DNA from: Pseudomonas baetica
GTDB taxonomy: Bacteria; Pseudomonadota; Gammaproteobacteria; Pseudomonadales; Pseudomonadaceae
Length of the DNA stretch: 64,000 bases
Reading direction: 5' to 3'
NCBI RefSeq assembly: GCF_002813455.1
Contig: NZ_PHHE01000001.1
Location: 4,019,001 to 4,083,000 of the forward strand
The notes under the pieces are model-generated. The model did not search any database. It saw only the letters and a program-made list of their open reading frames with translations, and had not been told where the DNA came from. This document shows positions 1 through 64,000 of this stretch, one piece after another. The position numbers and the translations under genes were made by a program. Within the stretch, counting starts at the first letter, position 1. The number at the start of each line of letters is the position of its first letter.

Positions 1-34
1 CACACGCGATGTGCTCGATCAGTTTGAAAGCCAT
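1..34 (-). CDS. 5' end of an unidentified leftward gene (partial)
   Basis: The first eleven codons of a leftward reading frame lie inside the window (MAFKLIEHIAC) and the frame runs off the left edge. An AAGGAG ribosome-binding site sits six bases before the ATG, which supports a real start. It lies downstream of cbcV in the same direction, but more than 250 bases of repeats separate them, so it is probably its own transcription unit. Too little is visible to name a product. Confidence 0.5.
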   Translation of the reverse strand, partial: MAFKLIEHIAC

Positions 35-108
35 CGGCAGCTCCTTGGCCGGGTGTACAGCTAAACAGCAAGAGCGCGGTGTTTCTGTCTGAAGCACCGC
101 GCCGCGTT

Positions 109-193
109 CTTCGCGAGCAGGCTCGCTCCCACAGGTGACCGAGTTGCTGCTGGGGAATGCGATCAAATGTGGGAGCGGGCTTGCTCGCGAAGG
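109..193. repeat. REPIN (inverted REP pair), mixed subtype
   Basis: Two inverted REP copies. The left copy is of the CAGGCTCGCTCCCAC subtype and the right copy of the AGCGGGCTTGCTCGCG subtype, so the pair mixes the two subfamilies seen in this window. Confidence 0.9.
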
Positions 194-219
194 GGCCTTT
201 GGCCGCAACGGTGTTGCAT

Positions 220-250
220 GATCGTTCCCACGCAGAGCGTGGGAACGATC
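220..250. repeat. Palindromic intergenic repeat (GTTCCCACGC type)
   Basis: A near-perfect palindrome, GATCGTTCCCACGC followed by its complement. The same family recurs in the soxG-purU gap and at the right end of the window. Confidence 0.85.
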
Positions 251-251
251 A

Positions 252-277
252 CGCCGCGATCCTCTCGCGGCGTTTTT
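252..277 (+). terminator. Rho-independent terminator-like hairpin
   Basis: The stem CGCCGCGA pairs with TCGCGGCG across a five-base loop, followed by TTTTT on the plus strand. No rightward gene is seen just upstream. It may insulate against readthrough from the left, or act as a processing hairpin at the end of the leftward cbc transcript. Confidence 0.5.
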
Positions 278-290
278 GTGTCTGCGGTAC

Positions 291-1469
291 TTACCCCAGG
301 TTCTTGCCCAGCAACGCGTGATACAGCTCGCTGTCGCCCAGGATCCCCACCACATGATTGTTATCGTGCAGCACCAGTTTGTTGCCGGTCTGATAACGAA
401 TCTGCAACGCATCACGCATGCCGATATTCGAGTCCACCAGCGTCGGCCGACGCTCCAGCCCTTCGACGGCTTGCCCCGGTGCCCAATTCTGCAAGTCGAG
501 GGCCGCGCCGTTCTGTCGCGCGCCTTTGATGGTGTTGCCTTCGGCCAGGTCCAGCCACGAATCGCCGCCCGGATCGAGGCATACCGAGCCGTTGATGCGT
601 TTGCACTTGTCCAGCGTGCGCATCAGGCTGCGCCCGCACAGTACGTTGAGTGGATTGGTGTGGGCGACGAAGGTGCGCACATAGTCGTCCGCCGGGTTCA
701 GCACGATCTCTTCCGGCACGCTGTACTGGATGATCCGCCCGTCTTTCATGATCGCGATGCGGCTGCCGAGTTTCAGTGCCTCATCGAGGTCGTGACTCAC
801 GAAGACAATGGTTTTGCTTAGCTTGCGTTGCAGTTCCAGCAGTTCATCCTGCAGGCCTTGGCGGATCAGCGGGTCGAGTGCCGAGAACGGCTCGTCCATC
901 AGCAGAATGTCGGCGTCCATCGCCAGCGCCCGGGCCAGCCCCACGCGTTGCTGCATACCGCCAGAGAGTTCGTCGGGTTTCTTGTTGCGCCACTGGGTCA
1001 GGCCCACCAGTTCGAGTTTCTCGTCGACCAGCTTGCGCCGTTCCTTCTCCGGGCGACCCTGCATTTCCAGACCGAAGCTGATGTTCTCGCGCACCGTCAG
1101 CCAAGGCATCAATGCGAACTTCTGGAACACCATGGCGATGCGTTTGGTGCGCATCATTTTCAGCTCGGCAGGCGTACAGGAAGCGATGTCGATCTGGCGG
1201 TTTTCATGCTCGACAAACAGCTTGCCGCGACTGACAGTGTTGAGGCCGTTGATGCAGCGCAGCAGGCTCGACTTGCCGGAGCCGGACAGGCCCATCAGCA
1301 CGCAGATTTCGCCTTTGTTGATGTCCAGACTGGCCTTTTCCACACCGACAATCTGACCGGTCTTTTTCAGGATCTCGTTACGGGTCATGCCCTGATCCAG
1401 CAGCTTGAGCGCCTCGCGTGGATCCTTGGAGAAGATTACGTCGACGTCTTCGAAGCGAATTATGCTCAT
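291..1469 (-). CDS. cbcV: Choline/betaine/carnitine ABC transporter ATPase CbcV
   Basis: This is the ATPase of a quaternary-amine ABC importer of the ProV/OpuA type, energising uptake through CbcW. The 392-residue frame has Walker A GLSGSGKSS (residues 60-68), signature LSGGMQ (168-173), Walker B LLMDEP (189-194) and the H-loop His226, followed by a C-terminal CBS-like region from about 270. The start overlaps the end of cbcW by four bases, so the two are translationally coupled. In P. aeruginosa the CbcWV core is shared by several binding proteins (CbcX, CaiX, BetX), and both a CbcX and a CaiX gene are present here. Confidence 0.93.
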   Translation of the reverse strand: MSIIRFEDVDVIFSKDPREALKLLDQGMTRNEILKKTGQIVGVEKASLDINKGEICVLMGLSGSGKSSLLRCINGLNTVSRGKLFVEHENRQIDIASCTPAELKMMRTKRIAMVFQKFALMPWLTVRENISFGLEMQGRPEKERRKLVDEKLELVGLTQWRNKKPDELSGGMQQRVGLARALAMDADILLMDEPFSALDPLIRQGLQDELLELQRKLSKTIVFVSHDLDEALKLGSRIAIMKDGRIIQYSVPEEIVLNPADDYVRTFVAHTNPLNVLCGRSLMRTLDKCKRINGSVCLDPGGDSWLDLAEGNTIKGARQNGAALDLQNWAPGQAVEGLERRPTLVDSNIGMRDALQIRYQTGNKLVLHDNNHVVGILGDSELYHALLGKNLG

Positions 1470-2311
1470 GCGTCACCCCCTACTTTAGCGTCGGGTTGTT
1501 TGCAGATACGGTCGAGCATGATCGCCAGCAGTACGATCGCCAGGCCCGCTTCGAAGCCCAGGGCGATATCAGCAGTGTTCAGTGCGTTGACCACCGGTTT
1601 GCCGAGTCCGTCGGCGCCCACCAGTGCCGCGATCACCACCATCGACAACGACAGCATGATGCACTGGGTGATGCCGGCAGCGATGCTCGGCATGGCGTGA
1701 GGCAGTTCGATCCGTGAGAGCAATTGGCGACGCGAGCAGCCGAAGGCCTTGCCGGCGTCCATCAGTTCTTGCGGGACATCGCGGATGCCCAGGTAGGTCA
1801 GGCGGATCGGCGCCGCGATGGCGAACACCACCGTGGAGATCAGGCCCGGCACCACACCCAGCCCGAAGAGGGTCAGGGTAGGAATGAGGTACACGAAGGT
1901 CGGTACGGTCTGCATCAGATCGAGTACCGGACGCATCACCGTGTAGAACATCGGTTTGTGCGCGGCGACGATGCCCAACGGCACGCCGATGACCACGCAG
2001 ACCAGGGTCGCGAACATGACCTGGGCGAGGGTTTCCATGGTTTCCTGCCAGTACCCCAGATTGAGGATCAGCAGAAAGGACACAATCACAAAAACAGTCA
2101 GCCCCCATTTGCGCTGGATGAAATGCGCGAGCAGGGCAATGAGGCCGATCAAGACAAAAGGGTTGAACCAGGTGAGCGCAAACGTCACGCCGTGGATCAT
2201 CGTTTCCAGTGTCACGGCGATTGCGTCGAAAGTGTTGGCGCCGTGTTGCGTCAACCATTCAACGAAGCCCGCGATGTACTGGCCTAAAGGTATTTTCTGA
2301 TCAATCAGCAT
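1466..2311 (-). CDS. cbcW: Choline/betaine/carnitine ABC transporter permease CbcW
   Basis: This is the inner-membrane permease of the quaternary-amine importer. The frame is 281 residues from the ATG at 2311 (MLIDQKIPLG), with several hydrophobic segments and a central region typical of binding-protein-dependent permeases (GLGVVPGLISTVVFAIAAP). The frame is open up to 2371, but the extra N-terminal residues look non-native. None of the candidate starts has a strong ribosome-binding site, so I chose the one that begins at the recognisable family N-terminus. It lies between cbcX and cbcV in one leftward operon. Confidence 0.9.
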   Translation of the reverse strand: MLIDQKIPLGQYIAGFVEWLTQHGANTFDAIAVTLETMIHGVTFALTWFNPFVLIGLIALLAHFIQRKWGLTVFVIVSFLLILNLGYWQETMETLAQVMFATLVCVVIGVPLGIVAAHKPMFYTVMRPVLDLMQTVPTFVYLIPTLTLFGLGVVPGLISTVVFAIAAPIRLTYLGIRDVPQELMDAGKAFGCSRRQLLSRIELPHAMPSIAAGITQCIMLSLSMVVIAALVGADGLGKPVVNALNTADIALGFEAGLAIVLLAIMLDRICKQPDAKVGGDA

Positions 2312-2346
2312 GGTAGTGAACGTCCGCATGCAAGGAAATAAACAGC

Positions 2347-2368
2347 CCGGGGGAGCTGGCTCCCCCGG
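2347..2368 (-). promoter_or_regulatory. Stem-loop between cbcX and cbcW
   Basis: CCGGGGGAGC is followed almost at once by its complement GCTCCCCCGG, giving a very stable hairpin just after the cbcX stop codon. No clear T-run follows in the direction of transcription. It may protect the 3' end of the cbcX message, giving more binding protein than permease. Confidence 0.6.
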
Positions 2369-2377
2369 CATAAACGA

Positions 2378-3322
2378 TTACTGCAGTTTGGCTTTCACGG
2401 CCTCCAGGCCAGGCTTACCGTCAATGGTGGTCACGCCAGCGAGCCAGGTATCGAGCACCTGTGGATTCTTTTTCAGCCAGGCCTTGGCGGCCGCGTCAGG
2501 CTTCATCTTGTCGTCGAGGATGTTGCCCATCAGTTCACTTTCCATGTCGACGGTGAACTCCAGGTTCTTCAGCAACTGGCCGACGTTGCTGCATTCGGTG
2601 GTGTAACCCTTGCGGGTGTTGGTCGCCACTGTCGCGGCACCGAAATCAGGGCCGAAGAATTCGTCACCACCGGTCAGGTACTGGATCTTGAAGCGCTTGT
2701 TCATCGGGTGCGGCGCCCAGCCGAGGAACACCACTTCGGTGCCACGGCGAGAAGCACGGTCAACCTGCGAGAGCATGCCCGCTTCGGAGGATTCGACGAC
2801 TTTGAAGCCGGCGGTTTTCAGGCCGAAGGCGTCCTTGTCGATCATGCTCTGGATCAGACGGTTGCCGTCGTTGCCAGGCTCGATGCCGTAGATCTTGCCG
2901 TCGAGTTCTTTCTTGAATTTGGCGATGTCGGCGAAGTCATGCAGACCTTTGTCGTACAGGGCTTGGGGTACGGCGAGGGTGTACTTGGCGCCCGTGAGGT
3001 TGGTGCGCACGGTTTCCACGGTGCCGGCGTCGCGGTAGGCCTTGATGTCGTTTTCCATGGTCGGCATCCAGTTGCCGAGGAACACGTCCATGTTCTTGCC
3101 GTCGGCCAGCGACTTGTAGGTCACGGGCACGGAGATCATGGTGGTCTTGGTCTTGTAGCCGAGGGCGTTGAGCACGACGGAGGTGGTTGCGGTGGTCGCG
3201 GTGATGTCGGTCCAGCCGACATCGGAGAAGTTAACGGTACTGCACTGCGCCGGTTCTGCGGCTTGAGCCAGTAACGGCAGACTCAGCATGGCGGCCAACA
3301 ACAACGACGGGGAACCTTTCAT
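2378..3322 (-). CDS. cbcX: Choline-type periplasmic binding protein CbcX
   Basis: This is the periplasmic substrate-binding protein of the OpuAC/ProX type and delivers choline to CbcWV. I chose the ATG at 3322 (MKGSPSLLLA) because AAGGAG precedes it and it opens a Sec signal peptide ending near AQAAEP. The mature protein carries family features such as VGWTDITATT near the N-terminus and FLGWAPHPMN in the middle. It is a paralogue of CaiX in this window, which has the matching FFGWAPHPMN. It is the first gene of the leftward cbcXWV operon and faces sdaB across a 436-base regulatory gap. Confidence 0.92.
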   Translation of the reverse strand: MKGSPSLLLAAMLSLPLLAQAAEPAQCSTVNFSDVGWTDITATTATTSVVLNALGYKTKTTMISVPVTYKSLADGKNMDVFLGNWMPTMENDIKAYRDAGTVETVRTNLTGAKYTLAVPQALYDKGLHDFADIAKFKKELDGKIYGIEPGNDGNRLIQSMIDKDAFGLKTAGFKVVESSEAGMLSQVDRASRRGTEVVFLGWAPHPMNKRFKIQYLTGGDEFFGPDFGAATVATNTRKGYTTECSNVGQLLKNLEFTVDMESELMGNILDDKMKPDAAAKAWLKKNPQVLDTWLAGVTTIDGKPGLEAVKAKLQ

Positions 3323-3758
3323 GGATGGACTCCTTGGTGTTTTTTTTGGCAGTGTTCCGACTGTGGACCACCGCACTTATAGGTTGCGGTTGGATGGCGT
3401 TCTGGAGACAGCTCTACCACGGCGCCTTGCAATCGAGTCATAACGATCATGTACCAGTGAAAATCTGACGCCTACAGGGGGCGTCGTATCCAGTACAGGG
3501 ATGGTCGCATCCAGTGTCAGTGACGTCGTTTACAGCTTTTTTTGGCCCCGTATGGCCATCTGAACCGCATAAAAACGGCGAAAACCGGGGACGAAAGCGC
3601 TACGGCGTTAGTGGGCATGAGTGCGTCGGTGTCAGACGCCGTGCGACCTGACAAAAGCCTGATGATGCCGGCATTCCGGCGGATCGCAGCTTGAGCGTAG
3701 CAGCTCCGCCAAGGGGCGCTTCACGCCCCGGATCGGCATTCTCAGGAGCTCTGCAGCA
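3323..3758. other. Divergent promoter region between cbcX and sdaB
   Basis: This non-coding gap lies between two divergent genes that are both expected to respond to betaine catabolism. It contains three phased 12-base direct repeats (listed separately), a T-rich tract near 3537-3544, and the sdaB ribosome-binding site AGGAG at about 3746. I saw no convincing gene in it. Confidence 0.7.
3483..3536. promoter_or_regulatory. Three 21-bp-phased direct repeats, candidate GbdR operator
   Basis: GTCGTATCCAGT (3483), GTCGCATCCAGT (3504) and GTCGTTTACAGC (3525) start exactly 21 bases apart, two helical turns. AraC-family activators bind direct half-sites with this phasing. The location between cbcX and sdaB, with gbdR next door, makes GbdR the natural candidate. 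The assignment to GbdR is inference; the repeats are visible. Confidence 0.6.
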
Positions 3759-5135
3759 ATGGCTATCAGCGTTTTCGACCTGTTCAAAATCGGCATCGGC
3801 CCTTCCAGTTCCCACACCGTCGGGCCAATGCGCGCCGCGGCATTGTTTGTCGAGTCGCTTCGCAGCAAGCATCAGTTGGAGCACGTGCGCCGTATCGAAG
3901 TGCAACTGTTCGGTTCGCTGTCGGCCACCGGCATCGGGCACGGCAGCGACAACGCGGTGATCATGGGCCTGATGGGCGAATGGCCGGACGCCATCGACCC
4001 TTCGCAGATCGGCCCGCGCATCCAGGCTTTGCGTGAAACCCACACCCTTCTTCTGGATGGTCGCCTGTCGGTGCCGTTTGTCTGGGCCCGCGACATGCGT
4101 CTGATTGACGAAAACCTGCCGTTTCACCCCAACGCCATGACCCTGGTTGCCGAAGGCGATCACGGTGAGTTGCATCGCGACACCTACTATTCAGTCGGCG
4201 GCGGTTTTGTCGTAGATGAGGCGCAGGCGTCCAGCGGTGTGGTCGATCTGGATCGCACCGAGTTGCCTTATGACTTTTCCAGCGCCGTCGAGCTGCTGGA
4301 GCTGTGCAAAAACAACAACCTGCGCGTTGCCGAATTGATGATGGCCAACGAGAAGGTCTGGCGCAGTGAAGAAGAGATTCGCGCCGGATTGATGAAGCTG
4401 TGGCGGGCGATGCAGGATTGCGTTGAGCAGGGCCTCAAACACGAAGGCATCCTGCCCGGCGGTTTGAATGTGCGGCGGCGTGCGGCGAAGTTGCATCGCA
4501 GCCTTCAGGAATTGAACAAGCCCAATGTGATCGGCTCGACCCTGAGTGCGATGGAGTGGGTCAACCTGTTTGCCCTCGCCGTGAATGAAGAAAACGCTGC
4601 CGGCGGGCGCATGGTCACGGCACCGACCAACGGCGCGGCGGGGATCATTCCGGCGGTGTTGCACTACTTTATGAAGTTCAGCGAAGCGGTCACCGACGCC
4701 AACGTAGTCGACTACTTATTGGGCGCGGCGGCGGTGGGGATTCTGTGCAAGAAGAACGCTTCGATCTCCGGCGCCGAAGTCGGTTGTCAGGGCGAGGTCG
4801 GCTCGGCCTGCGCGATGGCGGCGGCGGGGCTGGCGGAGATTCTTGGCGCCACGCCGGAGCAGTTGTGCAACGCGGCGGAAATCGGCTTGGAGCATAACCT
4901 CGGGCTGACTTGCGATCCGGTCGGCGGATTGGTGCAAGTGCCGTGCATCGAGCGCAATGCGATTGCGGCGGTGAAAGCGATCAACGCGGCGCAAATGGCC
5001 TTGCGTGGTGATGGTCAGCATTTCATCTCGCTGGATCGGGTGATCCGCACCATGCGTGATACCGGGGCCGACATGCATGACAAATATAAAGAGACCTCGC
5101 GGGGTGGGTTGGCGGTTAGTGCGGTTGAGTGCTGA
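3759..5135 (+). CDS. sdaB: L-serine ammonia-lyase (one-chain, iron-sulfur type)
   Basis: This enzyme converts L-serine to pyruvate and ammonia, draining the serine made from betaine-derived glycine into central metabolism. The 458-residue protein starts with the family motif [14 protein letters not shown]. It has the C-terminal catalytic domain with the cysteine-rich iron-sulfur region ([14 protein letters not shown] and [14 protein letters not shown]). The start is supported by AGGAG upstream. It sits between the choline transporter and gbdR, as sdaB does in P. aeruginosa. Confidence 0.94.
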
Positions 5136-5157
5136 GTCAGCAGCACCGAGTTGAATT

Positions 5158-5255
5158 CTTCGCGAGCAAGCCCGCTCCCACAGTAGATCTCCAGTGAACA
5201 CAAAATGTGTGAACGCCAGGGTCCAATGTGGGAGCGAGCCTGCTCGCGAAGGGGC
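5158..5255. repeat. REPIN, mixed subtype
   Basis: Inverted REP pair after sdaB. The left arm is of the CAAGCCCGCTCCC subtype and the right arm of the GCGAGCCTGCTCGCG subtype. Confidence 0.9.
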
Positions 5256-5507
5256 CAGACCAGTCAAAACTGCTCACCAAGTGAACACGGTAATCAAACA
5301 CGCCACCTTTTAGCGCGTCGCAATCAGATAAGAGTTTTTCCCACCTGTAACAGGCAATCAGCACACCCTACCGTCCGTCACCCGTGCCTTGGGTGACACT
5401 CCCCCGCAAACTGCGCGCAGGCCCGTTCCCACAAGTGCTACCGATTTGCTCACAGGCAACGGAGCAGGGCATTCGCCATCGCTGATGGCACTTCGAAATG
5501 CTTTTCG

Positions 5508-5547
5508 TCGGACGTCTCGAATAGACACGTCGCGACGTCGTTTTCAG
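5508..5547. promoter_or_regulatory. Possible GbdR half-sites upstream of gbdR
   Basis: GTCGGACGTC (5508) and GTCGCGACGTC (5529) begin 21 bases apart. GTCGTTTTCAG (5537) resembles the half-sites in the cbcX-sdaB gap. This could reflect autoregulation, but the match is weaker than at the cbcX site. Confidence 0.3.
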
Positions 5548-5684
5548 GAGTTATTGAACGGCCATTCAATTTTAGGCATGGCAATTGCTCTGTCATAACA
5601 AAGCCCGTCTCCCGCATGAGCACGCGGCAATAACAAGAGCCTCCGCCTGAGGCCATCACCCGCTTTGTGTGAGGAGATACCGCG

Positions 5685-6788
5685 ATGACGTCGTTCAACT
5701 CCGGGGCCCAACCCCAGAACCGTGCGCCTCAATCCATCGGCTTTCTGCTGCTGGACAATTTCACGCTTATTTCTCTGGCCTCTGCGGTTGAACCGCTACG
5801 CATGGCCAACCAATTGTCCGGTCGCGAGCTGTATCGCTGGAGCACCCTTACCGTCGATGGCGGTCAGGTGTGGGCCAGTGACGGTCTGCAAATCACCCCC
5901 GACGCCTCCATGCACAAAGCGCCGCCGCTGGACACCGTGATCGTCTGTGGTGGCATCGGCATCCAGCGCACCGTTACCCGTGAGCACGTCTCGTGGCTGC
6001 AAAGCCAGGCGCGCCAGTCGAAGCGTCTCGGCGCCGTGTGTACCGGCAGTTGGGCGCTGGCCTGCGCCGGCCTGCTCGACGGGTTCGATTGCAGCGTGCA
6101 CTGGGAATGTCTTGCGGCGATGCAGGAAGCTTTCCCGCGCGTTGCGATGAGCACTCGCTTGTTCACCCTCGACCGTAACCGTTTCACCAGCTCCGGCGGC
6201 ACCGCGCCGCTGGACATGATGCTGCACCTGATCAGCCGCGATCACGGCCGTGAACTGTCCGCCGCGATCTCCGAGATGTTCGTCTACGAGCGCATCCGCA
6301 ATGAACAGGATCACCAGCGCGTGCCGCTCAAGCACATGCTCGGCACCAACCAGCCGAAGCTGCAGGAAATCGTCGCGCTGATGGAAGCCAATCTGGAAGA
6401 GCCGATCGATCTGGACGAGCTGGCAGTGTACGTCGCCGTGTCGCGTCGCCAGCTCGAGCGCCTGTTCCAGAAATACCTGCACTGCTCGCCGTCCCGCTAC
6501 TACCTGAAACTGCGTCTGATCCGCGCCCGGCAACTGCTCAAGCAGACGCCGATGTCGATCATCGAAGTGGCTTCGGTGTGTGGTTTCGTGTCGACGCCGC
6601 ACTTCTCCAAGTGCTACCGCGAATACTTCGGCATTCCGCCGCGTGACGAGCGCGTCGGTTCCAATACGACGCAGCAAGTGGCGATGTTGCCGCTGCCGCA
6701 GGCGATCGTGATGTCGCCGCTGTCGGGGCCGATGTCGGCGTTGAGCCAGGCGCGGAACGAGTCGACGTTTGCCAGTGTAAGGCTGTAG
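5685..6788 (+). CDS. gbdR: GlxA/AraC-family activator GbdR
   Basis: This is the cytoplasmic activator of glycine betaine and dimethylglycine catabolism genes. Residues 16-190 form a DJ-1/PfpI-like sensing domain with the nucleophile-elbow cysteine kept (GAVCTGSW, Cys119). Residues about 225-325 form an AraC double helix-turn-helix (VSRRQLERLF and CGFVSTPHFSKCYREYFG). The length of 367 residues fits GbdR. GAGGAG precedes the ATG. Its place next to sdaB and the cbc transporter matches P. aeruginosa. Confidence 0.93.
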   Translation: MTSFNSGAQPQNRAPQSIGFLLLDNFTLISLASAVEPLRMANQLSGRELYRWSTLTVDGGQVWASDGLQITPDASMHKAPPLDTVIVCGGIGIQRTVTREHVSWLQSQARQSKRLGAVCTGSWALACAGLLDGFDCSVHWECLAAMQEAFPRVAMSTRLFTLDRNRFTSSGGTAPLDMMLHLISRDHGRELSAAISEMFVYERIRNEQDHQRVPLKHMLGTNQPKLQEIVALMEANLEEPIDLDELAVYVAVSRRQLERLFQKYLHCSPSRYYLKLRLIRARQLLKQTPMSIIEVASVCGFVSTPHFSKCYREYFGIPPRDERVGSNTTQQVAMLPLPQAIVMSPLSGPMSALSQARNESTFASVRL

Positions 6789-6801
6789 AGCGAGTCATCG
6801 T

Positions 6802-6886
6802 TCTTCGCGAGCAGGCTCGCTCCCACCTTTAACCGAGTTCTTCCATGAGAATTCTGTCAAATGTGGGAGCGAGCCTGCTCGCGAAT
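6802..6886. repeat. REPIN, GAGCCTGCTC subtype
   Basis: Inverted REP pair in the convergent gap between gbdR and the small gene that follows. Both arms are of the same subtype. Confidence 0.9.
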
Positions 6887-6893
6887 GGATTTA

Positions 6894-7157
6894 TCAGGCG
6901 CTATGGCTTTGCTGGTACTCCGCTAACGCTGGCAACAACTGTTTGTCGATCGCCTGACGCACCGCCGGCTGAATGCTCGCGCCGCTGGTGTACATGTCCT
7001 TGACCATCTTGCGCAGCTCAGACGCGCGAACGTTATCCAGCCCACGCACCGCACACTCACAGGCCTGCTCGGCCGTGGAGCCGCTCGGCACTTGAAAACC
7101 CAGTGACTTGAGCTGGCCCAACAGATCTTCCTGGTCAATCAAATCGGCGTACATCAT
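6894..7157 (-). CDS. Small conserved protein of unknown function
   Basis: This is an 87-residue, mostly helical soluble protein beginning MMYADLIDQEDLLG. I chose the ATG at 7157 because AAGAAGGAT stands upstream; the open frame extends further but that part looks like non-coding sequence. It has no signal peptide or membrane segment. It lies between gbdR and the carnitine genes, where P. aeruginosa also has a small uncharacterised gene. I do not recognise a function. Confidence 0.65.
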   Translation of the reverse strand: MMYADLIDQEDLLGQLKSLGFQVPSGSTAEQACECAVRGLDNVRASELRKMVKDMYTSGASIQPAVRQAIDKQLLPALAEYQQSHSA

Positions 7158-7413
7158 CACGCAAATCCTTCTTCGGCATCGGAGGTCGTTGCTCGATTCT
7201 GGTAGTCGCGTGCGGTGACGGCAAGGGCGATTTGTCGCAGTGGCTGAGACGACTATGAACAGGTCGTTTTCGGCTAACTCGTCAGGGAGGGGAGTCGGCA
7301 CACTGGACTCAGCTCGCTTTACGAAGGTTTGGTCACCCTCGCCGCGCAAGCTCCTCAAAGGTATGTTCGCCCCGATCCAGTCACGGCTGGTATCGGGTTT
7401 TTTTTGCCTGCGT

Positions 7414-7890
7414 TTATCGCGGTGCCGGCAGCGCGATCACGCGGCCGATGTAAGCCGGGGCGGGCAGGTCGGCCTGCTCGGCGACGATGGCTTGCAGGCG
7501 GCTGAGGGTGTCGGTACTGAAAGGCGCCGAACGCGGGCCTGCGAGGTCGACGTGGAGCAACATTTGCTCGTTGCCGGCCAGTTCCTGCTGATCTGCGACC
7601 TTGTGCAGGCTGTGATAGAGGTGCAGGCGTTTGCTGTCGTGGCCGATGATTTGCGTGCGCACTTCGACGGCGGTGTCGAGCTTTACCTCGTGCAGGTAAT
7701 TGAGGTGCAGTTCCAGGGTGAACAGCGAGTGGCCGCTGGCTTCGCGGTTGCTGCTGTCCATGCCGAGACGGTCCATCAGGGCGTCGGTGGCGTAGCTGAA
7801 GATCAGCAGGTAGAAGGCGTCGCGCAAGTGGCCGTTGTAGTCGACCCAGTCGGGGATGATGGTGGTTTGGTAGGTGGTGAGGCTGGGCAT
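7414..7890 (-). CDS. cdhB: Betainyl-CoA thioesterase (hot-dog fold) CdhB
   Basis: This 158-residue protein resembles 4-hydroxybenzoyl-CoA-type thioesterases, with the early motif VDYNGHLRDAFYL carrying the usual catalytic-region acidic/polar residues. In the carnitine pathway it would hydrolyse betainyl-CoA, made by the BKACE enzyme CdhC, to glycine betaine and CoA. It is in the same orientation as cdhA and cdhC, but a REPIN separates it from cdhA. The pathway assignment rests on synteny with P. aeruginosa. Confidence 0.85.
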   Translation of the reverse strand: MPSLTTYQTTIIPDWVDYNGHLRDAFYLLIFSYATDALMDRLGMDSSNREASGHSLFTLELHLNYLHEVKLDTAVEVRTQIIGHDSKRLHLYHSLHKVADQQELAGNEQMLLHVDLAGPRSAPFSTDTLSRLQAIVAEQADLPAPAYIGRVIALPAPR

Positions 7891-7928
7891 GGTATCTGGT
7901 CCAACATAAGTGGTGTCTGGGCCGCCGT

Positions 7929-8000
7929 CTTCGCGAGCAGGCTCGCTCCCACAGGGGATTGCATTCCAAATGTGGGAGCGAGTCTGCTCGCGAAGGGGCC
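7929..8000. repeat. REPIN, GAGCCTGCTC subtype
   Basis: Closely spaced inverted REP pair between cdhA and cdhB. The right arm carries a variant, GAGTCTGCTC. Confidence 0.9.
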
Positions 8001-8018
8001 GGAACGGCTGAGCAAGGC

Positions 8019-8984
8019 CTACTCGTTAAAACGCATCCCATGCTTTTCCTTGGTCGCCTTCACCGCTTCCAGTACCGCCAGCAGGCAATCATCACGATAG
8101 CGCTCCAATGCTGAAATACTACGTTCGCCCAACTGCTCGCTGGTGCCAGCCACCACGTCATCAATCAACTTGTCAGTCAGCTCCGGCGCCGGCAGATAGG
8201 TCCACGGCAATTGCAACGCCGGGCCGAATTGCGACATGAAATGGCGCATCCCGGCATCACCACCGGCCAGCGTGTAAGTCAAAAACGTACCCATGAATGA
8301 CCAGCGCAAACCGGCGCCAAAGCGGATCGCATCATCGATCTCGCCGGTAGTCGCCACACCGTCGTTGACCAGGTGCAGCGCCTCGCGCCACAGCGCTTCG
8401 AGCAGACGGTCGGCAATAAACCCCGGCACTTCCTTGCGTACATGCAGCGGGCGCATGCCGAGGGATTCGTAGACGTTCATCGCCGCTTGCACGGCCTCGG
8501 GCGCGGTGTTTTTGCCGCCGACTACTTCGACTAGAGGCAGCAGGTACACCGGGTTGAACGGATGCCCGACCACGCAGCGCTCGGGGTGGGTCGAGCTCTC
8601 GTAGAACTCGCTCGGCAGCAGGCCCGACGTGCTGGAGCCGATCAGTGCGTTGGGTTTTGCCGCTGCACTGATTTTGCTGTGCAGCTCAAGCTTCAGTTCC
8701 AGCCGTTCCGGGGCGCTTTCCTGAATGAAATCGGCATCACGTACGCATTCTTCGATGGTCGCGACAAAGCGCAGGCGATCTTGTGACGCCCCCGGCGCCA
8801 GACCGTTTTTCTCCAGCGCACCCCAGGCATTGGCCACGCGTTTGCGCAGGGCCGCTTCAGCGCCGGGCGCCGGATCCCAGGCCACGACATCGAGGCCGTG
8901 GGCGAGGGCGCGAGCCACCCAGCCGCTGCCGATGACACCGCTGCCCAGCGCGGCGAAGGTTTTGATTTCGGTGATAAAGCTCAT
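8019..8984 (-). CDS. cdhA: Carnitine 3-dehydrogenase CdhA
   Basis: This is an NAD-dependent dehydrogenase of the 3-hydroxyacyl-CoA dehydrogenase fold that oxidises L-carnitine to 3-dehydrocarnitine. The 321-residue protein begins [10 protein letters not shown] and has the Rossmann motif [10 protein letters not shown] near residues 13-22. Its second domain contains [18 protein letters not shown], typical of this family. The frame extends to 9248, but the upstream part is translated REPIN, so I use the ATG at 8984. It is followed by cdhB and preceded by cdhC. Confidence 0.92.
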
Positions 8985-9015
8985 GGCGACATTCCTGAAT
9001 AGTTCGGCGATCAAC

Positions 9016-9108
9016 TGTGGGAGCGAGCCTGCTCGCGAAAGCGGTGGCTCTGCTGATGAAGATGCTTCGGATGTACGGGCCTCTTCGCGAGCAGGCTCGC
9101 TCCCACAG
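9016..9108. repeat. REPIN, GAGCCTGCTC subtype
   Basis: Inverted REP pair between cdhC and cdhA, with the two arms about 45 bases apart and of the same subtype. Confidence 0.9.
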
Positions 9109-9141
9109 GGTTTTGAGGTGAGTTCGTTCAGCCGCGCTGGG

Positions 9142-10014
9142 TCAGGCCCATTTCTTGCGGCCTTCGGCAGGCGTGAGTACGCGCGCGCCGAGGCGGCTGA
9201 GGATCTCGGTGGCGCGCTCAACGAGTTGGCCGTTGGTCGCCAGCACACCCTTGTCCAGCCACAGGTTGTCTTCCAGGCCGACCCGCACGTTGCCGCCGAG
9301 CAACACCGCTTGCGCGGCCATCGGCATCTGCATCCGACCGATGCCGAACCCCGCCCACACCGCGTCAGCCGGCAGGTTGTCGACCATGGCTTTCATGGTG
9401 GTGGTGTCGGCCGGCGCGCCCCACGGGATGCCCAGACACAGCTGGAATAGCGGGTTATCGAGCAAGCCTTCCTTGATCATCTGCTTGGCAAACCACAGGT
9501 GACCGGTGTCGAAAATTTCCAGTTCGGCTTTAACGCCCAGCTCGGTAATGCGCTTGGCGCCCGCCCGCAGCTGCGCCGGGGTCGAGACGTAAATGGTGTC
9601 GCCATCGCCAAAGTTGAGGGTGCCGCAATCGAGCGTGCAGATTTCCGGCAGCAGCTCTTCAACGTGAGCCAGGCGAGTCAGCGGGCCGACCAGATCGGTA
9701 TTCGGGCCGAACTCCATCGGGTTCTCGCCGGCGCCGATCTCCAGGTCGCCGCCCATGCCGGCGGTGAGGTTGACGATGATGTCGACGTCCGCCTCGCGGA
9801 TGCGCTCCATCACTTCGCGGTACAGCGCCACGTCACGGCTGAACTTGCCGGTCTGCGGATCGCGCACATGGCAGTGCACGACGGTGGCGCCAGCCTTGGC
9901 CGCTTCCACGGCGGCGGCGGCGATCTGTTTCGGGGTGACCGGCACGTGGGGGCTCCTGGCGGTCGTGTCGCCAGCACCGGTGAGTGCGCAGGTGATGATG
10001 ACGTCGTGATTCAT
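9142..10014 (-). CDS. cdhC: 3-dehydrocarnitine cleavage enzyme (BKACE family) CdhC
   Basis: This is a zinc-dependent beta-keto acid cleavage enzyme. It condenses 3-dehydrocarnitine with acetyl-CoA to give betainyl-CoA and acetoacetate. The 290-residue protein carries the metal-binding HCHVRD motif near residues 48-53 and the family motif GMGGD. The N-terminus [16 protein letters not shown] is typical. It follows caiX in the leftward carnitine operon. Confidence 0.92.
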
Positions 10015-10089
10015 GGTGCGGTTTCCTTCAGGCGTGATGGGTCTGTCCGCAGCCCTTGGCGGGCTGCGAAGCGGGGATTCAGGGGGGAT

Positions 10090-11034
10090 TTACTGGCTGG
10101 TCAGTTGCAGGTTCTCTGCGGCCGGTTTGCCGTCAAACGTGGTCACACCTTCGAGCCAGCGCTGCTTGTCTTCGGGGTGATCCTTGAGCCATTGCTTGGC
10201 CGACTCAAAGGCATCCTTGTGATCGAGCAGCGGCTGCATCATCCGGCTCTCGTCTTCGGCGGTGAACGTCAGGTTAGTCAGCAGACGACCGATGTTCGGG
10301 CACTGCTCGGCGTACTTCGGCGAGGTCACGGTCCACACGGTGGCCATGCCTTCGTTCGGGCCCAGGGCATCGTCGCTACCGGTGAGGTAGGTCATCTTGA
10401 CGTTGACGTTCATCGGGTGCGGCGCCCAGCCGAAGAACACCACGGCCTCTTTGCGGCGCACGGCGCGATCGACGGCGGCGAGCATCCCGGCCTCGCTGGA
10501 CTCGACCAGCTGGAACTTGCCGAGGCCAAACTGGTTCTTGCTGATCATCGCCTTGATTTGGGTATTGGCGCCCGAACCCGGCTCTATGCCATAGATCTTG
10601 CCGCCCAGTTCTTTTTCGAATTTGGCAATGTCGGCGAAGGTTTTCAGGCCCTTGTCGGCCAGATACGTCGGCACGGCGAGGGTGGCGCGGGCGTCCTTCA
10701 GGCTCGGTGCGTCGAGGACTTTGACCTGATTGGCGTCGACGAACGGGGTGATGGTCTGGGTCATCAGCGGGTTCCAGTAGCCGAGGAACAGGTCCAGACG
10801 CTGGTCGCGAATCCCGGCGAAGATGATTTGCTGGGACGCGCTGGTTTGTTTGGTGCTGTAGCCGAGGCCGTCGAGCAGCACTTGGGTCATGGCACTGGTG
10901 GCGATCACGTCGGTCCAGTTGACCACGCCCATGCGTACGTTCTGGCAAGACGCGGGTTCGGCCGCCATGACGCTGGCGCTCAAGAAAGCGGTACCGCTGA
11001 GTGCAAGAACACAGCTGCTGATCAGTCGTTTCAT
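10090..11034 (-). CDS. caiX: Carnitine periplasmic binding protein CaiX
   Basis: This is an OpuAC/ProX-type binding protein that in P. aeruginosa delivers carnitine to the shared CbcWV permease/ATPase. The 314-residue protein has a Sec signal peptide (MKRLISSCVLALSG, cleavage near VMAAEP). It shows the same WTDVIATSAMT and GWAPHPMN features as CbcX. No permease is encoded beside it, which fits use of the CbcWV core at the left of the window. It is the first gene of the leftward carnitine operon. Confidence 0.92.
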   Translation of the reverse strand: MKRLISSCVLALSGTAFLSASVMAAEPASCQNVRMGVVNWTDVIATSAMTQVLLDGLGYSTKQTSASQQIIFAGIRDQRLDLFLGYWNPLMTQTITPFVDANQVKVLDAPSLKDARATLAVPTYLADKGLKTFADIAKFEKELGGKIYGIEPGSGANTQIKAMISKNQFGLGKFQLVESSEAGMLAAVDRAVRRKEAVVFFGWAPHPMNVNVKMTYLTGSDDALGPNEGMATVWTVTSPKYAEQCPNIGRLLTNLTFTAEDESRMMQPLLDHKDAFESAKQWLKDHPEDKQRWLEGVTTFDGKPAAENLQLTSQ

Positions 11035-11123
11035 GTCGGGTTCCTCGGCAGGTCGTTTATTGTGGTTTCCGGCATCTGATGCGCCGGTGATGCCAAGTTA
11101 CGCAGCAATGCCCCCGTGAAAGC

Positions 11124-11158
11124 GCACTGCGGCGACTGGCATTTGCACTGTAGCGACC
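11124..11158. promoter_or_regulatory. 21-bp-phased direct repeat, candidate CdhR operator
   Basis: GCACTGCGGCGACT (11124) and GCACTGTAGCGACC (11145) start 21 bases apart in the gap between the divergent caiX and cdhR genes. The phasing suits an AraC-family dimer, and CdhR is the adjacent regulator. The repeat is visible; the assignment is inference. Confidence 0.6.
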
Positions 11159-11241
11159 TGTGCGCTTGAACGCTGACGACAATCGGCGTATCAACGATCC
11201 ACGCTACCCTCCCTTTCGTTACCCGCGAATCGAGTGCGCAC

Positions 11242-12186
11242 ATGTCCCAGGATTTCTACTTCTTGCTGATGCCGGGCTTCTCCGCCATCGGCTTCATCTC
11301 TGCGATCGAACCGCTGCGCGTGGCCAACCGCTTTCGTGGCGAGTTGTACCGCTGGCATGTGCTGAGCGCTGACGGCGGGGCGGTGCTGGCGAGTAACGGC
11401 ATGTCGGTCAACGCCGACGCGGCGCTGGAGCCGCTGAAGAAAGGTGCGACGTTGTTGGTGGTGGCCGGCTTCGAACCGCTGAAGTTCGCCACCCCGACGC
11501 TGGAGCATTGGCTGCGCCGTCTCGATAACGAAGGCGTGACCCTCGGCGCCATCGACACCGGCAGCTTCGTCCTCGCCGAGGCCGGCCTGCTCGACGGCCA
11601 TCGCCTGACCCTGCACTGGGAAGCCATCGACGCCTTCAAGGAATCTTATCCACAGCTCAGCGTGACCCAGGAGCTGTTCGAGATCGACCGTCGACGCATC
11701 ACCTCGGCCGGTGGCACGGCGTCCATCGATTTGATGCTCGACCTGATCGCCCAGGCCCACGGCCCGCAACTGGCGATCCAGGTCAGCGAGCAGTTCGTGT
11801 TGGGGCGCATCCGTCCACGCAAAGACCACCAACGCATGGAAGTCGCCACGCGCTACGGCATCAGCAACAAGAAGCTGGTTCAAGTGATTGGCGAGATGGA
11901 GCAGCACAGCGAACCGCCGCTGACCACGCTGCAACTGGCGGAATCGATCAAGGTGACGCGGCGGCAACTGGAGCGCTTGTTCCGGCTGCATCTGAACGAT
12001 ACGCCGAGCAATTTCTATCTGCGCTTAAGGCTGGAAAAGGCCCGGCAGCTACTGCGCCAGACCGACATGAGCGTGCTCGAGGTCAGCATCGCCTGTGGTT
12101 TTGAATCACCGTCCTACTTCACCCGCAGCTATCGCGCACGGTTCGCCCGTTGTCCGAGAGAAGACCGCCGTACCGCCCAGGCCTGA
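11242..12186 (+). CDS. cdhR: GlxA/AraC-family carnitine regulator CdhR
   Basis: This is the activator of the carnitine operon it faces. It is a 314-residue two-domain protein: an N-terminal DJ-1/PfpI-like domain to about residue 180 and a C-terminal AraC helix-turn-helix domain (TRRQLERLFRLHLNDTP and CGFESPSYFTRSYRARF). At the nucleophile elbow it has GAIDTGSF, with Asp105 where GbdR keeps Cys119. It is clearly a paralogue of GbdR. Confidence 0.92.
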   Translation: MSQDFYFLLMPGFSAIGFISAIEPLRVANRFRGELYRWHVLSADGGAVLASNGMSVNADAALEPLKKGATLLVVAGFEPLKFATPTLEHWLRRLDNEGVTLGAIDTGSFVLAEAGLLDGHRLTLHWEAIDAFKESYPQLSVTQELFEIDRRRITSAGGTASIDLMLDLIAQAHGPQLAIQVSEQFVLGRIRPRKDHQRMEVATRYGISNKKLVQVIGEMEQHSEPPLTTLQLAESIKVTRRQLERLFRLHLNDTPSNFYLRLRLEKARQLLRQTDMSVLEVSIACGFESPSYFTRSYRARFARCPREDRRTAQA

Positions 12187-12205
12187 ATGGATCACACAAA
12201 TCCAA

Positions 12206-12298
12206 CTGTGGGAGCGAGCCTGCTCGCGAATGCGGTGTTTCATTCAACACCAATGTCGACTGACAGATTGCATTCGCGAGCAGGCTCGCTCCCACAGT
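12206..12298. repeat. REPIN, GAGCCTGCTC subtype
   Basis: Inverted REP pair after cdhR, before the convergent DUF3010 gene. Confidence 0.9.
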
Positions 12299-12324
12299 TG
12301 GTTTGTGTCGTCTGGAAAATCGGA

Positions 12325-12741
12325 TTACTTCTTCACCAACGCCGAACACGCCGCTTTGTAAGCCTCATGCTGATACTTGTTCAGCGTCGCCGGCAGCTCG
12401 AAGTTGTGCTTCTTGGCCTGCGCATTGATCGTCTGCGGCGACAACAACGTCACCTCGCAACCATCGAGCAGCTGAAATACGCCTTCAATCTTGAAGGTCG
12501 TCGGCCCACCGGCAAACTCGCCCTTCTTGCTGCGCTTCTTGATCGCAATCCGGTCAATCGAGTTCTCCCGCACAAACGACGCCACCTGCGCGGCGAAGCG
12601 TTTGACGTTGGCCGCCTCGTCGTCATCGTCCAGGGCGATTTTCTTGGTGCTGAGGGCGACGTGACTCAGGGTCGAACCGTCGAGAGCGGCCACGGCGATG
12701 ATCGCTTCGCTGCCTTTGATTTCGATGCCGCAGATGTTCAT
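12325..12741 (-). CDS. DUF3010 family protein
   Basis: This 138-residue cytoplasmic protein begins MNICGIEIKGSEAII and is recognisable as a DUF3010 member; its biochemical role is not known to me. The start at 12741 has AGGGA upstream. An IS5-family element is inserted 14 bases before the ATG. The gene and its ribosome-binding site are intact, but they are cut off from the sequence that used to lie upstream. Expression now depends on the IS or on readthrough. Confidence 0.85.
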   Translation of the reverse strand: MNICGIEIKGSEAIIAVAALDGSTLSHVALSTKKIALDDDDEAANVKRFAAQVASFVRENSIDRIAIKKRSKKGEFAGGPTTFKIEGVFQLLDGCEVTLLSPQTINAQAKKHNFELPATLNKYQHEAYKAACSALVKK

Positions 12742-12755
12742 GTGAATCCCTTTAG

Positions 12756-12773
12756 GGAAACTCTGAAGAAGAC
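12756..12773. repeat. IS left inverted repeat
   Basis: GGAAACTCTGAAGAAGAC, immediately inside the left TTAG duplication. Confidence 0.85.
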
Positions 12774-12820
12774 TTCCTGATTTTGGCAAAATACCGGGAC
12801 TCCACCCGCCGAGCTTTCCG

Positions 12821-13801
12821 ATGAAACAGATGACCTTCGCTGACGCCGAGTACGCAGGCAAGCGTAAGCAGACCCGCAAAGAGTTGTTCTTGATCGACAT
12901 GGATCAGGTGGTGCCGTGGAACGGCTTGATCAAACTGATCGAGCCGTTCTACCCGAAGGGTGAAGGCGGTCGTCCGGCTTATCCGTTGATGACGATGCTG
13001 CGTGTACATTTGATGCAGAACTGGTTCGGTTACAGCGATCCAGCGATGGAGGAAGCGCTGTACGAGACCACCATCCTGCGGCAGTTCGCCGGGCTGAATC
13101 TGGAGCGTATTCCCGACGAAACCACCATCCTCAACTTCCGCCGACTGCTGGAGAAACACGAGCTGGCTGCCGGCATCCTGGCCGTGATCAATGGCTATCT
13201 GGGTGACCGAGGGTTGTCGTTGCGCCAAGGCACCATTGTCGATGCCACGCTGATCAATGCGCCCAGCTCGACCAAGAACAAGGACGGTAAACGCGATCCA
13301 GAAATGCACCAAACCAAGAAGGGCAACCAGTACTATTTCGGCATGAAAGCGCACATCGGTGTGGATGACGAGTCAGGTCTGGTGCACCGCGTGGTGGGCA
13401 CAGCCGCCAACGTGGCGGATGTCACTCAGGTGGACAAATTGCTGCACGGTGCGGAGAACGTGGTCTGCGCCGATGCCGGTTATACCGGCGTCGAGAAACG
13501 TACCGAGCATGATGGGCGCGAGGTGATCTGGCAGATCGCGGCACGCCGCAGTACTTACAAAAAGCTGGGTAAGCGTAGCGCTCTATACAAAGCCAAGCGC
13601 AAGATCGAGAAGGCCAAGGCCCAGGTGCGCGCCAAAGTCGAGCACCCGTTTCGGGTGGTCAAGCGCCAGTTCGGTTTTGTGAAAACGCGCTTCCGTGGCC
13701 TGGCCAAAAACACCGCGCAACTGGTGACGCTATTCGCGCTGTCGAATCTGTGGATGGCACGCCGACATTTACTGACGAGTACAGGAGAGGTGCGCCTGTA
13801 A
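12821..13801 (+). CDS. IS5-family transposase
   Basis: This 326-residue DDE transposase fills the IS. It has the N-terminal IS5 domain (GGRPAYPLMTMLRVHLMQ), the catalytic aspartates in IVDATLINAP and VCADAGYTGV, and the C-terminal glutamate region VEHPFRVVKRQFG. No frameshift or internal stop is visible, so the element could be active. Confidence 0.95.
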   Translation: MKQMTFADAEYAGKRKQTRKELFLIDMDQVVPWNGLIKLIEPFYPKGEGGRPAYPLMTMLRVHLMQNWFGYSDPAMEEALYETTILRQFAGLNLERIPDETTILNFRRLLEKHELAAGILAVINGYLGDRGLSLRQGTIVDATLINAPSSTKNKDGKRDPEMHQTKKGNQYYFGMKAHIGVDDESGLVHRVVGTAANVADVTQVDKLLHGAENVVCADAGYTGVEKRTEHDGREVIWQIAARRSTYKKLGKRSALYKAKRKIEKAKAQVRAKVEHPFRVVKRQFGFVKTRFRGLAKNTAQLVTLFALSNLWMARRHLLTSTGEVRL

Positions 13802-13928
13802 TGTGGGAAATGACCGTTGCGAGGTGCTCGCGGCGGCTAAAAGCGCAGAAATACGCGGATGATCTGATCGTTTTGGTCGATTCGCCGTTTTCAAAATCAG
13901 CGGAGGCTGAAGTCAGCCAGAAAAGCGT

Positions 13929-13946
13929 GACTACTTCAGACCATCC
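13929..13946. repeat. IS right inverted repeat
   Basis: GACTACTTCAGACCATCC, whose complement matches the left end at about 13 of 18 positions. It is followed by the right TTAG. Confidence 0.85.
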
Positions 13947-14012
13947 TTAGATGAAGGTGCCAGGCACCGCGATAATTATGGAAATGAACCAAGGTATGAA
14001 AGCTGTGTGAGA

Positions 14013-15032
14013 TCACCATTGGAAAAGTGAATCCCAACGTGTTTGTGCACGGCTTTTATAATTTCCAATAATGTCTTGTTCAAGCTTTCCTTCGGAAGGG
14101 AGCAGATTTCCTTCCGCTAATAGGGACTCGTGTAGAAATAGAATGGACGCTGAAAACTTTCCTTTACATGCATTTGTAAAGCCACGTCGTTTTGACTTTG
14201 GCATGCATAGGTAGGTGTGGGCGACAAATCTTCTCAGATGGTTTTCCGTGTTTTTATTTGCGCTTTCGAGATTGCTCCATGAACTATGAGCCAAGCTGTT
14301 TCTGACAGCTCTTAAGAGATCAAGACCATCGAGTGTGGCTTGGGACAAGGTTCCAGCTTTATCCAGGGCGTCGATTTTATTGGAAAGTGACGGGAATGAA
14401 CCCTGCCTGATCGTCAATGAAATATTGTGTTCTCGAATAATTGAATCTAGAACACCTTCGATTAAGAGTGTGCTTGAGTTTGCCGTCTTTAGTGCATCGT
14501 TTTTATGAACGATACCGCCAGCTCGAGTCAAGGACTCCAAGTCTACTCCATGAGTAGTCAGAGCTTTTTCAGAAGTTTCTGCCAGTATAAAAATAGTATC
14601 AGTCGAAATGCTTTCTAGCTGTTGGATGTAGCTCTTAAGAATTTTAGTTATTTTTGAGTGTGCCTGGAGGAAATCTTCTTGAATAAATAGTATTTTGGGG
14701 GAGTTTGCTATTCTTTTGAGGCTGACGAGTGGGAGGCTTGGTAAGCGAGCGCTCTTGTCTTCATGTCCTTCAAATTCCAGTCTTTCGAGCGTTAAATATT
14801 TTTTGTGCAGGAAAAAACTGATGATCTTAAGGAACGCTTTGGTCTCCGTCTCGTCCAGCGTCAAGATCGGCGTTTTATCTACACAAACGAAAGAGTATGT
14901 TTTTAGAGACGCTGGGATCAGTCTAAGGCTGTTTGCGGGTTTTGCATGGCTCAGCAGTCGATCTATTCGATCCGTCTCACTAATTCCGGATTGATGAAAG
15001 AGTGCGTCTTCGAGAATATCTTCCTGTTCCAT
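14013..15032 (-). CDS. AT-rich orphan protein with HEPN/MltR-like C-terminus
   Basis: I do not recognise the 339-residue protein as a whole. It has no signal peptide or membrane segment. Residues about 213-250 (SLSNKIDALDKAGTLS, then LDLLRAVRNSLAHS) resemble MltR and related HEPN-like helical domains, and RNSLAH (244-249) fits the R-x4-H motif of HEPN ribonucleases. Base composition is clearly more AT-rich than the neighbours, with many AAA, TTA and ATA codons, which suggests horizontal acquisition. It sits beside the IS within an otherwise conserved catabolic cluster. A role in defence or toxicity is only a possibility. Confidence 0.7.
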   Translation of the reverse strand: MEQEDILEDALFHQSGISETDRIDRLLSHAKPANSLRLIPASLKTYSFVCVDKTPILTLDETETKAFLKIISFFLHKKYLTLERLEFEGHEDKSARLPSLPLVSLKRIANSPKILFIQEDFLQAHSKITKILKSYIQQLESISTDTIFILAETSEKALTTHGVDLESLTRAGGIVHKNDALKTANSSTLLIEGVLDSIIREHNISLTIRQGSFPSLSNKIDALDKAGTLSQATLDGLDLLRAVRNSLAHSSWSNLESANKNTENHLRRFVAHTYLCMPKSKRRGFTNACKGKFSASILFLHESLLAEGNLLPSEGKLEQDIIGNYKSRAQTRWDSLFQW

Positions 15033-15097
15033 TTTTAGTTAAATCGTTCCTGAAATAATAAAGTCACCGCTTACAACGATATACGGAATGAGGAGAG

Positions 15098-15499
15098 TCA
15101 CTCCTGCCCGATCGACTCCAAAAATTCCGACCGTTCATCACTCATCCGCGCCACGCAGTCATTCTGCGCAATCTTGAACGCCTTGCTGCCGTCGGTGGCC
15201 GGGAACGCTTCCACCGCGCAATCGGCATCCCGCGTCTTCAGCCACTGCTGCTGAGCTGTCTTCAGTTTGGCGGTGATATCTGCCAGTTGCGTCGGGTTCT
15301 TGCCGTACGCCGTCTGCATGCGTTCGTTGAGGCTGGCGTAGTTGTCCTTGAGCAGGTCTTCGGCGGCGGTGCGGCTGTAGGTCGAGCATTCCAGGGTCTG
15401 GACGTCGTTTTCCACCGCGTCGCACGGGTTGTTGTCGGACTCTTCGGCGGCGTGTACGCCGGTCGCAATCAGTGCCAAAGCCAGGAAGATCGATTTCAT
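15098..15499 (-). CDS. LprI-like (DUF1311) periplasmic protein
   Basis: This 133-residue secreted protein has a clear Sec signal peptide (MKSIFLALALIATGVHA) and a mature domain like the lysozyme-inhibitor LprI N-terminal family. Four cysteines are spaced as in that family (NPCDA, LECST, DADCAVEA, NDCVARM). I chose the ATG at 15499 because it begins the signal peptide; the frame is open further upstream without supporting features. Function beyond possible lysozyme inhibition is unknown. Confidence 0.8.
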   Translation of the reverse strand: MKSIFLALALIATGVHAAEESDNNPCDAVENDVQTLECSTYSRTAAEDLLKDNYASLNERMQTAYGKNPTQLADITAKLKTAQQQWLKTRDADCAVEAFPATDGSKAFKIAQNDCVARMSDERSEFLESIGQE

Positions 15500-15733
15500 T
15501 GATGTCGCTGCTCTAATCCAGTGGTGTTTCCAGGTTGCGGGAGATTCTGGCTCAAGCTGGCGGGCTTGAACAGGTGGCCGGTCGGGTCGCTTGATGACCC
15601 TTTGTCGCGGATTGACGCTTTCGGCAATTCCCCTGTCGTTTTTGCACCCGGTCGCCCCGGCACCGAGGCATATGCTGGCCCCAAAGCGCCGGCAGACGAT
15701 TCGGCGCATGAATCGCCAATAAGGGGACGCCTG

Positions 15734-16711
15734 ATGAGCCCAGCCGAATTACACGCCGACAGCATCGTTATCGACGGTCTGATCATTGCCAAATGGAACC
15801 GCGAGCTGTTCGAAGACATGCGCAAGGGCGGTCTGACGGCGGCCAACTGCACGGTGTCGGTGTGGGAAGGCTTTCAGGCGACCGTGAACAACATCGCTGT
15901 CAGCCAGAAGCTGATCCGCGACAACAGCGACCTGGTAATGCCCGTGCGCACCACCGCCGACATCCGCAAAGCCAAGGAACAGGGCAAGACCGGCATCCTT
16001 TTCGGCTTCCAGAATGCCCACGCGTTTGAAGACCAGATCGGCTATGTCGAGGTGTTCAAGCAGCTCGGCGTCGGCATCGTGCAGATGTGCTACAACACCC
16101 AGAACCTGGTTGGCACCGGTTGCTACGAGCGTGACGGCGGCCTGTCGGGCTTTGGTCGCGAGATCGTTGCCGAGATGAACCGTGTTGGCGTGATGTGCGA
16201 CCTGTCCCACGTCGGTTCCAAGACGTCCGAGGAAGTCATCCTCGAATCGAAAAAACCGGTCTGCTATTCCCACTGCCTGCCGTCGGGTCTTAAAGAGCAC
16301 CCGCGCAACAAGTCCGATGAAGAGCTGAAGTTCATTGCCGACCACGGCGGTTTTGTCGGCGTGACCATGTTCGCGCCGTTCCTCGCCAAGGGCATCGACT
16401 CGACCATCGACGATTACGCCGAAGCCATCGAATACGTGATGAACATCGTCGGCGAAGACGCCATCGGCATCGGCACCGATTTCACCCAGGGCCATGGCCA
16501 GGACTTCTTCGAATACCTGACCCACGACAAGGGCTATGCCCGCCGTCTGACCAGCTTCGGCAAGATCATCAACCCGCTGGGCATCCGCACCGTCGGCGAG
16601 TTCCCGAACCTGACCGAAACCCTGCTCAAGCGCGGCCATTCCGAGCGTGTGGTGCGCAAGATCATGGGCGAAAACTGGGTCAACGTCCTGAAAGACGTCT
16701 GGGGCGAATAA
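15734..16711 (+). CDS. M19 (renal dipeptidase-like) protein of the dimethylglycine operon
   Basis: This 325-residue TIM-barrel protein belongs to the membrane-dipeptidase family and is the first gene before dgcA, as in P. aeruginosa. The usual metal-binding DGHND motif reads DGLII (residues 14-18), and the bridging glutamate position carries Gln93 (GFQNAH). His159 (DLSH) and His180 (YSHC), plus the later GTDF aspartate, remain. It is therefore probably not a standard two-zinc dipeptidase. The start at 15734 follows AAGGGGA. It likely acts on a methylated amine-related substrate or has a non-enzymatic role. Confidence 0.85.
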   Translation: MSPAELHADSIVIDGLIIAKWNRELFEDMRKGGLTAANCTVSVWEGFQATVNNIAVSQKLIRDNSDLVMPVRTTADIRKAKEQGKTGILFGFQNAHAFEDQIGYVEVFKQLGVGIVQMCYNTQNLVGTGCYERDGGLSGFGREIVAEMNRVGVMCDLSHVGSKTSEEVILESKKPVCYSHCLPSGLKEHPRNKSDEELKFIADHGGFVGVTMFAPFLAKGIDSTIDDYAEAIEYVMNIVGEDAIGIGTDFTQGHGQDFFEYLTHDKGYARRLTSFGKIINPLGIRTVGEFPNLTETLLKRGHSERVVRKIMGENWVNVLKDVWGE

Positions 16712-16789
16712 GCCACCGCACTGCTGAATCCTTTCCCCCGGCCGTCCGCGCCGGGGGCAACAAACCGAATTTTCTGGAGTTAAGTTTCC

Positions 16790-17320
16790 ATGGCCAAGAT
16801 CGCCCCGCAATTGCCAATCGAAGTCGACAGCGAAACCGGTGTCTGGACCTCCGACGCCCTGCCAATGCTCTACGTGCCGCGCCACTTTTTCGTCAACAAC
16901 CACATGGGCATCGAGGAAGTGCTGGGCGCCGACGCCTACGCCGAAATCCTCTACAAGGCCGGCTACAAATCCGCCTGGCACTGGTGTGAAAAAGAAGCCG
17001 AATGCCACGGCCTGGAAGGCGTCGCGGTGTTCGAGCACTACATGAAACGCCTGTCGCAACGCGGCTGGGGCCTGTTCAAGATCCAGGACATCGACCTCGA
17101 CAAAGGCACCGCCAGCGTCAAGCTCGAACACTCGGCGTTCGTCTACGTCTACGGCAAGGTCGGGCGCAAGGTCGACTACATGTTCACCGGTTGGTTTGCC
17201 GGGGCCATGGATCAGATTCTTGAGGCGCGCGGCAGCAAGATTCGCACGGTTGCCGAGCAAGTCTACGGTGGCTCCGAAGAAGGCCACGACGACGGCCTGT
17301 TCACCGTCAAGCCGTTGTAA
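16790..17320 (+). CDS. DUF5943 / 4-vinyl-reductase-like protein
   Basis: This 176-residue cytoplasmic protein lies between the dipeptidase-like gene and dgcA, only 15 bases before dgcA. The sequence around GYKSAWHWCEKEAECHGLEG resembles the V4R small-molecule-binding fold. P. aeruginosa has a homologue in the same place. Its role in dimethylglycine use is not established; a folate or substrate-handling function is only a guess. Confidence 0.75.
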   Translation: MAKIAPQLPIEVDSETGVWTSDALPMLYVPRHFFVNNHMGIEEVLGADAYAEILYKAGYKSAWHWCEKEAECHGLEGVAVFEHYMKRLSQRGWGLFKIQDIDLDKGTASVKLEHSAFVYVYGKVGRKVDYMFTGWFAGAMDQILEARGSKIRTVAEQVYGGSEEGHDDGLFTVKPL

Positions 17321-17335
17321 GTCGAGGAACCCGCC

Positions 17336-19396
17336 ATGGCTTTCGAAGCAATGTTCCAGCCGATCCAGATCGGCAAACTGACCATCCGCAACCGCGTGCT
17401 CAGTACCGCGCACGCCGAGGTCTACGCGACCGACGGCGGCATGACCACCGATCGCTACGTCAAATACTACGAAGAGAAAGCCAAGGGCGGCATCGGCCTG
17501 GCGATTTGCGGCGGCTCCTCCAGTGTGGCCATCGACAGCCCGCAAGGCTGGTGGAAGTCGGTCAACCTGGCGGACGACCGGATCATCCCGCACTTCCAGA
17601 ATCTGGCCGACGCCATGCACAAGCATGGCGCCAAGATCATGATTCAGATTACCCACATGGGCCGTCGCTCGCGCTGGGACGGCGAACATTGGCCGACCCT
17701 GCTGTCGCCGTCAGGCATCCGTGAGCCAGTACACCGCGCGACCTGCAAAACCATCGAGCCGGAAGAAATCTGGCGGGTGATCGGCAACTACGCCACCGCT
17801 GCCGCGCGCGCCAAGGCCGGTGGTCTGGACGGCGTTGAACTGTCCGCCGTGCACCAGCACATGATCGACCAGTTCTGGAGCCCGCGCGTCAACAAGCGTA
17901 CCGATGAATGGGGTGGCAGCTTCGAGAACCGCATGCGTTTCGGCCTTGAAGTGCTCAAGGCTGTGCGCAAGGAAGTCGGCGACGATTTCTGCGTCGGCAT
18001 TCGTCTGTGCGGGGACGAGTTCCACCCGGACGGCTTGTCCCACGAAGACATGAAGCAGATCGCCAAGTATTACGACGACACCGGGATGATCGACTTCATC
18101 GGCGTGGTCGGTTCGGGTTGCGACACCCACAACACCCTGGCCAACGTAATCCCCAACATGAGTTATCCACCGGAGCCGTTCCTGCACCTGGCTGCCGGTA
18201 TCAAGGAAGTGGTCAAGGCCCCGGTGCTGCACGCGCAGAACATCAAGGACCCAAACCAGGCCACGCGCATTCTCGAAGGCGGTTACGTCGACATGGTCGG
18301 CATGACCCGCGCGCATATCGCTGACCCGCACCTGATCGCCAAGATCAAGATGGGCCAGATCGACCAGATCAAACAGTGCGTCGGCGCCAACTACTGCATC
18401 GACCGCCAGTATCAAGGGCTGGATGTGCTGTGCATCCAGAACGCCGCGACCTCCCGTGAATACATGGGCGTGCCGCACATCATCGAGAAGTCCACGGGCG
18501 TCAAACGCAAAGTGGTGGTGGTCGGCGCCGGTCCGGCCGGGATGGAGGCCGCGCGTGTTGCGGCCGAACGAGGCCACGACGTGACCCTGTTCGAGAAAAA
18601 AGAATTCATCGGCGGGCAGATCACCACGGCGTCGAAAGCACCACAGCGTGACCAGATTGCGGGTATCACCCGTTGGTTCCAGCTGGAACTGGCGCGGCTG
18701 AAAGTCGACCTGCGCCTGGGCACGGCTGCCGACGCGGCGACCATCCTCGATCTGCGTCCGGACGTGGTGGTGCTGGCGGTGGGCGGGCATCCGTTCCTTG
18801 AGCAGAACGAACACTGGGGCGCCGCCGAAGGGCTGGTGGTCAGCAGCTGGGATGTGCTCGACGGCAAGGTCGCGCCGGGCAAGAACGTGCTGGTCTACGA
18901 CACCATTTGCGAGTTCACCGGGATGTCGGTTGCCGACTTCCTCGCCGACAAGGGCAGCCAGGTCGAGATCGTCACCGACGACATCAAACCGGGCGTGGCC
19001 ATCGGCGGTACGTCGTTCCCGACCTACTACCGCAGCATGTACCCGAAAGAAGTGATCATGACTGGCGACATGATGCTGGAGAAGGTCTACCGCGAAGGCG
19101 ACAAACTCATCGCCGTGCTGGAGAACGAATACACCGGCGCCAAAGAGGAGCGGGTGGTCGATCAAGTGGTGGTGGAAAACGGCGTGCGCCCGGACGAAGA
19201 GCTGTATTACGGGCTCAAGGACGGTTCGCGCAACAAGGGCCAGATCGATATTGATGCCTTGTTCGCGATCAAGCCGCAGCCTTCGCTGAGCACCACCGGA
19301 GACGGCTACTTGCTGTTCCGCATCGGCGATTGCGTGGCGCAGCGAAATACCCACGCTGCGATCTACGACGCCCTGCGGTTGTGCAAAGACTTCTGA
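17336..19396 (+). CDS. dgcA: Dimethylglycine demethylase subunit DgcA
   Basis: This is a flavoenzyme of the trimethylamine-dehydrogenase/old-yellow-enzyme family that demethylates dimethylglycine to sarcosine. It is 686 residues long: an N-terminal FMN TIM barrel (to about 370), then FAD/NAD-type domains with VVVGAGPAGMEAARVAAERG. The iron-sulfur segment reads CVGANYC then LCIQN, so Cys348, Cys354 and Cys366 are kept but the expected second cysteine is Ala351. It is followed by dgcB and the ETF genes, its likely electron route. Confidence 0.92.
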   Translation: MAFEAMFQPIQIGKLTIRNRVLSTAHAEVYATDGGMTTDRYVKYYEEKAKGGIGLAICGGSSSVAIDSPQGWWKSVNLADDRIIPHFQNLADAMHKHGAKIMIQITHMGRRSRWDGEHWPTLLSPSGIREPVHRATCKTIEPEEIWRVIGNYATAAARAKAGGLDGVELSAVHQHMIDQFWSPRVNKRTDEWGGSFENRMRFGLEVLKAVRKEVGDDFCVGIRLCGDEFHPDGLSHEDMKQIAKYYDDTGMIDFIGVVGSGCDTHNTLANVIPNMSYPPEPFLHLAAGIKEVVKAPVLHAQNIKDPNQATRILEGGYVDMVGMTRAHIADPHLIAKIKMGQIDQIKQCVGANYCIDRQYQGLDVLCIQNAATSREYMGVPHIIEKSTGVKRKVVVVGAGPAGMEAARVAAERGHDVTLFEKKEFIGGQITTASKAPQRDQIAGITRWFQLELARLKVDLRLGTAADAATILDLRPDVVVLAVGGHPFLEQNEHWGAAEGLVVSSWDVLDGKVAPGKNVLVYDTICEFTGMSVADFLADKGSQVEIVTDDIKPGVAIGGTSFPTYYRSMYPKEVIMTGDMMLEKVYREGDKLIAVLENEYTGAKEERVVDQVVVENGVRPDEELYYGLKDGSRNKGQIDIDALFAIKPQPSLSTTGDGYLLFRIGDCVAQRNTHAAIYDALRLCKDF

Positions 19397-19415
19397 GGGC
19401 TTGCACATGACCCCT

Positions 19416-19504
19416 GTGGGAGCGGGCTTGCTCGCGAATGCATTCTGTCAGTTCTAAATGAGCTGACTGATCCAGCGCTTTCGCGAGCAGGCCCGCTCCC
19501 ACAG
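19416..19504. repeat. REPIN, GGGCTTGCTC subtype
   Basis: Inverted REP pair inside the dgcA-dgcB gap of the operon. The right arm is a hybrid, CAGGCCCGCTCCC. Confidence 0.9.
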
Positions 19505-19551
19505 TAATGCAGACCGTGTTTCTCCAGGCTGTACTGGTGGGAGCTTCACCT

Positions 19552-21501
19552 ATGTTGAACACCCTTCTTCCAATCCTGTTGTTCGCCGCCCTGGGCCTTG
19601 GTGTCCTCGGCGCGTTGCGGCGGGTAGCGATGTGGCGCCGGGGCCGGGCCTCGAAGGTCGATCTGATCGGCGGCCTGTTCGCCATGCCCAAGCGCTACAT
19701 GGTCGACTTGCACCATGTGGTGGCGCGGGACAAATACATCGCCAACACCCACGTGGCCACGGCCGGCGGCGCGGTGGCGTCGATTGTGCTGGCGATTCTG
19801 GTGCACGGTTTCGGCCTGCATAACCGCATCCTCGGTTACGCCTTGCTGCTGATGACAACCGTGATGTTCGTCGGTGCGATCTTTGTTTACCTGCGTCGGC
19901 GCAACCCGCCGGCACGGTTGTCGAAAGGCCCGTGGATGCGCTTGCCGAAAAGCCTGCTGGCGTTCTCGGCGTCGTACTTTCTGGTGACCTTGCCGGTGGC
20001 CGGAATCCTTCCGGAAAACTTCGGCGGCTGGATACTGGCGGTGATTCTCGGCGTCGGTGTGCTGTGGGGTGTGTCGGAGTTGTTCTTCGGCATGACCTGG
20101 GGCGGGCCGATGAAGCACGCCTTTGCCGGTGCCCTGCACCTGGCCTGGCACCGTCGCGCCGAACGTTTTGGTGGCGGTCGTTCCTCCGGTTTGAAACCGC
20201 TGGATCTCAACGATCCCTCCGCGCCGCTAGGCGTGGAAAAACCCAAGGATTTCACCTGGAACCAGTTGCTCGGTTTCGACGCTTGCGTGCAGTGCGGCAA
20301 GTGCGAAGCGGCGTGCCCGGCCTTCGCTGCCGGCCAGCCGCTGAACCCGAAGAAACTGATTCAGGACATGGTCGTCGGCCTCGCTGGCGGCACCGATGCC
20401 AGCTTCGCCGGTAGTCCCTATCCGGGCAAGCCTGTGGGCGAACACAGCGGCAATCCGCATCAACCGATCGTCAACGGTCTGGTCGATGCCGAAACCCTGT
20501 GGTCGTGCACCACGTGCCGCGCTTGCGTCGAGGAGTGCCCGATGATGATCGAGCATGTCGACGCCATCGTCGACATGCGCCGTCACCTCACGCTGGAAAA
20601 AGGCTCGACGCCGAACAAGGGCGCCGAAGTCCTGGAAAATCTTATCGCCACCGACAACCCCGGCGGTTTCGCCCCGGGCGGGCGGATGAACTGGGCGGCG
20701 GATTTGAACCTCAATCTGCTCAGCGAAAAGAAATCCACCGACGTGCTGTTCTGGGTCGGCGACGGCGCTTTCGACATGCGCAACCAACGCACCCTGCGTG
20801 CGTTCGTCAAAGTGCTGAAAGCAGCGAAAATCGACTTCGCTGTGTTGGGCCTGGAAGAGCGCGACAGCGGAGACGTTGCTCGTCGTCTGGGTGATGAAGC
20901 CACCTTCCAGTTGCTCGCCAAACGCAACATCCAGACCTTGGCCAAATACAGTTTCAACCGCATCGTCACCTGCGATCCACACAGTTTCCATGTGCTGAAA
21001 AACGAATACGGCGCGTTCGATGGCAACTACCTGGTGCAGCACCACAGCACTTACATGGCGGAAATCATCCAGGCCGGCGCGCTCAACCTCGGTCAGCACA
21101 AAGGCAACAGCGTGACCTATCACGATCCGTGCTACCTCGGCCGCTACAACGGTGAGTACGAGGCGCCGCGTGAAGTGCTGCGTGCGCTGGGTATCGAAGT
21201 CAAAGAGATGCAACGTTCGGGCTTTCGTTCGCGCTGCTGCGGCGGCGGTGGCGGGGCGCCGATCACCGACATTCCGGGTAAACAGCGAATTCCTGATATG
21301 CGCATGGAAGACATCCGCGAAACCGGTGCCGAACTGGTGGCCGTGGGTTGTCCACAATGCACGGCGATGCTCGAAGGCGTGGTTGAACCACGTCCGCTGA
21401 TCAAGGACATCGCCGAACTGGTGGCCGACGCGCTGCTAGAAGACGCCGCACCAGGCAAGCCGACTATGCCGGCCAAACGTGAACCTGCGGAGGCCCACTG
21501 A
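19552..21501 (+). CDS. dgcB: Membrane iron-sulfur subunit DgcB
   Basis: This 649-residue partner of DgcA has several N-terminal transmembrane segments. Two 4Fe-4S ferredoxin motifs follow (CVQCGKCEAACP and CTTCRACVEECP), then a C-terminal heterodisulfide-reductase-like CCG region (DPCYLGRYN and SRCCGGGGG). It should pass electrons from dimethylglycine oxidation to the membrane chain. I chose the ATG at 19552 with GGAG upstream. Its stop codon overlaps the start of the next gene by one base. Confidence 0.92.
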   Translation: MLNTLLPILLFAALGLGVLGALRRVAMWRRGRASKVDLIGGLFAMPKRYMVDLHHVVARDKYIANTHVATAGGAVASIVLAILVHGFGLHNRILGYALLLMTTVMFVGAIFVYLRRRNPPARLSKGPWMRLPKSLLAFSASYFLVTLPVAGILPENFGGWILAVILGVGVLWGVSELFFGMTWGGPMKHAFAGALHLAWHRRAERFGGGRSSGLKPLDLNDPSAPLGVEKPKDFTWNQLLGFDACVQCGKCEAACPAFAAGQPLNPKKLIQDMVVGLAGGTDASFAGSPYPGKPVGEHSGNPHQPIVNGLVDAETLWSCTTCRACVEECPMMIEHVDAIVDMRRHLTLEKGSTPNKGAEVLENLIATDNPGGFAPGGRMNWAADLNLNLLSEKKSTDVLFWVGDGAFDMRNQRTLRAFVKVLKAAKIDFAVLGLEERDSGDVARRLGDEATFQLLAKRNIQTLAKYSFNRIVTCDPHSFHVLKNEYGAFDGNYLVQHHSTYMAEIIQAGALNLGQHKGNSVTYHDPCYLGRYNGEYEAPREVLRALGIEVKEMQRSGFRSRCCGGGGGAPITDIPGKQRIPDMRMEDIRETGAELVAVGCPQCTAMLEGVVEPRPLIKDIAELVADALLEDAAPGKPTMPAKREPAEAH

Positions 21502-22721
21502 TGAGCGACATTATCCGCCGTGACCCGCGCGCCGAATGGATTGCCCGCAACCGTCTGCATCCGCTGCACGCGGCCATGCAACCGGCGCAACACAGCTGGA
21601 TGGGGCCCAACGGCGTCATCCGCAAGAACCTGCACGGCATCGGTTTCATTGGCCCCAACGGCCTCAAACGCATTGACCGCAGCGGCGCGCAGCAGGGTGG
21701 GGCGGTCAAACGCTCGGCCACGGTTGAAGTGCAACTGCCGTTGCATCAGGTGCCGGCCCCGGCGTTCTACATCAACGTGGTGCCGGACATGGTCGGCGGC
21801 CGCTTGAGCAGCCACGACCGCGACTTGCTCGGCCTCGCGCATCAACTGGCCGGCAAGGACGGCGCGGTGTTGGCCGTGGTCTTCGGCGAGCACAAGGAAA
21901 ACGCCTTCGCCACCGCAGGCGTCGATCGCTTGCTGGTGCTGGAGGGCGAAGCATTCAGCGGTTATGCACCGGAGCAACGCGTGCAAGGTTTGCGCGCTGT
22001 GGATAACCAGTTCAGTCCACGTCACTGGCTGCTGCCGGACAGCCGCAGCGGTGGCGGTGAACTGGGTCGGCGCTTTGCTGCGGCATTGGGCGAGCGCCCG
22101 GCGACCCGCGTGTGGCAGGTCAAGGATCAGGAGTGCATCGGCCGCGCTGGCGCGGGCCTGCAGGATTTGGCCCGTCCGGTTGCGCGGTTGATTCTGGCCT
22201 CGGCCGAATGTGCGGAACCTGTCAGTGAAACCCGTCACGAAGCGCTGCCCGTGGAGTTATCCACAAGTGTCGCGCGCAGCTTGTCGCGGATCGAAGATCT
22301 CGGTGCAGTGGCCGTCGATCCGGCAGCGATTCCGATGGCCGAGGCCGAGTTCATCTTCTCCGGCGGCAACGGCGTCAAGGACTGGGCGCTGTTCCACCAG
22401 ACTGCCGCCGCATTGGGCGCCACCGAAGGCGCCTCGCGGGTGGCGGTGGACGATGGCTTCATGGCGCGTGATCGGCAGGTCGGCGCGTCCGGCACCTGGG
22501 TCACCGCGCGGGTGTATGTCGCGGTGGGTATTTCCGGGGCGATCCAGCATCTGCAAGGCATTGGAGCGTGCGACAAGGTGGTGGCGATCAACCTCGATCC
22601 GGGTTGCGACATGATCAAACGCGCCGACCTGTCGGTGATCGGCGAGAGCGCGGAGATTCTTCAAGCCTTGATCGCGGCGGTTGAGGCTTACCGCAACGAC
22701 GCCAAGCGCGATGCGGCTTAA
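21501..22721 (+). CDS. Electron transfer flavoprotein alpha subunit (dgc-linked)
   Basis: This 406-residue ETF alpha subunit has the C-terminal FAD-binding segment VYVAVGISGAIQHLQGI and a typical final region (NLDPGCDMIKRADLSVIG). It overlaps dgcB by one base and is followed nine bases later by the beta subunit, so the pair is dedicated to the dimethylglycine demethylase. It is longer than housekeeping EtfA and diverged at the N-terminus. Two perfect DnaA-box sequences fall inside the gene (21998, 22258). Confidence 0.9.
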   Translation: MSDIIRRDPRAEWIARNRLHPLHAAMQPAQHSWMGPNGVIRKNLHGIGFIGPNGLKRIDRSGAQQGGAVKRSATVEVQLPLHQVPAPAFYINVVPDMVGGRLSSHDRDLLGLAHQLAGKDGAVLAVVFGEHKENAFATAGVDRLLVLEGEAFSGYAPEQRVQGLRAVDNQFSPRHWLLPDSRSGGGELGRRFAAALGERPATRVWQVKDQECIGRAGAGLQDLARPVARLILASAECAEPVSETRHEALPVELSTSVARSLSRIEDLGAVAVDPAAIPMAEAEFIFSGGNGVKDWALFHQTAAALGATEGASRVAVDDGFMARDRQVGASGTWVTARVYVAVGISGAIQHLQGIGACDKVVAINLDPGCDMIKRADLSVIGESAEILQALIAAVEAYRNDAKRDAA

Positions 22722-22730
22722 GGAACGGCT

Positions 22731-23501
22731 ATGAACACAAAAATCATCACTTTGGTTTCAATCGGCGCCCACCCGACCTCCGGCCGGCCACGTCGCGCCG
22801 AACAGGACGCACGCGCCGTGGAGCTGGGCCTGCAACTGGCTGGGGATAACCTGCAAGTGCTGCACGCCGGGGATGTTGCCGAGCCCGCATTGCGCGCCTA
22901 TCTGGGCATGGGGCTGGAGCAGATGCATGTGCTGGAGCAACCGGCGGGCGCAGATGCATTGCCGGCGCTGACCGCGTATCTACGTGATGCCGGTGCGCAG
23001 GTGGTGCTGACCGGTAGCCAGGCGGAAACCGGTGAAGGCTCGGGGATGTTGCCGTTTCTGCTGGCCGAAGGGTTGGGCTGGCCGCTGGTGGTCGGGTTGG
23101 CCCAGGTCGAGTCGATCAATGACGGTTCGGCGCTGGTGCTGCAAGCGTTGCCGCGCGGGCAGCGGCGGCGGTTGAGGGTGAAGTTGCCGTTTCTGGCGAC
23201 TGTGGATAACGCAGCTCCCAAGCCTCGGCAGAGTGCTTATGGGCCGGCACGTCGCGGCGTGCTGAATGCCGAAGATGTGCAAGTGCTGGACGATGAATTG
23301 CTCGCAGTAGCGACATTGCAACCGGCCAAGCCTCGGCCGAAACGCTTGAAAGTGATCAAGGCCAAAAGTGGTGCTGACCGGATGAAGGCAGCTACGGCCA
23401 AGGCCAGTGGCGGTGGCGGGCAAGTGCTCAAGGGCGTTTCCGCACAGGCCGGCGCTGAAGCGATTCTCAAACTGCTGATCGAAGAAGGCGTCGTCCGTTA
23501 G
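22731..23501 (+). CDS. Electron transfer flavoprotein beta subunit (dgc-linked)
   Basis: This 256-residue ETF beta-like protein has VSIGAHPTSGRPRRAEQDARAV at its start and the ETF-type segment VLTGSQAETGEGSGMLPFLLAEGLG. It pairs with the alpha subunit just upstream to accept electrons from DgcA/DgcB. It ends the operon; a REPIN follows. A perfect DnaA-box sequence lies at 23201-23209 inside the gene. Confidence 0.88.
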   Translation: MNTKIITLVSIGAHPTSGRPRRAEQDARAVELGLQLAGDNLQVLHAGDVAEPALRAYLGMGLEQMHVLEQPAGADALPALTAYLRDAGAQVVLTGSQAETGEGSGMLPFLLAEGLGWPLVVGLAQVESINDGSALVLQALPRGQRRRLRVKLPFLATVDNAAPKPRQSAYGPARRGVLNAEDVQVLDDELLAVATLQPAKPRPKRLKVIKAKSGADRMKAATAKASGGGGQVLKGVSAQAGAEAILKLLIEEGVVR

Positions 23502-23530
23502 CCATCATCTTCCAGGCCTGAGCAATCCCA

Positions 23531-23619
23531 GTGGGAGCGAGCCTGCTCGCGAAGGCGGACTGTCAATTGATACATGTGTCGACTGATCTAACGCCTTCGC
23601 GAGCAGGCTCGCTCCCACA
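23531..23619. repeat. REPIN, GAGCCTGCTC subtype
   Basis: Inverted REP pair directly after the ETF beta gene and before the DnaA-box array. Confidence 0.9.
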
Positions 23620-23667
23620 TTGGAATTCATTCACAGCCAATTTACACACAATCCCTGTTGGTCAGTC

Positions 23668-23676
23668 TGTGGATAA
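23668..23676 (-). promoter_or_regulatory. Perfect DnaA box (unit 1)
   Basis: TGTGGATAA on the plus strand, which is TTATCCACA on the minus strand. Confidence 0.75.
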
Positions 23677-23817
23677 CGTGTTCGCGCTTCACTGCAAGTC
23701 ACGTCAACCGTGGCTTGCAGGCCTCAGATCAAAAAACAACCAGCCTAAGTCGCGGTTTTTCCTGGCTTTTCTCCTTGGGTAACTACACAAGTTGCCCCCA
23801 ATCTCTGTTGGCGCTTC

Positions 23818-23826
23818 TGTGGATAA
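23818..23826 (-). promoter_or_regulatory. Perfect DnaA box (unit 2)
   Basis: TGTGGATAA, 150 bases after the unit 1 box, same orientation. Confidence 0.75.
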
Positions 23827-24000
23827 GATGTTCGCTATACGCTGCGAGCCTTATAAAACATGGCTTGTATGGGTTTGATTAAAAAACGATCAAATACCCT
23901 TCGCAGGCCTGCGAACCTCTCTCCAGCCCACGTTTTTTCAGACCCTGCAGCGCTTTTCCACAGAACCGCAAAACTTACCCCCGTTCTCTGTTGGCGCTTC

Positions 24001-24009
24001 TGTGGATAA
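24001..24009 (-). promoter_or_regulatory. Perfect DnaA box (unit 3)
   Basis: TGTGGATAA, 183 bases after the unit 2 box. A one-mismatch box TTTTCCACA lies at 23954, and another, TCTGGATAA, at 24097. Confidence 0.75.
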
Positions 24010-24182
24010 GGTGTTCGCCATCCTCTGCAAGCCACGCAGAGCGGGCGATACAGACTGTTGATCAAATAGTGATCGATCGTTTGTGCAAACCCTGCTTCTG
24101 GATAAGTCACGCTTTTTCTTCACAAATCAGCGAGTTGCTTTCTCGCTCATCCACAGTTACCCCCATTTGCTGTGGGTGGCTA

Positions 24183-24191
24183 TGTGGATAA
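24183..24191 (-). promoter_or_regulatory. Perfect DnaA box (unit 4)
   Basis: TGTGGATAA, 182 bases after the unit 3 box. A one-mismatch box TCATCCACA lies at 24147 in the opposite orientation. Confidence 0.75.
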
Positions 24192-24328
24192 CTTGTTCGT
24201 CGAACCCTGCAAGCCCCGCCGGCCATAGTCCAAATGGCAATTGATCACATTTCATACAGTTCTAAGCGACTGCCTTGACTTCGATTCCGGCGCTGTCTTC
24301 ACTGCAATGGCACAAGGACAGCCGTCAC

Positions 24329-24337
24329 TTATCCACA
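24329..24337 (+). promoter_or_regulatory. Perfect DnaA box, inverted, outside the repeat units
   Basis: TTATCCACA on the plus strand, opposite to the four boxes in the array, about 240 bases before the start of the GMC oxidoreductase gene. Confidence 0.7.
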
Positions 24338-24356
24338 TCAGGTTCTGGGAGAACGC

Positions 24357-24443
24357 ATGATGGATAGCCGCCCACATCGCCCAACCCCCTCGCCACGCAA
24401 GCGCACGTTACGTCGTGCGGTCAATCAACACGCGCGTCTATAG
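24357..24443 (+). CDS. Possible 28-residue arginine-rich peptide
   Basis: This short frame starts with a double ATG preceded by GGGAGAACGC and encodes a very basic peptide (MMDSRPHRPTPSPRKRTLRR then AVNQHARL). The ribosome-binding site spacing is good. No homologue is known to me, and a frame this short can occur by chance in GC-rich DNA. It lies between the DnaA-box array and the GMC oxidoreductase gene and could be a leader peptide. Confidence 0.25.
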   Translation: MMDSRPHRPTPSPRKRTLRRAVNQHARL

Positions 24444-24569
24444 CGCATAAGTCATGCCTCAACCGCTGTGCTGTCGCCGGGTCCGCCCCGGAGGCCAGGT
24501 GCCCGTTCGCCCACCGATTGCAGGCAACCGCAGAGTTGCCCCCATCTGCCTGATTAGAGGAACCACCTC

Positions 24570-27500
24570 ATGACACGGATCGCAACGCCCATCAGCGAGA
24601 TCAAGGAACACTACGACGTCATCGTCATTGGTTCAGGCTACGGCGGCGGTATTGCTGCCTCGCGCCTGTCCCGTGCCGGCAAACGTGTGTGCCTGCTCGA
24701 ACGCGGTCGGGAAATCCAGCCCGGCGAATACCCCAACACCATGATTGCCGCCACCGAAGAATTGCAGGTGCATGACCCCGACGGTCATATCGGCTCGCGC
24801 ACCGGGTTGTTCGACCTGCATGTCAACGCTCAGCAAAACGTCGTGGTCGGTTGCGGCCTCGGCGGTACTTCGCTGATCAACGCCAACGTGGCCCTGGAGC
24901 CGGAGCCCGGCGTGTTCGATGATCCGCGCTGGCCGCAGGCAGTGCGTGAACACCGCGACACCTTGCTCAAGGATGGTTATGCCCGTGCCCGGGAAATGCT
25001 CAAGCCCAATCCTTATCCGGACACTTCACCCAATCTGCCCAAGCTCGACGCCAACAAAAAGTCCGCGGAGTACCTCAAGCAAGGCGCGCACTTCTACAAG
25101 CCGCCGATCAACGTCACCTTCGACAAACTGCCCAATAACCTCAACCACGTCGGCGTCGAACAACTGCCATGCAACCACTGTGGCGACTGCGTGTCGGGCT
25201 GTAACAACAAGGCCAAGAACACCACGCTGATGAACTATCTGCCGGACGCCTGGAACCACGGCGCGGAGATTTTCTGTCAGGCCCAAGTGCGGCATCTGGA
25301 GCGTGACGGTGACGGCTGGATTGTGCACTTCCAGTATCTGGACAGCGGTCGCGAGAAGTTTTCCGCGCCGACGCTGTTTGTGAAGGCCGACATCGTCGTG
25401 GTGTCCGCCGGCACGCTGGGCTCCACGGAAGTTCTGCTGCGCTCGCGCGACAAAGGGCTGGTGATGTCCGGCCAGCTCGGCGAAAACATGAGCGGCAACG
25501 GTGACATTCTCGGTTTCGGTCACAACTGCGAGCAGACCATCAACGGCATCGGTTTCGGCGCGCACCCGGCCAAGGAACTGCACCCGGTCGGCCCCTGCAT
25601 CACCTCGGTCATCGACATGCGCACCGAAGGCGATTGGCGCAGTCGCATGGTCATCGAAGAAGGCTCGATCCCCGGCGCCCTTGGCCGGCCGATGGTGCCA
25701 AGCATGGCCGGCTTCGCCGAGATGCTCGGTGTGGCCACCGACGACAGCTTCAGCGGCAAGGTGAAATACAAGGAACGCGAGGCCGAAAGTTTTCTGCGCG
25801 GCCCGTATTACGGCGCGCTGCACAACATGCAGACCTACCTGATCATGAGTCACGACAGCGGCCAGGGGCGGATGGTCCTGGATAACAAGGATCAGTTGCG
25901 CATCGACTGGCCGGGCGTCGGCGAGCAAGAGAACTTCAAGCTCGGCAATGACCGCCTGCACCAGAGCACCAAGGCGCTCGGTGGCGTCTGGGTGGAAAAT
26001 CCGATCTGGACCAAACTGCTCAAGCACAGCATCGTCTCGGTGCATCCATTGGGCGGTTGCGTAATGGGCGAGGACGCCGGGCAAGGCGTGGTCAATCACA
26101 AGGGCCAGGTGTTCAGCGGCGCTGCCGGCACCGATGTCTACGCCAATCTGTACGTGACCGACGGCGCGGTGATTCCGACGTCGCTGGCGGTCAATCCGCT
26201 GCTGACCATTTCCGCCGTGAGCGAGCGCAACATGGGCCTGCTCGCCGCCGACCGGGGCTGGCAGATCGACTTCACCCTGACCATCACCGCCAACGACCTC
26301 AACCGCATGATCAAGGAACCCGAGCACGCGGCGACCATCGTTGGCACTGTCATCGCCCCAGCGCTGTCACCGCAGTCGCTGACTGCGAGCAACGGCGTGT
26401 TCAACCTGTTCGAACAATTCGAGCAACAGGTCGATACGCGCCACATGAAGTACGACATGAAACTGACCGCCGAGGACGGCAGCGACTATTTCTTCAGCGC
26501 CTTCAAAACCGTGCCGGAAGACAACGGCGTGCTGAACATCTGGCACGACACCAGCACCCTCTACGTGACGCTGTATCGCGGGCCGGACAAGTCTGGCGAG
26601 GTGATCGGCTCCGGGGTGATGCACATCCATCCGACCGACTTCGCCAAACAGATGACCACCATGAAAGTGCTCAACGCGCGTAACGAGCGTGAGCGCATTG
26701 AAGGGCTGGCACGCTTTGGCAAGTTCTTCGCCGGGATTCTCTGGGAGAGTTATGGCGGGGTGTTTGCCGGGGATATCTACTTCAATCCCGACGCGCCGCC
26801 ACGGTTGAAACGGCCACTGGACGCGCCAACCCCGGCGGTGCATTTCTTCCCCACCGAGGATGGCGTCGAACTGCGCCTGACGCGTTATCAGGCGGGGACC
26901 AAAGGCCCGGTGATGCTGGTGCATGGTTTGGGCGTGGGCTCGAACATTTTCTCCACCGACACCATCCAGACCAACCTGCTCGAATACCTGTGCAAGCACG
27001 ACTACGACGTCTGGCTGCTGGACTTCCGGGTGAGCATTCTGCTGCCGGCGAGCAAGAAGGAGTGGAACGGCGACCAGATCGCCCAGTACGACTTCAAGGC
27101 AGCCATCGCGCAGATTCAGCAGCAAACCGGCGCCAAAGACGTGCAGTGCGTCGTGCATTGCTACGGCGCGACCACCTTCTTCATGTCGCTGCTGGCCGGG
27201 TTGCAGGGGGTGCGCTCGGTGGTCTGCTCGCAGATTGCCGCCGATACCGTGGTCGCCACCGCAACGGGGTTGAAGGCCGGGCTGCACCTGCCGGGCATGC
27301 TCGACGCCATCGGCATCAAGTCGATGACGGCCTACGCCGACAGCAAGGAAAACTGGTTCAACAAACTCTACGACAAAGCCCTCAACGGCTACGCGCGGAT
27401 CGAAGCCCAGGGCTATTGCACCAACCCGGTGTGCCACCGCATCACCTTCATGTACGCCTCGCTGTATCGTCACGACACCCTCAATGAAACCCTGCACGAC

Positions 27501-27848
27501 AACCTGCACGAGTTGTTCGGCGAGTCGAATATCGAGACCTTCGAGCATCTGGCGCTGATCGTGCGCAAAGGGCATCTGGTGGATTTCAAAGGCAACGATG
27601 TGTACATGCCACACTTTGACCGGCTGACCATGCCGATCTGCTTTATCAGCGGCGCCGACAACCAGTGTTATCTGCCGGAAAGCACCCTCAAGACCTACCA
27701 GCGTTTGTGCGATATGCACGGGCCACAGCGTTACAGCCGGCAGGTGGTGCCGGGTTACGGCCACATCGACTGCATGTTCGGCAAGAACGCGGTGGTCGAT
27801 GTCTATCCGATCATCCTTGAACACCTGGAGAAAACCGCCCTCGGTTGA
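24570..27848 (+). CDS. GMC oxidoreductase fused to an alpha/beta hydrolase
   Basis: This 1092-residue protein has two enzymes in one chain. The N-terminal half is an FAD-dependent GMC/cholesterol-oxidase-like oxidoreductase with the dinucleotide motif IGSGYGGG (residues 20-27) and a C-x2-C-x3-C cluster (CNHCGDCVSGC). The C-terminal part from about residue 757 is an alpha/beta hydrolase with VHGLGVGSN. Its nucleophile elbow reads VHCYG with Cys864 in the serine position; Asp1030 (GADNQ) and His1065 (GYGHID) complete a possible triad. There is no signal peptide. It heads a rightward set with a di-haem cytochrome and a metallophosphoesterase. The substrate is unknown; a sterol-like or lipid alcohol/ester is a guess. 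Confidence 0.85.
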   Translation: MTRIATPISEIKEHYDVIVIGSGYGGGIAASRLSRAGKRVCLLERGREIQPGEYPNTMIAATEELQVHDPDGHIGSRTGLFDLHVNAQQNVVVGCGLGGTSLINANVALEPEPGVFDDPRWPQAVREHRDTLLKDGYARAREMLKPNPYPDTSPNLPKLDANKKSAEYLKQGAHFYKPPINVTFDKLPNNLNHVGVEQLPCNHCGDCVSGCNNKAKNTTLMNYLPDAWNHGAEIFCQAQVRHLERDGDGWIVHFQYLDSGREKFSAPTLFVKADIVVVSAGTLGSTEVLLRSRDKGLVMSGQLGENMSGNGDILGFGHNCEQTINGIGFGAHPAKELHPVGPCITSVIDMRTEGDWRSRMVIEEGSIPGALGRPMVPSMAGFAEMLGVATDDSFSGKVKYKEREAESFLRGPYYGALHNMQTYLIMSHDSGQGRMVLDNKDQLRIDWPGVGEQENFKLGNDRLHQSTKALGGVWVENPIWTKLLKHSIVSVHPLGGCVMGEDAGQGVVNHKGQVFSGAAGTDVYANLYVTDGAVIPTSLAVNPLLTISAVSERNMGLLAADRGWQIDFTLTITANDLNRMIKEPEHAATIVGTVIAPALSPQSLTASNGVFNLFEQFEQQVDTRHMKYDMKLTAEDGSDYFFSAFKTVPEDNGVLNIWHDTSTLYVTLYRGPDKSGEVIGSGVMHIHPTDFAKQMTTMKVLNARNERERIEGLARFGKFFAGILWESYGGVFAGDIYFNPDAPPRLKRPLDAPTPAVHFFPTEDGVELRLTRYQAGTKGPVMLVHGLGVGSNIFSTDTIQTNLLEYLCKHDYDVWLLDFRVSILLPASKKEWNGDQIAQYDFKAAIAQIQQQTGAKDVQCVVHCYGATTFFMSLLAGLQGVRSVVCSQIAADTVVATATGLKAGLHLPGMLDAIGIKSMTAYADSKENWFNKLYDKALNGYARIEAQGYCTNPVCHRITFMYASLYRHDTLNETLHDNLHELFGESNIETFEHLALIVRKGHLVDFKGNDVYMPHFDRLTMPICFISGADNQCYLPESTLKTYQRLCDMHGPQRYSRQVVPGYGHIDCMFGKNAVVDVYPIILEHLEKTALG

Positions 27849-27868
27849 CTTGAGACCGAGTCGCCCCG

Positions 27869-27961
27869 TTCGCGAGCAAGCCCGCTCCCACAGGGTTTTG
27901 TGTCAGGCACAAAATCAGGGGGAATCCCCAATCCATTGTGGGAGCGGGCTTGCTCGCGAAA
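27869..27961. repeat. REPIN, GGGCTTGCTC subtype
   Basis: Inverted REP pair between the GMC fusion gene and the cytochrome gene. Confidence 0.9.
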
Positions 27962-28012
27962 GCGGTAGGTCAGGCACTACATCTCTTGGGTCTGCACAAG
28001 GAAATGGATGAC

Positions 28013-29881
28013 ATGGACACCTACATCCGCTGGTTTCAACGCTTCATCTGGCTAGGCATTGCAATGAACATGGTGTTCGCGATCCCCGCGCTGTTTGCGC
28101 CGGGTTTGCTGACATCGGTGGTCGGCTTGCCGCCGCAACTCTCCGATCCATGGCTGGAAAACGCCGGGATGCTGCTGGTCGGCATCAGCGTGTTCTACAT
28201 GCCGTCAGGCTTCAACGCGCCGCGCTACGTGGTGCATTCCTGGCTGTGCGTACTGACGCGGTTGATCGCCGTGGTGTTCTGGATCTACCTGATCAACACC
28301 AGCAATCAAGGCTCGGTGTTCGTCCCGATGTTGCTGGGCGATCTGAGCTTTTTCCTGATTCTCGGCATTCTGCTGTACCTCGGTACCACGCCGCAGAACC
28401 GGCCATGGGCCTTGCTCTGTGATGGTTGGCGCGAGTGGCGCGCCGCGTGGGCGCGGCAATGGCAGAGTCACACCTTCAAGGTCGGCGCCTTGATCGTGGT
28501 CGCGGTGCTCGGTTTTATCGGTTACCAAACCTGGTATCAGATGCTCCGCGTCGTGCCTGAACAGCAGTACGCTTCCGACGAAGACCACTACAAATACGCT
28601 GCCATCGGCCTCGGGATCGAAGCGCGAATCCCCTATTACCTGTTCGCCGTATTGCCACAGATGTGCCCGGAAAAACTGCCAAAACCCGGCGGCTGGGAAG
28701 TCTTCGGTTTCCTCTTTGAGAACGGCAAGGACCTGCCGATCGGCATGGCCAAGCGGCAGATAGGTTACCCGACGGTGGAGCCGAACTGCGCGCTGTGCCA
28801 CACCGGCTCCTACCGGGCCAACGCCAGCGACGTCGCGGTCAACGTGCCGAGTGCGCCGGCCAACACCCTGCAACTGCAAGCCTTCCAGTGGTTCGCCTAC
28901 GATTGCGCCAGCGATCCGAAATTCACCACCGACGCGGTGATGGCGGCGATCAACGGCAAGTTTCAGTTGGGGTTTTTCGAGAAGCTCTACAACCGCTACC
29001 TGATCATGCCGATGGCCAAGAGCGCACTGCTCAAGCAGAAACAGGCCTACGCCTGGCAAAAGCTGCGACCGCAACAGGGACCTGGGCGCACGGACACCTT
29101 CAACCCGACGAAAATGGTGGTGTTCGGCTTCCCGGATGACTCGACCATCGGCACCGTCGATCTGCCGCAAGTCTGGAACCAGAAACCGCGCGAATCGATG
29201 TACCTGCACTGGGACGGCAATAACAACAAGATTCACGAGCGCAACTACGCCGCCGCGATGGCTGTCGGTGCGACGCCCGAATCGGTGCTGCCGCCAAGCT
29301 TCAACCGGGTGACCAACTGGCTGCTCGGGCACAAGCCACCGGCCTGGCCGTGGACGCTGGATCAGGCCAAGGTCGCGCAGGGCAAACCGATCTGGGACAA
29401 CAACTGCGCCGGTTGTCATGACTTCGGTCGTGCCGATACCGGGCAGGTCACCACCAACATCGACCAGCTCGGCACCGATCCGCATCGGCTGGACTCGTTC
29501 ACCACCGGTCTGGTGACTGCGTTTCACACTTTCAAGAAGCCGCCCTTCGACTTCGGCGCCTACCGCAAGACCCAGAGCTACAGCAACACGCCAACCGACG
29601 GCATCTGGCTGCGCGCACCGTACCTGCACAACGGCTCGGTGCCGACGCTATGGGACTTGCTGCAACCGCCGGAAAAACGTCCGCAGGTGTTCGTCACCGG
29701 CTCCGACGTCTACGACCCGGTCAATGTCGGGTTTGTCACCCGCGGCGCGCAAGCCAAAGCCTCGGCCGACTTCAAATACGACACCCGGCTGGAGGGCAAC
29801 CACAACACCGGTCACTTGTATGGCACGCAGCTGTCGGACGCCGACAAGCGTGCGCTGATCGAATTCATGAAAACCCTGTGA
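28013..29881 (+). CDS. Membrane-anchored di-haem c-type cytochrome (RoxA/peroxidase-like)
   Basis: This 622-residue protein has an N-terminal membrane domain of about four helices (residues 1-130) and another helix near 165. An exported domain follows with two haem c motifs, CALCH (259-263) and CAGCH (465-469). The segment APYLHNGSVPTLWDLL is typical of RoxA-like and di-haem peroxidase-like proteins. I chose the ATG at 28013, with AAGGA ten bases upstream, because frames starting earlier translate REPIN sequence. It could take electrons from the GMC oxidoreductase, or oxidise a substrate itself. Confidence 0.83.
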   Translation: MDTYIRWFQRFIWLGIAMNMVFAIPALFAPGLLTSVVGLPPQLSDPWLENAGMLLVGISVFYMPSGFNAPRYVVHSWLCVLTRLIAVVFWIYLINTSNQGSVFVPMLLGDLSFFLILGILLYLGTTPQNRPWALLCDGWREWRAAWARQWQSHTFKVGALIVVAVLGFIGYQTWYQMLRVVPEQQYASDEDHYKYAAIGLGIEARIPYYLFAVLPQMCPEKLPKPGGWEVFGFLFENGKDLPIGMAKRQIGYPTVEPNCALCHTGSYRANASDVAVNVPSAPANTLQLQAFQWFAYDCASDPKFTTDAVMAAINGKFQLGFFEKLYNRYLIMPMAKSALLKQKQAYAWQKLRPQQGPGRTDTFNPTKMVVFGFPDDSTIGTVDLPQVWNQKPRESMYLHWDGNNNKIHERNYAAAMAVGATPESVLPPSFNRVTNWLLGHKPPAWPWTLDQAKVAQGKPIWDNNCAGCHDFGRADTGQVTTNIDQLGTDPHRLDSFTTGLVTAFHTFKKPPFDFGAYRKTQSYSNTPTDGIWLRAPYLHNGSVPTLWDLLQPPEKRPQVFVTGSDVYDPVNVGFVTRGAQAKASADFKYDTRLEGNHNTGHLYGTQLSDADKRALIEFMKTL

Positions 29882-29906
29882 GCCCTTACGGATAGAGGAT
29901 TACGCC

Positions 29907-31151
29907 ATGTCAGCGGTCGGTCATCTGAAACACGAATACGACAAGGTCAAAGTGCGCATTCACGGCTTGTTCACGCGCATGGAAATGGCCTGGATGAAGC
30001 TCATCAGCGAACTTGAACCGAAGGAGTTCGAGGCCATTCTCAAGTTGCTCCAACGTGGTCACGATCAGGCGCAGTACGTGCTGAAAAACGGCGAGTTGCC
30101 GGACGACGAGCCGAGCGTCCCCTGGGAGCTGTCCCACGGTTTGTCGATCCTGCGCATCGGCAATGCCACGCCGTTGCCGCAGTCGAGCGATCAACTGCAA
30201 ACCCGGGTGCTGAAGGACGGCAGTCTGCTCGGCTGTCGCAAATGGGAACTGCTGGATCTGCTGTGGAGCGAGGCGCTGCTCAAGTGGATCGAAAACCTGC
30301 GCCATCACGCGACCTTCGGCACCGACCCGGCGGTGGTACAGATGGAGCGCGACGTGACCCTGGCGATTGCCGGCGACTGGGGCACCGGCCCTTTCGACAG
30401 TCATGCGCCGGCGGTTTCAGTCGCCAACCAGATGCAACTGGCCCAGGCTGATTTCACCATCCATCTGGGCGACGTCTACTACGCCGGCAGCCATTCCCAG
30501 GAAGACGTCGACATGGCCGGTTGGCCGATGGGCAGCCACGGCTCGTTCACCCTCAACTCCAATCACGAGATGTACAGCGGCGCCCACGGTTATTTCAAGG
30601 AACTGGCCAAGCGCTTTCCGGGGCAGCAGGGCACCAGTTACTTCGCCTTGATCAACGACGACTGGCTGGTGGTCGGGCTGGACTCGGCGTACGCCTCGGA
30701 CGCGATGAACCTGTACATGGACGGCACCCTCAACGAGCCGCAGATCGTGTGGATGAAAGGCCTGCCGAAACGCAAAAAGATCATGGTGCTCAGCCATCAC
30801 CAGGGCTTCGATATTTCCGGGCACAACAAGACCGCGCTGTATCAACCGGTGTGCGATGCGCTGGGGCGCGAGCCGGATTACTGGTATTGGGGGCATCTGC
30901 ACAACGGCATCGTCTACGCGCAACAGGGTGGCCTGCATGCGCGTTGCGCCGGGCACGGGGCGATTCCCTACGGCAACGCCAGTGAGCTGGACGGGCATTC
31001 GCGGGTGCTCTGGTCGGAGACGCAGAGTGCGAAGGACCCGGCGTATCCGGATCGGGTGTTGAACGGGTACGCGAAAATCAGGTTGGTGGGGGAAGAGATT
31101 TTTGAGGAGTTTATTGGTGAGGATGGGTCGGTGAGGTGGTCATCGAAGTGA
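29907..31151 (+). CDS. Calcineurin-like metallophosphoesterase
   Basis: This 414-residue protein has the five metallophosphoesterase blocks: GDWGTG (near residue 154), GDVYY (near 188), NHEM (near 219, with a serine in place of the usual glycine before it), LSHHQG (near 295) and GHLHNG (near 329). It has no clear signal peptide, so it probably acts in the cytoplasm. The start lies 25 bases after the cytochrome gene, so the two are likely co-transcribed. The phosphoester substrate is unknown. Confidence 0.85.
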   Translation: MSAVGHLKHEYDKVKVRIHGLFTRMEMAWMKLISELEPKEFEAILKLLQRGHDQAQYVLKNGELPDDEPSVPWELSHGLSILRIGNATPLPQSSDQLQTRVLKDGSLLGCRKWELLDLLWSEALLKWIENLRHHATFGTDPAVVQMERDVTLAIAGDWGTGPFDSHAPAVSVANQMQLAQADFTIHLGDVYYAGSHSQEDVDMAGWPMGSHGSFTLNSNHEMYSGAHGYFKELAKRFPGQQGTSYFALINDDWLVVGLDSAYASDAMNLYMDGTLNEPQIVWMKGLPKRKKIMVLSHHQGFDISGHNKTALYQPVCDALGREPDYWYWGHLHNGIVYAQQGGLHARCAGHGAIPYGNASELDGHSRVLWSETQSAKDPAYPDRVLNGYAKIRLVGEEIFEEFIGEDGSVRWSSK

Positions 31152-31170
31152 TGGGGTGACGGTGACGGCC

Positions 31171-31240
31171 CCTTCGCGAGCAAGCCCGCTCCCACAGTTG
31201 GAACGCATTCCAAAATGTGGGAGCGGGCTTGCTCGCGAAG
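31171..31240. repeat. REPIN, GGGCTTGCTC subtype
   Basis: Closely spaced inverted REP pair in the convergent gap between the metallophosphoesterase gene and gbcA. Confidence 0.9.
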
Positions 31241-31249
31241 CTGTTGCTG

Positions 31250-32545
31250 TTAGCCCTGAACCGGCACGCCTTTGAGGTAAGGCGCAGGCTCGGCGCCGAG
31301 GTTGTTCAGCATCCGCTCGCTGTACCAATCCACAAAGTTGACCACACCAAACTCATAAGTCTTCGAGTACGGCCCAGGCTGGTACGCCGTGGAGTTGATC
31401 CCGCGCTGGTTCTCTTCGGCCAGACGACGATCCTGATCGTTGGTCGCGTCCCACACCTGGCGCATGCGGTCGACGTCGTAATCCACGCCTTCCACCGCAT
31501 CCTTGTGCACCAGCCACTTGGTGGTGACCATGGTTTCCTGGGCGCTGATCGGCCACACGGTGAAGACGATGATGTGGTCGCCCATGCAGTGGTTCCACGA
31601 GTGCGGCAGGTGCAGGATGCGCATCGAACCGAGGTCCGGGTTCTTGATCCGGCCCATCAGTTTGGCGCAGCCCTGTTTGCCGTCGAGGGTCATCGACACG
31701 GTGCCCTTGAGCAGCGGCATACGCACGATGCGGTTACGCAGGCCGAAACTGGCGTGGGCGTAAGGGATCTTCTCGGCTTCCCAGGCAGCGGCGGAGGCGG
31801 CGACGTGATCCTTGAACGCCTGATCGGCGCGCGGGTCGGTGACGTCGTCCCATTCCAGCAAGGTTTTCAGCAGTTCCGGGTGCGACGCGTTGCAGTGGTA
31901 GCACTCGCGGTTGTTTTCCAGCACCAGTTTCCAGTTGGCCTTTTCCATCAAGGTGGTGGTAATCGCCACCTTGGTGTTCTCCATGTCGTACGGTTCCATG
32001 TAATGGTTCAGCGTCGACAGGAAGTCATCGATGGCCGGCGGGTTCTCGGCCAGGCTGATGAAGATGTAGCCGCCGGCAGTCTTCACGTTCACCGGTTTCA
32101 GGCCGTACTGCTTCATGTCGAAGTCGGCGCCCATCTCGGTGCCGGCGAACAGCAGGCGGCCATCCAGCTCATACGTCCACTGATGGTAATGGCAGACCAG
32201 TTTGGCGACCTTGCCCTTGTCGCTGGTGCACAGGCGCGAGCCACGGTGGCGGCAGACGTTGTGGAACGCATGGACGACGCCGTCGGCGCCACGAATGACG
32301 ATGATCGGGTTCTTGCCGATCTGCAGGGTGATGTAGTTGCCCTTGGCCGGGATCTCGCAGGTCATGCCGGCGATCAACCACTCTTTCTGGAAGATCTCCT
32401 GCATGTCGATATCGAACAGCCGCTCGTCGCTGTAGAACGGTTGCGGCAGCGAGAAGGTGCGCTCACGTTCCTGCAGCATCTGTGCGGTGGCCTTGCGTGC
32501 GGGTTCCAGCGGATCGCCCAGGCTGATTTTTGCGGTGACGTCCAT
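31250..32545 (-). CDS. gbcA: Glycine betaine monooxygenase oxygenase subunit GbcA
   Basis: This is a Rieske non-haem iron oxygenase that demethylates glycine betaine to dimethylglycine, releasing formaldehyde. The 431-residue protein has the Rieske ligands CRHRG and CHYHQW, and the mononuclear iron histidines in ENNRECYHCNASHPELL. I chose the ATG at 32545 with AGGATC upstream. It diverges from gbcB, which encodes its reductase. Confidence 0.94.
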   Translation of the reverse strand: MDVTAKISLGDPLEPARKATAQMLQERERTFSLPQPFYSDERLFDIDMQEIFQKEWLIAGMTCEIPAKGNYITLQIGKNPIIVIRGADGVVHAFHNVCRHRGSRLCTSDKGKVAKLVCHYHQWTYELDGRLLFAGTEMGADFDMKQYGLKPVNVKTAGGYIFISLAENPPAIDDFLSTLNHYMEPYDMENTKVAITTTLMEKANWKLVLENNRECYHCNASHPELLKTLLEWDDVTDPRADQAFKDHVAASAAAWEAEKIPYAHASFGLRNRIVRMPLLKGTVSMTLDGKQGCAKLMGRIKNPDLGSMRILHLPHSWNHCMGDHIIVFTVWPISAQETMVTTKWLVHKDAVEGVDYDVDRMRQVWDATNDQDRRLAEENQRGINSTAYQPGPYSKTYEFGVVNFVDWYSERMLNNLGAEPAPYLKGVPVQG

Positions 32546-32740
32546 CGATGTGATCCTCATGGCCATCTGCGTGGCCGGCGAAAGTGGCTAATCAGGTGTG
32601 CTGTAAACGGTTGCTACGCAAGGTGTAAAGAATTCGTCTTGGTGTGAGGCGAGTGTGGGGCCGGCGCAGGCGGGAACCTTATCCATGGGCGACATGGTGC
32701 AATCTGTTCCCGACGCGCAACCCCCGGTGGTTGGGGGCTG

Positions 32741-32773
32741 GTCGCGATAAGTATGTCAATGTCGCGGATAGGT
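32741..32773. promoter_or_regulatory. 20-bp-phased direct repeat in the gbcA-gbcB promoter gap
   Basis: GTCGCGATAAGT (32741) and GTCGCGGATAGGT (32761) start 20 bases apart. They share the GTCG core seen in the cbcX-sdaB repeats. GbdR is known to activate both gbc genes in P. aeruginosa, so this is a candidate site. Confidence 0.45.
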
Positions 32774-32840
32774 AAACGGGCCGTCTGCGCTATACGCAGA
32801 ATCGCCACATGAAGGCCGACAGTCGGCCGTGGAGAACAGC

Positions 32841-33941
32841 ATGTCCAACAGCTTCCTGAATCCGGTCACCACCCAGACCTGGGCCAATGGCCGACACATC
32901 GTCCGTTGCGTCAAAGTCATCCAGGAAACCTGGGACGTGCGCACCTTCTGCTTTATGGCTGATCAGCCGATCCTGTTCTTCTTCAAGCCCGGGCAGTTCG
33001 TGACCCTGGAGCTGGAAATCGACGGCCAGCCGATCATGCGCTCGTACACGATCTCCAGCTCGCCGTCGGTGCCGTACAGCTTTTCGGTGACCATCAAACG
33101 CGTGCCGGGCGGCAAGGTGTCGAACTGGTTGCACGACACCCTGCATGAAGGTCAGGAACTGGCGGTGCACGGGCCGGTCGGGCTGTTCAACGCTATCGAC
33201 TTCCCGAGCCCGAAAGTCCTCTACCTGAGCGGCGGCGTGGGGATCACCCCGTGCATGTCGATGGCGCGCTGGTTCTACGACACCAACGCCAACGTCGACA
33301 TGACGTTTATCCACAGCGCGCGCTCGCCGAAAGACATCATTTACCACCGCGAGCTGGAACACATGGCGTCGCGGATCGACAACTTCAGCCTGCACCTGAT
33401 CTGCGAGAAGCACGGCTTGGGTGAGCCGTGGGCCGGGTATCGTGGCTACCTCAATCACAAGATGCTCGAACTGATGGTTCCCGACTTCCTTGAGCGCGAA
33501 GTGTTCTGCTGCGGCCCGACGCCGTACATGAATGCGGTCAAGCGCCTGCTGGAAGTGGCCGGCTACGACATGTCGCGTTACCACGAGGAATCCTTCGGCG
33601 CCACACCGCCCGAGGCTCGCGCCGATGCGGTGGAGCAAGCCGAACAGGCGGCCGACGCACCGGAAATCGATGCCGCGGATCTGCATCAGGTCGAATTCAC
33701 CGCGTCCGGCAAGAGCATTCGTGTGGCACCGGGTGAGACCGTGCATGCGGCGGCGGCCAAGCTCGGCCTGATGATCCCGAAAGCCTGCGGCATGGGGATT
33801 TGCGGGACGTGCAAGGTGCTCAAGCTGGGGGGAGAAGTGGAGATGGATCACAACGGCGGGATTACCGAGGACGACGAGGCGGAAGGTTTTATCTTGTCGT
33901 GCTGCAGCGTGCCCAAAGGCGACGTGCGCATCGAATTCTAA
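32841..33941 (+). CDS. gbcB: Glycine betaine monooxygenase reductase subunit GbcB
   Basis: This 366-residue electron-transfer partner of GbcA has a ferredoxin-reductase FAD/NAD module at the N-terminus (RSYTISSSPS and YLSGGVGITPCMSMAR). A plant-type 2Fe-2S domain lies at the C-terminus (CGMGICGTCKVL and LSCC). I chose the ATG at 32841 (MSNSFLNPV) with GGAG seven bases upstream. It is divergent from gbcA. Confidence 0.94.
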   Translation: MSNSFLNPVTTQTWANGRHIVRCVKVIQETWDVRTFCFMADQPILFFFKPGQFVTLELEIDGQPIMRSYTISSSPSVPYSFSVTIKRVPGGKVSNWLHDTLHEGQELAVHGPVGLFNAIDFPSPKVLYLSGGVGITPCMSMARWFYDTNANVDMTFIHSARSPKDIIYHRELEHMASRIDNFSLHLICEKHGLGEPWAGYRGYLNHKMLELMVPDFLEREVFCCGPTPYMNAVKRLLEVAGYDMSRYHEESFGATPPEARADAVEQAEQAADAPEIDAADLHQVEFTASGKSIRVAPGETVHAAAAKLGLMIPKACGMGICGTCKVLKLGGEVEMDHNGGITEDDEAEGFILSCCSVPKGDVRIEF

Positions 33942-33960
33942 TGGACGACGACATTCCAAT

Positions 33961-34050
33961 GTGGGAGCGGGCTTGCTCGCGAAAGCGCTGTATCATTCAA
34001 CGGTGATGTTGGCTGATTCGACGCCTTCGCGAGCAAGCCCGCTCCCACAG
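33961..34050. repeat. REPIN, GGGCTTGCTC subtype
   Basis: Inverted REP pair in the convergent gap between gbcB and the SDR gene. Confidence 0.9.
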
Positions 34051-34062
34051 GGGTTATGCGTT

Positions 34063-34887
34063 TCAATCAATGAACAGGTCGGGCATCAGGGTTGCGTCGC
34101 TGTCCGGCTCGAAGCGATAGTGATTGAATTCGCTCACACCGCTCTCGCGCAAAATCTCCTCATCAATCAGCAAGCGCCCGCTGATCTGCCGCCCGCTGCT
34201 GCTCAGAATCACATGCGCCGCATCCGCCATGATCGCGGGCGTGCGCGCATGCTTGAATGACTCGCGATTGCCCAACTGAAACTCGATCGCTGCCGTGGCA
34301 ATCATCGTCTGCGGCCACAGTGAGTTGACGCTGATGCCGTAATTGGCAAATTCCTCACTCATGCCCAAAGTCAGCATGCTCATGCCGTACTTGGTCACGG
34401 TGTACGGGCTGTATTGGGCGAACCACTTGGTCGCCAGATTCAGTGGCGGCGACAGGTTGAGGATGTGTCCACCGGATCTTTTCAGATAGGGCAGGGCGGC
34501 CTGGCTGCACAGCAGCACCGCGCGGGTGTTGATCTGGTGCATCAGGTCGAAACGCTTGAGTTCGATGTGTTGCACGCCGGTCAATTTGATCGCCCCGGCG
34601 TTGTTCACCAGCGCATCGATGCTGCCGAAATGTTCGTTGGCCTTCGCTAACGCCTGGCGCACCGCGTCGTCGTCACGCACATCCAGTTGCAACGCCAAGG
34701 CTTTGCCGCCCGCCGCTTCGACTTCCGTAGCGACGCTGTGGATGGTGCCGGGCAACTTGGCGTGCGGTTCGGCGCTCTTGGCCGCAATCACGATATTGGC
34801 CCCGTCCTTCGCGGCACGCAGCGCGATCTCACGGCCAATGCCACGGCTGGCGCCAGTGATGAACAGGGTTTTGCCTTGTAACGACAT
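34063..34887 (-). CDS. Short-chain dehydrogenase (HSDL2-like)
   Basis: This 274-residue NAD(P)-dependent oxidoreductase has TGASRGIG near residues 11-18, the NNAG motif and the catalytic YTVTK. Its sequence style (GTIHSVATEVEAAGGKALAL) matches the HSDL2-like branch. I chose the ATG at 34887 because the Rossmann fold begins right after it. The substrate is unknown, and it may not belong to betaine metabolism. Confidence 0.85.
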   Translation of the reverse strand: MSLQGKTLFITGASRGIGREIALRAAKDGANIVIAAKSAEPHAKLPGTIHSVATEVEAAGGKALALQLDVRDDDAVRQALAKANEHFGSIDALVNNAGAIKLTGVQHIELKRFDLMHQINTRAVLLCSQAALPYLKRSGGHILNLSPPLNLATKWFAQYSPYTVTKYGMSMLTLGMSEEFANYGISVNSLWPQTMIATAAIEFQLGNRESFKHARTPAIMADAAHVILSSSGRQISGRLLIDEEILRESGVSEFNHYRFEPDSDATLMPDLFID

Positions 34888-34962
34888 GCCGATGCTCCTG
34901 CTTGTTGTTATGTGAGCGGAGGGCTCGACAGACAATGTAGACCAAGGGCAACGCAATCTCTA

Positions 34963-35042
34963 TAGGAGCTGCCGCAGGCTGCGATCTTTTGATCTTGATC
35001 TTAAAAAACAAATCAAAAGATCGCAGCCTGCGGCAGCTCCTA
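34963..35042. repeat. Perfect 31-bp inverted repeat (GAGCTGCCGCAGGCTGCG type)
   Basis: Two perfect 31-base inverted arms are separated by 18 AT-rich bases. The arm contains GAGCTGCCGCAGGCTGCG, a second REP family common in Pseudomonas and distinct from the twenty pairs elsewhere. It lies upstream of the SDR gene and downstream of ltaA, both leftward. Confidence 0.9.
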
Positions 35043-35064
35043 CAGGGGAGGGTGTGGAGTCAGG

Positions 35065-36105
35065 TCAGGCGGACATGACTTCGCGGATATCGCGGGCCAG
35101 TTCGCGCACGCGTTCTTCTTCGGTATCCCACGAGCACATGAAGCGTGCGCCGCCCTTGCCGATGAAGGTGTAGAAGCGCCAGTTCTTCGCAGTCAGGGCT
35201 GCGATGGCCGGCTCGGAGAGTTGCAGGAACACGCCGTTGGCCTGTACCGGGAACATCAGCTCGACGCCGGGAATGTCGCTGACCAGCTCCGCCAGCAACT
35301 GCGCGCAGTGGTTGGCGTGGCGGGCGTATTTGAGCCAGGCGTCGTTTTCGAGAATGCCGACCCATGGCGCTGACAGGAAGCGCATTTTCGACGCCAGTTG
35401 CCCGGCCTGTTTGCAGCGGTAATCGAAGTCTTCGGCCAGTTTGTGGTTGAAGAACAGGATCGCTTCACCCACCGCCATGCCGTTTTTCGTGCCGCCGAAG
35501 CACAACACGTCGACACCGGCCTTCCAGGTCAGGTCGGCCGGCGAGCAGCCGAGGAAGGCGCAGGCGTTGGAGAAGCGCGCGCCGTCCATGTGCAGGTGCA
35601 GGCCCAGTTCCTTGCAGGTGGCGCTGATGGCGCGGACTTCTTCCGGGGTGTAGACGCTGCCGACTTCGGTGGCCTGGGTCAGGGTGACCACGCGCGGTTT
35701 CGGGTAGTGAATGTCCTGGCGCTTGAGCGCGACTTCGCGGATCGATTCCGGGGTGATCTTGCCGTTTTCGGTACGGGCGATCAGCAGTTTCGAGCCGTTG
35801 GAGAAGAATTCCGGGGCGCCGCATTCGTCGGTTTCGACGTGGGCGGTTTCCGAGCAGATCACGCTGTGGTAACTCTGGCACAGCGACGACAGCGCCAGCG
35901 AGTTGGCAGCGGTGCCGTTGAACGCGAAGAACACTTCGCAGTCGGTTTCGAACAGCTTGCGAAAATGATCAGCGGCGCGCGCTGTCCATTCATCGTCGCC
36001 GTAAGCGCGTTGGTGGCCGTGGTTGGCCTGTTCCATGGCGGCCCAGGCTTCAGGGCAGATACCGGAGTAGTTGTCGCTGGCGAATTGTTGGCTCTTGTCG
36101 GTCAT
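35065..36105 (-). CDS. ltaA: Low-specificity L-threonine aldolase
   Basis: This PLP-dependent enzyme cleaves threonine or allo-threonine to glycine and acetaldehyde, and can also act on other beta-hydroxy amino acids. The 346-residue protein has the PLP lysine in CFGGTKNGMA and the family region LHLHMDGARFSNA. I chose the ATG at 36105 (MTDKSQQFAS). It lies between gbcAB and glyA as in P. aeruginosa, where it is part of glycine metabolism. Confidence 0.92.
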   Translation of the reverse strand: MTDKSQQFASDNYSGICPEAWAAMEQANHGHQRAYGDDEWTARAADHFRKLFETDCEVFFAFNGTAANSLALSSLCQSYHSVICSETAHVETDECGAPEFFSNGSKLLIARTENGKITPESIREVALKRQDIHYPKPRVVTLTQATEVGSVYTPEEVRAISATCKELGLHLHMDGARFSNACAFLGCSPADLTWKAGVDVLCFGGTKNGMAVGEAILFFNHKLAEDFDYRCKQAGQLASKMRFLSAPWVGILENDAWLKYARHANHCAQLLAELVSDIPGVELMFPVQANGVFLQLSEPAIAALTAKNWRFYTFIGKGGARFMCSWDTEEERVRELARDIREVMSA

Positions 36106-36232
36106 GGCCGGCTTCCGTGGTCGAGGCGCTTGTGGCGACTCGTTGGTCAATGATGGTGCGCACTTTACCGAAGATCATCCGGGGAGCACACGGGATGTCG
36201 CTGGCAGAACTCTACAAGGACAGGGGCCGATT

Positions 36233-36943
36233 ATGCACCTGAGAAAACGCGACGGCGCGCTGGATCTGCTCAAGTGGCTGGCGCTGCTGAGTATGGTGCT
36301 CGATCATCTGCGATATGTCGGGATCAGCGCCGATTGGCTGTATGTGCCGGGGCGGTTGGCGTTCCCGTGGTTCTGCCTGGCGATGGCGGCGAATCTTGCC
36401 CGGGATGGCGTGCGCAGAACTGAATGGCGCTATCTGGGGTGGTTGCTGTTGTTCAGCGCCGTCAGCGAAATTCCGTATCGCTTGTACATTCCTGATCCCG
36501 ACACCTTGAACGTGATGCCCACGCTGGCGCTTGGGTTGCTGGTGGCACGGGGGTGGCAGGATCCAACGATCATGTCTCGATTGCTGGGTGTCGCCGTGCT
36601 GGTATTGGCCGCCGTATTCCCGGAGCGATTGATGTTCGGTTTCTTCGGTGTGCTGCTGCCGTTGGCGATGCTGCTGGCGTTTCGCCGTCCGTGGTATTTA
36701 AGCCTGTTGCCGGGGTTGATCTGCCTCGCTGCCAATCAATGGCCAGTGCTGTATGAATCGGCGAGGTTCGGCAGTAGCGTCGCTATTCTCGGCATTGCCA
36801 CGTGTCTGTTTGCGCCAATGCTCGGAATGTTCCTGTTGCGACATATGCGACATCTCCAGCCACCGCCGATGCGGCGCTGGGCCTATGCGCTCTATCCCGC
36901 GCATTTTCTCCTGTTACTCGCCGTCCGCACGGCATACACCTGA
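36233..36943 (+). CDS. TraX-family integral membrane protein
   Basis: This 236-residue protein has seven or more hydrophobic segments and the TraX-like start DGALDLLKWLALLSMVLDHL. TraX acetylates pilin in F-type conjugation, but chromosomal TraX-like proteins like this one have no established role. It diverges from ltaA. I chose the ATG at 36233 with AGGGG upstream rather than the earlier in-frame starts inside the ltaA region. Confidence 0.8.
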   Translation: MHLRKRDGALDLLKWLALLSMVLDHLRYVGISADWLYVPGRLAFPWFCLAMAANLARDGVRRTEWRYLGWLLLFSAVSEIPYRLYIPDPDTLNVMPTLALGLLVARGWQDPTIMSRLLGVAVLVLAAVFPERLMFGFFGVLLPLAMLLAFRRPWYLSLLPGLICLAANQWPVLYESARFGSSVAILGIATCLFAPMLGMFLLRHMRHLQPPPMRRWAYALYPAHFLLLLAVRTAYT

Positions 36944-36948
36944 CCCCT

Positions 36949-37038
36949 GTGGGAGCGGGCTTGCTCGCGAAAGCGGTGTGTCAGGCGATACTGATGTCGA
37001 CTGACACCGCCTCTTCGCGAGCAAGCCCGCTCCCACAG
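36949..37038. repeat. REPIN, GGGCTTGCTC subtype
   Basis: Inverted REP pair after the TraX-like gene, upstream of glyA. Confidence 0.9.
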
Positions 37039-37218
37039 GGGATCTCTACGGATTCGAGGGATACGTTCTACCAGCCATTCCCCGCCATGTCGTAAACGCA
37101 CCTTTGCGTGGCGTCCGTAGGCATTTGAGCTGTCTGCGCCGGTCATACCATCGCATCAAAGGGCACGCAGGTGCCTGACCGAGACGAATGGCGCACCGCC
37201 GCCGCTGGGAGAGACGCG

Positions 37219-38472
<1,254 letters not shown>

Positions 38473-38492
38473 GTGTTCTGGAGTAACTGACT

Positions 38493-39743
38493 ATGCAACG
38501 CTATTCGGGCTTCGGCCTCTTCAAACACTCCCTCAGCCACCACGAAAACTGGCAGCGCATGTGGCGCACGCCGACGCCGAAAAAGGTCTACGACGTGGTC
38601 ATCGTCGGCGGCGGCGGGCACGGTCTGGCGACGGCCTACTATCTGGCCAAAGAGCACGGCATCACCAACGTCGCTGTGGTCGAGAAAGGCTGGCTGGGCG
38701 GCGGTAACACCGCGCGCAACACCACCATCGTGCGCTCCAACTACCTGTGGGACGAGTCGGCGCACCTGTACGAACACGCGATGAAACTGTGGGAAGGCCT
38801 GTCGCAGGATCTGAACTACAACGTGATGTTCTCCCAGCGTGGCGTCTACAACCTCTGCCACACCCTGCAGGACATCCGTGATTCCGAGCGCCGGGTCAGC
38901 GCCAACCGCCTTAACGGCGTCGATGGCGAACTGCTCAACGCCCAGCAAGTCGCTGACGAAATCCCGTACCTCGACTGCTCGAAAAATACTCGTTACCCGG
39001 TGCTGGGCGCGACTGTTCAGCGTCGCGGCGGCGTGGCCCGTCACGATGCCGTGGCCTGGGGTTTTGCCCGTGCCGCCGACGCCTTGGGCGTGGACTTGAT
39101 TCAGCAGACCGAAGTGATCGGCTTCCGCAAGGAAAACGGCGTGTGCATCGGTGTTGAAACCAATAAAGGCTTTATCGGCGCAAAACGCGTCGGTGTGGTG
39201 ACGGCCGGTAACTCCGGGCACATGGCCAAACTCGCCGGTTTCCGTTTGCCGATCGAATCTCACCCGCTGCAAGCGCTGGTGTCCGAGCCGATCAAACCGA
39301 TTATCGACAGCGTGATCATGTCCAACGCCGTACACGGTTACATCAGCCAGTCCGACAAGGGCGACCTGGTGATCGGCGCCGGTATCGACGGCTACAACGG
39401 CTACGGCCAGCGCGGTTCGTACCCGGTGATCGAGCACACCATTCAGGCCATCGTCGAGATGTTCCCGGTGCTGTCGCGGGTACGCATGAACCGGCAGTGG
39501 GGCGGCATCGTCGACACCACGCCGGACGCCTGCCCGATCATTTCGAAAACCCCGGTACCGAACATGTTCTTCAACTGCGGTTGGGGCACTGGCGGCTTCA
39601 AGGCCACACCTGGCTCGGGCAACGTGTTTGCCGCGAGTCTGGCCAAGGGTGAAATGCACCCATTGGCTGCACCTTTCTCCATCGACCGTTTCCACAACGG
39701 TGCGTTGATCGATGAACATGGCGCTGCTGCGGTTGCCCACTAA
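38493..39743 (+). CDS. soxB: Sarcosine oxidase beta subunit
   Basis: This 416-residue FAD/FMN-binding subunit of heterotetrameric sarcosine oxidase has the dinucleotide motif [20 protein letters not shown] and carries out oxidative demethylation of sarcosine to glycine. C-terminal features such as [16 protein letters not shown] are typical. It follows glyA and is separated from soxD by a long hairpin repeat. Confidence 0.95.
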
Positions 39744-39748
39744 CAAAG

Positions 39749-39883
39749 GCCCCATGAAAACTACTGCGCTCGGCAATACGGCGTTAAAAACAGGCTCGAA
39801 ATGCTCACTTAGTAAACTAAGCTCCGCTTTCTCGCCTGTTTTTGCCTTGTCTTGCCTTCGCTCGCTACGTTTTCACGGCGCTT
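39749..39883. repeat. 135-bp hairpin repeat between soxB and soxD
   Basis: Two imperfect arms of about 64 bases (left begins GCCCCATGAAAACTACTGCG) can fold on each other. The tip AACAGGC...CTTAGTAAACTAAG...GCCTGTT is nearly perfect. No coding frame is evident. It resembles a mobile-type intergenic hairpin (MITE-like) sitting inside an operon. Confidence 0.75.
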
Positions 39884-39899
39884 GATAGGAGAAATCCCC

Positions 39900-40229
39900 A
39901 TGTTGCATATCTTCTGTCCTCACTGCGGCGAGTTGCGCTCCGAAGAGGAATTCCACGCATCCGGTCAGGCGCATATCCCGCGTCCGCTGGATCCGAACGC
40001 CTGCACTGATGAAGAGTGGGGCGACTACATGTTCTTCCGCGATAACCCGCGCGGTCTGCACCACGAACTGTGGGATCACGTCGCCGGTTGCCGCCAGTAC
40101 TTCAACGTCACCCGCGACACCGTGACCTACGAGATTCTCGAAACCTACAAGATCGGCACCAAGCCGCAATTCACCGACAAGGCTGATACGGCGAAAACAG
40201 CCACGACGGCGCTGGGAGAGAAGGTATGA
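39900..40229 (+). CDS. soxD: Sarcosine oxidase delta subunit
   Basis: This 109-residue zinc-binding subunit has the N-terminal CPHCGELRSEEEF and a later GCRQYFNVTRDT segment; the delta subunit stabilises the oxidase. I chose the ATG at 39900, preceded by AGGAGAAAT. Its stop overlaps the soxA start by four bases, so the two are coupled. Confidence 0.94.
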   Translation: MLHIFCPHCGELRSEEEFHASGQAHIPRPLDPNACTDEEWGDYMFFRDNPRGLHHELWDHVAGCRQYFNVTRDTVTYEILETYKIGTKPQFTDKADTAKTATTALGEKV

Positions 40230-43200
40230 GCCAGACCAATCGCCTGTCCAACGGTGGACGGATCGACCGCAACAAAGTGCTGAGCTTCACCTTCAACGGT
40301 CAGACCTACAAAGGCTTCGAGGGTGACTCGCTGGCCGCCGCGCTGATCGCCAACGGCGTCGATATCATCGGCCGCAGCTTCAAGTATTCGCGTCCACGCG
40401 GCATCTTCGCCGCTGGCGCCGAAGAGCCGAACGCCGTGCTGCAGATCGGTGCGACCGAAGCCACCCAGATTCCCAACGTGCGCGCCACGCAACAGGCGCT
40501 GTACCAAGGCCTGGTCGCCACCAGCACCAACGGCTGGCCGAACGTCAACAACGACATGATGGGCATTCTCGGCAAGGTCGGCGGCAAGCTGATGCCGCCG
40601 GGTTTCTACTACAAAACCTTCATGTATCCACAATCGTTCTGGATGACTTACGAGAAGTACATTCGTAAGGCTGCCGGTTTGGGCCGCTCGCCGACCGAAG
40701 TCGATCCGGACACTTACGACTACATGAACCAGCACTGCGACGTGCTGATCGTCGGCGCCGGCCCTGCTGGCCTCGCCGCTGCACTGGCGGCTGCGCGCAG
40801 CGGCGCTCGGGTGATTCTGGCCGATGAGCAGGAAGAGTTTGGCGGCAGCCTGCTTGATTCCCGTGAAAGCCTCGACGGCAAACCGGCGATGGACTGGGTT
40901 GCCAGCGTCATCGCCGAACTGAAGGACACTCCGGACGTGCTGCTGTTGCCGCGCGCCACGGTCAACGGCTACCACGACCACAACTTCCTGACCATTCACG
41001 AACGCCTCACGGATCACCTCGGCGACCGCGCACCGATCGGTCAGGTACGTCAGCGCATTCACCGCGTTCGCGCCAAGCGTGTGGTGCTGGCGGCCGGCGC
41101 TTGCGAGCGTCCGCTGGTCTACGGCAACAACGATGTGCCGGGCAACATGCTCGCCGGTGCGGTGTCGACTTATGTGCGTCGCTACGGCGTGGCACCGGGC
41201 AAGAAGCTTGTCCTCAGCACCAACAACGATCACGCCTACCGCGTGGCACTGGATTGGCTCGACGCCAGTCTGCAAGTGGTGGCCATCGCCGATGCTCGCA
41301 GCAATCCGCGCGGTGCATTGGTCGAAGAAGCCCGTGCCAAAGGCATCCGCATCCTCACCGGCAGCGCCGTGATCGAGGCCCGTGGCAGCAAGCGCGTGAC
41401 CGCTGCCCGCATCGCCGCAATTGATGTGAAGGCGCATGCCGTGACCAGCCCGGGCGAATGGCTCGACTGCGATGTGGTCGCCAGCTCCGGCGGTTACAGT
41501 CCGGTGGTCCACCTGGCCTCGCACTTGGGTGGCAAGCCTACCTGGCGCGAAGACATCCTCGGTTTCATCCCGGGCGAAGCCCCGCAGAAACGCGTGTGCG
41601 TCGGTGGCATCAACGGCGTCTACGGTCTCGGCGATTCGCTGGCCGATGGTTTTGAAGGGGGCGTGCGCGCCGCCAGCGAAGCCGGTTTCGCGGCGGTCGA
41701 AGGCACTCTGCCGAAAGCCCTGAGCCGTCTCGAAGAGCCGACCCTGGCGCTGTTCCAGGTGCCACACGAGAAGGGCACCGCTCGGGCGCCGAAGCAATTC
41801 GTCGACCTGCAAAACGACGTCACCGCCGCCGCCATCGAACTGGCGACCCGCGAAGGTTTCGAGTCGGTCGAGCACGTCAAACGCTACACCGCACTGGGCT
41901 TCGGCACCGATCAGGGCAAGCTCGGCAACGTCAACGGTCTGGCCATCGCCGCCCGTTCGCTGAACGTGACCATCCCGCAGATGGGCACCACGATGTTCCG
42001 CCCGAACTACACGCCGGTGACGTTCGGCGCCGTGGCCGGCCGTCACTGTGGGCACATCTTTGAACCGGTTCGCTACACCGCACTGCATGCCTGGCATGTG
42101 AAAAGCGGCGCCGCGTTTGAAGACGTCGGCCAGTGGAAACGTCCATGGTACTTCCCGAAAAACGGTGAAGACCTGCATGCCGCGGTGAAGCGCGAATGCA
42201 AAGCCGTGCGCGACAGCGTCGGCCTGCTCGACGCCTCGACGCTGGGCAAAATCGACATTCAAGGCCCGGATGCCCGCGAGTTCCTCAACCGCGTGTACAC
42301 CAACGCCTGGACCAAGCTCGACGTGGGCAAGGCCCGTTACGGCCTGATGTGCAAAGAAGACGGCATGGTCTTCGACGACGGGGTGACGGCTTGCCTGGCG
42401 GACAACCATTTCGTCATGACCACCACCACCGGCGGTGCCGCGCGCGTGCTGCAATGGCTGGAGCTGTACCACCAGACCGAATGGCCGGACATGAAGGTGT
42501 ATTTCACCTCCGTCACCGACCACTGGGCGACCATGACCCTGTCCGGCCCGAACAGCCGCAAGCTGCTCAGCGCCGTGACCGACATCGACCTGAGCAACGA
42601 CGCCTTCCCGTTCATGACCTGGAAAGAAGGTCTGGTCGGTGGCGTGCCGGCGCGGGTGTTCCGTATCTCGTTTACCGGTGAGCTGTCGTACGAAGTCAAC
42701 GTGCAGGCCGACTATGCGATGGGCGTGCTGGAGAAAATCGTCGAGGCCGGCAAACAGTACAACCTGACCCCGTACGGCACCGAAACCATGCACGTTCTGC
42801 GCGCCGAGAAAGGTTTCATCATCGTCGGTCAGGACACCGACGGCTCGATGACCCCGGACGACCTGAACATGGGCTGGTGCGTCGGTCGCACCAAACCGTT
42901 CTCGTGGATCGGTCAGCGCGGCATGAACCGTGAAGACTGCGTGAAGGATCAGCGTAAGCAACTGGTCGGCTTGAAGCCGATCGATCCGACCAAATGGCTG
43001 CCGGAAGGTGCGCAACTGGTGTTCAACACCAAGCAGGCGATCCCGATGACCATGGTCGGCCACGTGACTTCCAGTTACGCGCACAACTCCCTCGGTTATT
43101 CGTTTGCCATGGGCGTGGTCAAGGGCGGTCTGAAGCGCCTCGGTGAGCGGGTGTTTGCACCGCTGGCCGATGGCAGCGTGATCGAGGCGGAAATCGTTTC

Positions 43201-43243
43201 TTCGGTGTTCTTTGATCCGAAGGGGGATCGTCAGAACATCTGA
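40226..43243 (+). CDS. soxA: Sarcosine oxidase alpha subunit
   Basis: This 1005-residue subunit has an N-terminal 2Fe-2S-ferredoxin-like region, an NAD/FAD domain (VLIVGAGPAGLAAALAAARSG) and a C-terminal aminomethyltransferase-like domain. The last handles tetrahydrofolate so that the methyl group leaves as 5,10-methylene-THF. Length and order match SoxA of the four-subunit enzyme. Confidence 0.95.
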   Translation: MSQTNRLSNGGRIDRNKVLSFTFNGQTYKGFEGDSLAAALIANGVDIIGRSFKYSRPRGIFAAGAEEPNAVLQIGATEATQIPNVRATQQALYQGLVATSTNGWPNVNNDMMGILGKVGGKLMPPGFYYKTFMYPQSFWMTYEKYIRKAAGLGRSPTEVDPDTYDYMNQHCDVLIVGAGPAGLAAALAAARSGARVILADEQEEFGGSLLDSRESLDGKPAMDWVASVIAELKDTPDVLLLPRATVNGYHDHNFLTIHERLTDHLGDRAPIGQVRQRIHRVRAKRVVLAAGACERPLVYGNNDVPGNMLAGAVSTYVRRYGVAPGKKLVLSTNNDHAYRVALDWLDASLQVVAIADARSNPRGALVEEARAKGIRILTGSAVIEARGSKRVTAARIAAIDVKAHAVTSPGEWLDCDVVASSGGYSPVVHLASHLGGKPTWREDILGFIPGEAPQKRVCVGGINGVYGLGDSLADGFEGGVRAASEAGFAAVEGTLPKALSRLEEPTLALFQVPHEKGTARAPKQFVDLQNDVTAAAIELATREGFESVEHVKRYTALGFGTDQGKLGNVNGLAIAARSLNVTIPQMGTTMFRPNYTPVTFGAVAGRHCGHIFEPVRYTALHAWHVKSGAAFEDVGQWKRPWYFPKNGEDLHAAVKRECKAVRDSVGLLDASTLGKIDIQGPDAREFLNRVYTNAWTKLDVGKARYGLMCKEDGMVFDDGVTACLADNHFVMTTTTGGAARVLQWLELYHQTEWPDMKVYFTSVTDHWATMTLSGPNSRKLLSAVTDIDLSNDAFPFMTWKEGLVGGVPARVFRISFTGELSYEVNVQADYAMGVLEKIVEAGKQYNLTPYGTETMHVLRAEKGFIIVGQDTDGSMTPDDLNMGWCVGRTKPFSWIGQRGMNREDCVKDQRKQLVGLKPIDPTKWLPEGAQLVFNTKQAIPMTMVGHVTSSYAHNSLGYSFAMGVVKGGLKRLGERVFAPLADGSVIEAEIVSSVFFDPKGDRQNI

Positions 43244-43259
43244 CAGACCGAGTCGCGGC

Positions 43260-43327
43260 CTTCGCGAGCAAGCCCGCTCCCACAGGGGAATGCATTCCAA
43301 ATGTGGGAGCGGGCTTGCTCGCGAAGG
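43260..43327. repeat. REPIN, GGGCTTGCTC subtype
   Basis: Closely spaced inverted REP pair inside the operon between soxA and soxG. Confidence 0.9.
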
Positions 43328-43365
43328 CGTCAGTAGATTCATCACAGAATTCAGGAAGGTGCTTT

Positions 43366-43998
43366 ATGACCACAGCCAACATGTACCAACAACGCCCGAC
43401 CACCGGTGCCCGTGCCGAGTCGTCGCTGCACCATGCCGACCTCGCCAGCCTGGTCGGCAAGGGCCGCAAGAATGCCGGTGTGATCGTGCGTGAGAAAAAA
43501 CTCCTCGGCCACCTGACCATTCGTGGCGATGGCCACGATGCCGCGTTCGCCGCCGGTGTGCACAAGGCTTTGGGCATCGAACTGCCCGGCGCTCTGAGCG
43601 TCATCGTCAAAGGTGAAACCAGCCTGCAATGGATGGGCCCGGACGAGTGGCTGCTGATCGTGCCAAGCGGTGAAGAATTCGCCGCTGAACAGAAACTGCG
43701 TGAAGCCTTGGGCGATCTGCACATCGCGATCGTCAACGTCAGCGGCGGCCAGCAAGTACTTGAACTGAGCGGGCCGAACGTGCGCCAGGTGCTGATGAAG
43801 TCCACCAGCTACGACGTACACCCGAACAACTTCCCGGTCGGTAAAGCGGTCGGCACGGTGTTCGCCAAGTCGCAGCTGATGATTCGTCATACCGCCGAAG
43901 ACACTTGGGAACTGCTGATCCGTCGCAGTTTCTCGGATTACTGGTGGTTGTGGTTGCAGGATGCTTCGGCTGAGTACGGCCTCAGCGTCCAGGCCTGA
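43366..43998 (+). CDS. soxG: Sarcosine oxidase gamma subunit
   Basis: This 210-residue gamma subunit shows the family sequence WMGPDEWLLIVPSGEE and FSDYWWLWLQDAS. I chose the ATG at 43366 (MTTANMYQQR) with GGAAGGTGC upstream; the earlier in-frame start translates the REPIN. It completes soxBDAG and is followed by a palindromic repeat and purU. Confidence 0.93.
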   Translation: MTTANMYQQRPTTGARAESSLHHADLASLVGKGRKNAGVIVREKKLLGHLTIRGDGHDAAFAAGVHKALGIELPGALSVIVKGETSLQWMGPDEWLLIVPSGEEFAAEQKLREALGDLHIAIVNVSGGQQVLELSGPNVRQVLMKSTSYDVHPNNFPVGKAVGTVFAKSQLMIRHTAEDTWELLIRRSFSDYWWLWLQDASAEYGLSVQA

Positions 43999-44003
43999 TG
44001 GAT

Positions 44004-44112
44004 GATCGTTCCCACGCTCCGCGTGGGAATGCATCCCCGGGACGCTCCGCGTCCCAAGAGCGGACGCCGAGCGTCCATGGCGGCATTCCCACGCAGAGCG
44101 TGGGAACGATCA
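44004..44112. repeat. Composite palindromic repeat between soxG and purU
   Basis: Outer GATCGTTCCCACGC/GCGTGGGAACGATC arms enclose nested palindromes built on GGGACGCTCCGCGTCCC and GGACGCCGAGCGTCC. It is a longer form of the simple palindromes at 220 and 63960. It fills most of the soxG-purU gap. Confidence 0.85.
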
Positions 44113-44123
44113 GAGGAAAAAAT

Positions 44124-44981
44124 ATGAGCCGCGCCCCAGACACATGGATTCTGACCGCCGACTGCCCCAGCGTTCTCGGCACCGTGGACGCGGTGACGCG
44201 TTTTCTGTTCGAGCAGGGTTGCTACGTCACCGAGCACCATTCGTTCGATGACCGCCTCTCCGGGCGTTTTTTCATTCGTGTGGAATTCCGCCAGCCCGAC
44301 GGCTTCGACGAGCAATCCTTCCGCACCGGCCTCGCCGAACGTGGCCAGGCCTTCGGCATGATCTTCGAGCTGACGGCACCGAACTATCGGCCAAAAGTGG
44401 TGATCATGGTCTCCAAGGCCGATCACTGCCTTAACGACTTGCTCTACCGCCAGCGCATCGGCCAGTTATCGATGGACGTCGCGGCGGTGGTGTCCAACCA
44501 CCCGGATCTGAAACCGCTGGCCGACTGGCACCAGATTCCCTACTACCATTTCCCCCTCGATCCCAACGACAAACCGTCGCAGGAGCGTCGGGTCTTGCAG
44601 GTGATCGAAGAGTCCGGCGCCGAACTGGTGATCCTCGCCCGCTACATGCAGGTGCTGTCGCCGGAGCTTTGCCGCAAGCTCGATGGCAAGGCGATCAACA
44701 TTCATCACTCGTTGCTGCCGGGCTTCAAGGGTGCCAAACCGTATCACCAGGCCTACAACAAGGGCGTGAAACTGGTGGGTGCGACGGCGCATTACATCAA
44801 TAACGATCTCGATGAAGGGCCGATCATCGCCCAAGGTGTCGAGGCGGTGGATCACAGTCATTACCCGGAAGACTTGATTGCCAAAGGGCGGGATATCGAG
44901 GGCCTGACGTTGGCCCGCGCCGTTGGTTATCACATCGAAAGAAGGGTGTTTTTGAACGCCAATAGAACCGTCGTTCTCTAG
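44124..44981 (+). CDS. purU: Formyltetrahydrofolate deformylase
   Basis: This 285-residue enzyme hydrolyses 10-formyl-THF to formate and THF, recycling folate loaded by sarcosine breakdown. It has an N-terminal ACT domain and a formyltransferase-like domain (NIHHSLLPGFKGAKPYHQA and GATAHYINNDLDEGPII). AGAGGAAAA precedes the ATG. A decayed partial copy lies at 46831-47026. Confidence 0.94.
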   Translation: MSRAPDTWILTADCPSVLGTVDAVTRFLFEQGCYVTEHHSFDDRLSGRFFIRVEFRQPDGFDEQSFRTGLAERGQAFGMIFELTAPNYRPKVVIMVSKADHCLNDLLYRQRIGQLSMDVAAVVSNHPDLKPLADWHQIPYYHFPLDPNDKPSQERRVLQVIEESGAELVILARYMQVLSPELCRKLDGKAINIHHSLLPGFKGAKPYHQAYNKGVKLVGATAHYINNDLDEGPIIAQGVEAVDHSHYPEDLIAKGRDIEGLTLARAVGYHIERRVFLNANRTVVL

Positions 44982-44987
44982 ATCGTT

Positions 44988-45082
44988 TTCGCGAGCAAGC
45001 CCGCTCCCACAGGGGATTTGTGTTGAAACACAGGTCTCTGTCACACCAAAGATCAACTGTGGGAGCGAGCCTGCTCGCGAAG
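44988..45082. repeat. REPIN, mixed subtype
   Basis: Inverted REP pair between purU and fdhA. The left arm is CAAGCCCGCTCCC and the right arm is of the GCGAGCCTGCTCGCG subtype. Confidence 0.9.
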
Positions 45083-45186
45083 GGGCCATTACTGACAACG
45101 CAAGACCAACAAGCAATAACCCGAGCATTTAACGCGCTGCCTGCCTGGGCAACGCGGTTCCATAAAAACAACAGCGAGGTGAAAGC

Positions 45187-46386
45187 ATGTCTGGCAATCG
45201 TGGTGTGGTGTATCTCGGCGCGGGCAAGGTCGAAGTACAGAAAATCGACTATCCGAAAATGCAGGACCCGCGCGGTCGCAAGATCGAGCACGGGGTCATT
45301 CTCAAAGTGGTTTCCACCAACATCTGCGGCTCCGACCAACACATGGTGCGCGGCCGTACCACGGCGCAGACCGGTCTGGTGCTGGGCCACGAGATCACCG
45401 GCGAAGTGATCGAAAAAGGTTCCGACGTCGAAAACCTGAAAATCGGCGACCTGGTTTCCGTTCCGTTCAACGTCGCTTGCGGGCGCTGCCGTTCCTGCAA
45501 GGAGCAACACACCGGCGTCTGCCTGACCGTCAACCCGGCCCGTGCCGGCGGCGCTTACGGTTACGTCGACATGGGCGACTGGACCGGTGGCCAGGCCGAA
45601 TACGTGCTGGTGCCCTACGCTGACTTCAACTTGCTGAAACTGCCGGATCGCGACAAGGCCATGGAGAAAATCCGCGACCTGACCTGCCTGTCCGACATCC
45701 TGCCGACCGGTTACCACGGTGCGGTGACTGCGGGCGTTGGCCCGGGCAGCACCGTTTACATTGCCGGCGCGGGTCCAGTCGGTCTGGCGGCCGCCGCTTC
45801 TGCGCGCTTGCTCGGTGCGGCCGTGGTGATCGTCGGCGACGTCAACACCATCCGCCTGGCCCACGCCAAGGCGCAGGGTTTTGAAATCGTCGACCTGTCC
45901 AAGGACACCCCGCTGCACGAACAGATCGCTGCGCTGCTGGGCGAACCGGAAGTCGATTGCGCGGTGGATTGCGTAGGCTTCGAAGCGCGCGGCCACGGCC
46001 ATGACGGGGTGAAATCCGAAGCCCCGGCCACCGTGCTTAACTCGCTGATGGGCGTGGTGCGCGTGGCGGGCAAGATCGGCATTCCGGGCCTGTACGTCAC
46101 CGAAGATCCGGGTGCCGTGGACGCCGCCGCGAAAATGGGCAGCCTGAGTATCCGCTTTGGTCTGGGTTGGGCCAAATCCCACAGCTTCCACACCGGGCAA
46201 ACGCCAGTGATGAAGTACAACCGCCAGTTGATGCAGGCGATCATGTGGGATCGCATCAACATCGCTGAAGTGGTGGGCGTGCAGGTGATCAGCCTCGATC
46301 AGGCGCCGGAAGGGTATGGCGAGTTTGATGCGGGTGTGCCGAAGAAGTTTGTGATTGATCCGCACAAGTTGTTCAGTGCGGCGTAG
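45187..46386 (+). CDS. fdhA: Glutathione-independent formaldehyde dehydrogenase
   Basis: This 399-residue zinc- and NAD-dependent medium-chain dehydrogenase oxidises the formaldehyde released by betaine and sarcosine demethylation. It has catalytic zinc motifs NICGSDQHM and GHEITGEV, the structural zinc cluster CGRCRSCKEQHTGVC and the nucleotide motif GAGPVGLAAAASARLLGA. It ends the cluster and is followed by a shared terminator. Confidence 0.95.
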   Translation: MSGNRGVVYLGAGKVEVQKIDYPKMQDPRGRKIEHGVILKVVSTNICGSDQHMVRGRTTAQTGLVLGHEITGEVIEKGSDVENLKIGDLVSVPFNVACGRCRSCKEQHTGVCLTVNPARAGGAYGYVDMGDWTGGQAEYVLVPYADFNLLKLPDRDKAMEKIRDLTCLSDILPTGYHGAVTAGVGPGSTVYIAGAGPVGLAAAASARLLGAAVVIVGDVNTIRLAHAKAQGFEIVDLSKDTPLHEQIAALLGEPEVDCAVDCVGFEARGHGHDGVKSEAPATVLNSLMGVVRVAGKIGIPGLYVTEDPGAVDAAAKMGSLSIRFGLGWAKSHSFHTGQTPVMKYNRQLMQAIMWDRINIAEVVGVQVISLDQAPEGYGEFDAGVPKKFVIDPHKLFSAA

Positions 46387-46404
46387 GGCTTAAGCTAGAT
46401 GACA

Positions 46405-46446
46405 AAACGGCACCGCTAAAGGTGCCGTTTCTGTTTGGTTTTTTAT
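46405..46446. terminator. Bidirectional terminator between fdhA and csp
   Basis: AAACGGCACC pairs with GGTGCCGTTT around the loop GCTAAA. On the plus strand a T-rich run follows (CTGTTTGGTTTTTT), and on the minus strand the arm ends in TTTTG. It can serve the convergent fdhA and csp genes. Confidence 0.85.
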
Positions 46447-46455
46447 GACCAGGGA

Positions 46456-46668
46456 TCATTCAGGGCGAACTTGGACTGCTTGCATTCCTTTTTGTCCCCT
46501 CTCGGCTACGAATGAAACCATTTGCCCTTCTTTGAGAGTTTTGTCTCCATCAATCTCAATCGCCTTGAAATGGACAAAAATATCATCGCCGCCGCCAGCT
46601 GGAGTAATGAACCCAAAACCTTTTTCGTCATTAAACCATTTGACCGTACCGGTTTCTCTGTTTGACAT
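46456..46668 (-). CDS. Cold-shock protein (CspA family)
   Basis: This 70-residue single-strand nucleic-acid-binding protein has the RNP1 and RNP2 motifs KGFGFI and DIFVHF and the usual start GTVKWFN. It is convergent with fdhA. A truncated relative lies at 47636-47740. Confidence 0.93.
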
Positions 46669-46830
46669 GCCCGTGGTTCCTATTTGATAGATTGGTTAAA
46701 CATTAGACTGAGTAATTCAAAGGCCTAAAAAGCTCAGATAGCGGCCAATGCCCTTTGATAGAGAACCGGCCTAGTCGGACGCCCGGTCTGCAATCCTCCT
46801 TTGGGCTCAAGACTTACCGTACCTACGACC

Positions 46831-47026
46831 TTCTGCACCCGGTCTCGTCGAGTGAGGGCAGGCGCTCGGCATGGGCTTTGAATTGACCGCACCGAACTAC
46901 CGGCGAAAAGTGGTGATCATGGTGTCCTTGGCCGATCACTGCCTCAACGACCCGCTCTATCGCCCGCGCATCGACCAGTTGCTGATGTACGTCGTGGCGG
47001 CGGTGTCCAATCATCCGGATCTCTAG
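46831..47026 (+). pseudogene. Decayed internal fragment of purU
   Basis: From about 46831 the DNA matches the middle of purU (the LAERGQAFGMIFELTAPNY region onward). The in-frame part from 46871 reads MGFELTAPNYRRKVVIMVS and on to VAAVSNHPDL, then a stop. The 5' part is frameshifted, and the catalytic formyl-transfer domain is absent. It is clearly derived from a duplicated purU but too diverged to be recent. Confidence 0.85.
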
Positions 47027-47032
47027 CCTGGG

Positions 47033-47058
47033 AAGGGCACCCATGGGGTGCCTTTTTT
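47033..47058 (+). terminator. Rho-independent terminator after the purU fragment
   Basis: GGCACCC pairs with GGGTGCC across a three-base loop, followed by TTTTTT on the plus strand. Confidence 0.8.
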
Positions 47059-47084
47059 GTTAAAGATGTTCGCCCTTGCGTACG

Positions 47085-47480
47085 TTATTTGAACGCGCAC
47101 TTTTGAGCGTCACCGTCTTTGGTGGCGCAATCATCGCCTTGCCAATTACCACCGTCGCCAACAGTTGGTTTTCCCGTTGGCCAGACGAGCGACGCCGCAA
47201 CATCCGGCTTCATTTTGCCGTCTTCGTATTGGCAGACGACTCTGGCGTTATTGCTGTCTTTATCCTTGATGCGTGCCGCAGTAAATTTGAGCGCCTGCGC
47301 AGCTTCCTCGCTGGTGCTAGCAGGATCAACGTCGACAGTCAGCTCCTTGGTCGGCCCACTCACCTCAAATGTGCCATTACTTTTCTTCGTGAAAGAACTG
47401 GCAGACGGACAGGTGCTCGCATAAGCAGTAGTCGAGAGAGCTAAAGCAATCAACGCGCCAGCGGTAAGTTTCTTCAACAT
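47085..47480 (-). CDS. Small secreted protein, DUF3757-like
   Basis: This 131-residue protein has a Sec signal peptide (MLKKLTAGALIALALSTTAYA), an N-terminal cysteine after cleavage (STCPSAS) and two more cysteines near the end (DDCATKDGDAQKCAFK). It resembles the DUF3757 group of small periplasmic or secreted proteins; function is unknown. I chose the ATG at 47480, with a GGAGT site upstream. It sits between the purU and csp fragments. Confidence 0.7.
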   Translation of the reverse strand: MLKKLTAGALIALALSTTAYASTCPSASSFTKKSNGTFEVSGPTKELTVDVDPASTSEEAAQALKFTAARIKDKDSNNARVVCQYEDGKMKPDVAASLVWPTGKPTVGDGGNWQGDDCATKDGDAQKCAFK

Positions 47481-47886
47481 GTTGTGTACTCCTTTACATT
47501 TTTTGGAGTGCCAATTGTTCAAACACACAAAAAAATTTTCTACTGTCAGATCTGACAGTTTTTAGCGAATTTTGGAATAATTATTAGTTTTCTTATAGCT
47601 CGATTCAAATGATTTTCGCTACTATCCAATAATCGCTATCCCATAAGAACCAAAAAATCATCGCCCCGCTGAGAGGTTATATAGCCGAATTCCTCTTCGT
47701 CGTTAAACCACTTGACCGTTCCTTTCTGTCCGTTCGACATATCTGCATTCCTTTTTTGGACTTTTACCTTTCCTATCGTTGATCGATGAAGTGAGGGTAC
47801 TTGCTGAACATACCGTTCAATCCCCTGTCAAACCGGCAGTTTCGTCGTCGCTGTCCGGTGGCAGCTTTTCCCAAGAGGATGTCTGA
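47481..47886. other. AT-rich gap with a csp remnant
   Basis: The region between the small secreted protein and the DUF2780 gene is AT-rich. It contains a truncated cold-shock gene (listed separately) and, near 47876, AAGAGGA, the probable ribosome-binding site of the next gene. I see nothing else that looks coding. Confidence 0.6.
47636..47740 (-). pseudogene. Truncated cold-shock gene
   Basis: The 34-codon frame reads [20 protein letters not shown], then [14 protein letters not shown], then a stop. It matches the first half of CspA-family proteins but RNP1 is altered (EEFGYI) and the VFVHF motif and everything after it are lost. It cannot form the five-stranded fold. Confidence 0.8.
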
Positions 47887-48450
47887 ATGAAGATTTCACG
47901 CGGTTTTGCCTTGGCATCACTCATGACCCTGGCGGCGGGCCCGGTGTTCGCCGGTTTCAGCTTGAACGACGTCGCCGGTGCGGTCTCGGGCATGCAGGGC
48001 GGTGACAAGGCTGCCGCTGCGGCGCCGACTTCGGAAACCGCCGGTTTGTTGAGCGCCCTGAGTGCGCTGAACGTCACTCCGCAGCAAGCCGTGGGCGGCA
48101 CCAGTGCCATGCTCGGCCTGGCCAAGAACCAGTTGAGCAATACCGACTACTCGCAATTGGCCAAGGAAGTGCCGGGCATCGACAAGCTCTCGGGCGGCGG
48201 TGGCAATCTGGCTGCGCTGAGCGGTCTGCTCGGCTCGTCGGGCAAGTCGGCCGGGCTGGAAAATGCCTTGGGCAACGTCAAGGACACCAATGACCTGAAC
48301 AATGCGTTCAGCGCCTTGGGCATGGACAGCGGCATGATCGGTCGGTTTGCCCCGGTGATTCTGCAATACCTGGGTCAGCAGGGCGTCGGTGGCTCGCTGC
48401 TGAGCAGTCTGGGCAGCATCTGGGGCACCGGAACCGGAACCGGCAGCTGA
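47887..48450 (+). CDS. DUF2780 (VcgC/VcgE-like) exported protein
   Basis: This 187-residue exported protein has a signal peptide (MKISRGFALASLMTLAAGP, cleavage near VFAGF). The rest is rich in glycine, alanine and leucine and is typical of DUF2780. It has no catalytic motif. It ends two bases before the convergent acyltransferase gene. Function unknown. Confidence 0.8.
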   Translation: MKISRGFALASLMTLAAGPVFAGFSLNDVAGAVSGMQGGDKAAAAAPTSETAGLLSALSALNVTPQQAVGGTSAMLGLAKNQLSNTDYSQLAKEVPGIDKLSGGGGNLAALSGLLGSSGKSAGLENALGNVKDTNDLNNAFSALGMDSGMIGRFAPVILQYLGQQGVGGSLLSSLGSIWGTGTGTGS

Positions 48451-48451
48451 T

Positions 48452-49339
48452 TCAGCCGCGCTCGTTCTTCAGTTCGGCAATACGCTGATCCTTCTCGTTC
48501 CAGAGCTGGTTGACCCAGCTCTGGACCTTCTGGCGAAACACCGGATCATTCTCGTAATCGCCCTGCCACAGCGCCGGGTCGAGTTCGCGGGTCTTGATGT
48601 CGATGATCACGCGCGGCACGTTGCCGCTGATCAAGTCCCAGAATCCCGGAATGTCTGGCTGTGGATAAACCACCGTCACATCGAGGATCGCGTCCAGTTG
48701 TTCACCCAGCGCCGCCAGTACAAACGCCACGCCGCCCGCCTTGGGCTTGAGCAGGTGGTTGAACGGTGATTGCTGCTGCGCACTTTTCGCGGCGGTGTAG
48801 CGCGTGCCTTCCAGATAATTGACCACGGTTACCGGCTGACGCTTGAACAGTTCACAGGCCGCTTTGGTGATTTCCAGATCCTCGCCCGCCAGTTCCGGGT
48901 TCTTCGCCAGGAATGCCTTGGTGTAGCGCTTCATGAACGGGTAATCCAGCGCCCACCACGCCAGGCCCAGAAACGGCACCCAGATCAGTTCTTTCTTGAG
49001 GAAGAACTTGAAGAACGGCGTGCGCCGGTTGAGGGTCTGGATCAGCGCCGGAATGTCGACCCACGACTGATGGTTGCTGACCACCAGATACGAGGTGTCA
49101 CCGCGCAGATCGTCGCCGCCGCGAATGTCCCACCAGGTGGGGATGCACAGGCGGAAAATCAGTTTGTCGATCTCGGCCCAGGTCTCGGCGATCCACATCA
49201 CCGCCCATGACGCATAGTCGCGCCAGCGCCCGGGCGCCACCAGTTTGAGCAGGGCAAACACCAGCAATGGTCCGATCAGGATCAGGGTGTTGAGCAATAG
49301 CAGCAGGGTGACGAAACAGCCGGTGAGCAGGCGGCGCAT
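48452..49339 (-). CDS. Inner-membrane acyltransferase (PlsC-like)
   Basis: This 295-residue protein has N-terminal hydrophobic segments and the acyltransferase motif NHQSWVD (H-x4-D), followed by FFKFFLKKELIWVPFLG and EGTR, typical of lysophosphatidate acyltransferases of the YihG type. I chose the ATG at 49339 (MRRLLTGCFV); an ATG at 49372 is possible. Further upstream the frame is REPIN. It probably acylates lysophospholipid in the inner membrane. Confidence 0.83.
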   Translation of the reverse strand: MRRLLTGCFVTLLLLLNTLILIGPLLVFALLKLVAPGRWRDYASWAVMWIAETWAEIDKLIFRLCIPTWWDIRGGDDLRGDTSYLVVSNHQSWVDIPALIQTLNRRTPFFKFFLKKELIWVPFLGLAWWALDYPFMKRYTKAFLAKNPELAGEDLEITKAACELFKRQPVTVVNYLEGTRYTAAKSAQQQSPFNHLLKPKAGGVAFVLAALGEQLDAILDVTVVYPQPDIPGFWDLISGNVPRVIIDIKTRELDPALWQGDYENDPVFRQKVQSWVNQLWNEKDQRIAELKNERG

Positions 49340-49471
49340 AAGCAACTCTATGAAAGCGGATGGGCGCGCCATGATAAGTGGCTTCGGGCGACAGGCCAAA
49401 TGTGCGCTGACGAATGTTTCACTTTTGGGCCGGTATGCTTTGCTCAGGCGTTGTGTTGAATGTACCGGCCT

Positions 49472-49566
49472 CTTCGCGAGCAGGCTCGCTCCCACGGGGG
49501 ATTTGCACTGTGTTGAAGATTGCATGCACACAGAAATCCAATGTGGGAGCGAGCCTGCTCGCGAAG
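49472..49566. repeat. REPIN, GAGCCTGCTC subtype
   Basis: Inverted REP pair in the divergent gap between the acyltransferase and the retropepsin-like gene. Confidence 0.9.
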
Positions 49567-49648
49567 GCGGGCTTGAGGCGAACCAATTGCCTGCAGGCTG
49601 TCTAAAATCTCGCGTCTGCCGCCCTCATTTTTCAAGGAAGCCCCTTAC

Positions 49649-50152
49649 GTGAAATCCCTCCTTGCACTGTTTGCCCTCATCGCCCTGCCGGTCATGGCCG
49701 CCGAGCCGACCCTGTACGGGCGTTACGAATACATCGCGCTGCCGGAAATCGGCGGTGAAGTGCTCAAGGCCAAAATGGATACCGGTGCGCTGACCGCGTC
49801 GCTGTCGGCCAAGGACATCGAGACCTTCACCCGTGATGGTGACGAATGGGTGCGCTTCCGCCTGGGTACCAAGGACGCCAGCAACAAGGTCTACGAACAC
49901 AAGGTCGCGCGGATCAGCAAGATCAAGAGCCGCTCCGATGAAGAAGACGAGGGCGACAGCACCGAAGTCGCCAAACGTCCGGTGGTCGATCTGGAGCTGT
50001 GCCTGGGCAACGTCAAGCGTACCGTGGAGGTCAACCTGACCGACCGCAGCAACTTCAATTATCCGCTGCTGATCGGTGCCAAGGCCTTGCGGGAATTCGG
50101 TGCAGCCGTAAACCCGGCGCGGCGCTTCACTGCGGACAAACCAGACTGTTAA
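49649..50152 (+). CDS. Retropepsin-like protein (DUF785, 'ATP-dependent zinc protease')
   Basis: This 167-residue protein starts with GTG and has a signal peptide (ending near VMAAEP). Its mature domain contains KMDTGALTASLSA, the DTG(A/S) active-site motif of retropepsin-like aspartic proteases. It belongs to the COG4067/DUF785 group often labelled as zinc proteases. It is likely periplasmic and precedes the cre genes. Confidence 0.82.
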   Translation: MKSLLALFALIALPVMAAEPTLYGRYEYIALPEIGGEVLKAKMDTGALTASLSAKDIETFTRDGDEWVRFRLGTKDASNKVYEHKVARISKIKSRSDEEDEGDSTEVAKRPVVDLELCLGNVKRTVEVNLTDRSNFNYPLLIGAKALREFGAAVNPARRFTADKPDC

Positions 50153-50225
50153 GCCAAGTGGTCTCATTGACGTAACGTCAGGCTTGGGGCACCGTTCGCG
50201 CACTTAACCCACGGGCTCGGACGCC

Positions 50226-50906
50226 ATGCCTCATATCCTGATTGTCGAAGACGAAGCGGCGATTGCCGACACGCTGATTTTTGCCTTGCAGGGCGAGGGG
50301 TTCACCACCACCTGGGTGAACCTCGGCGCAGCGGCGCTGGAACATCAGCGTCAGACCCCGGCCGATCTGATCATTCTCGACATCGGCCTGCCGGACATCA
50401 GCGGTTTCGAAACCTGCAAACAGCTGCGCCGCTTCAGTGACGTGCCGGTGCTGTTTCTCAGTGCCCGGGATGCCGAGATCGACCGCGTCGTGGGGCTTGA
50501 AATCGGTGCCGACGACTACGTGGTCAAGCCCTTCAGTCCACGGGAAGTGGCGGCGCGGGTCCGGGCGATTCTCAAGCGCATGGCGCCGCGTCCGGTGATC
50601 GAGGCCTCGTCTGCGCTGTTTCGCATCGATCCAGAGCGCGTTCAAATTGTTTATCGCGGTCAGACACTGAGCCTGACCCGCCATGAATTCCGCCTGCTGC
50701 AATGCTTGCTTGAACAACCAGAGCGGGTGTTCAGTCGCGAGCAATTGCTCGATGCGCTGGGCGTAGCGGCCGACGCCGGTTACGAGCGCAGCATCGACAG
50801 CCACATCAAAAGCGTGCGCGCCAAGCTGCGTCTGGTGCGCGCCGATGCCGAGCCGATCCAGACCCATCGCGGCCTCGGTTACAGCTACAGCCCGGGGCAC
50901 AGCTAA
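50226..50906 (+). CDS. creB: Response regulator CreB
   Basis: This 226-residue OmpR-type regulator has the phospho-acceptor Asp52 (ILDIGLPD) and a C-terminal winged helix (RQQLLDALG-like wing and SIDSHIKSVRAKL). It is the partner of CreC, and in pseudomonads CreBC controls creD and affects beta-lactam response and fitness. Its stop overlaps the creC start by one base. Confidence 0.92.
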   Translation: MPHILIVEDEAAIADTLIFALQGEGFTTTWVNLGAAALEHQRQTPADLIILDIGLPDISGFETCKQLRRFSDVPVLFLSARDAEIDRVVGLEIGADDYVVKPFSPREVAARVRAILKRMAPRPVIEASSALFRIDPERVQIVYRGQTLSLTRHEFRLLQCLLEQPERVFSREQLLDALGVAADAGYERSIDSHIKSVRAKLRLVRADAEPIQTHRGLGYSYSPGHS

Positions 50907-52324
50907 TGTCGTTGGGCCTGCGGATTTTCCTGGTGTATGTGCTGTTTGTCGGCCTGACCGGTTATTTCGTGCTCAACACGGTGATGGAGGAAATCCGCCC
51001 CGGCGTTCGTCAGTCCACCGAAGAAACCCTGGTCGACACCGCCAACCTGATGGCGGAGATCCTGCGTGACGATTTCAAGGCCGGCACGCTCAGCGAGAAT
51101 CGCTGGCCGCAGTTGCTGCGCGCTTACGGCGAACGTCAGCCGCAAGCGACGATCTGGGGCTTGCCGAAGAATCAGGTCAACCATCGCATCTACGTCACCG
51201 ACGCCAAGGGCCGGGTGGTGCTGGATTCCAGCGGTGTGGCGGTGGGCCAGGATTATTCGCGCTGGAACGACGTCTACCTGACCTTGCGCGGCGAATATGG
51301 CGCGCGCTCCAGCCGCAGTGATCCGGATGACGCCAGTTCCTCGGTGATGCACGTCGGTGCGCCGATCCGCGACAACGGCCAGATCATCGGTGTGGTGACC
51401 GTGGCTAAACCCAACAGCTCATTGCAGCCTTATGTCGACCGTACCGAACGGCGCTTGCTGTTTTACGGTGCTGGCCTGATCGGTCTCGGTTTGTTGTTCG
51501 GCGCCTTGCTGTCGTGGTGGCTGAGCCGCGCGCTGCACCGCTTGACCGGTTATGCGCAAGCGGTGAGCGAAGGTCGGCGCGTGGAAGTACCGCACTATCG
51601 CGGCGGCGAGCTGGAACAACTGGCCACGGCGGTCGAGCAGATGCGCACGCAACTGGAAGGCAAGGCTTACGTCGAGCGTTACGTGCACACGCTGACCCAT
51701 GAACTGAAAAGCCCGTTGGCGGCCATTCGCGGCGCGGCGGAGTTGCTGCAAGGTGAAATGCTGCCGGCTCAACGATTGCGCTTTGTCGGCAACATCGACA
51801 GCGAAAGTGCGCGGATGCAGCAACTGATCGAGCGCTTGCTGAATCTGGCGCAGGTTGAGCAGCGCCAAGGACTGGAGGAGCGGGTAGCGGTGCCGTTGGC
51901 GGTGTTGGTCGATGAGTTGTTGCAAGCTCAGGCTGCAAGGATCGAAGGCAAGCAGCTTCGCATTGAACAGGCGATCTCGGCGAGTCTGCTGCTGATCGGC
52001 GAGCCATTTTTGCTGCGTCAGGCGCTGGGGAATGTGCTGGAGAATGCGCTGGATTTCACCCCGGTAGAGGGGTTGCTGCGGTTCAGTGCCGAGCGGGTTG
52101 GCGAGCAAATCGAATTTCGTTTGTTCAATGAGACGGCGGCGATTCCTGACTACGCTTTGCCGCGTTTGACCGAACGCTTCTACTCATTGCCGCGCCCCGA
52201 TAGTGGACGCAAGAGTACGGGTTTAGGGCTTAACTTCGTTGAGGAAGTGGTCAAGTTGCATGGTGGGTCGATGCAAATTCGCAATGTTGAAAATGGCGTT
52301 GAAGTGACCCTGCGCTTGCCTTGA
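50906..52324 (+). CDS. creC: Sensor histidine kinase CreC
   Basis: This 472-residue kinase has an N-terminal transmembrane helix, a periplasmic sensor region to about residue 180, a second helix, a HAMP-like segment, the phosphorylated-histidine motif HTLTHELKSPLAAIRG and the ATPase motif STGLGLNFVEEV. It is coupled to creB. Confidence 0.92.
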   Translation: MSLGLRIFLVYVLFVGLTGYFVLNTVMEEIRPGVRQSTEETLVDTANLMAEILRDDFKAGTLSENRWPQLLRAYGERQPQATIWGLPKNQVNHRIYVTDAKGRVVLDSSGVAVGQDYSRWNDVYLTLRGEYGARSSRSDPDDASSSVMHVGAPIRDNGQIIGVVTVAKPNSSLQPYVDRTERRLLFYGAGLIGLGLLFGALLSWWLSRALHRLTGYAQAVSEGRRVEVPHYRGGELEQLATAVEQMRTQLEGKAYVERYVHTLTHELKSPLAAIRGAAELLQGEMLPAQRLRFVGNIDSESARMQQLIERLLNLAQVEQRQGLEERVAVPLAVLVDELLQAQAARIEGKQLRIEQAISASLLLIGEPFLLRQALGNVLENALDFTPVEGLLRFSAERVGEQIEFRLFNETAAIPDYALPRLTERFYSLPRPDSGRKSTGLGLNFVEEVVKLHGGSMQIRNVENGVEVTLRLP

Positions 52325-52338
52325 AACCGAGTCGCTGC

Positions 52339-52404
52339 CTTCGCGAGCAGGCTCGCTCCCACAGGTGGCGCATTCCAATGTGGGAGCGAGCCTGCTCGCG
52401 AAGG
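52339..52404. repeat. REPIN, GAGCCTGCTC subtype
   Basis: Closely spaced inverted REP pair between creC and creD, so creD likely has its own promoter. Confidence 0.9.
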
Positions 52405-52417
52405 GGCCGGTGAAGTC

Positions 52418-52433
52418 TCCACACAATCTCCAC
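52418..52433. promoter_or_regulatory. Candidate CreB (cre-tag) operator upstream of creD
   Basis: TCCAC-N6-TCCAC lies about 65 bases before the creD ATG. The described cre/blr tag is TTCAC-N6-TTCAC, so each half differs by one base but the spacing is exact. Confidence 0.45.
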
Positions 52434-52497
52434 ATTCCCCCCACAAAACCCCCATACACCCCAACCAGACTCTGCCCATCAAAACAGGGAGAGTCCC

Positions 52498-53868
52498 ATG
52501 AACAAGAATCTGACCATAAAGCTCGGCGCCATTGCCACGCTGATCCTGCTGTTGCTGATACCGTTGCTGATGATCGACGGGGTCATCGATGATCGCCAGC
52601 AGCTGCGCGACGGCGTGCTGGAAGACATCGCGCGCAGCTCCAGCTACAGCCAGCAAGTCAGCGGGCCGGTGATGGTGGTGCCGTATCGCAAAGTGATTCA
52701 CAACTGGAAGCTCAACGACAAAACCAACCAGCGCTATGACGAGCCGAGCGAAGAGCGCGGGCGTTTGTACTTTTTGCCTGAGCGTTTCGAGCTCGATGGC
52801 CAGGTACAGACCGAACTGCGCGCCCGGGGCATTTATGAGGCGCGGCTGTTTCACGCCGATAATCGCATCAACGGTCACTTTTCGCTGCCGGCGCAATTGG
52901 GCATCAAGGAAGACTTCGTCGATTACCAGTTCGATGCGCCGTTTCTCGCGGTCGGCATCAGCGACATTCGCGGCATCGAAAACGCTTTGAAACTGGAACT
53001 CGACGGCCAGCGCCTGGACTTCGTGCCCGGCACTCAAGTCGGCTGGCTCGGCGAAGGCGTACGAGTGACGCTGCCGGTGCTCGATACCAGCAAAACCACG
53101 GAACTGGCGTTCGGTTTCGACCTGCGTCTGCAAGGCACCGGTTCGTTGCAGGTGCTGCCGGTGGGCAAAACCAGCAGTGTGAGCCTGACTGCGAACTGGC
53201 CGCACCCAAGCTTCATCGGCAACTTCCTGCCGGCCAAACGGGAAATCAACGATGCCGGTTTCAGCGCCGACTGGCAGACCACGTTCTTCTCCACCAACCT
53301 GCAAGACGCCATGAGCCGCTGCGTCAGCAGCAATGATTGCGATGGGTTCAATGCCCGCAGTTTCGGCGTGAGCTTCATCGATCCGGTGGATCAGTATCTG
53401 AAGAGCGACCGGGCGATCAAGTACGCATTGCTGTTCATCGTCCTGACGTTTGCCGGTTTCTTCTTGTTCGAAGTCCTCAAGAGCCTGGCGGTGCACCCGG
53501 TGCAGTACGCGTTGGTTGGCGTGGCGCTGGCGTTCTTCTACCTGTTGCTGTTGTCGCTGTCGGAACACATCGGGTTTGCGCTGGCGTATCTGCTGTCGGC
53601 CAGTGGTTGTGTGTTGTTGATCGGGTTCTATGTCTGCCATGTGCTGCGCAGCGTGCGTCACGGTTTGAGCTTTTCGGCGGGGTTGGCGGCGTTGTATGGC
53701 CTGCTTTACGGTTTGTTGAGCGCCGAGGATTACGCGCTGCTGATGGGCTCGCTGCTGCTGTTCGGCTTGCTCGGTGTGTTCATGGTGCTGACGCGCAAAC
53801 TGGACTGGTACGGGATCGGGCAGAAGCCGGCCAAGCCGCTGGAATTTGATGTGGGGGCGATGCAATGA
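52498..53868 (+). CDS. creD: Inner-membrane protein CreD
   Basis: This 456-residue protein has an N-terminal helix, a large periplasmic domain to about residue 300 and several C-terminal transmembrane segments (ALLFIVLTFAGFFLFEVLK onward), as in the CreD/inner membrane protein family. CreD is the main target of CreBC. The start has AGGGAGAG upstream. Confidence 0.92.
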   Translation: MNKNLTIKLGAIATLILLLLIPLLMIDGVIDDRQQLRDGVLEDIARSSSYSQQVSGPVMVVPYRKVIHNWKLNDKTNQRYDEPSEERGRLYFLPERFELDGQVQTELRARGIYEARLFHADNRINGHFSLPAQLGIKEDFVDYQFDAPFLAVGISDIRGIENALKLELDGQRLDFVPGTQVGWLGEGVRVTLPVLDTSKTTELAFGFDLRLQGTGSLQVLPVGKTSSVSLTANWPHPSFIGNFLPAKREINDAGFSADWQTTFFSTNLQDAMSRCVSSNDCDGFNARSFGVSFIDPVDQYLKSDRAIKYALLFIVLTFAGFFLFEVLKSLAVHPVQYALVGVALAFFYLLLLSLSEHIGFALAYLLSASGCVLLIGFYVCHVLRSVRHGLSFSAGLAALYGLLYGLLSAEDYALLMGSLLLFGLLGVFMVLTRKLDWYGIGQKPAKPLEFDVGAMQ

Positions 53869-53960
53869 GCCGGTCGCTGGGGTTGCGTGAGGATCAGTGT
53901 TGGAAGGATGAGTTGGTGACGCGGATTATTGGATTTCTGCCTGTGGAACCGAGGTGGGGC

Positions 53961-54053
53961 CTTCGCGAGCAGGCTCGCTCCCACAGGACTGATGTCAGCG
54001 CGAATTTCTCTGTCAGGCCCCAATTCGGGGTGGGAGCGAGCCTGCTCGCGAAG
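53961..54053. repeat. REPIN, GAGCCTGCTC subtype
   Basis: Inverted REP pair in the convergent gap between creD and the GST gene. Confidence 0.9.
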
Positions 54054-54076
54054 AGGCCGGAACAGGCGCTGAAAAA

Positions 54077-54706
54077 CTAAGGCTTGGGCATGGTCGCGAT
54101 CATGGACGGTCGCTGACTGACTTCGAAGTACCAATTGGCCAACTGAGGATTGGCCTCGCGCCAGCCCAGATCGGGGAAGCGCAGGTCGAGGTAACCCAGC
54201 GCACACGCCACGCTGATCGCCGCCACATCAAAGTGGCTGGTCAGTTCGGCAATCGCGTCGCGCTCCAGCACGGCGAGGGCGCGGCGGATCTTGTCGCGCT
54301 GGGCTTCGAGCCATTCATCCCAATGTTTTTCCGGCGCACGCAAAACCAGTTCATAACGCACCATCACCGACGCGTCCATGATCCCGTCAGCCATCGAGGC
54401 CAGGGTCAGCCGGCGCCAGCGGGCCGCGCCTTCGCGCGGGATCAGCGGATTGCCGACGTGTTGTTGGTCGAGGTATTCGAGGATCACCCGGCTGTCATGG
54501 ATGACGTTGCCATCAGCCAGGCGCAGGGCGGGAATCTTGCCCAGCGGGTTGTCGACATTGAGTTCAGCGCTCGGGCTGACCGGGCTGAGCACGCAGTCTT
54601 GCAAGGCAACGCGATCCTGCTGGCCGGTTTCATACAGCAACACCATCACTTTGCGCACGAACGGGGAGAGCGTGTTGTGGAACAGGGTCATGCTGGGGGC
54701 GGACAT
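54077..54706 (-). CDS. Glutathione S-transferase
   Basis: This 209-residue cytosolic protein has a thioredoxin-fold N-terminal domain (TLFHNTLSPFVRKVMVLLYE, then NPLGKIPALRLADGNVIHDS) and a helical C-terminal domain. It should conjugate or reduce substrates with glutathione; the substrate is unknown. I chose the ATG at 54706 (MSAPSMTLFH). Confidence 0.87.
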   Translation of the reverse strand: MSAPSMTLFHNTLSPFVRKVMVLLYETGQQDRVALQDCVLSPVSPSAELNVDNPLGKIPALRLADGNVIHDSRVILEYLDQQHVGNPLIPREGAARWRRLTLASMADGIMDASVMVRYELVLRAPEKHWDEWLEAQRDKIRRALAVLERDAIAELTSHFDVAAISVACALGYLDLRFPDLGWREANPQLANWYFEVSQRPSMIATMPKP

Positions 54707-54784
54707 TGGCAGGGTCTCGATCAGGACAGTGAGCGGGCAGCATAGCCTGTCAGAGCACGAGCTCAAGGCTTTCACCGAACCAAA

Positions 54785-54875
54785 TGTGGGAGCGAGCCTG
54801 CTCGCGATGACGGTGTGTCAGTCAACATCGATGTTGAATGTTCGTACGCTATCGCGAGCAGGCTCGCTCCCACAG
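54785..54875. repeat. REPIN, GAGCCTGCTC subtype
   Basis: Inverted REP pair downstream of the 59-residue membrane gene and upstream of the GST gene, both leftward. Confidence 0.9.
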
Positions 54876-54881
54876 GGTTCT

Positions 54882-55061
54882 TCAGCTTCGCACCACCAAA
54901 CCTCTTATGGCCAGATACGCCGGAACACCCAGCCCAACCCAGCTCAATGCATCCCAGATGCCATCCCCCAATAACGCCGCAAACAACCCCGCGGCACTGA
55001 GCAGCGCAATCACCAGCGGCGTGCTGAACACCTTCCAGAAACTCGACTGACGCGGCTTCAT
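54882..55061 (-). CDS. Small membrane protein coupled to the PepSY gene
   Basis: This 59-residue protein (MKPRQSSFWKVFSTPLVIAL at the start) has two hydrophobic segments. Its ATG overlaps the stop codon of the PepSY gene (TCATG on the plus strand), so the two are translationally coupled. It is likely an accessory of the iron-uptake locus; I know no function. Confidence 0.75.
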   Translation of the reverse strand: MKPRQSSFWKVFSTPLVIALLSAAGLFAALLGDGIWDALSWVGLGVPAYLAIRGLVVRS

Positions 55062-56188
55062 GCCGAGGCTTCCGTTGTTTCCAGCGCGGGCCGGGCCGCT
55101 TTACGCCGCACCACCCACAGATACACGCCGCTGCCGAGCACGATGATCGTCAGCACATCCAGCGTCGCCCAGAGGATCTTCATCGGCATGCCGCCGTAAT
55201 CACCGAAGTGCAGCGGCTGCGACATGCCCATGGCGTCCATGTACCACGGTCGTTCCGCCACGGCGGTGACTTGCAGCGTCGTGGCGTCGATCAGCACCGG
55301 CGTCAGCAGGTGCGAGGTCAGGTGCGTGCCGCCCTTCATGAACACCGAGTAATGATGCTCGCTGGAAAACCGCGTGCCGGGGAAGGCAATGAAGTCCGGT
55401 TTCATGTCCGGCGCGACTTCGTCGGCAATGTCGAGCAAACGGGTGGCGGGCGCCAGATGGGTCAGCGGCGGCGCATCGCGATAAGGCGCGATCAACGTAT
55501 TGAGCGAATCGTTGCGCCACGCAGCGATCAGCAGGTCGGCGCAGGCGCTGATCACCCCGGTCACGCCGACAACCAGCGCCCAGGTCAGCGTGACGACGCC
55601 GATCAGGTTATGCAGGTCGAGCCAGCGCAGGCGGGTGGATTTGTCCTGGCGCACGGTGCCGAACTTCAAGCGGCGCATGAACGGCAGGTACAGCACCGTT
55701 CCGGAAACAATCGCCACGACAAACAGCAGGCCCATGAACGCCAGCAGCAATTTACCCGGCAACCCGGCGAACATGTCGACGTGCAGGCGCAGGATGAACA
55801 GCATCAAACCGCCGTTGGCCGAGGGGGTTTCCAGCGCTTCGCCGGTGCGCGCATCGAGCATGAACGTGTGCGAAGCGTTGGGCTCGGTGCCGGCGGTTTT
55901 CGCCATGATCGTCAGCACGGCATTCGGCTCATCGTCGTCGAAGCCGAAGTACTGCACGACGTCATCCGGGCGATGTTTTTCCGCTGCCGCGACCAGTTGC
56001 GCCAGATTCAGGCGCGGCGTGTCGGCCGGCATCTCGCGCACAACGGGAGCATCGCCGAGCAGGTGGTCGATTTCATGGCTGAAAATCAACGGCAGGCCGG
56101 TCAAGGCCAGCATCAGCAAAAACACGGTGCAGATCAGGCTGGTCCAGGTGTGGATGAACGACCAGCGGCGGATTGTTTTACTTTTCAT
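55058..56188 (-). CDS. PepSY-domain membrane protein (ferrisiderophore reductase-like)
   Basis: This 376-residue inner-membrane protein has PepSY-associated transmembrane helices: the first near IHTWTSLICTVFLLMLALTG, with conserved histidines, and others near 140-220 and the C-terminus. Such proteins next to TonB receptors are thought to reduce or handle siderophore iron in the periplasm. I chose the ATG at 56188 (MKSKTIRRWS). It lies 75 bases after the receptor gene, same direction. Confidence 0.85.
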   Translation of the reverse strand: MKSKTIRRWSFIHTWTSLICTVFLLMLALTGLPLIFSHEIDHLLGDAPVVREMPADTPRLNLAQLVAAAEKHRPDDVVQYFGFDDDEPNAVLTIMAKTAGTEPNASHTFMLDARTGEALETPSANGGLMLFILRLHVDMFAGLPGKLLLAFMGLLFVVAIVSGTVLYLPFMRRLKFGTVRQDKSTRLRWLDLHNLIGVVTLTWALVVGVTGVISACADLLIAAWRNDSLNTLIAPYRDAPPLTHLAPATRLLDIADEVAPDMKPDFIAFPGTRFSSEHHYSVFMKGGTHLTSHLLTPVLIDATTLQVTAVAERPWYMDAMGMSQPLHFGDYGGMPMKILWATLDVLTIIVLGSGVYLWVVRRKAARPALETTEASA

Positions 56189-56262
56189 TTCATGACCTTC
56201 AAAAACACCAAAGCCGTCCACGAGGGACGGCCGGGTGACATGACCTGTTTCAGCTCAGTCGC

Positions 56263-58701
56263 TTACCACTTGTAAGTGGCACTGGCGACGACACTGCGCT
56301 GGTCGCCGTAGTAGCAGTAGAAGCTGTCGCAGGTGGAGATGTAATCCTTGTCGAACAGGTTGGTCGCGTTCAGTGCCAGCGACGCGCCCTTGAGGCTGTT
56401 GTCCAGACGGCCGAGGTCGTAATGCACCGAAGCGTCGAACACGGTGTAGGCGTCAGCCTTGCCCAGCCAGGTGTTGGCCTTGTCGCCGTAGGTGTTGCCG
56501 GTGTAACGCACGCCGGCGCCAACACCGAAACCGTCGAGCACGCCGGTGTGCCAGGTGTAGTCGGTCCACAACGAAGCCTGTTGGTTCGGCATCAGTTGCA
56601 GGCGGTTGCCCTTGTCGACACCTTTCTGCACTTCGGACTTGGCCAGGGTGTAGGCGGCGATGACTTTCAGGTTGTCGGTAACGTCCGAGACCGCTTCCAG
56701 CTCCAGGCCTTTGACTTTCACTTCGCCGGTCTGGCTGGTGATCGACACGCCGTCGACGAAGGTATTGACCGCAACATTTTTCTGCGTGAGGTCATACACG
56801 GCCGCGCTCAGCAACGTCTTGCTGCCCGGTGGCTGGTACTTGATGCCCAGTTCCCATTGCTTGCCTTCGGTTGGCTTGAGCGAACCGCTGGAGGTGGCGT
56901 CGGCGCCGGTGGTTGGCTGGAAGGATTCGGCGTACGACAGATAAGGCACGAAGCCTGAGTCGAACACATAGCTGAGCGCCGCGTTGCCGCTGAATTTCTT
57001 GTCGCGCTGGGTGTTGGTGGCGTCGGCCTTGTTGATGAATTGGGTGCCGGTGTGCACCCAGTCTTCACGGCCGCCCAAGGTCAGGCGCCACTGGTCGAGG
57101 GCCATTTGATCCTGCACGTACAGGCCGGTCTGGTAGGTCTTCTGGTTGTAGTCGTAAAACGCTGTGGAGCGCGCCGGACGCACGATCGGCTGGCCGTAGA
57201 CCGGGTTGTTGACGTTGATGCTTGGCGCGGAGCCGAAGATCGAGGTGTAGTTGGTGTTGCTGCGCTGGTGATCGAGACCCAGCAGCAAGGTGTGGCGAAT
57301 GTCGCCGGTGGCGAAGTCGGCCTGGAAGTTGTTGTCCACGGCGAACTGGCTGATGTCCTCATCGACGTTGGTGGTGCCGCGCCCGACATTGCCTTGATCG
57401 TCAACGGTGTAGCCGGCGAAAGACGGGTTATAGCTGTTGACGGTCACGGTCTGGAACGACAGATCCGACTTGGTGTAGCGCAGGTTCTGTTTGAACTGCC
57501 ACACGTCATTGAAGCGATGCTCAAAGGCATAGCCAAGCGCGTAGTAGGTGCGGTCGTAGTAGTCGTAGTCTGGATCGCCGAGGTTCTTGTGGTGGGAAAT
57601 CTTGCCGAACGGCATGCCGATCTTGGTGCCCTGGATCGGATAGAACTGACTGGTGACGCCGGTATCGTCGCGGGTGAATTGCGACAGCAGGGTCAGTTTG
57701 GTGTTGTCGTCGATGTTCCAGGTCAGGCTCGGCGCGATGTTGTAGCGCTTGTCGTCGATGTGGTCGATCTGTGTTCCGCCATCACGGATCACGCCGCTGA
57801 TGCCATAGAGAAACTGACCCGCCTCGTCGATCTTGCCGGTGCTGGCGAAGTTGATCTGACGATGGTTGTCGCTGCCGTATTGCAGCTGGATTTCGCTGCT
57901 GGCGATGTCACTGGGACGGCGGCTGACCATGTCGAGCAGACCGCCCGGCGGGGTCTGGCCGTATACCGACGAAGCCGGGCCACGCAGCAGGGCGAGGCGG
58001 TCGAGGTTCCAGGTTTCCTGTTTCGGGTTGGCGTACACGCCTTTGGGCAGTGGCAAACCGTCGAGGAACTGGGTCGGTTCGAAACCGCGCACGCGAAGCC
58101 AGTCGGCACGGGTGTCGCTGCCGTAGCTGCTGGCGGTGATGCCCGGCATGTAGCGCACGGCGTCATCGAGGCTATGCACGCCACGGTCTTCCATTTGCTG
58201 GCGGGTGGCGACGGAGATCGAACGCGGCGCTTCGACCAGCGCAGTATCGGTCTTGGTGCCGGCGGCGGTGCGCGTGGCGGTGTAGCCTTCGACAGGGCTC
58301 CAGGCGGTTTCCAGATTTTCCACACCGATCACCGATGTTTCCGGCAGCGCCATCACGCCCTCAGGCACAGCGACCAGGGTGTAAGTGCCGGTGCTGCTTT
58401 GTTCCAGTTGCAGACCCGTGCCTTGCAACGCTGCACGCAACGCGCCAGTGGCGTCGTACTGGCCGTTGACCGGCGCTGAGGTCTTGCCTGCCGCCAGCGA
58501 CGGATTCAACGACAGCGCCAGGCCGCCCTGGCTGGCGATCTGGTTCAGCGTGGTGGACAAAGGAGCGGCCGGCAGGTTGTAGGCGCGCACGCTGGACGCT
58601 TGTTCAGCGGCGAGCAACGGGCTGCTGATCAGCGGAGCGCTCAGGGCGATGGCGACGGCCAGCATACTGGGGCGCAACAAGGTGTCTAGCGAACGGGACA
58701 T
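56263..58701 (-). CDS. TonB-dependent siderophore receptor with signalling domain
   Basis: This 812-residue outer-membrane receptor has a signal peptide, an N-terminal STN/secretin signalling domain (about residues 40-110, YNLPAAPLSTTLNQIASQGG). A plug domain (VRGFEPTQFLDGLPLPKG) and a 22-strand-type barrel ending ATYKW follow. The STN domain passes the ligand signal to the FecR-type anti-sigma factor encoded upstream. The ligand is probably a ferric siderophore of hydroxamate or similar type; sequence alone does not tell. Confidence 0.92.
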   Translation of the reverse strand: MSRSLDTLLRPSMLAVAIALSAPLISSPLLAAEQASSVRAYNLPAAPLSTTLNQIASQGGLALSLNPSLAAGKTSAPVNGQYDATGALRAALQGTGLQLEQSSTGTYTLVAVPEGVMALPETSVIGVENLETAWSPVEGYTATRTAAGTKTDTALVEAPRSISVATRQQMEDRGVHSLDDAVRYMPGITASSYGSDTRADWLRVRGFEPTQFLDGLPLPKGVYANPKQETWNLDRLALLRGPASSVYGQTPPGGLLDMVSRRPSDIASSEIQLQYGSDNHRQINFASTGKIDEAGQFLYGISGVIRDGGTQIDHIDDKRYNIAPSLTWNIDDNTKLTLLSQFTRDDTGVTSQFYPIQGTKIGMPFGKISHHKNLGDPDYDYYDRTYYALGYAFEHRFNDVWQFKQNLRYTKSDLSFQTVTVNSYNPSFAGYTVDDQGNVGRGTTNVDEDISQFAVDNNFQADFATGDIRHTLLLGLDHQRSNTNYTSIFGSAPSINVNNPVYGQPIVRPARSTAFYDYNQKTYQTGLYVQDQMALDQWRLTLGGREDWVHTGTQFINKADATNTQRDKKFSGNAALSYVFDSGFVPYLSYAESFQPTTGADATSSGSLKPTEGKQWELGIKYQPPGSKTLLSAAVYDLTQKNVAVNTFVDGVSITSQTGEVKVKGLELEAVSDVTDNLKVIAAYTLAKSEVQKGVDKGNRLQLMPNQQASLWTDYTWHTGVLDGFGVGAGVRYTGNTYGDKANTWLGKADAYTVFDASVHYDLGRLDNSLKGASLALNATNLFDKDYISTCDSFYCYYGDQRSVVASATYKW

Positions 58702-58822
58702 ACGGCGGCTCCTGAATGGAAATATTTCTCAATTGCCTGTGTGCCGGATGAAAATCAAAAAGTGATAGGGCTGGATGAAAATAATTTCGATTAACTGAAA
58801 ATCGGGTTGTGGCAGATGACGT

Positions 58823-58888
58823 CTTCGCGAGCAGGCTCGCTCCCACAGGGGTAACGCATCCCAATGTGGGAGCGAGCCTGCTCGCGAA
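58823..58888. repeat. REPIN, GAGCCTGCTC subtype
   Basis: Closely spaced inverted REP pair between the receptor gene and fecR. Confidence 0.9.
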
Positions 58889-58909
58889 AGCTAAAGCTCA
58901 GGCACCACA

Positions 58910-59884
58910 TTAATCAGGTTTGGAATCAGCCTTCGCCACGGTGACCCAATACGGCGTGTGCTGCTCGATCTGCACCGGCAGGGTCGGCAGCAGGGCGCTC
59001 AAGGCTTTATCGGTGTCATGCAACGGGAAACTGCCGGTAATCCGCAAGTCAGCCACTTCCGGTGCCACCCCCAAATGCCCGCGACGATAACGTCGCAGTT
59101 CATGCACCAGATCCCCCAGCCGCGCGTTATCGACCACCAGCATTCCGCGCGTCCACGCGTCGGCCCCGGGGTTGAGCGCGACGATCGAATCCAGTCCGTC
59201 ATGGCGCAGCAGCACTTGCTGGCCTTCACGCAGAATCTGTTCTTCGGGATTGGCTTGCGCACGCGCGGCGACTGCCGACTGCAATACGCTCAGGCGTGTG
59301 CCTTGTTCTTCGCGCTTGACCAGGAACCGTGTGCCCAACGCGCGCATGCTGCCTTCGCGGGTTTCGACAATAAAGGGTCGGGCATCACCGTGACCGGTCT
59401 CGACGAGGATTTCGCCTTCCTGCAAAACAATCAGTCGGCGCTTCTCATCGAAACGCACATCCACGGCGCTGTGGGTGTTGAGGTTGAGTACGGTGCCGTC
59501 GGCCAGGCGCACGGTGCGCTGTTCGCCGGTGGCGGTGCGCTGATCCGCCAGCCAGTAATCCAGCGGTAGATAACGGTCACCGGCAAACAGCGCCAGACCG
59601 ACCAGCGCCACCACGCTGGCCAACCCGCTACCCAGTTTGCGCACGCGGCGGCGAATGCCTTCGCGCGATTGCAGCAACGCACTGCGCGCCGGGCCCTTGG
59701 CCACGCTGAAACGCTGATCGAGCATGCCCAACTGACGCCACGCCCGGGCATGTTCTTCATGGGCCGCGTGCCATTTGGCGAACTCTTCGCGCTCCAGCGG
59801 GCTGCTCGAATCGAGCGTCAACTGCCAGGCAATCGCCGCGTCGAGCACATGCGCCGGCACGGGTCTGGAACTGGCCGGGCTCAT
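58910..59884 (-). CDS. FecR-family anti-sigma factor
   Basis: This 324-residue protein has an N-terminal DUF4880-like cytoplasmic region (AIAWQLTLDSSSPLEREEF), one transmembrane helix near residues 95-110, and the periplasmic FecR domain (RTVRLADGTVLNLNTHSAVDV). It relays receptor occupancy to the sigma factor. Its start overlaps the sigma gene stop by four bases. Confidence 0.92.
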   Translation of the reverse strand: MSPASSRPVPAHVLDAAIAWQLTLDSSSPLEREEFAKWHAAHEEHARAWRQLGMLDQRFSVAKGPARSALLQSREGIRRRVRKLGSGLASVVALVGLALFAGDRYLPLDYWLADQRTATGEQRTVRLADGTVLNLNTHSAVDVRFDEKRRLIVLQEGEILVETGHGDARPFIVETREGSMRALGTRFLVKREEQGTRLSVLQSAVAARAQANPEEQILREGQQVLLRHDGLDSIVALNPGADAWTRGMLVVDNARLGDLVHELRRYRRGHLGVAPEVADLRITGSFPLHDTDKALSALLPTLPVQIEQHTPYWVTVAKADSKPD

Positions 59885-60357
59885 GTCGGCTCACCGTACA
59901 ACGCGATGTAGCACTGACGAATCCCCTGGGCCAGATATTGGCGCACACGCGGCACGGATACGCCGAGCTTCTCGGCGATCTCGGCATGGCCGAGGCCGTC
60001 GAGGCGGTTATAAAGGAACGCGGCGCGGGCCTTGGTCGACAGTTTGCCGAGCAGACGGTCGATGGCTTTGAGGTCTTCGAGGATCAGTTGCTGTTCTTCC
60101 ACCGACGGTTGTTCGCCTTCGGGGATCAGCATCAATTCGGTGAGGTAGGCCTGTTCCAGCGCAGCGCGGCGGAAGTAATCGAACAGCAGGCCCTTGGCGA
60201 TCGCCACCAGAAAGGCCCGGGGCTCGCGCGGCGATAGCAGTTCGTCGCGACCGAGCAGACGCACGAAAGTGTCCTGACTGAGGTCTTCGGCTCGCTGCGG
60301 GCACGCCACATTGCGCCGCAGCCACGCCAACAGCCAACCGCGATGGTCGCGATACAT
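59881..60357 (-). CDS. FecI-type ECF sigma factor
   Basis: This sigma-70 ECF factor has region 2 (YRDHRGWLLAWLRRNVACPQ, then AEDLSQDTFVRLL) and region 4 (GLGHAEIAEKLGVSVPRVRQ). It should transcribe the receptor gene when iron is scarce and ligand is bound. The ATG at 60357 is the only ATG close to region 2 but leaves almost no N-terminal residues and has no clear ribosome-binding site. The open frame continues upstream through ISQSVRLVSS, so a GTG or ATT start near 60400-60420 is possible. Confidence 0.88.
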   Translation of the reverse strand: MYRDHRGWLLAWLRRNVACPQRAEDLSQDTFVRLLGRDELLSPREPRAFLVAIAKGLLFDYFRRAALEQAYLTELMLIPEGEQPSVEEQQLILEDLKAIDRLLGKLSTKARAAFLYNRLDGLGHAEIAEKLGVSVPRVRQYLAQGIRQCYIALYGEPT

Positions 60358-60427
60358 CGCACCGACGAGTTCACTGTGAGGGCTTGGGACTGACGACACC
60401 AGACGCACCGATTGGGAAATGTTAACC

Positions 60428-60448
60428 AACGAGAATTGTTCGCGATTC
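60428..60448. promoter_or_regulatory. Possible Fur box upstream of the ECF sigma gene
   Basis: The stretch has GAGAAT and ATTCT as inverted halves (GAGAATTGTTCGCGATTCTG). It is placed as expected for Fur control of a fecI-type gene. The match to the Fur consensus is partial. Confidence 0.35.
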
Positions 60449-60516
60449 TGGCAGAGGTGGGAATGGTTAGCAATTGGCCACTGGTCGGGTGGCATCAGTA
60501 AAACCGCATCATCGTT

Positions 60517-60582
60517 CTTCGCGAGCAAGCCCGCTCCCACATTGGAAGGCGAAACCCTGTGGGAGCGGGCTTGCTCGCGAAG
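60517..60582. repeat. REPIN, GGGCTTGCTC subtype
   Basis: Closely spaced inverted REP pair between the exonuclease gene and the sigma gene promoter. Confidence 0.9.
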
Positions 60583-60605
60583 AGGCCAGAGCAGGCGCTG
60601 AGAAT

Positions 60606-61313
60606 CTAAAAGGAGGGCGCCTGCTGCCTGCGCTTCCACTGACTCAACCGTTGCTGCAAATTCAGCGGGCTATGAATCTGCTGCCCCCGCGCCCGGCTGA
60701 ACAGAATCAACGCCAGCTCCGCCGTGGCCAGGGCATCGGCACTCGCGTTGTGCCGCTCGAACACCTCAAGCTTGAACCACTCGATCCACTCATCCAGTCC
60801 GGCCTCGCGGATATTCGCCTGCGGGCAAACCAACGGTGCAATCTCGGCGACATCCAGAAACACCTGCTGCAACTTGTGCCCCAGATGTTCTTTCAGCGCC
60901 CGCCCAAGCATGTGCTGATCGAACGGCGCATGAAACGCCAGCACCGGGCTGTCACCGACAAACTCCATGAATTCCACCAACGCCTCGCCCGGCTCGCTGC
61001 CAGCGGCGATCGCATTCGGCCCCAGTCCATGAATCAACACGCTGGGGCTGAGCTTCAATTCCCGACATTGCAGCGTGCGTTCAAACTGCTGGCTGAAATC
61101 GATCGCGCCGTCCTCGATCACCACCGCGCCAATCGACAGCACCCGATCCTTGTTCAGGTTCAGCCCGGTGGTTTCCAGATCCAGTACCACCCAGCGCTGT
61201 TCGCGCAGGCTGCATTCGCTCAATTCGCTGATGGGCGGCAGCTCGGCCAGACGCTGCTGCAGATCCACCGGTACCACCGGGCTTGCCGGACGCAACCAAG
61301 AGAACAGGCTCAT
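60606..61313 (-). CDS. 3'-5' exonuclease (DnaQ-like DEDD family)
   Basis: This 235-residue exonuclease shows the DEDD motif residues: VVLDLETTGLN (Exo I), HAPFDQHMLG (Exo II) and a late HNASADALATAELAL (Exo III, DEDDh type). It resembles the polymerase III epsilon-like exonucleases encoded beside CBS/DUF294 proteins in many proteobacteria. It overlaps the upstream gene by four bases. Confidence 0.9.
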   Translation of the reverse strand: MSLFSWLRPASPVVPVDLQQRLAELPPISELSECSLREQRWVVLDLETTGLNLNKDRVLSIGAVVIEDGAIDFSQQFERTLQCRELKLSPSVLIHGLGPNAIAAGSEPGEALVEFMEFVGDSPVLAFHAPFDQHMLGRALKEHLGHKLQQVFLDVAEIAPLVCPQANIREAGLDEWIEWFKLEVFERHNASADALATAELALILFSRARGQQIHSPLNLQQRLSQWKRRQQAPSF

Positions 61314-63244
61314 AGCTGATACCGCAAGGTCAGGCTGCTTTGCAGGCGCTGAGCCTGGCGCAGGGATTCGCGCAGGATGCGTCGATCCAGATGATTGAGA
61401 CTGTCGGGATCGACCCGATTGGAATACGGCTGATTCTCCCGGGTCTGGAGCTGATGCTGCTGCATGCGCGTTTGCTGGATGAAGTGATAAGCCTCTTCAT
61501 ACGCGGCGCCATCCAGTCGCTCGATGACTTCTTTTTCCACCAGTTGGCGGAAGCGTTCGAGGGTGTTGTTGGCGTCAATGCCGTTGGCCAGCGCAAGTAA
61601 TCGGGCGCCATCCACGAACGGTGTCAGGCCCTGGACCTTCAGATCCAGCGTAGCTTTTTCACCGTTCTTGCGCGCCAGCACAAACTCGCGGAAACGCCCG
61701 ACCGGCGGGCGATTGCGCAGGGCGTTGTCGGCCATCATGCGCTGGAACAAACGGTTGTCGGCGACCTGATCGAGAATCCCCCGGCGCAGTTGTGCGCAGC
61801 CGCTCTCATCGCCCCAGACCACCCGCAGATCGAAATAGATGCTCGACCCCAAAAGGTTCTCCGGCGTCGCCTCGCGAATGAACGCCGCAAAACGCCGCGC
61901 CCATTCCGCCCGGGATAAACACAGCTCCGGGTTGCCGGCCATGATGTTGCCCTTGCACAAGGTGAAGCCACACAGCGCCAGGCTCTGGTTGATCTGCTGG
62001 GCCAGTGGCAACAGCTTGCCGCGAATCTGCGCCGCGTGCGCGGCATCGCGGGCGTCGAACAGAATGCCGTTGTCCTGATCGGTGTGCAGCGTCTGCTCGC
62101 GGCGGCCTTCGCTGCCGAAACACAGCCAACTGAACGGCACCCCGGGGTCGCCTCTTTCGGCGAGGGTCAACTCGATCACCCGGCACACGGTGTGATCGTT
62201 GAGCAGGGTAATGATGTGGGTGATCTGCGTCGAAGATGCGCCGTGGGCGAGCATGCGTTCGACCAGTTGGCCGATCTCACCGCGCAGGGTCACCAATTGT
62301 TCGACGCGCTGAGCGCTGCGAATCGTGCGGGCCAGATGCACCAGATCAACGCGCTGCAAGGAAAACAGATCACGCTCGGACACCACGCCGCACAGGCGCT
62401 GATCCTTGACCAGACAGACGTGGGCGATGTGCCGTTCGGTCATGGCAATCGCTGCATCGAATGCGCTGTGATCCGGCGAAAGATAGAAGGGCGCACGGGT
62501 CATGTGGCGCTCGATGGCTTCGCTGAAATCGCCAACCCCTTCGGCCACTACATGGCGCAGATCGCGCAGGGTGAAAATCCCCAGCGGCGCCTTGTGTTCG
62601 TCTACCACCACGATGCTGCCGACCTGCTGTTCGTGCATCAACTTCACCGCTTCACGCAATGGCGTGTCAGGGCCGCACGTCACCGGATGACGCATGGCCA
62701 ACTCGCCGAGGCGGGTGTTCAGCGAATACTGGGTGCCGAGGGTTTCCACGGCTTTTTGCTGGACTTGCTGGTTGACTTGATCGAGCAGGCTGCTGACCCC
62801 GCGCAAGGCGAAGTCGCGGAAGGCGTTGGAGAGGGCGAACAGCTTGATGAACGCCGGTTTGTTCAGTTGCAGGCAAAAGGTGTCTTCACCGGCCAGATGC
62901 TCGGTGCGCGTTGCCCGCTCACCCAGCAGCGCGGCGAGGGGAAAACATTCGCCGGTGGTGATTTCAAAGGTGGTTTCGGTGCCGGGCCTGGTGATGTGCT
63001 GGCGCTCGCCGACCACCCGCCCCTGTTTGACGACATAGAAGTGTTCGACCGGGCCGTCGGCAGGTTTGATGATGCTTTCACCCTGGCCATAAAAACGCAG
63101 TTGGCATTGCTCCACCAGATACGCGAGGTGGGCGTGTTCCATCTGATTGAAGGGCGGGAAGCGCTGGAGGAATTGCAGGGTGCCCTGAATGTTCTGCAAC
63201 ACGGCGGTTTTCCCTGCCTGGGTGAAGGCGTCCGCTTTACTCAT
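61310..63244 (-). CDS. cNMP-binding/CBS/DUF294 nucleotidyltransferase-like protein
   Basis: This 644-residue cytoplasmic protein contains a cyclic-nucleotide-binding-like domain (residues about 20-140), a CBS pair (about 165-280, GSIVVVDEHKAPLGIFTLRD), and a DUF294 putative nucleotidyltransferase domain with GSEGRREQTLHTDQDNGILF. I chose the ATG at 63244 (MSKADAFTQA); an ATG two codons earlier is possible. It is coupled to the exonuclease gene and is probably a signalling or regulatory enzyme of unknown substrate. Confidence 0.88.
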   Translation of the reverse strand: MSKADAFTQAGKTAVLQNIQGTLQFLQRFPPFNQMEHAHLAYLVEQCQLRFYGQGESIIKPADGPVEHFYVVKQGRVVGERQHITRPGTETTFEITTGECFPLAALLGERATRTEHLAGEDTFCLQLNKPAFIKLFALSNAFRDFALRGVSSLLDQVNQQVQQKAVETLGTQYSLNTRLGELAMRHPVTCGPDTPLREAVKLMHEQQVGSIVVVDEHKAPLGIFTLRDLRHVVAEGVGDFSEAIERHMTRAPFYLSPDHSAFDAAIAMTERHIAHVCLVKDQRLCGVVSERDLFSLQRVDLVHLARTIRSAQRVEQLVTLRGEIGQLVERMLAHGASSTQITHIITLLNDHTVCRVIELTLAERGDPGVPFSWLCFGSEGRREQTLHTDQDNGILFDARDAAHAAQIRGKLLPLAQQINQSLALCGFTLCKGNIMAGNPELCLSRAEWARRFAAFIREATPENLLGSSIYFDLRVVWGDESGCAQLRRGILDQVADNRLFQRMMADNALRNRPPVGRFREFVLARKNGEKATLDLKVQGLTPFVDGARLLALANGIDANNTLERFRQLVEKEVIERLDGAAYEEAYHFIQQTRMQQHQLQTRENQPYSNRVDPDSLNHLDRRILRESLRQAQRLQSSLTLRYQL

Positions 63245-63504
63245 AACCATTACCGCAGTCTTTTTTGAATTGTTGTTGTCGGATCGTTGCAGCCATGGTC
63301 GACCCCTGCGGGCGGGGTGCCCATTGGACGTAAGTCTAGGTTGGCGATGCCGTTGGGCATATTTGGGAAGTGCCCTACAAAAACAGTCGGAAATTCTCTT
63401 GTCCGGCCTCTTGGAAAAAAATCCGACGAAGTGCACATTGAAGCTCTGCTTAGCGATGTCTGACGACTGTGCCAGGTGATTGATTTGAATATTTAGAGAA
63501 CGCC

Positions 63505-63951
63505 ATGTCCGACCACGATATTTTGAGCGACGCCGAGCGCGAAGCACTCAGCGCTGTGATGCTCGAACCCGATCTGCCGCCGCAGCGTGTCCTGATCGTC
63601 GATGACGACAAAGACGCCCGGGAGTTGCTGTCGGAGATTCTGGCGCTGGACGGCATTCGTTGCCTGACCGCTGCCAGTGGCGAAACCGCGCTGAAGATGT
63701 TGGCGGAGAAACCTTCGATCGGGTTGGTGATCACTGATCTGCGGATGGGCAATGTCGGCGGGCTGGATCTGATTCGCCAGGTGCGCGAGTCGGTTCGGGC
63801 GGCGCTGCCGATCATCATCGTTTCCGGCGATGCGGATGTGAAAGACGCCATTGCGGCGATGCATTTGAGTGTGGTGGATTTTCTGCTCAAGCCGATTGAT
63901 ACGGGCAAGTTGCTCGGGTTGGTCAAACATGAGCTGGGCATAGAGCCTTAG
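63505..63951 (+). CDS. Single-domain response regulator
   Basis: This 148-residue receiver-only protein has acidic residues Asp33-35 (IVDDDKD), phospho-acceptor Asp78 (VITDLRMG) and the conserved lysine in FLLKPID. It has no output domain, so it works through protein contacts or as a phosphate relay. It diverges from the DUF294 gene. No kinase gene is beside it in the window. Confidence 0.9.
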   Translation: MSDHDILSDAEREALSAVMLEPDLPPQRVLIVDDDKDARELLSEILALDGIRCLTAASGETALKMLAEKPSIGLVITDLRMGNVGGLDLIRQVRESVRAALPIIIVSGDADVKDAIAAMHLSVVDFLLKPIDTGKLLGLVKHELGIEP

Positions 63952-63959
63952 CATCTGTC

Positions 63960-63990
63960 GATCATTCCCACGCGGAGCGTGGGAACGATC
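63960..63990. repeat. Palindromic intergenic repeat (GTTCCCACGC type)
   Basis: GATCATTCCCACGC followed by its near-complement. It is the same family as the element at 220-250 and lies right after the response regulator. Confidence 0.8.
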
Positions 63991-64000
63991 AACACTCCTA

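Follow-up and report, generated by a model that had tools for sequence, protein, structure and literature searches.

How a Pseudomonas cell limits chromosome replication to one round per cycle is, to our knowledge, poorly understood. Downstream of the electron transfer flavoprotein genes of Pseudomonas baetica, an array of DnaA boxes raises the question of whether this genus carries a site outside oriC that acts on DnaA. A first-pass annotation proposed that the array titrates DnaA in the manner of datA of Escherichia coli. We analysed the array within a 64,000-nucleotide stretch of the chromosome (the window) and in related genomes; the nearest named relatives by etfB are P. fluorescens, P. 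koreensis and others, at 97% identity.

Modules of the array and their conservation

The array contains four perfect DnaA boxes (TGTGGATAA) in one direction with steps of 150, 183 and 182 bases, an inverted fifth perfect box and three one-mismatch boxes, all as the first-pass annotation had placed them (Table 1). Box matches at no more than one mismatch number 27 in the window, against a mean of 5.89 and a maximum of 14 in shuffled sequence. Moreover, we found three further perfect boxes just upstream that the annotation had not listed, at 21998 and 22257 in etfA and at 23201 in etfB. The four strong boxes cover about 0.55 kb, and with the three coding-sequence boxes the array extends over 2.3 kb in all.

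Each strong box is embedded in a module with the outline degenerate inverted site, CTGTTGG or CTGTGGG, perfect box and TGTTCG. The perfect box starts 12 bp after the TGTTGG of the module, and TGTTCG starts 11 bp after the box start. The annotation had described these flanks as conserved throughout, which holds for TGTTCG after all four boxes; CTGTTGG precedes three copies and is replaced by CTGTGGG before the fourth, and the longer flank CTGCAAGCC is exact in copies 3 and 4 and in no other copy. In a relative (L126), three of its four modules have TTGCCCACA as the degenerate inverted site, which is more decayed in the window. The TGT motifs flanking the boxes may be weak DnaA contacts. The modules resemble the reference copy at 66-83% over 70 nt and thus probably arose by duplication. 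In the 70 four-module arrays all four cores, which were sought on one strand, share that strand.

Table 1. Features of the array and its neighbourhood, in window positions (except the first row).
Feature	Position	Strand	Remarks
Window	G000:C1:4019001-4083000		part of a 6,902,809-bp single-contig genome
etfA, electron transfer flavoprotein alpha	21501-22721	+	NF051845, 711.6 bits (cut-off 600); hosts two boxes
Perfect box TGTGGATAA in etfA	21998-22006	+	codons GCT GTG GAT AAC; perfect in 79/81
Perfect box in etfA	22257-22265	-	TTATCCACA on + strand; codons TTA TCC ACA; perfect in 79/81
etfB, electron transfer flavoprotein beta	22731-23501	+	NF051844, 411.4 bits (cut-off 350); hosts one box
Perfect box in etfB	23201-23209	+	perfect in 64/81, weakest of the three coding boxes
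Module 1	23641-23684	+	TTTACACACA-N4-CTGTTGG-N6-TGTGGATAA-N2-TGTTCG; box 23668-23676
Module 2, 30-bp core	23805-23834	+	box 23818-23826
One-mismatch box TTTTCCACA, inverted	23954-23962	-	47 bp upstream of box 3; conserved
Module 3, 30-bp core	23988-24017	+	box 24001-24009
Weak box TCTGGATAA	24097-24105	+	between boxes 3 and 4 (96 and 86 bp)
Weak inverted box TCATCCACA	24147-24155	-	poorly conserved
Module 4, 30-bp core	24170-24199	+	CTGTGGG variant; box 24183-24191
Fifth perfect box, inverted, accessory	24329-24337	-	linked to GMC gene insertion
GMC oxidoreductase / alpha-beta hydrolase gene	24570-27848	+	between array and gbcA in the window's lineage
gbcA, glycine betaine monooxygenase	31253-32602	-	NF058607, 809 bits

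A search of the window found no tRNA and, at the gathering score, no Rfam family. Between etfB and the array lies an ungapped inverted repeat (23531-23618; arms of 44 nt, 82% complementary), which we take to resemble a Pseudomonas REP element.

Of 80 loci from other Pseudomonas, the close etfB relatives retained from 399, 74 show three or more modules in the 5 kb that follow etfB. Four of the remaining six lie on contigs that end less than 1 kb from etfB, one has a single module and one has none. The first-pass annotation had proposed aligning the intergenic region across Pseudomonas, and the alignment (69 of 81 rows, those with four modules in step and enough flank) bore out the array: the four boxes, in module order, are perfect in 68, 67, 69 and 68 of the 69 arrays. 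The spacers have a mean majority frequency of 0.72, and the 5' flank of module 2 has a mean conservation of 0.98. Of the weaker sites, TTTTCCACA is conserved in 68 of the 69 aligned arrays and stands 47 bp before box 3 in 67 of 70 loci (57 bp in two, not found in one). TCTGGATAA is exact in 41 of the 69; a site resembling it keeps the 96/86-bp placement in 61 of 70 loci, lies at 96 bp with small differences in six others and has no match in three. TCATCCACA is exact in 29 of the 69.

Across the genus, 161 of 199 sampled genomes have a module at no more than three mismatches, the reversed pattern matches none, and 138 have at least three modules on one strand by hand count. The other 38 gave no match to this whole-genome pattern, which undercounts (G023 shows one match, against three cores at its etfB locus), so some of these 38 genomes may hold diverged arrays. 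In a family sample of 148 genomes, at least three modules in register were found only in genus g1 and in one genome of another genus (G326, g9). The named loci and the genomes may include the same species twice, so these counts are not independent.

In one array-less genome (G003), inspection by eye of all 80 perfect boxes revealed no cluster of equal density except four boxes at 1448807-1449077, which mirror the spacing of the G000 origin and presumably mark its oriC. The absence of both array and substitute indicates that the site is dispensable in related lineages. Two array-less relatives (L142 and L139) have a single box resembling the module at this intergenic position, which may represent the array at an early or a decayed stage; L142 has two perfect boxes 194 bp apart.

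The boxes inside etfA extend this conservation to codons. The rare TTA leucine codon that completes the box at 22257 is kept in 80 of 81 etfA sequences, and this one site holds 80 of the 94 TTA codons found across 33 conserved leucine columns of etfA; the ACA codon of the same box is present in all 81. By comparison, mean codon identity to the window is 0.65 across 231 conserved degenerate etfA columns. The box at 21998 lies at -1503 relative to the etfB stop in the window and in L125, and at -1510 in L126. We additionally searched 30 genomes, one of them a g9 genome that has the array and the others from lineages that are distant or lack it; etfB was present in 20. Two of these 20 loci (L125 and L126) have at least three modules together with all three coding boxes. 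In the other 18, where the sequence extends roughly 1.5 kb beyond etfB, the coding regions contain no perfect box, no more than two perfect boxes stand in the 1.5 kb downstream, and the whole-genome module pattern counts these loci as array-less. Array and coding boxes therefore go together in this sample (coding boxes in 2/2 loci with the array, 0/18 without). The conserved TTA codon suggests that replication control has shaped a coding sequence.

Helical phasing of the box-to-box steps

The distances between modules are more constrained than the spacer sequence. In 123 arrays, 350 module-to-module steps take only lengths of 127-128, 149-151, 160-162, 171-173, 181-184 and 192-193 bases. These lengths are about one helical turn apart, with a best-fitting period of 10.75 bases and a resultant of 0.96; when each distinct length was counted once, none of 20,000 random draws matched this phase. 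The sample includes the module places of 48 genomes from the matches listed, with single-place genomes left out and G000 counted as the window; it excludes G192 and G277, whose places are 363 and 414 apart, and the stray extra matches of G125, G139, G019 and G084. One 127-base step (L084) comes from an extra weak core. The analysis covered steps of 100-215 bases; outside this range fall the displaced fourth module of L054 and a 217-base step of G130, which is a poor fit to the phase rule.

Because lengths that differ by a single base are not independent of each other, we take as the unit of evidence the six classes and the changes between them. On a tree of the 70 four-module loci we counted seven class changes in total: step 1 switched between 150 and 161 at least five times and step 2 between 182 and 193 at least twice; step 3 did not switch. 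Exact lengths changed 10, 12 and 5 times in steps 1-3, and changes of 1-2 bases within a class were more frequent. Moreover, compensating gaps were needed in 272 of 630, 1321 of 1540 and 1665 of 2080 pairs of equal-length steps (steps 1-3), counts that depend on uncertain alignments (median identity 0.72-0.78); this suggests that length is held while the sequence drifts. Phase-locked spacing is the usual mark of proteins that touch across a DNA loop, and the helical-turn rule bears on how DnaA could assemble over widely spaced boxes.

Genomic background, position and neighbours

The first-pass annotation had assumed about one perfect box per 130 kb, which underestimates the background: 156 perfect TGTGGATAA boxes (81+75) occur in the genome, against 22 for a reversed control. 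Other genomes gave 80 against 11 (G003), 90 against 10 (G206) and 102 against 10 (G225). The following densities and jitter runs use 152 of the 156 boxes, four positions being missing. Within 1.5 Mb of oriC lie 138 of the 152; the density per Mb is 310 within 50 kb of oriC, 47-48 between 50 kb and 1 Mb, 17 between 1 and 1.5 Mb, 0.5 between 1.5 and 2.5 Mb, and 6.8 at greater distances. Because DnaA boxes are enriched around oriC generally, part of the density of the array is background. Nevertheless, the comparison with the rest of the genome that the annotation had proposed singles the cluster out: among these 152 positions it is the densest, with five perfect boxes in 700 bp (four at oriC), and its locus has eight in 2.5 kb (five at oriC). 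When the 152 boxes were jittered by up to 50 kb, at least five in 700 bp occurred in 3 of 5000 runs, as did at least eight in 2.5 kb.

The annotation had held that a dispersed repeat would speak against titration. This is ruled out: the 30-bp module has four copies in the cluster and a single match elsewhere in the genome, with three mismatches, at C1:3522120 inside a GntR/aminotransferase regulator gene. The coding sequence of this MocR-type regulator has three perfect and two one-mismatch DnaA boxes, several of them 12 bp apart, where it encodes an LST-rich linker (G000:C1:3522128-3522230; L119 at about 2629-2731), and a 30-mer from it also occurs in G019 and G084. At G000:C1:2561312-2561747 there are three perfect boxes in about 435 bp, one of them followed by CCGTTCATGG and faintly module-like.

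The annotation also placed the array near oriC, from the locus numbers of the P. aeruginosa orthologues, and the distances to dnaA in the genomes analysed here agree with such a position. In G000, dnaA lies at C1:3421668-3423167, about 620 kb from the array. In 13 genomes the distance is 357-620 kb, or 6.2-9.0% of genome length (lengths rounded to 0.1 Mb, except for G000), a conserved relative distance of the kind used as a criterion for datA. These are 13 of the 16 genomes searched for dnaA; G197 and G052 were left out for their contig structure, and so was G101, in which dnaA and the array fall on separate contigs. Relative to dnaA the array can be on one side or the other, yet it has the same orientation to the replication fork in 13 of 13 genomes. 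Both the position near oriC and the fork orientation may follow from conserved gene order alone.

The nearest typed upstream gene, which is etfB, a GNAT acetyltransferase gene, an aspartyl-protease-like gene or one unassigned gene, is transcribed towards the array in all 75 loci. On the other side, the 3' end of gbcA faces the array within 500 bp in 41 of the 75 loci and converges on it from further off in three more, so that the array is flanked by converging gene ends in more than half of the loci. In 29 loci, among them the window, the first gene downstream encodes a GMC oxidoreductase, and neither gbcA nor the GMC gene was found beside the array in two of the 75. In the window, genes for a GMC oxidoreductase/hydrolase fusion and a di-haem cytochrome c peroxidase (24570-29881) stand between array and gbcA. 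Across loci, between 67 and 4130 bp separate etfB from the first box.

The inverted fifth box, which the first-pass annotation had counted with the others, is perfect and lies where it was reported, outside the conserved core: of the 29 GMC loci 28 have it, against one of the 46 others, so it belongs to the GMC insertion. The sole non-GMC locus with this box is L054, where TTATCCACA follows 146 bp after the displaced fourth module.

A probable datA-like site and its alternatives

That the array is a selected, oriC-proximal DnaA-box cluster appears well supported by the sequence comparisons, and in this respect the titration idea of the first-pass annotation stands; sequence alone does not separate titration from DnaA-ATP hydrolysis, reactivation or an architectural role. 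We consider it probable that the array is a datA-like site that sequesters or inactivates DnaA and thereby holds back re-initiation. ATP-DnaA would bind the four strong same-direction boxes and spread onto the flanking weak sites. With helical phase kept, the DnaA complexes would keep a fixed face and could touch across short DNA loops, and these contacts would create one cooperative assembly holding many DnaA molecules. Lying 0.36-0.62 Mb from dnaA and oriC, the array would double soon after initiation, and the doubled array would soak up, and perhaps inactivate, DnaA when re-initiation must be blocked. What we observe are the sites, the conservation of boxes and helical phase, the position and the converging gene ends; that DnaA binds there, forms loops and restrains initiation is inferred. 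SeqA was not found in G000 by a search that found the E. coli control. An Hda-like protein is probably encoded at C1:661839 (83.7 bits to the DnaA model).

Published systems are cited here from the excerpts available to us. TTATCCACA is listed as the high-affinity box of P. putida (PMC4285127). The essential boxes of E. coli datA share one directionality (PMC5742627), and its binding sites and their spacing are conserved (PMC4585315). datA lies at 94.7 min and oriC at 84.6 min, about a tenth of the chromosome apart (PMC5742627). Our array likewise is a DnaA-box cluster outside oriC, with its strong boxes in one direction by sequence and at a similar relative distance. In contrast, minimal datA, 183 bp long, contains boxes 2, 3 and 7 and a single IHF site, IHF is needed, and IHF looping would bring together DnaA at boxes 2 and 3 (PMC5742627); the array has steps of 150-183 bp over about 0.55 kb and three coding boxes, and we claim no homology.

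The IHF consensus was taken as WATCAANNNNTTR. We found no conserved match to it in the array: the best position is shared by 12 of 69 arrays, a single exact match occurs in the 69, and matches at no more than one mismatch average 0.84 per array, against 0.59 after shuffling. With no conserved IHF consensus between its strong boxes, the array is best described as working like datA and not filed as datA. The phased spacing may replace the IHF looping of datA.

DnaA-box clusters of Bacillus subtilis and Streptomyces coelicolor have been called datA analogues (PMC5742627, PMC4585315), and removal of six such clusters in B. subtilis leads to early initiation (PMC5295017). Like these, the array is a cluster separate from the origin and situated in the origin-proximal part of the chromosome; unlike them, it is a single conspicuous locus whose module is repeated and whose spacing is phase-locked.

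The alternatives were weighed against the same observations. The array could be a chromosome-architecture site, in which DnaA, alone or together with a partner, would join the phased modules in a fixed loop for nucleoid folding or origin segregation and have little effect on initiation. Helical phasing and the fixed fork orientation suit such a structural role as well as they suit titration. However, seven to eight perfect boxes are explained more simply by a device acting at the level of DnaA, and no architectural site of this type that relies on DnaA alone is known to us; we regard this explanation as unlikely.

The location of the cluster outside oriC and its conserved weak boxes would also suit a DARS-like site, on which ADP-DnaA assembles, loses ADP and is recharged. 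Indeed, DARS1 and DARS2 of E. coli are non-coding clusters with conserved spacing, as is the array. The DARS elements have a conserved core of three DnaA boxes, and DARS2 also has IHF and Fis sites (PMC4245941, PMC5742627). The strong boxes of the array are instead 150-183 bp apart, with weak boxes at 47, 86 and 96 bp, inspection of the box spacing revealed no tight three-box core, and the IHF site of DARS2 has no conserved consensus counterpart here. We regard reactivation as improbable.

DnaA is a transcription factor, and a bound array might serve as an operator or roadblock that controls read-through from etfAB, or gbcA or the GMC gene. The upstream gene points at the array in every locus, so read-through could be blocked, and the fifth box stands upstream of the GMC gene in nearly all loci that have this gene. 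At E. coli datA, moreover, DnaA and IHF affect read-through transcription (PMC10950094). Against this, the 41 arrays between closely converging genes have no gene start nearby to serve, two conserved boxes lie within etfA, and the upstream neighbour changes. Both the varied etfB distance and the varied neighbours speak against an operator for one particular promoter, and control of a downstream gene is unlikely in general; we give transcriptional control little credence.

Five perfect boxes in 0.7 kb amount to an oriC-like density, which might suggest a second or relic origin or the remnant of an integrated replicon, and two autonomously replicating elements have been reported from P. aeruginosa (PMC4403523). 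The array shares its box with the G000 oriC between dnaA and rpmH, which has four perfect boxes in 273 bp, and the 13-bp spacing of the TGTGAATAA/TGTGGATAA pair there is close to the 12 bp from TGTTGG to TGTGGATAA in the module. Unlike that origin, the array is far from dnaA, none of its six typed neighbouring genes is a replication gene, no stretch is strongly AT-rich (lowest 60-bp GC 0.417) and there is no clear GC-skew switch. The lack of an AT-rich element and of a clear skew switch led us to reject a secondary origin, and the broader idea of an origin or replicon remnant is very improbable. As for a plasmid origin, two plasmid records each matched 9% of the query (27-124 and 28-120), which is the upstream REP-like repeat and not the array. 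Least credible is a chance cluster in a box-rich region or a tandem duplication carried along: enrichment near oriC and the likeness of the modules would favour it, but as a sole explanation it is unlikely in view of boxes that stay invariant while spacers diverge, conserved etfA codons and phase-locked spacing.

Taken together, a datA-like sink for DnaA remains our preferred reading. A DnaA-box cluster outside oriC is a known kind of site; the phased compound modules and the coding-sequence boxes set this array apart within that kind, apparently as a variant not described before. Within the excerpts of open-licence literature that we searched, most subscription papers being outside this scope, no datA-like or titration site in Pseudomonas was described, and in the excerpts of two Pseudomonas genome papers TTATCCACA appears solely in connection with oriC (PMC3056050, PMC3596284). 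We tentatively propose that the array represents a new class of Pseudomonas DnaA-control site, an apparently IHF-independent phased loop array that stores or inactivates DnaA and combines compound modules with boxes in etfA codons. The compound module of this class might then be defined, just as provisionally, as inverted weak site, TGTKGG, strong box and TGTTCG. A single conserved locus with exact sites, spacing rules and natural relatives that are array-less offers a direct experimental target. If the proposal is true, such an array would help to explain how initiation is kept to once per cycle in bacteria without SeqA.
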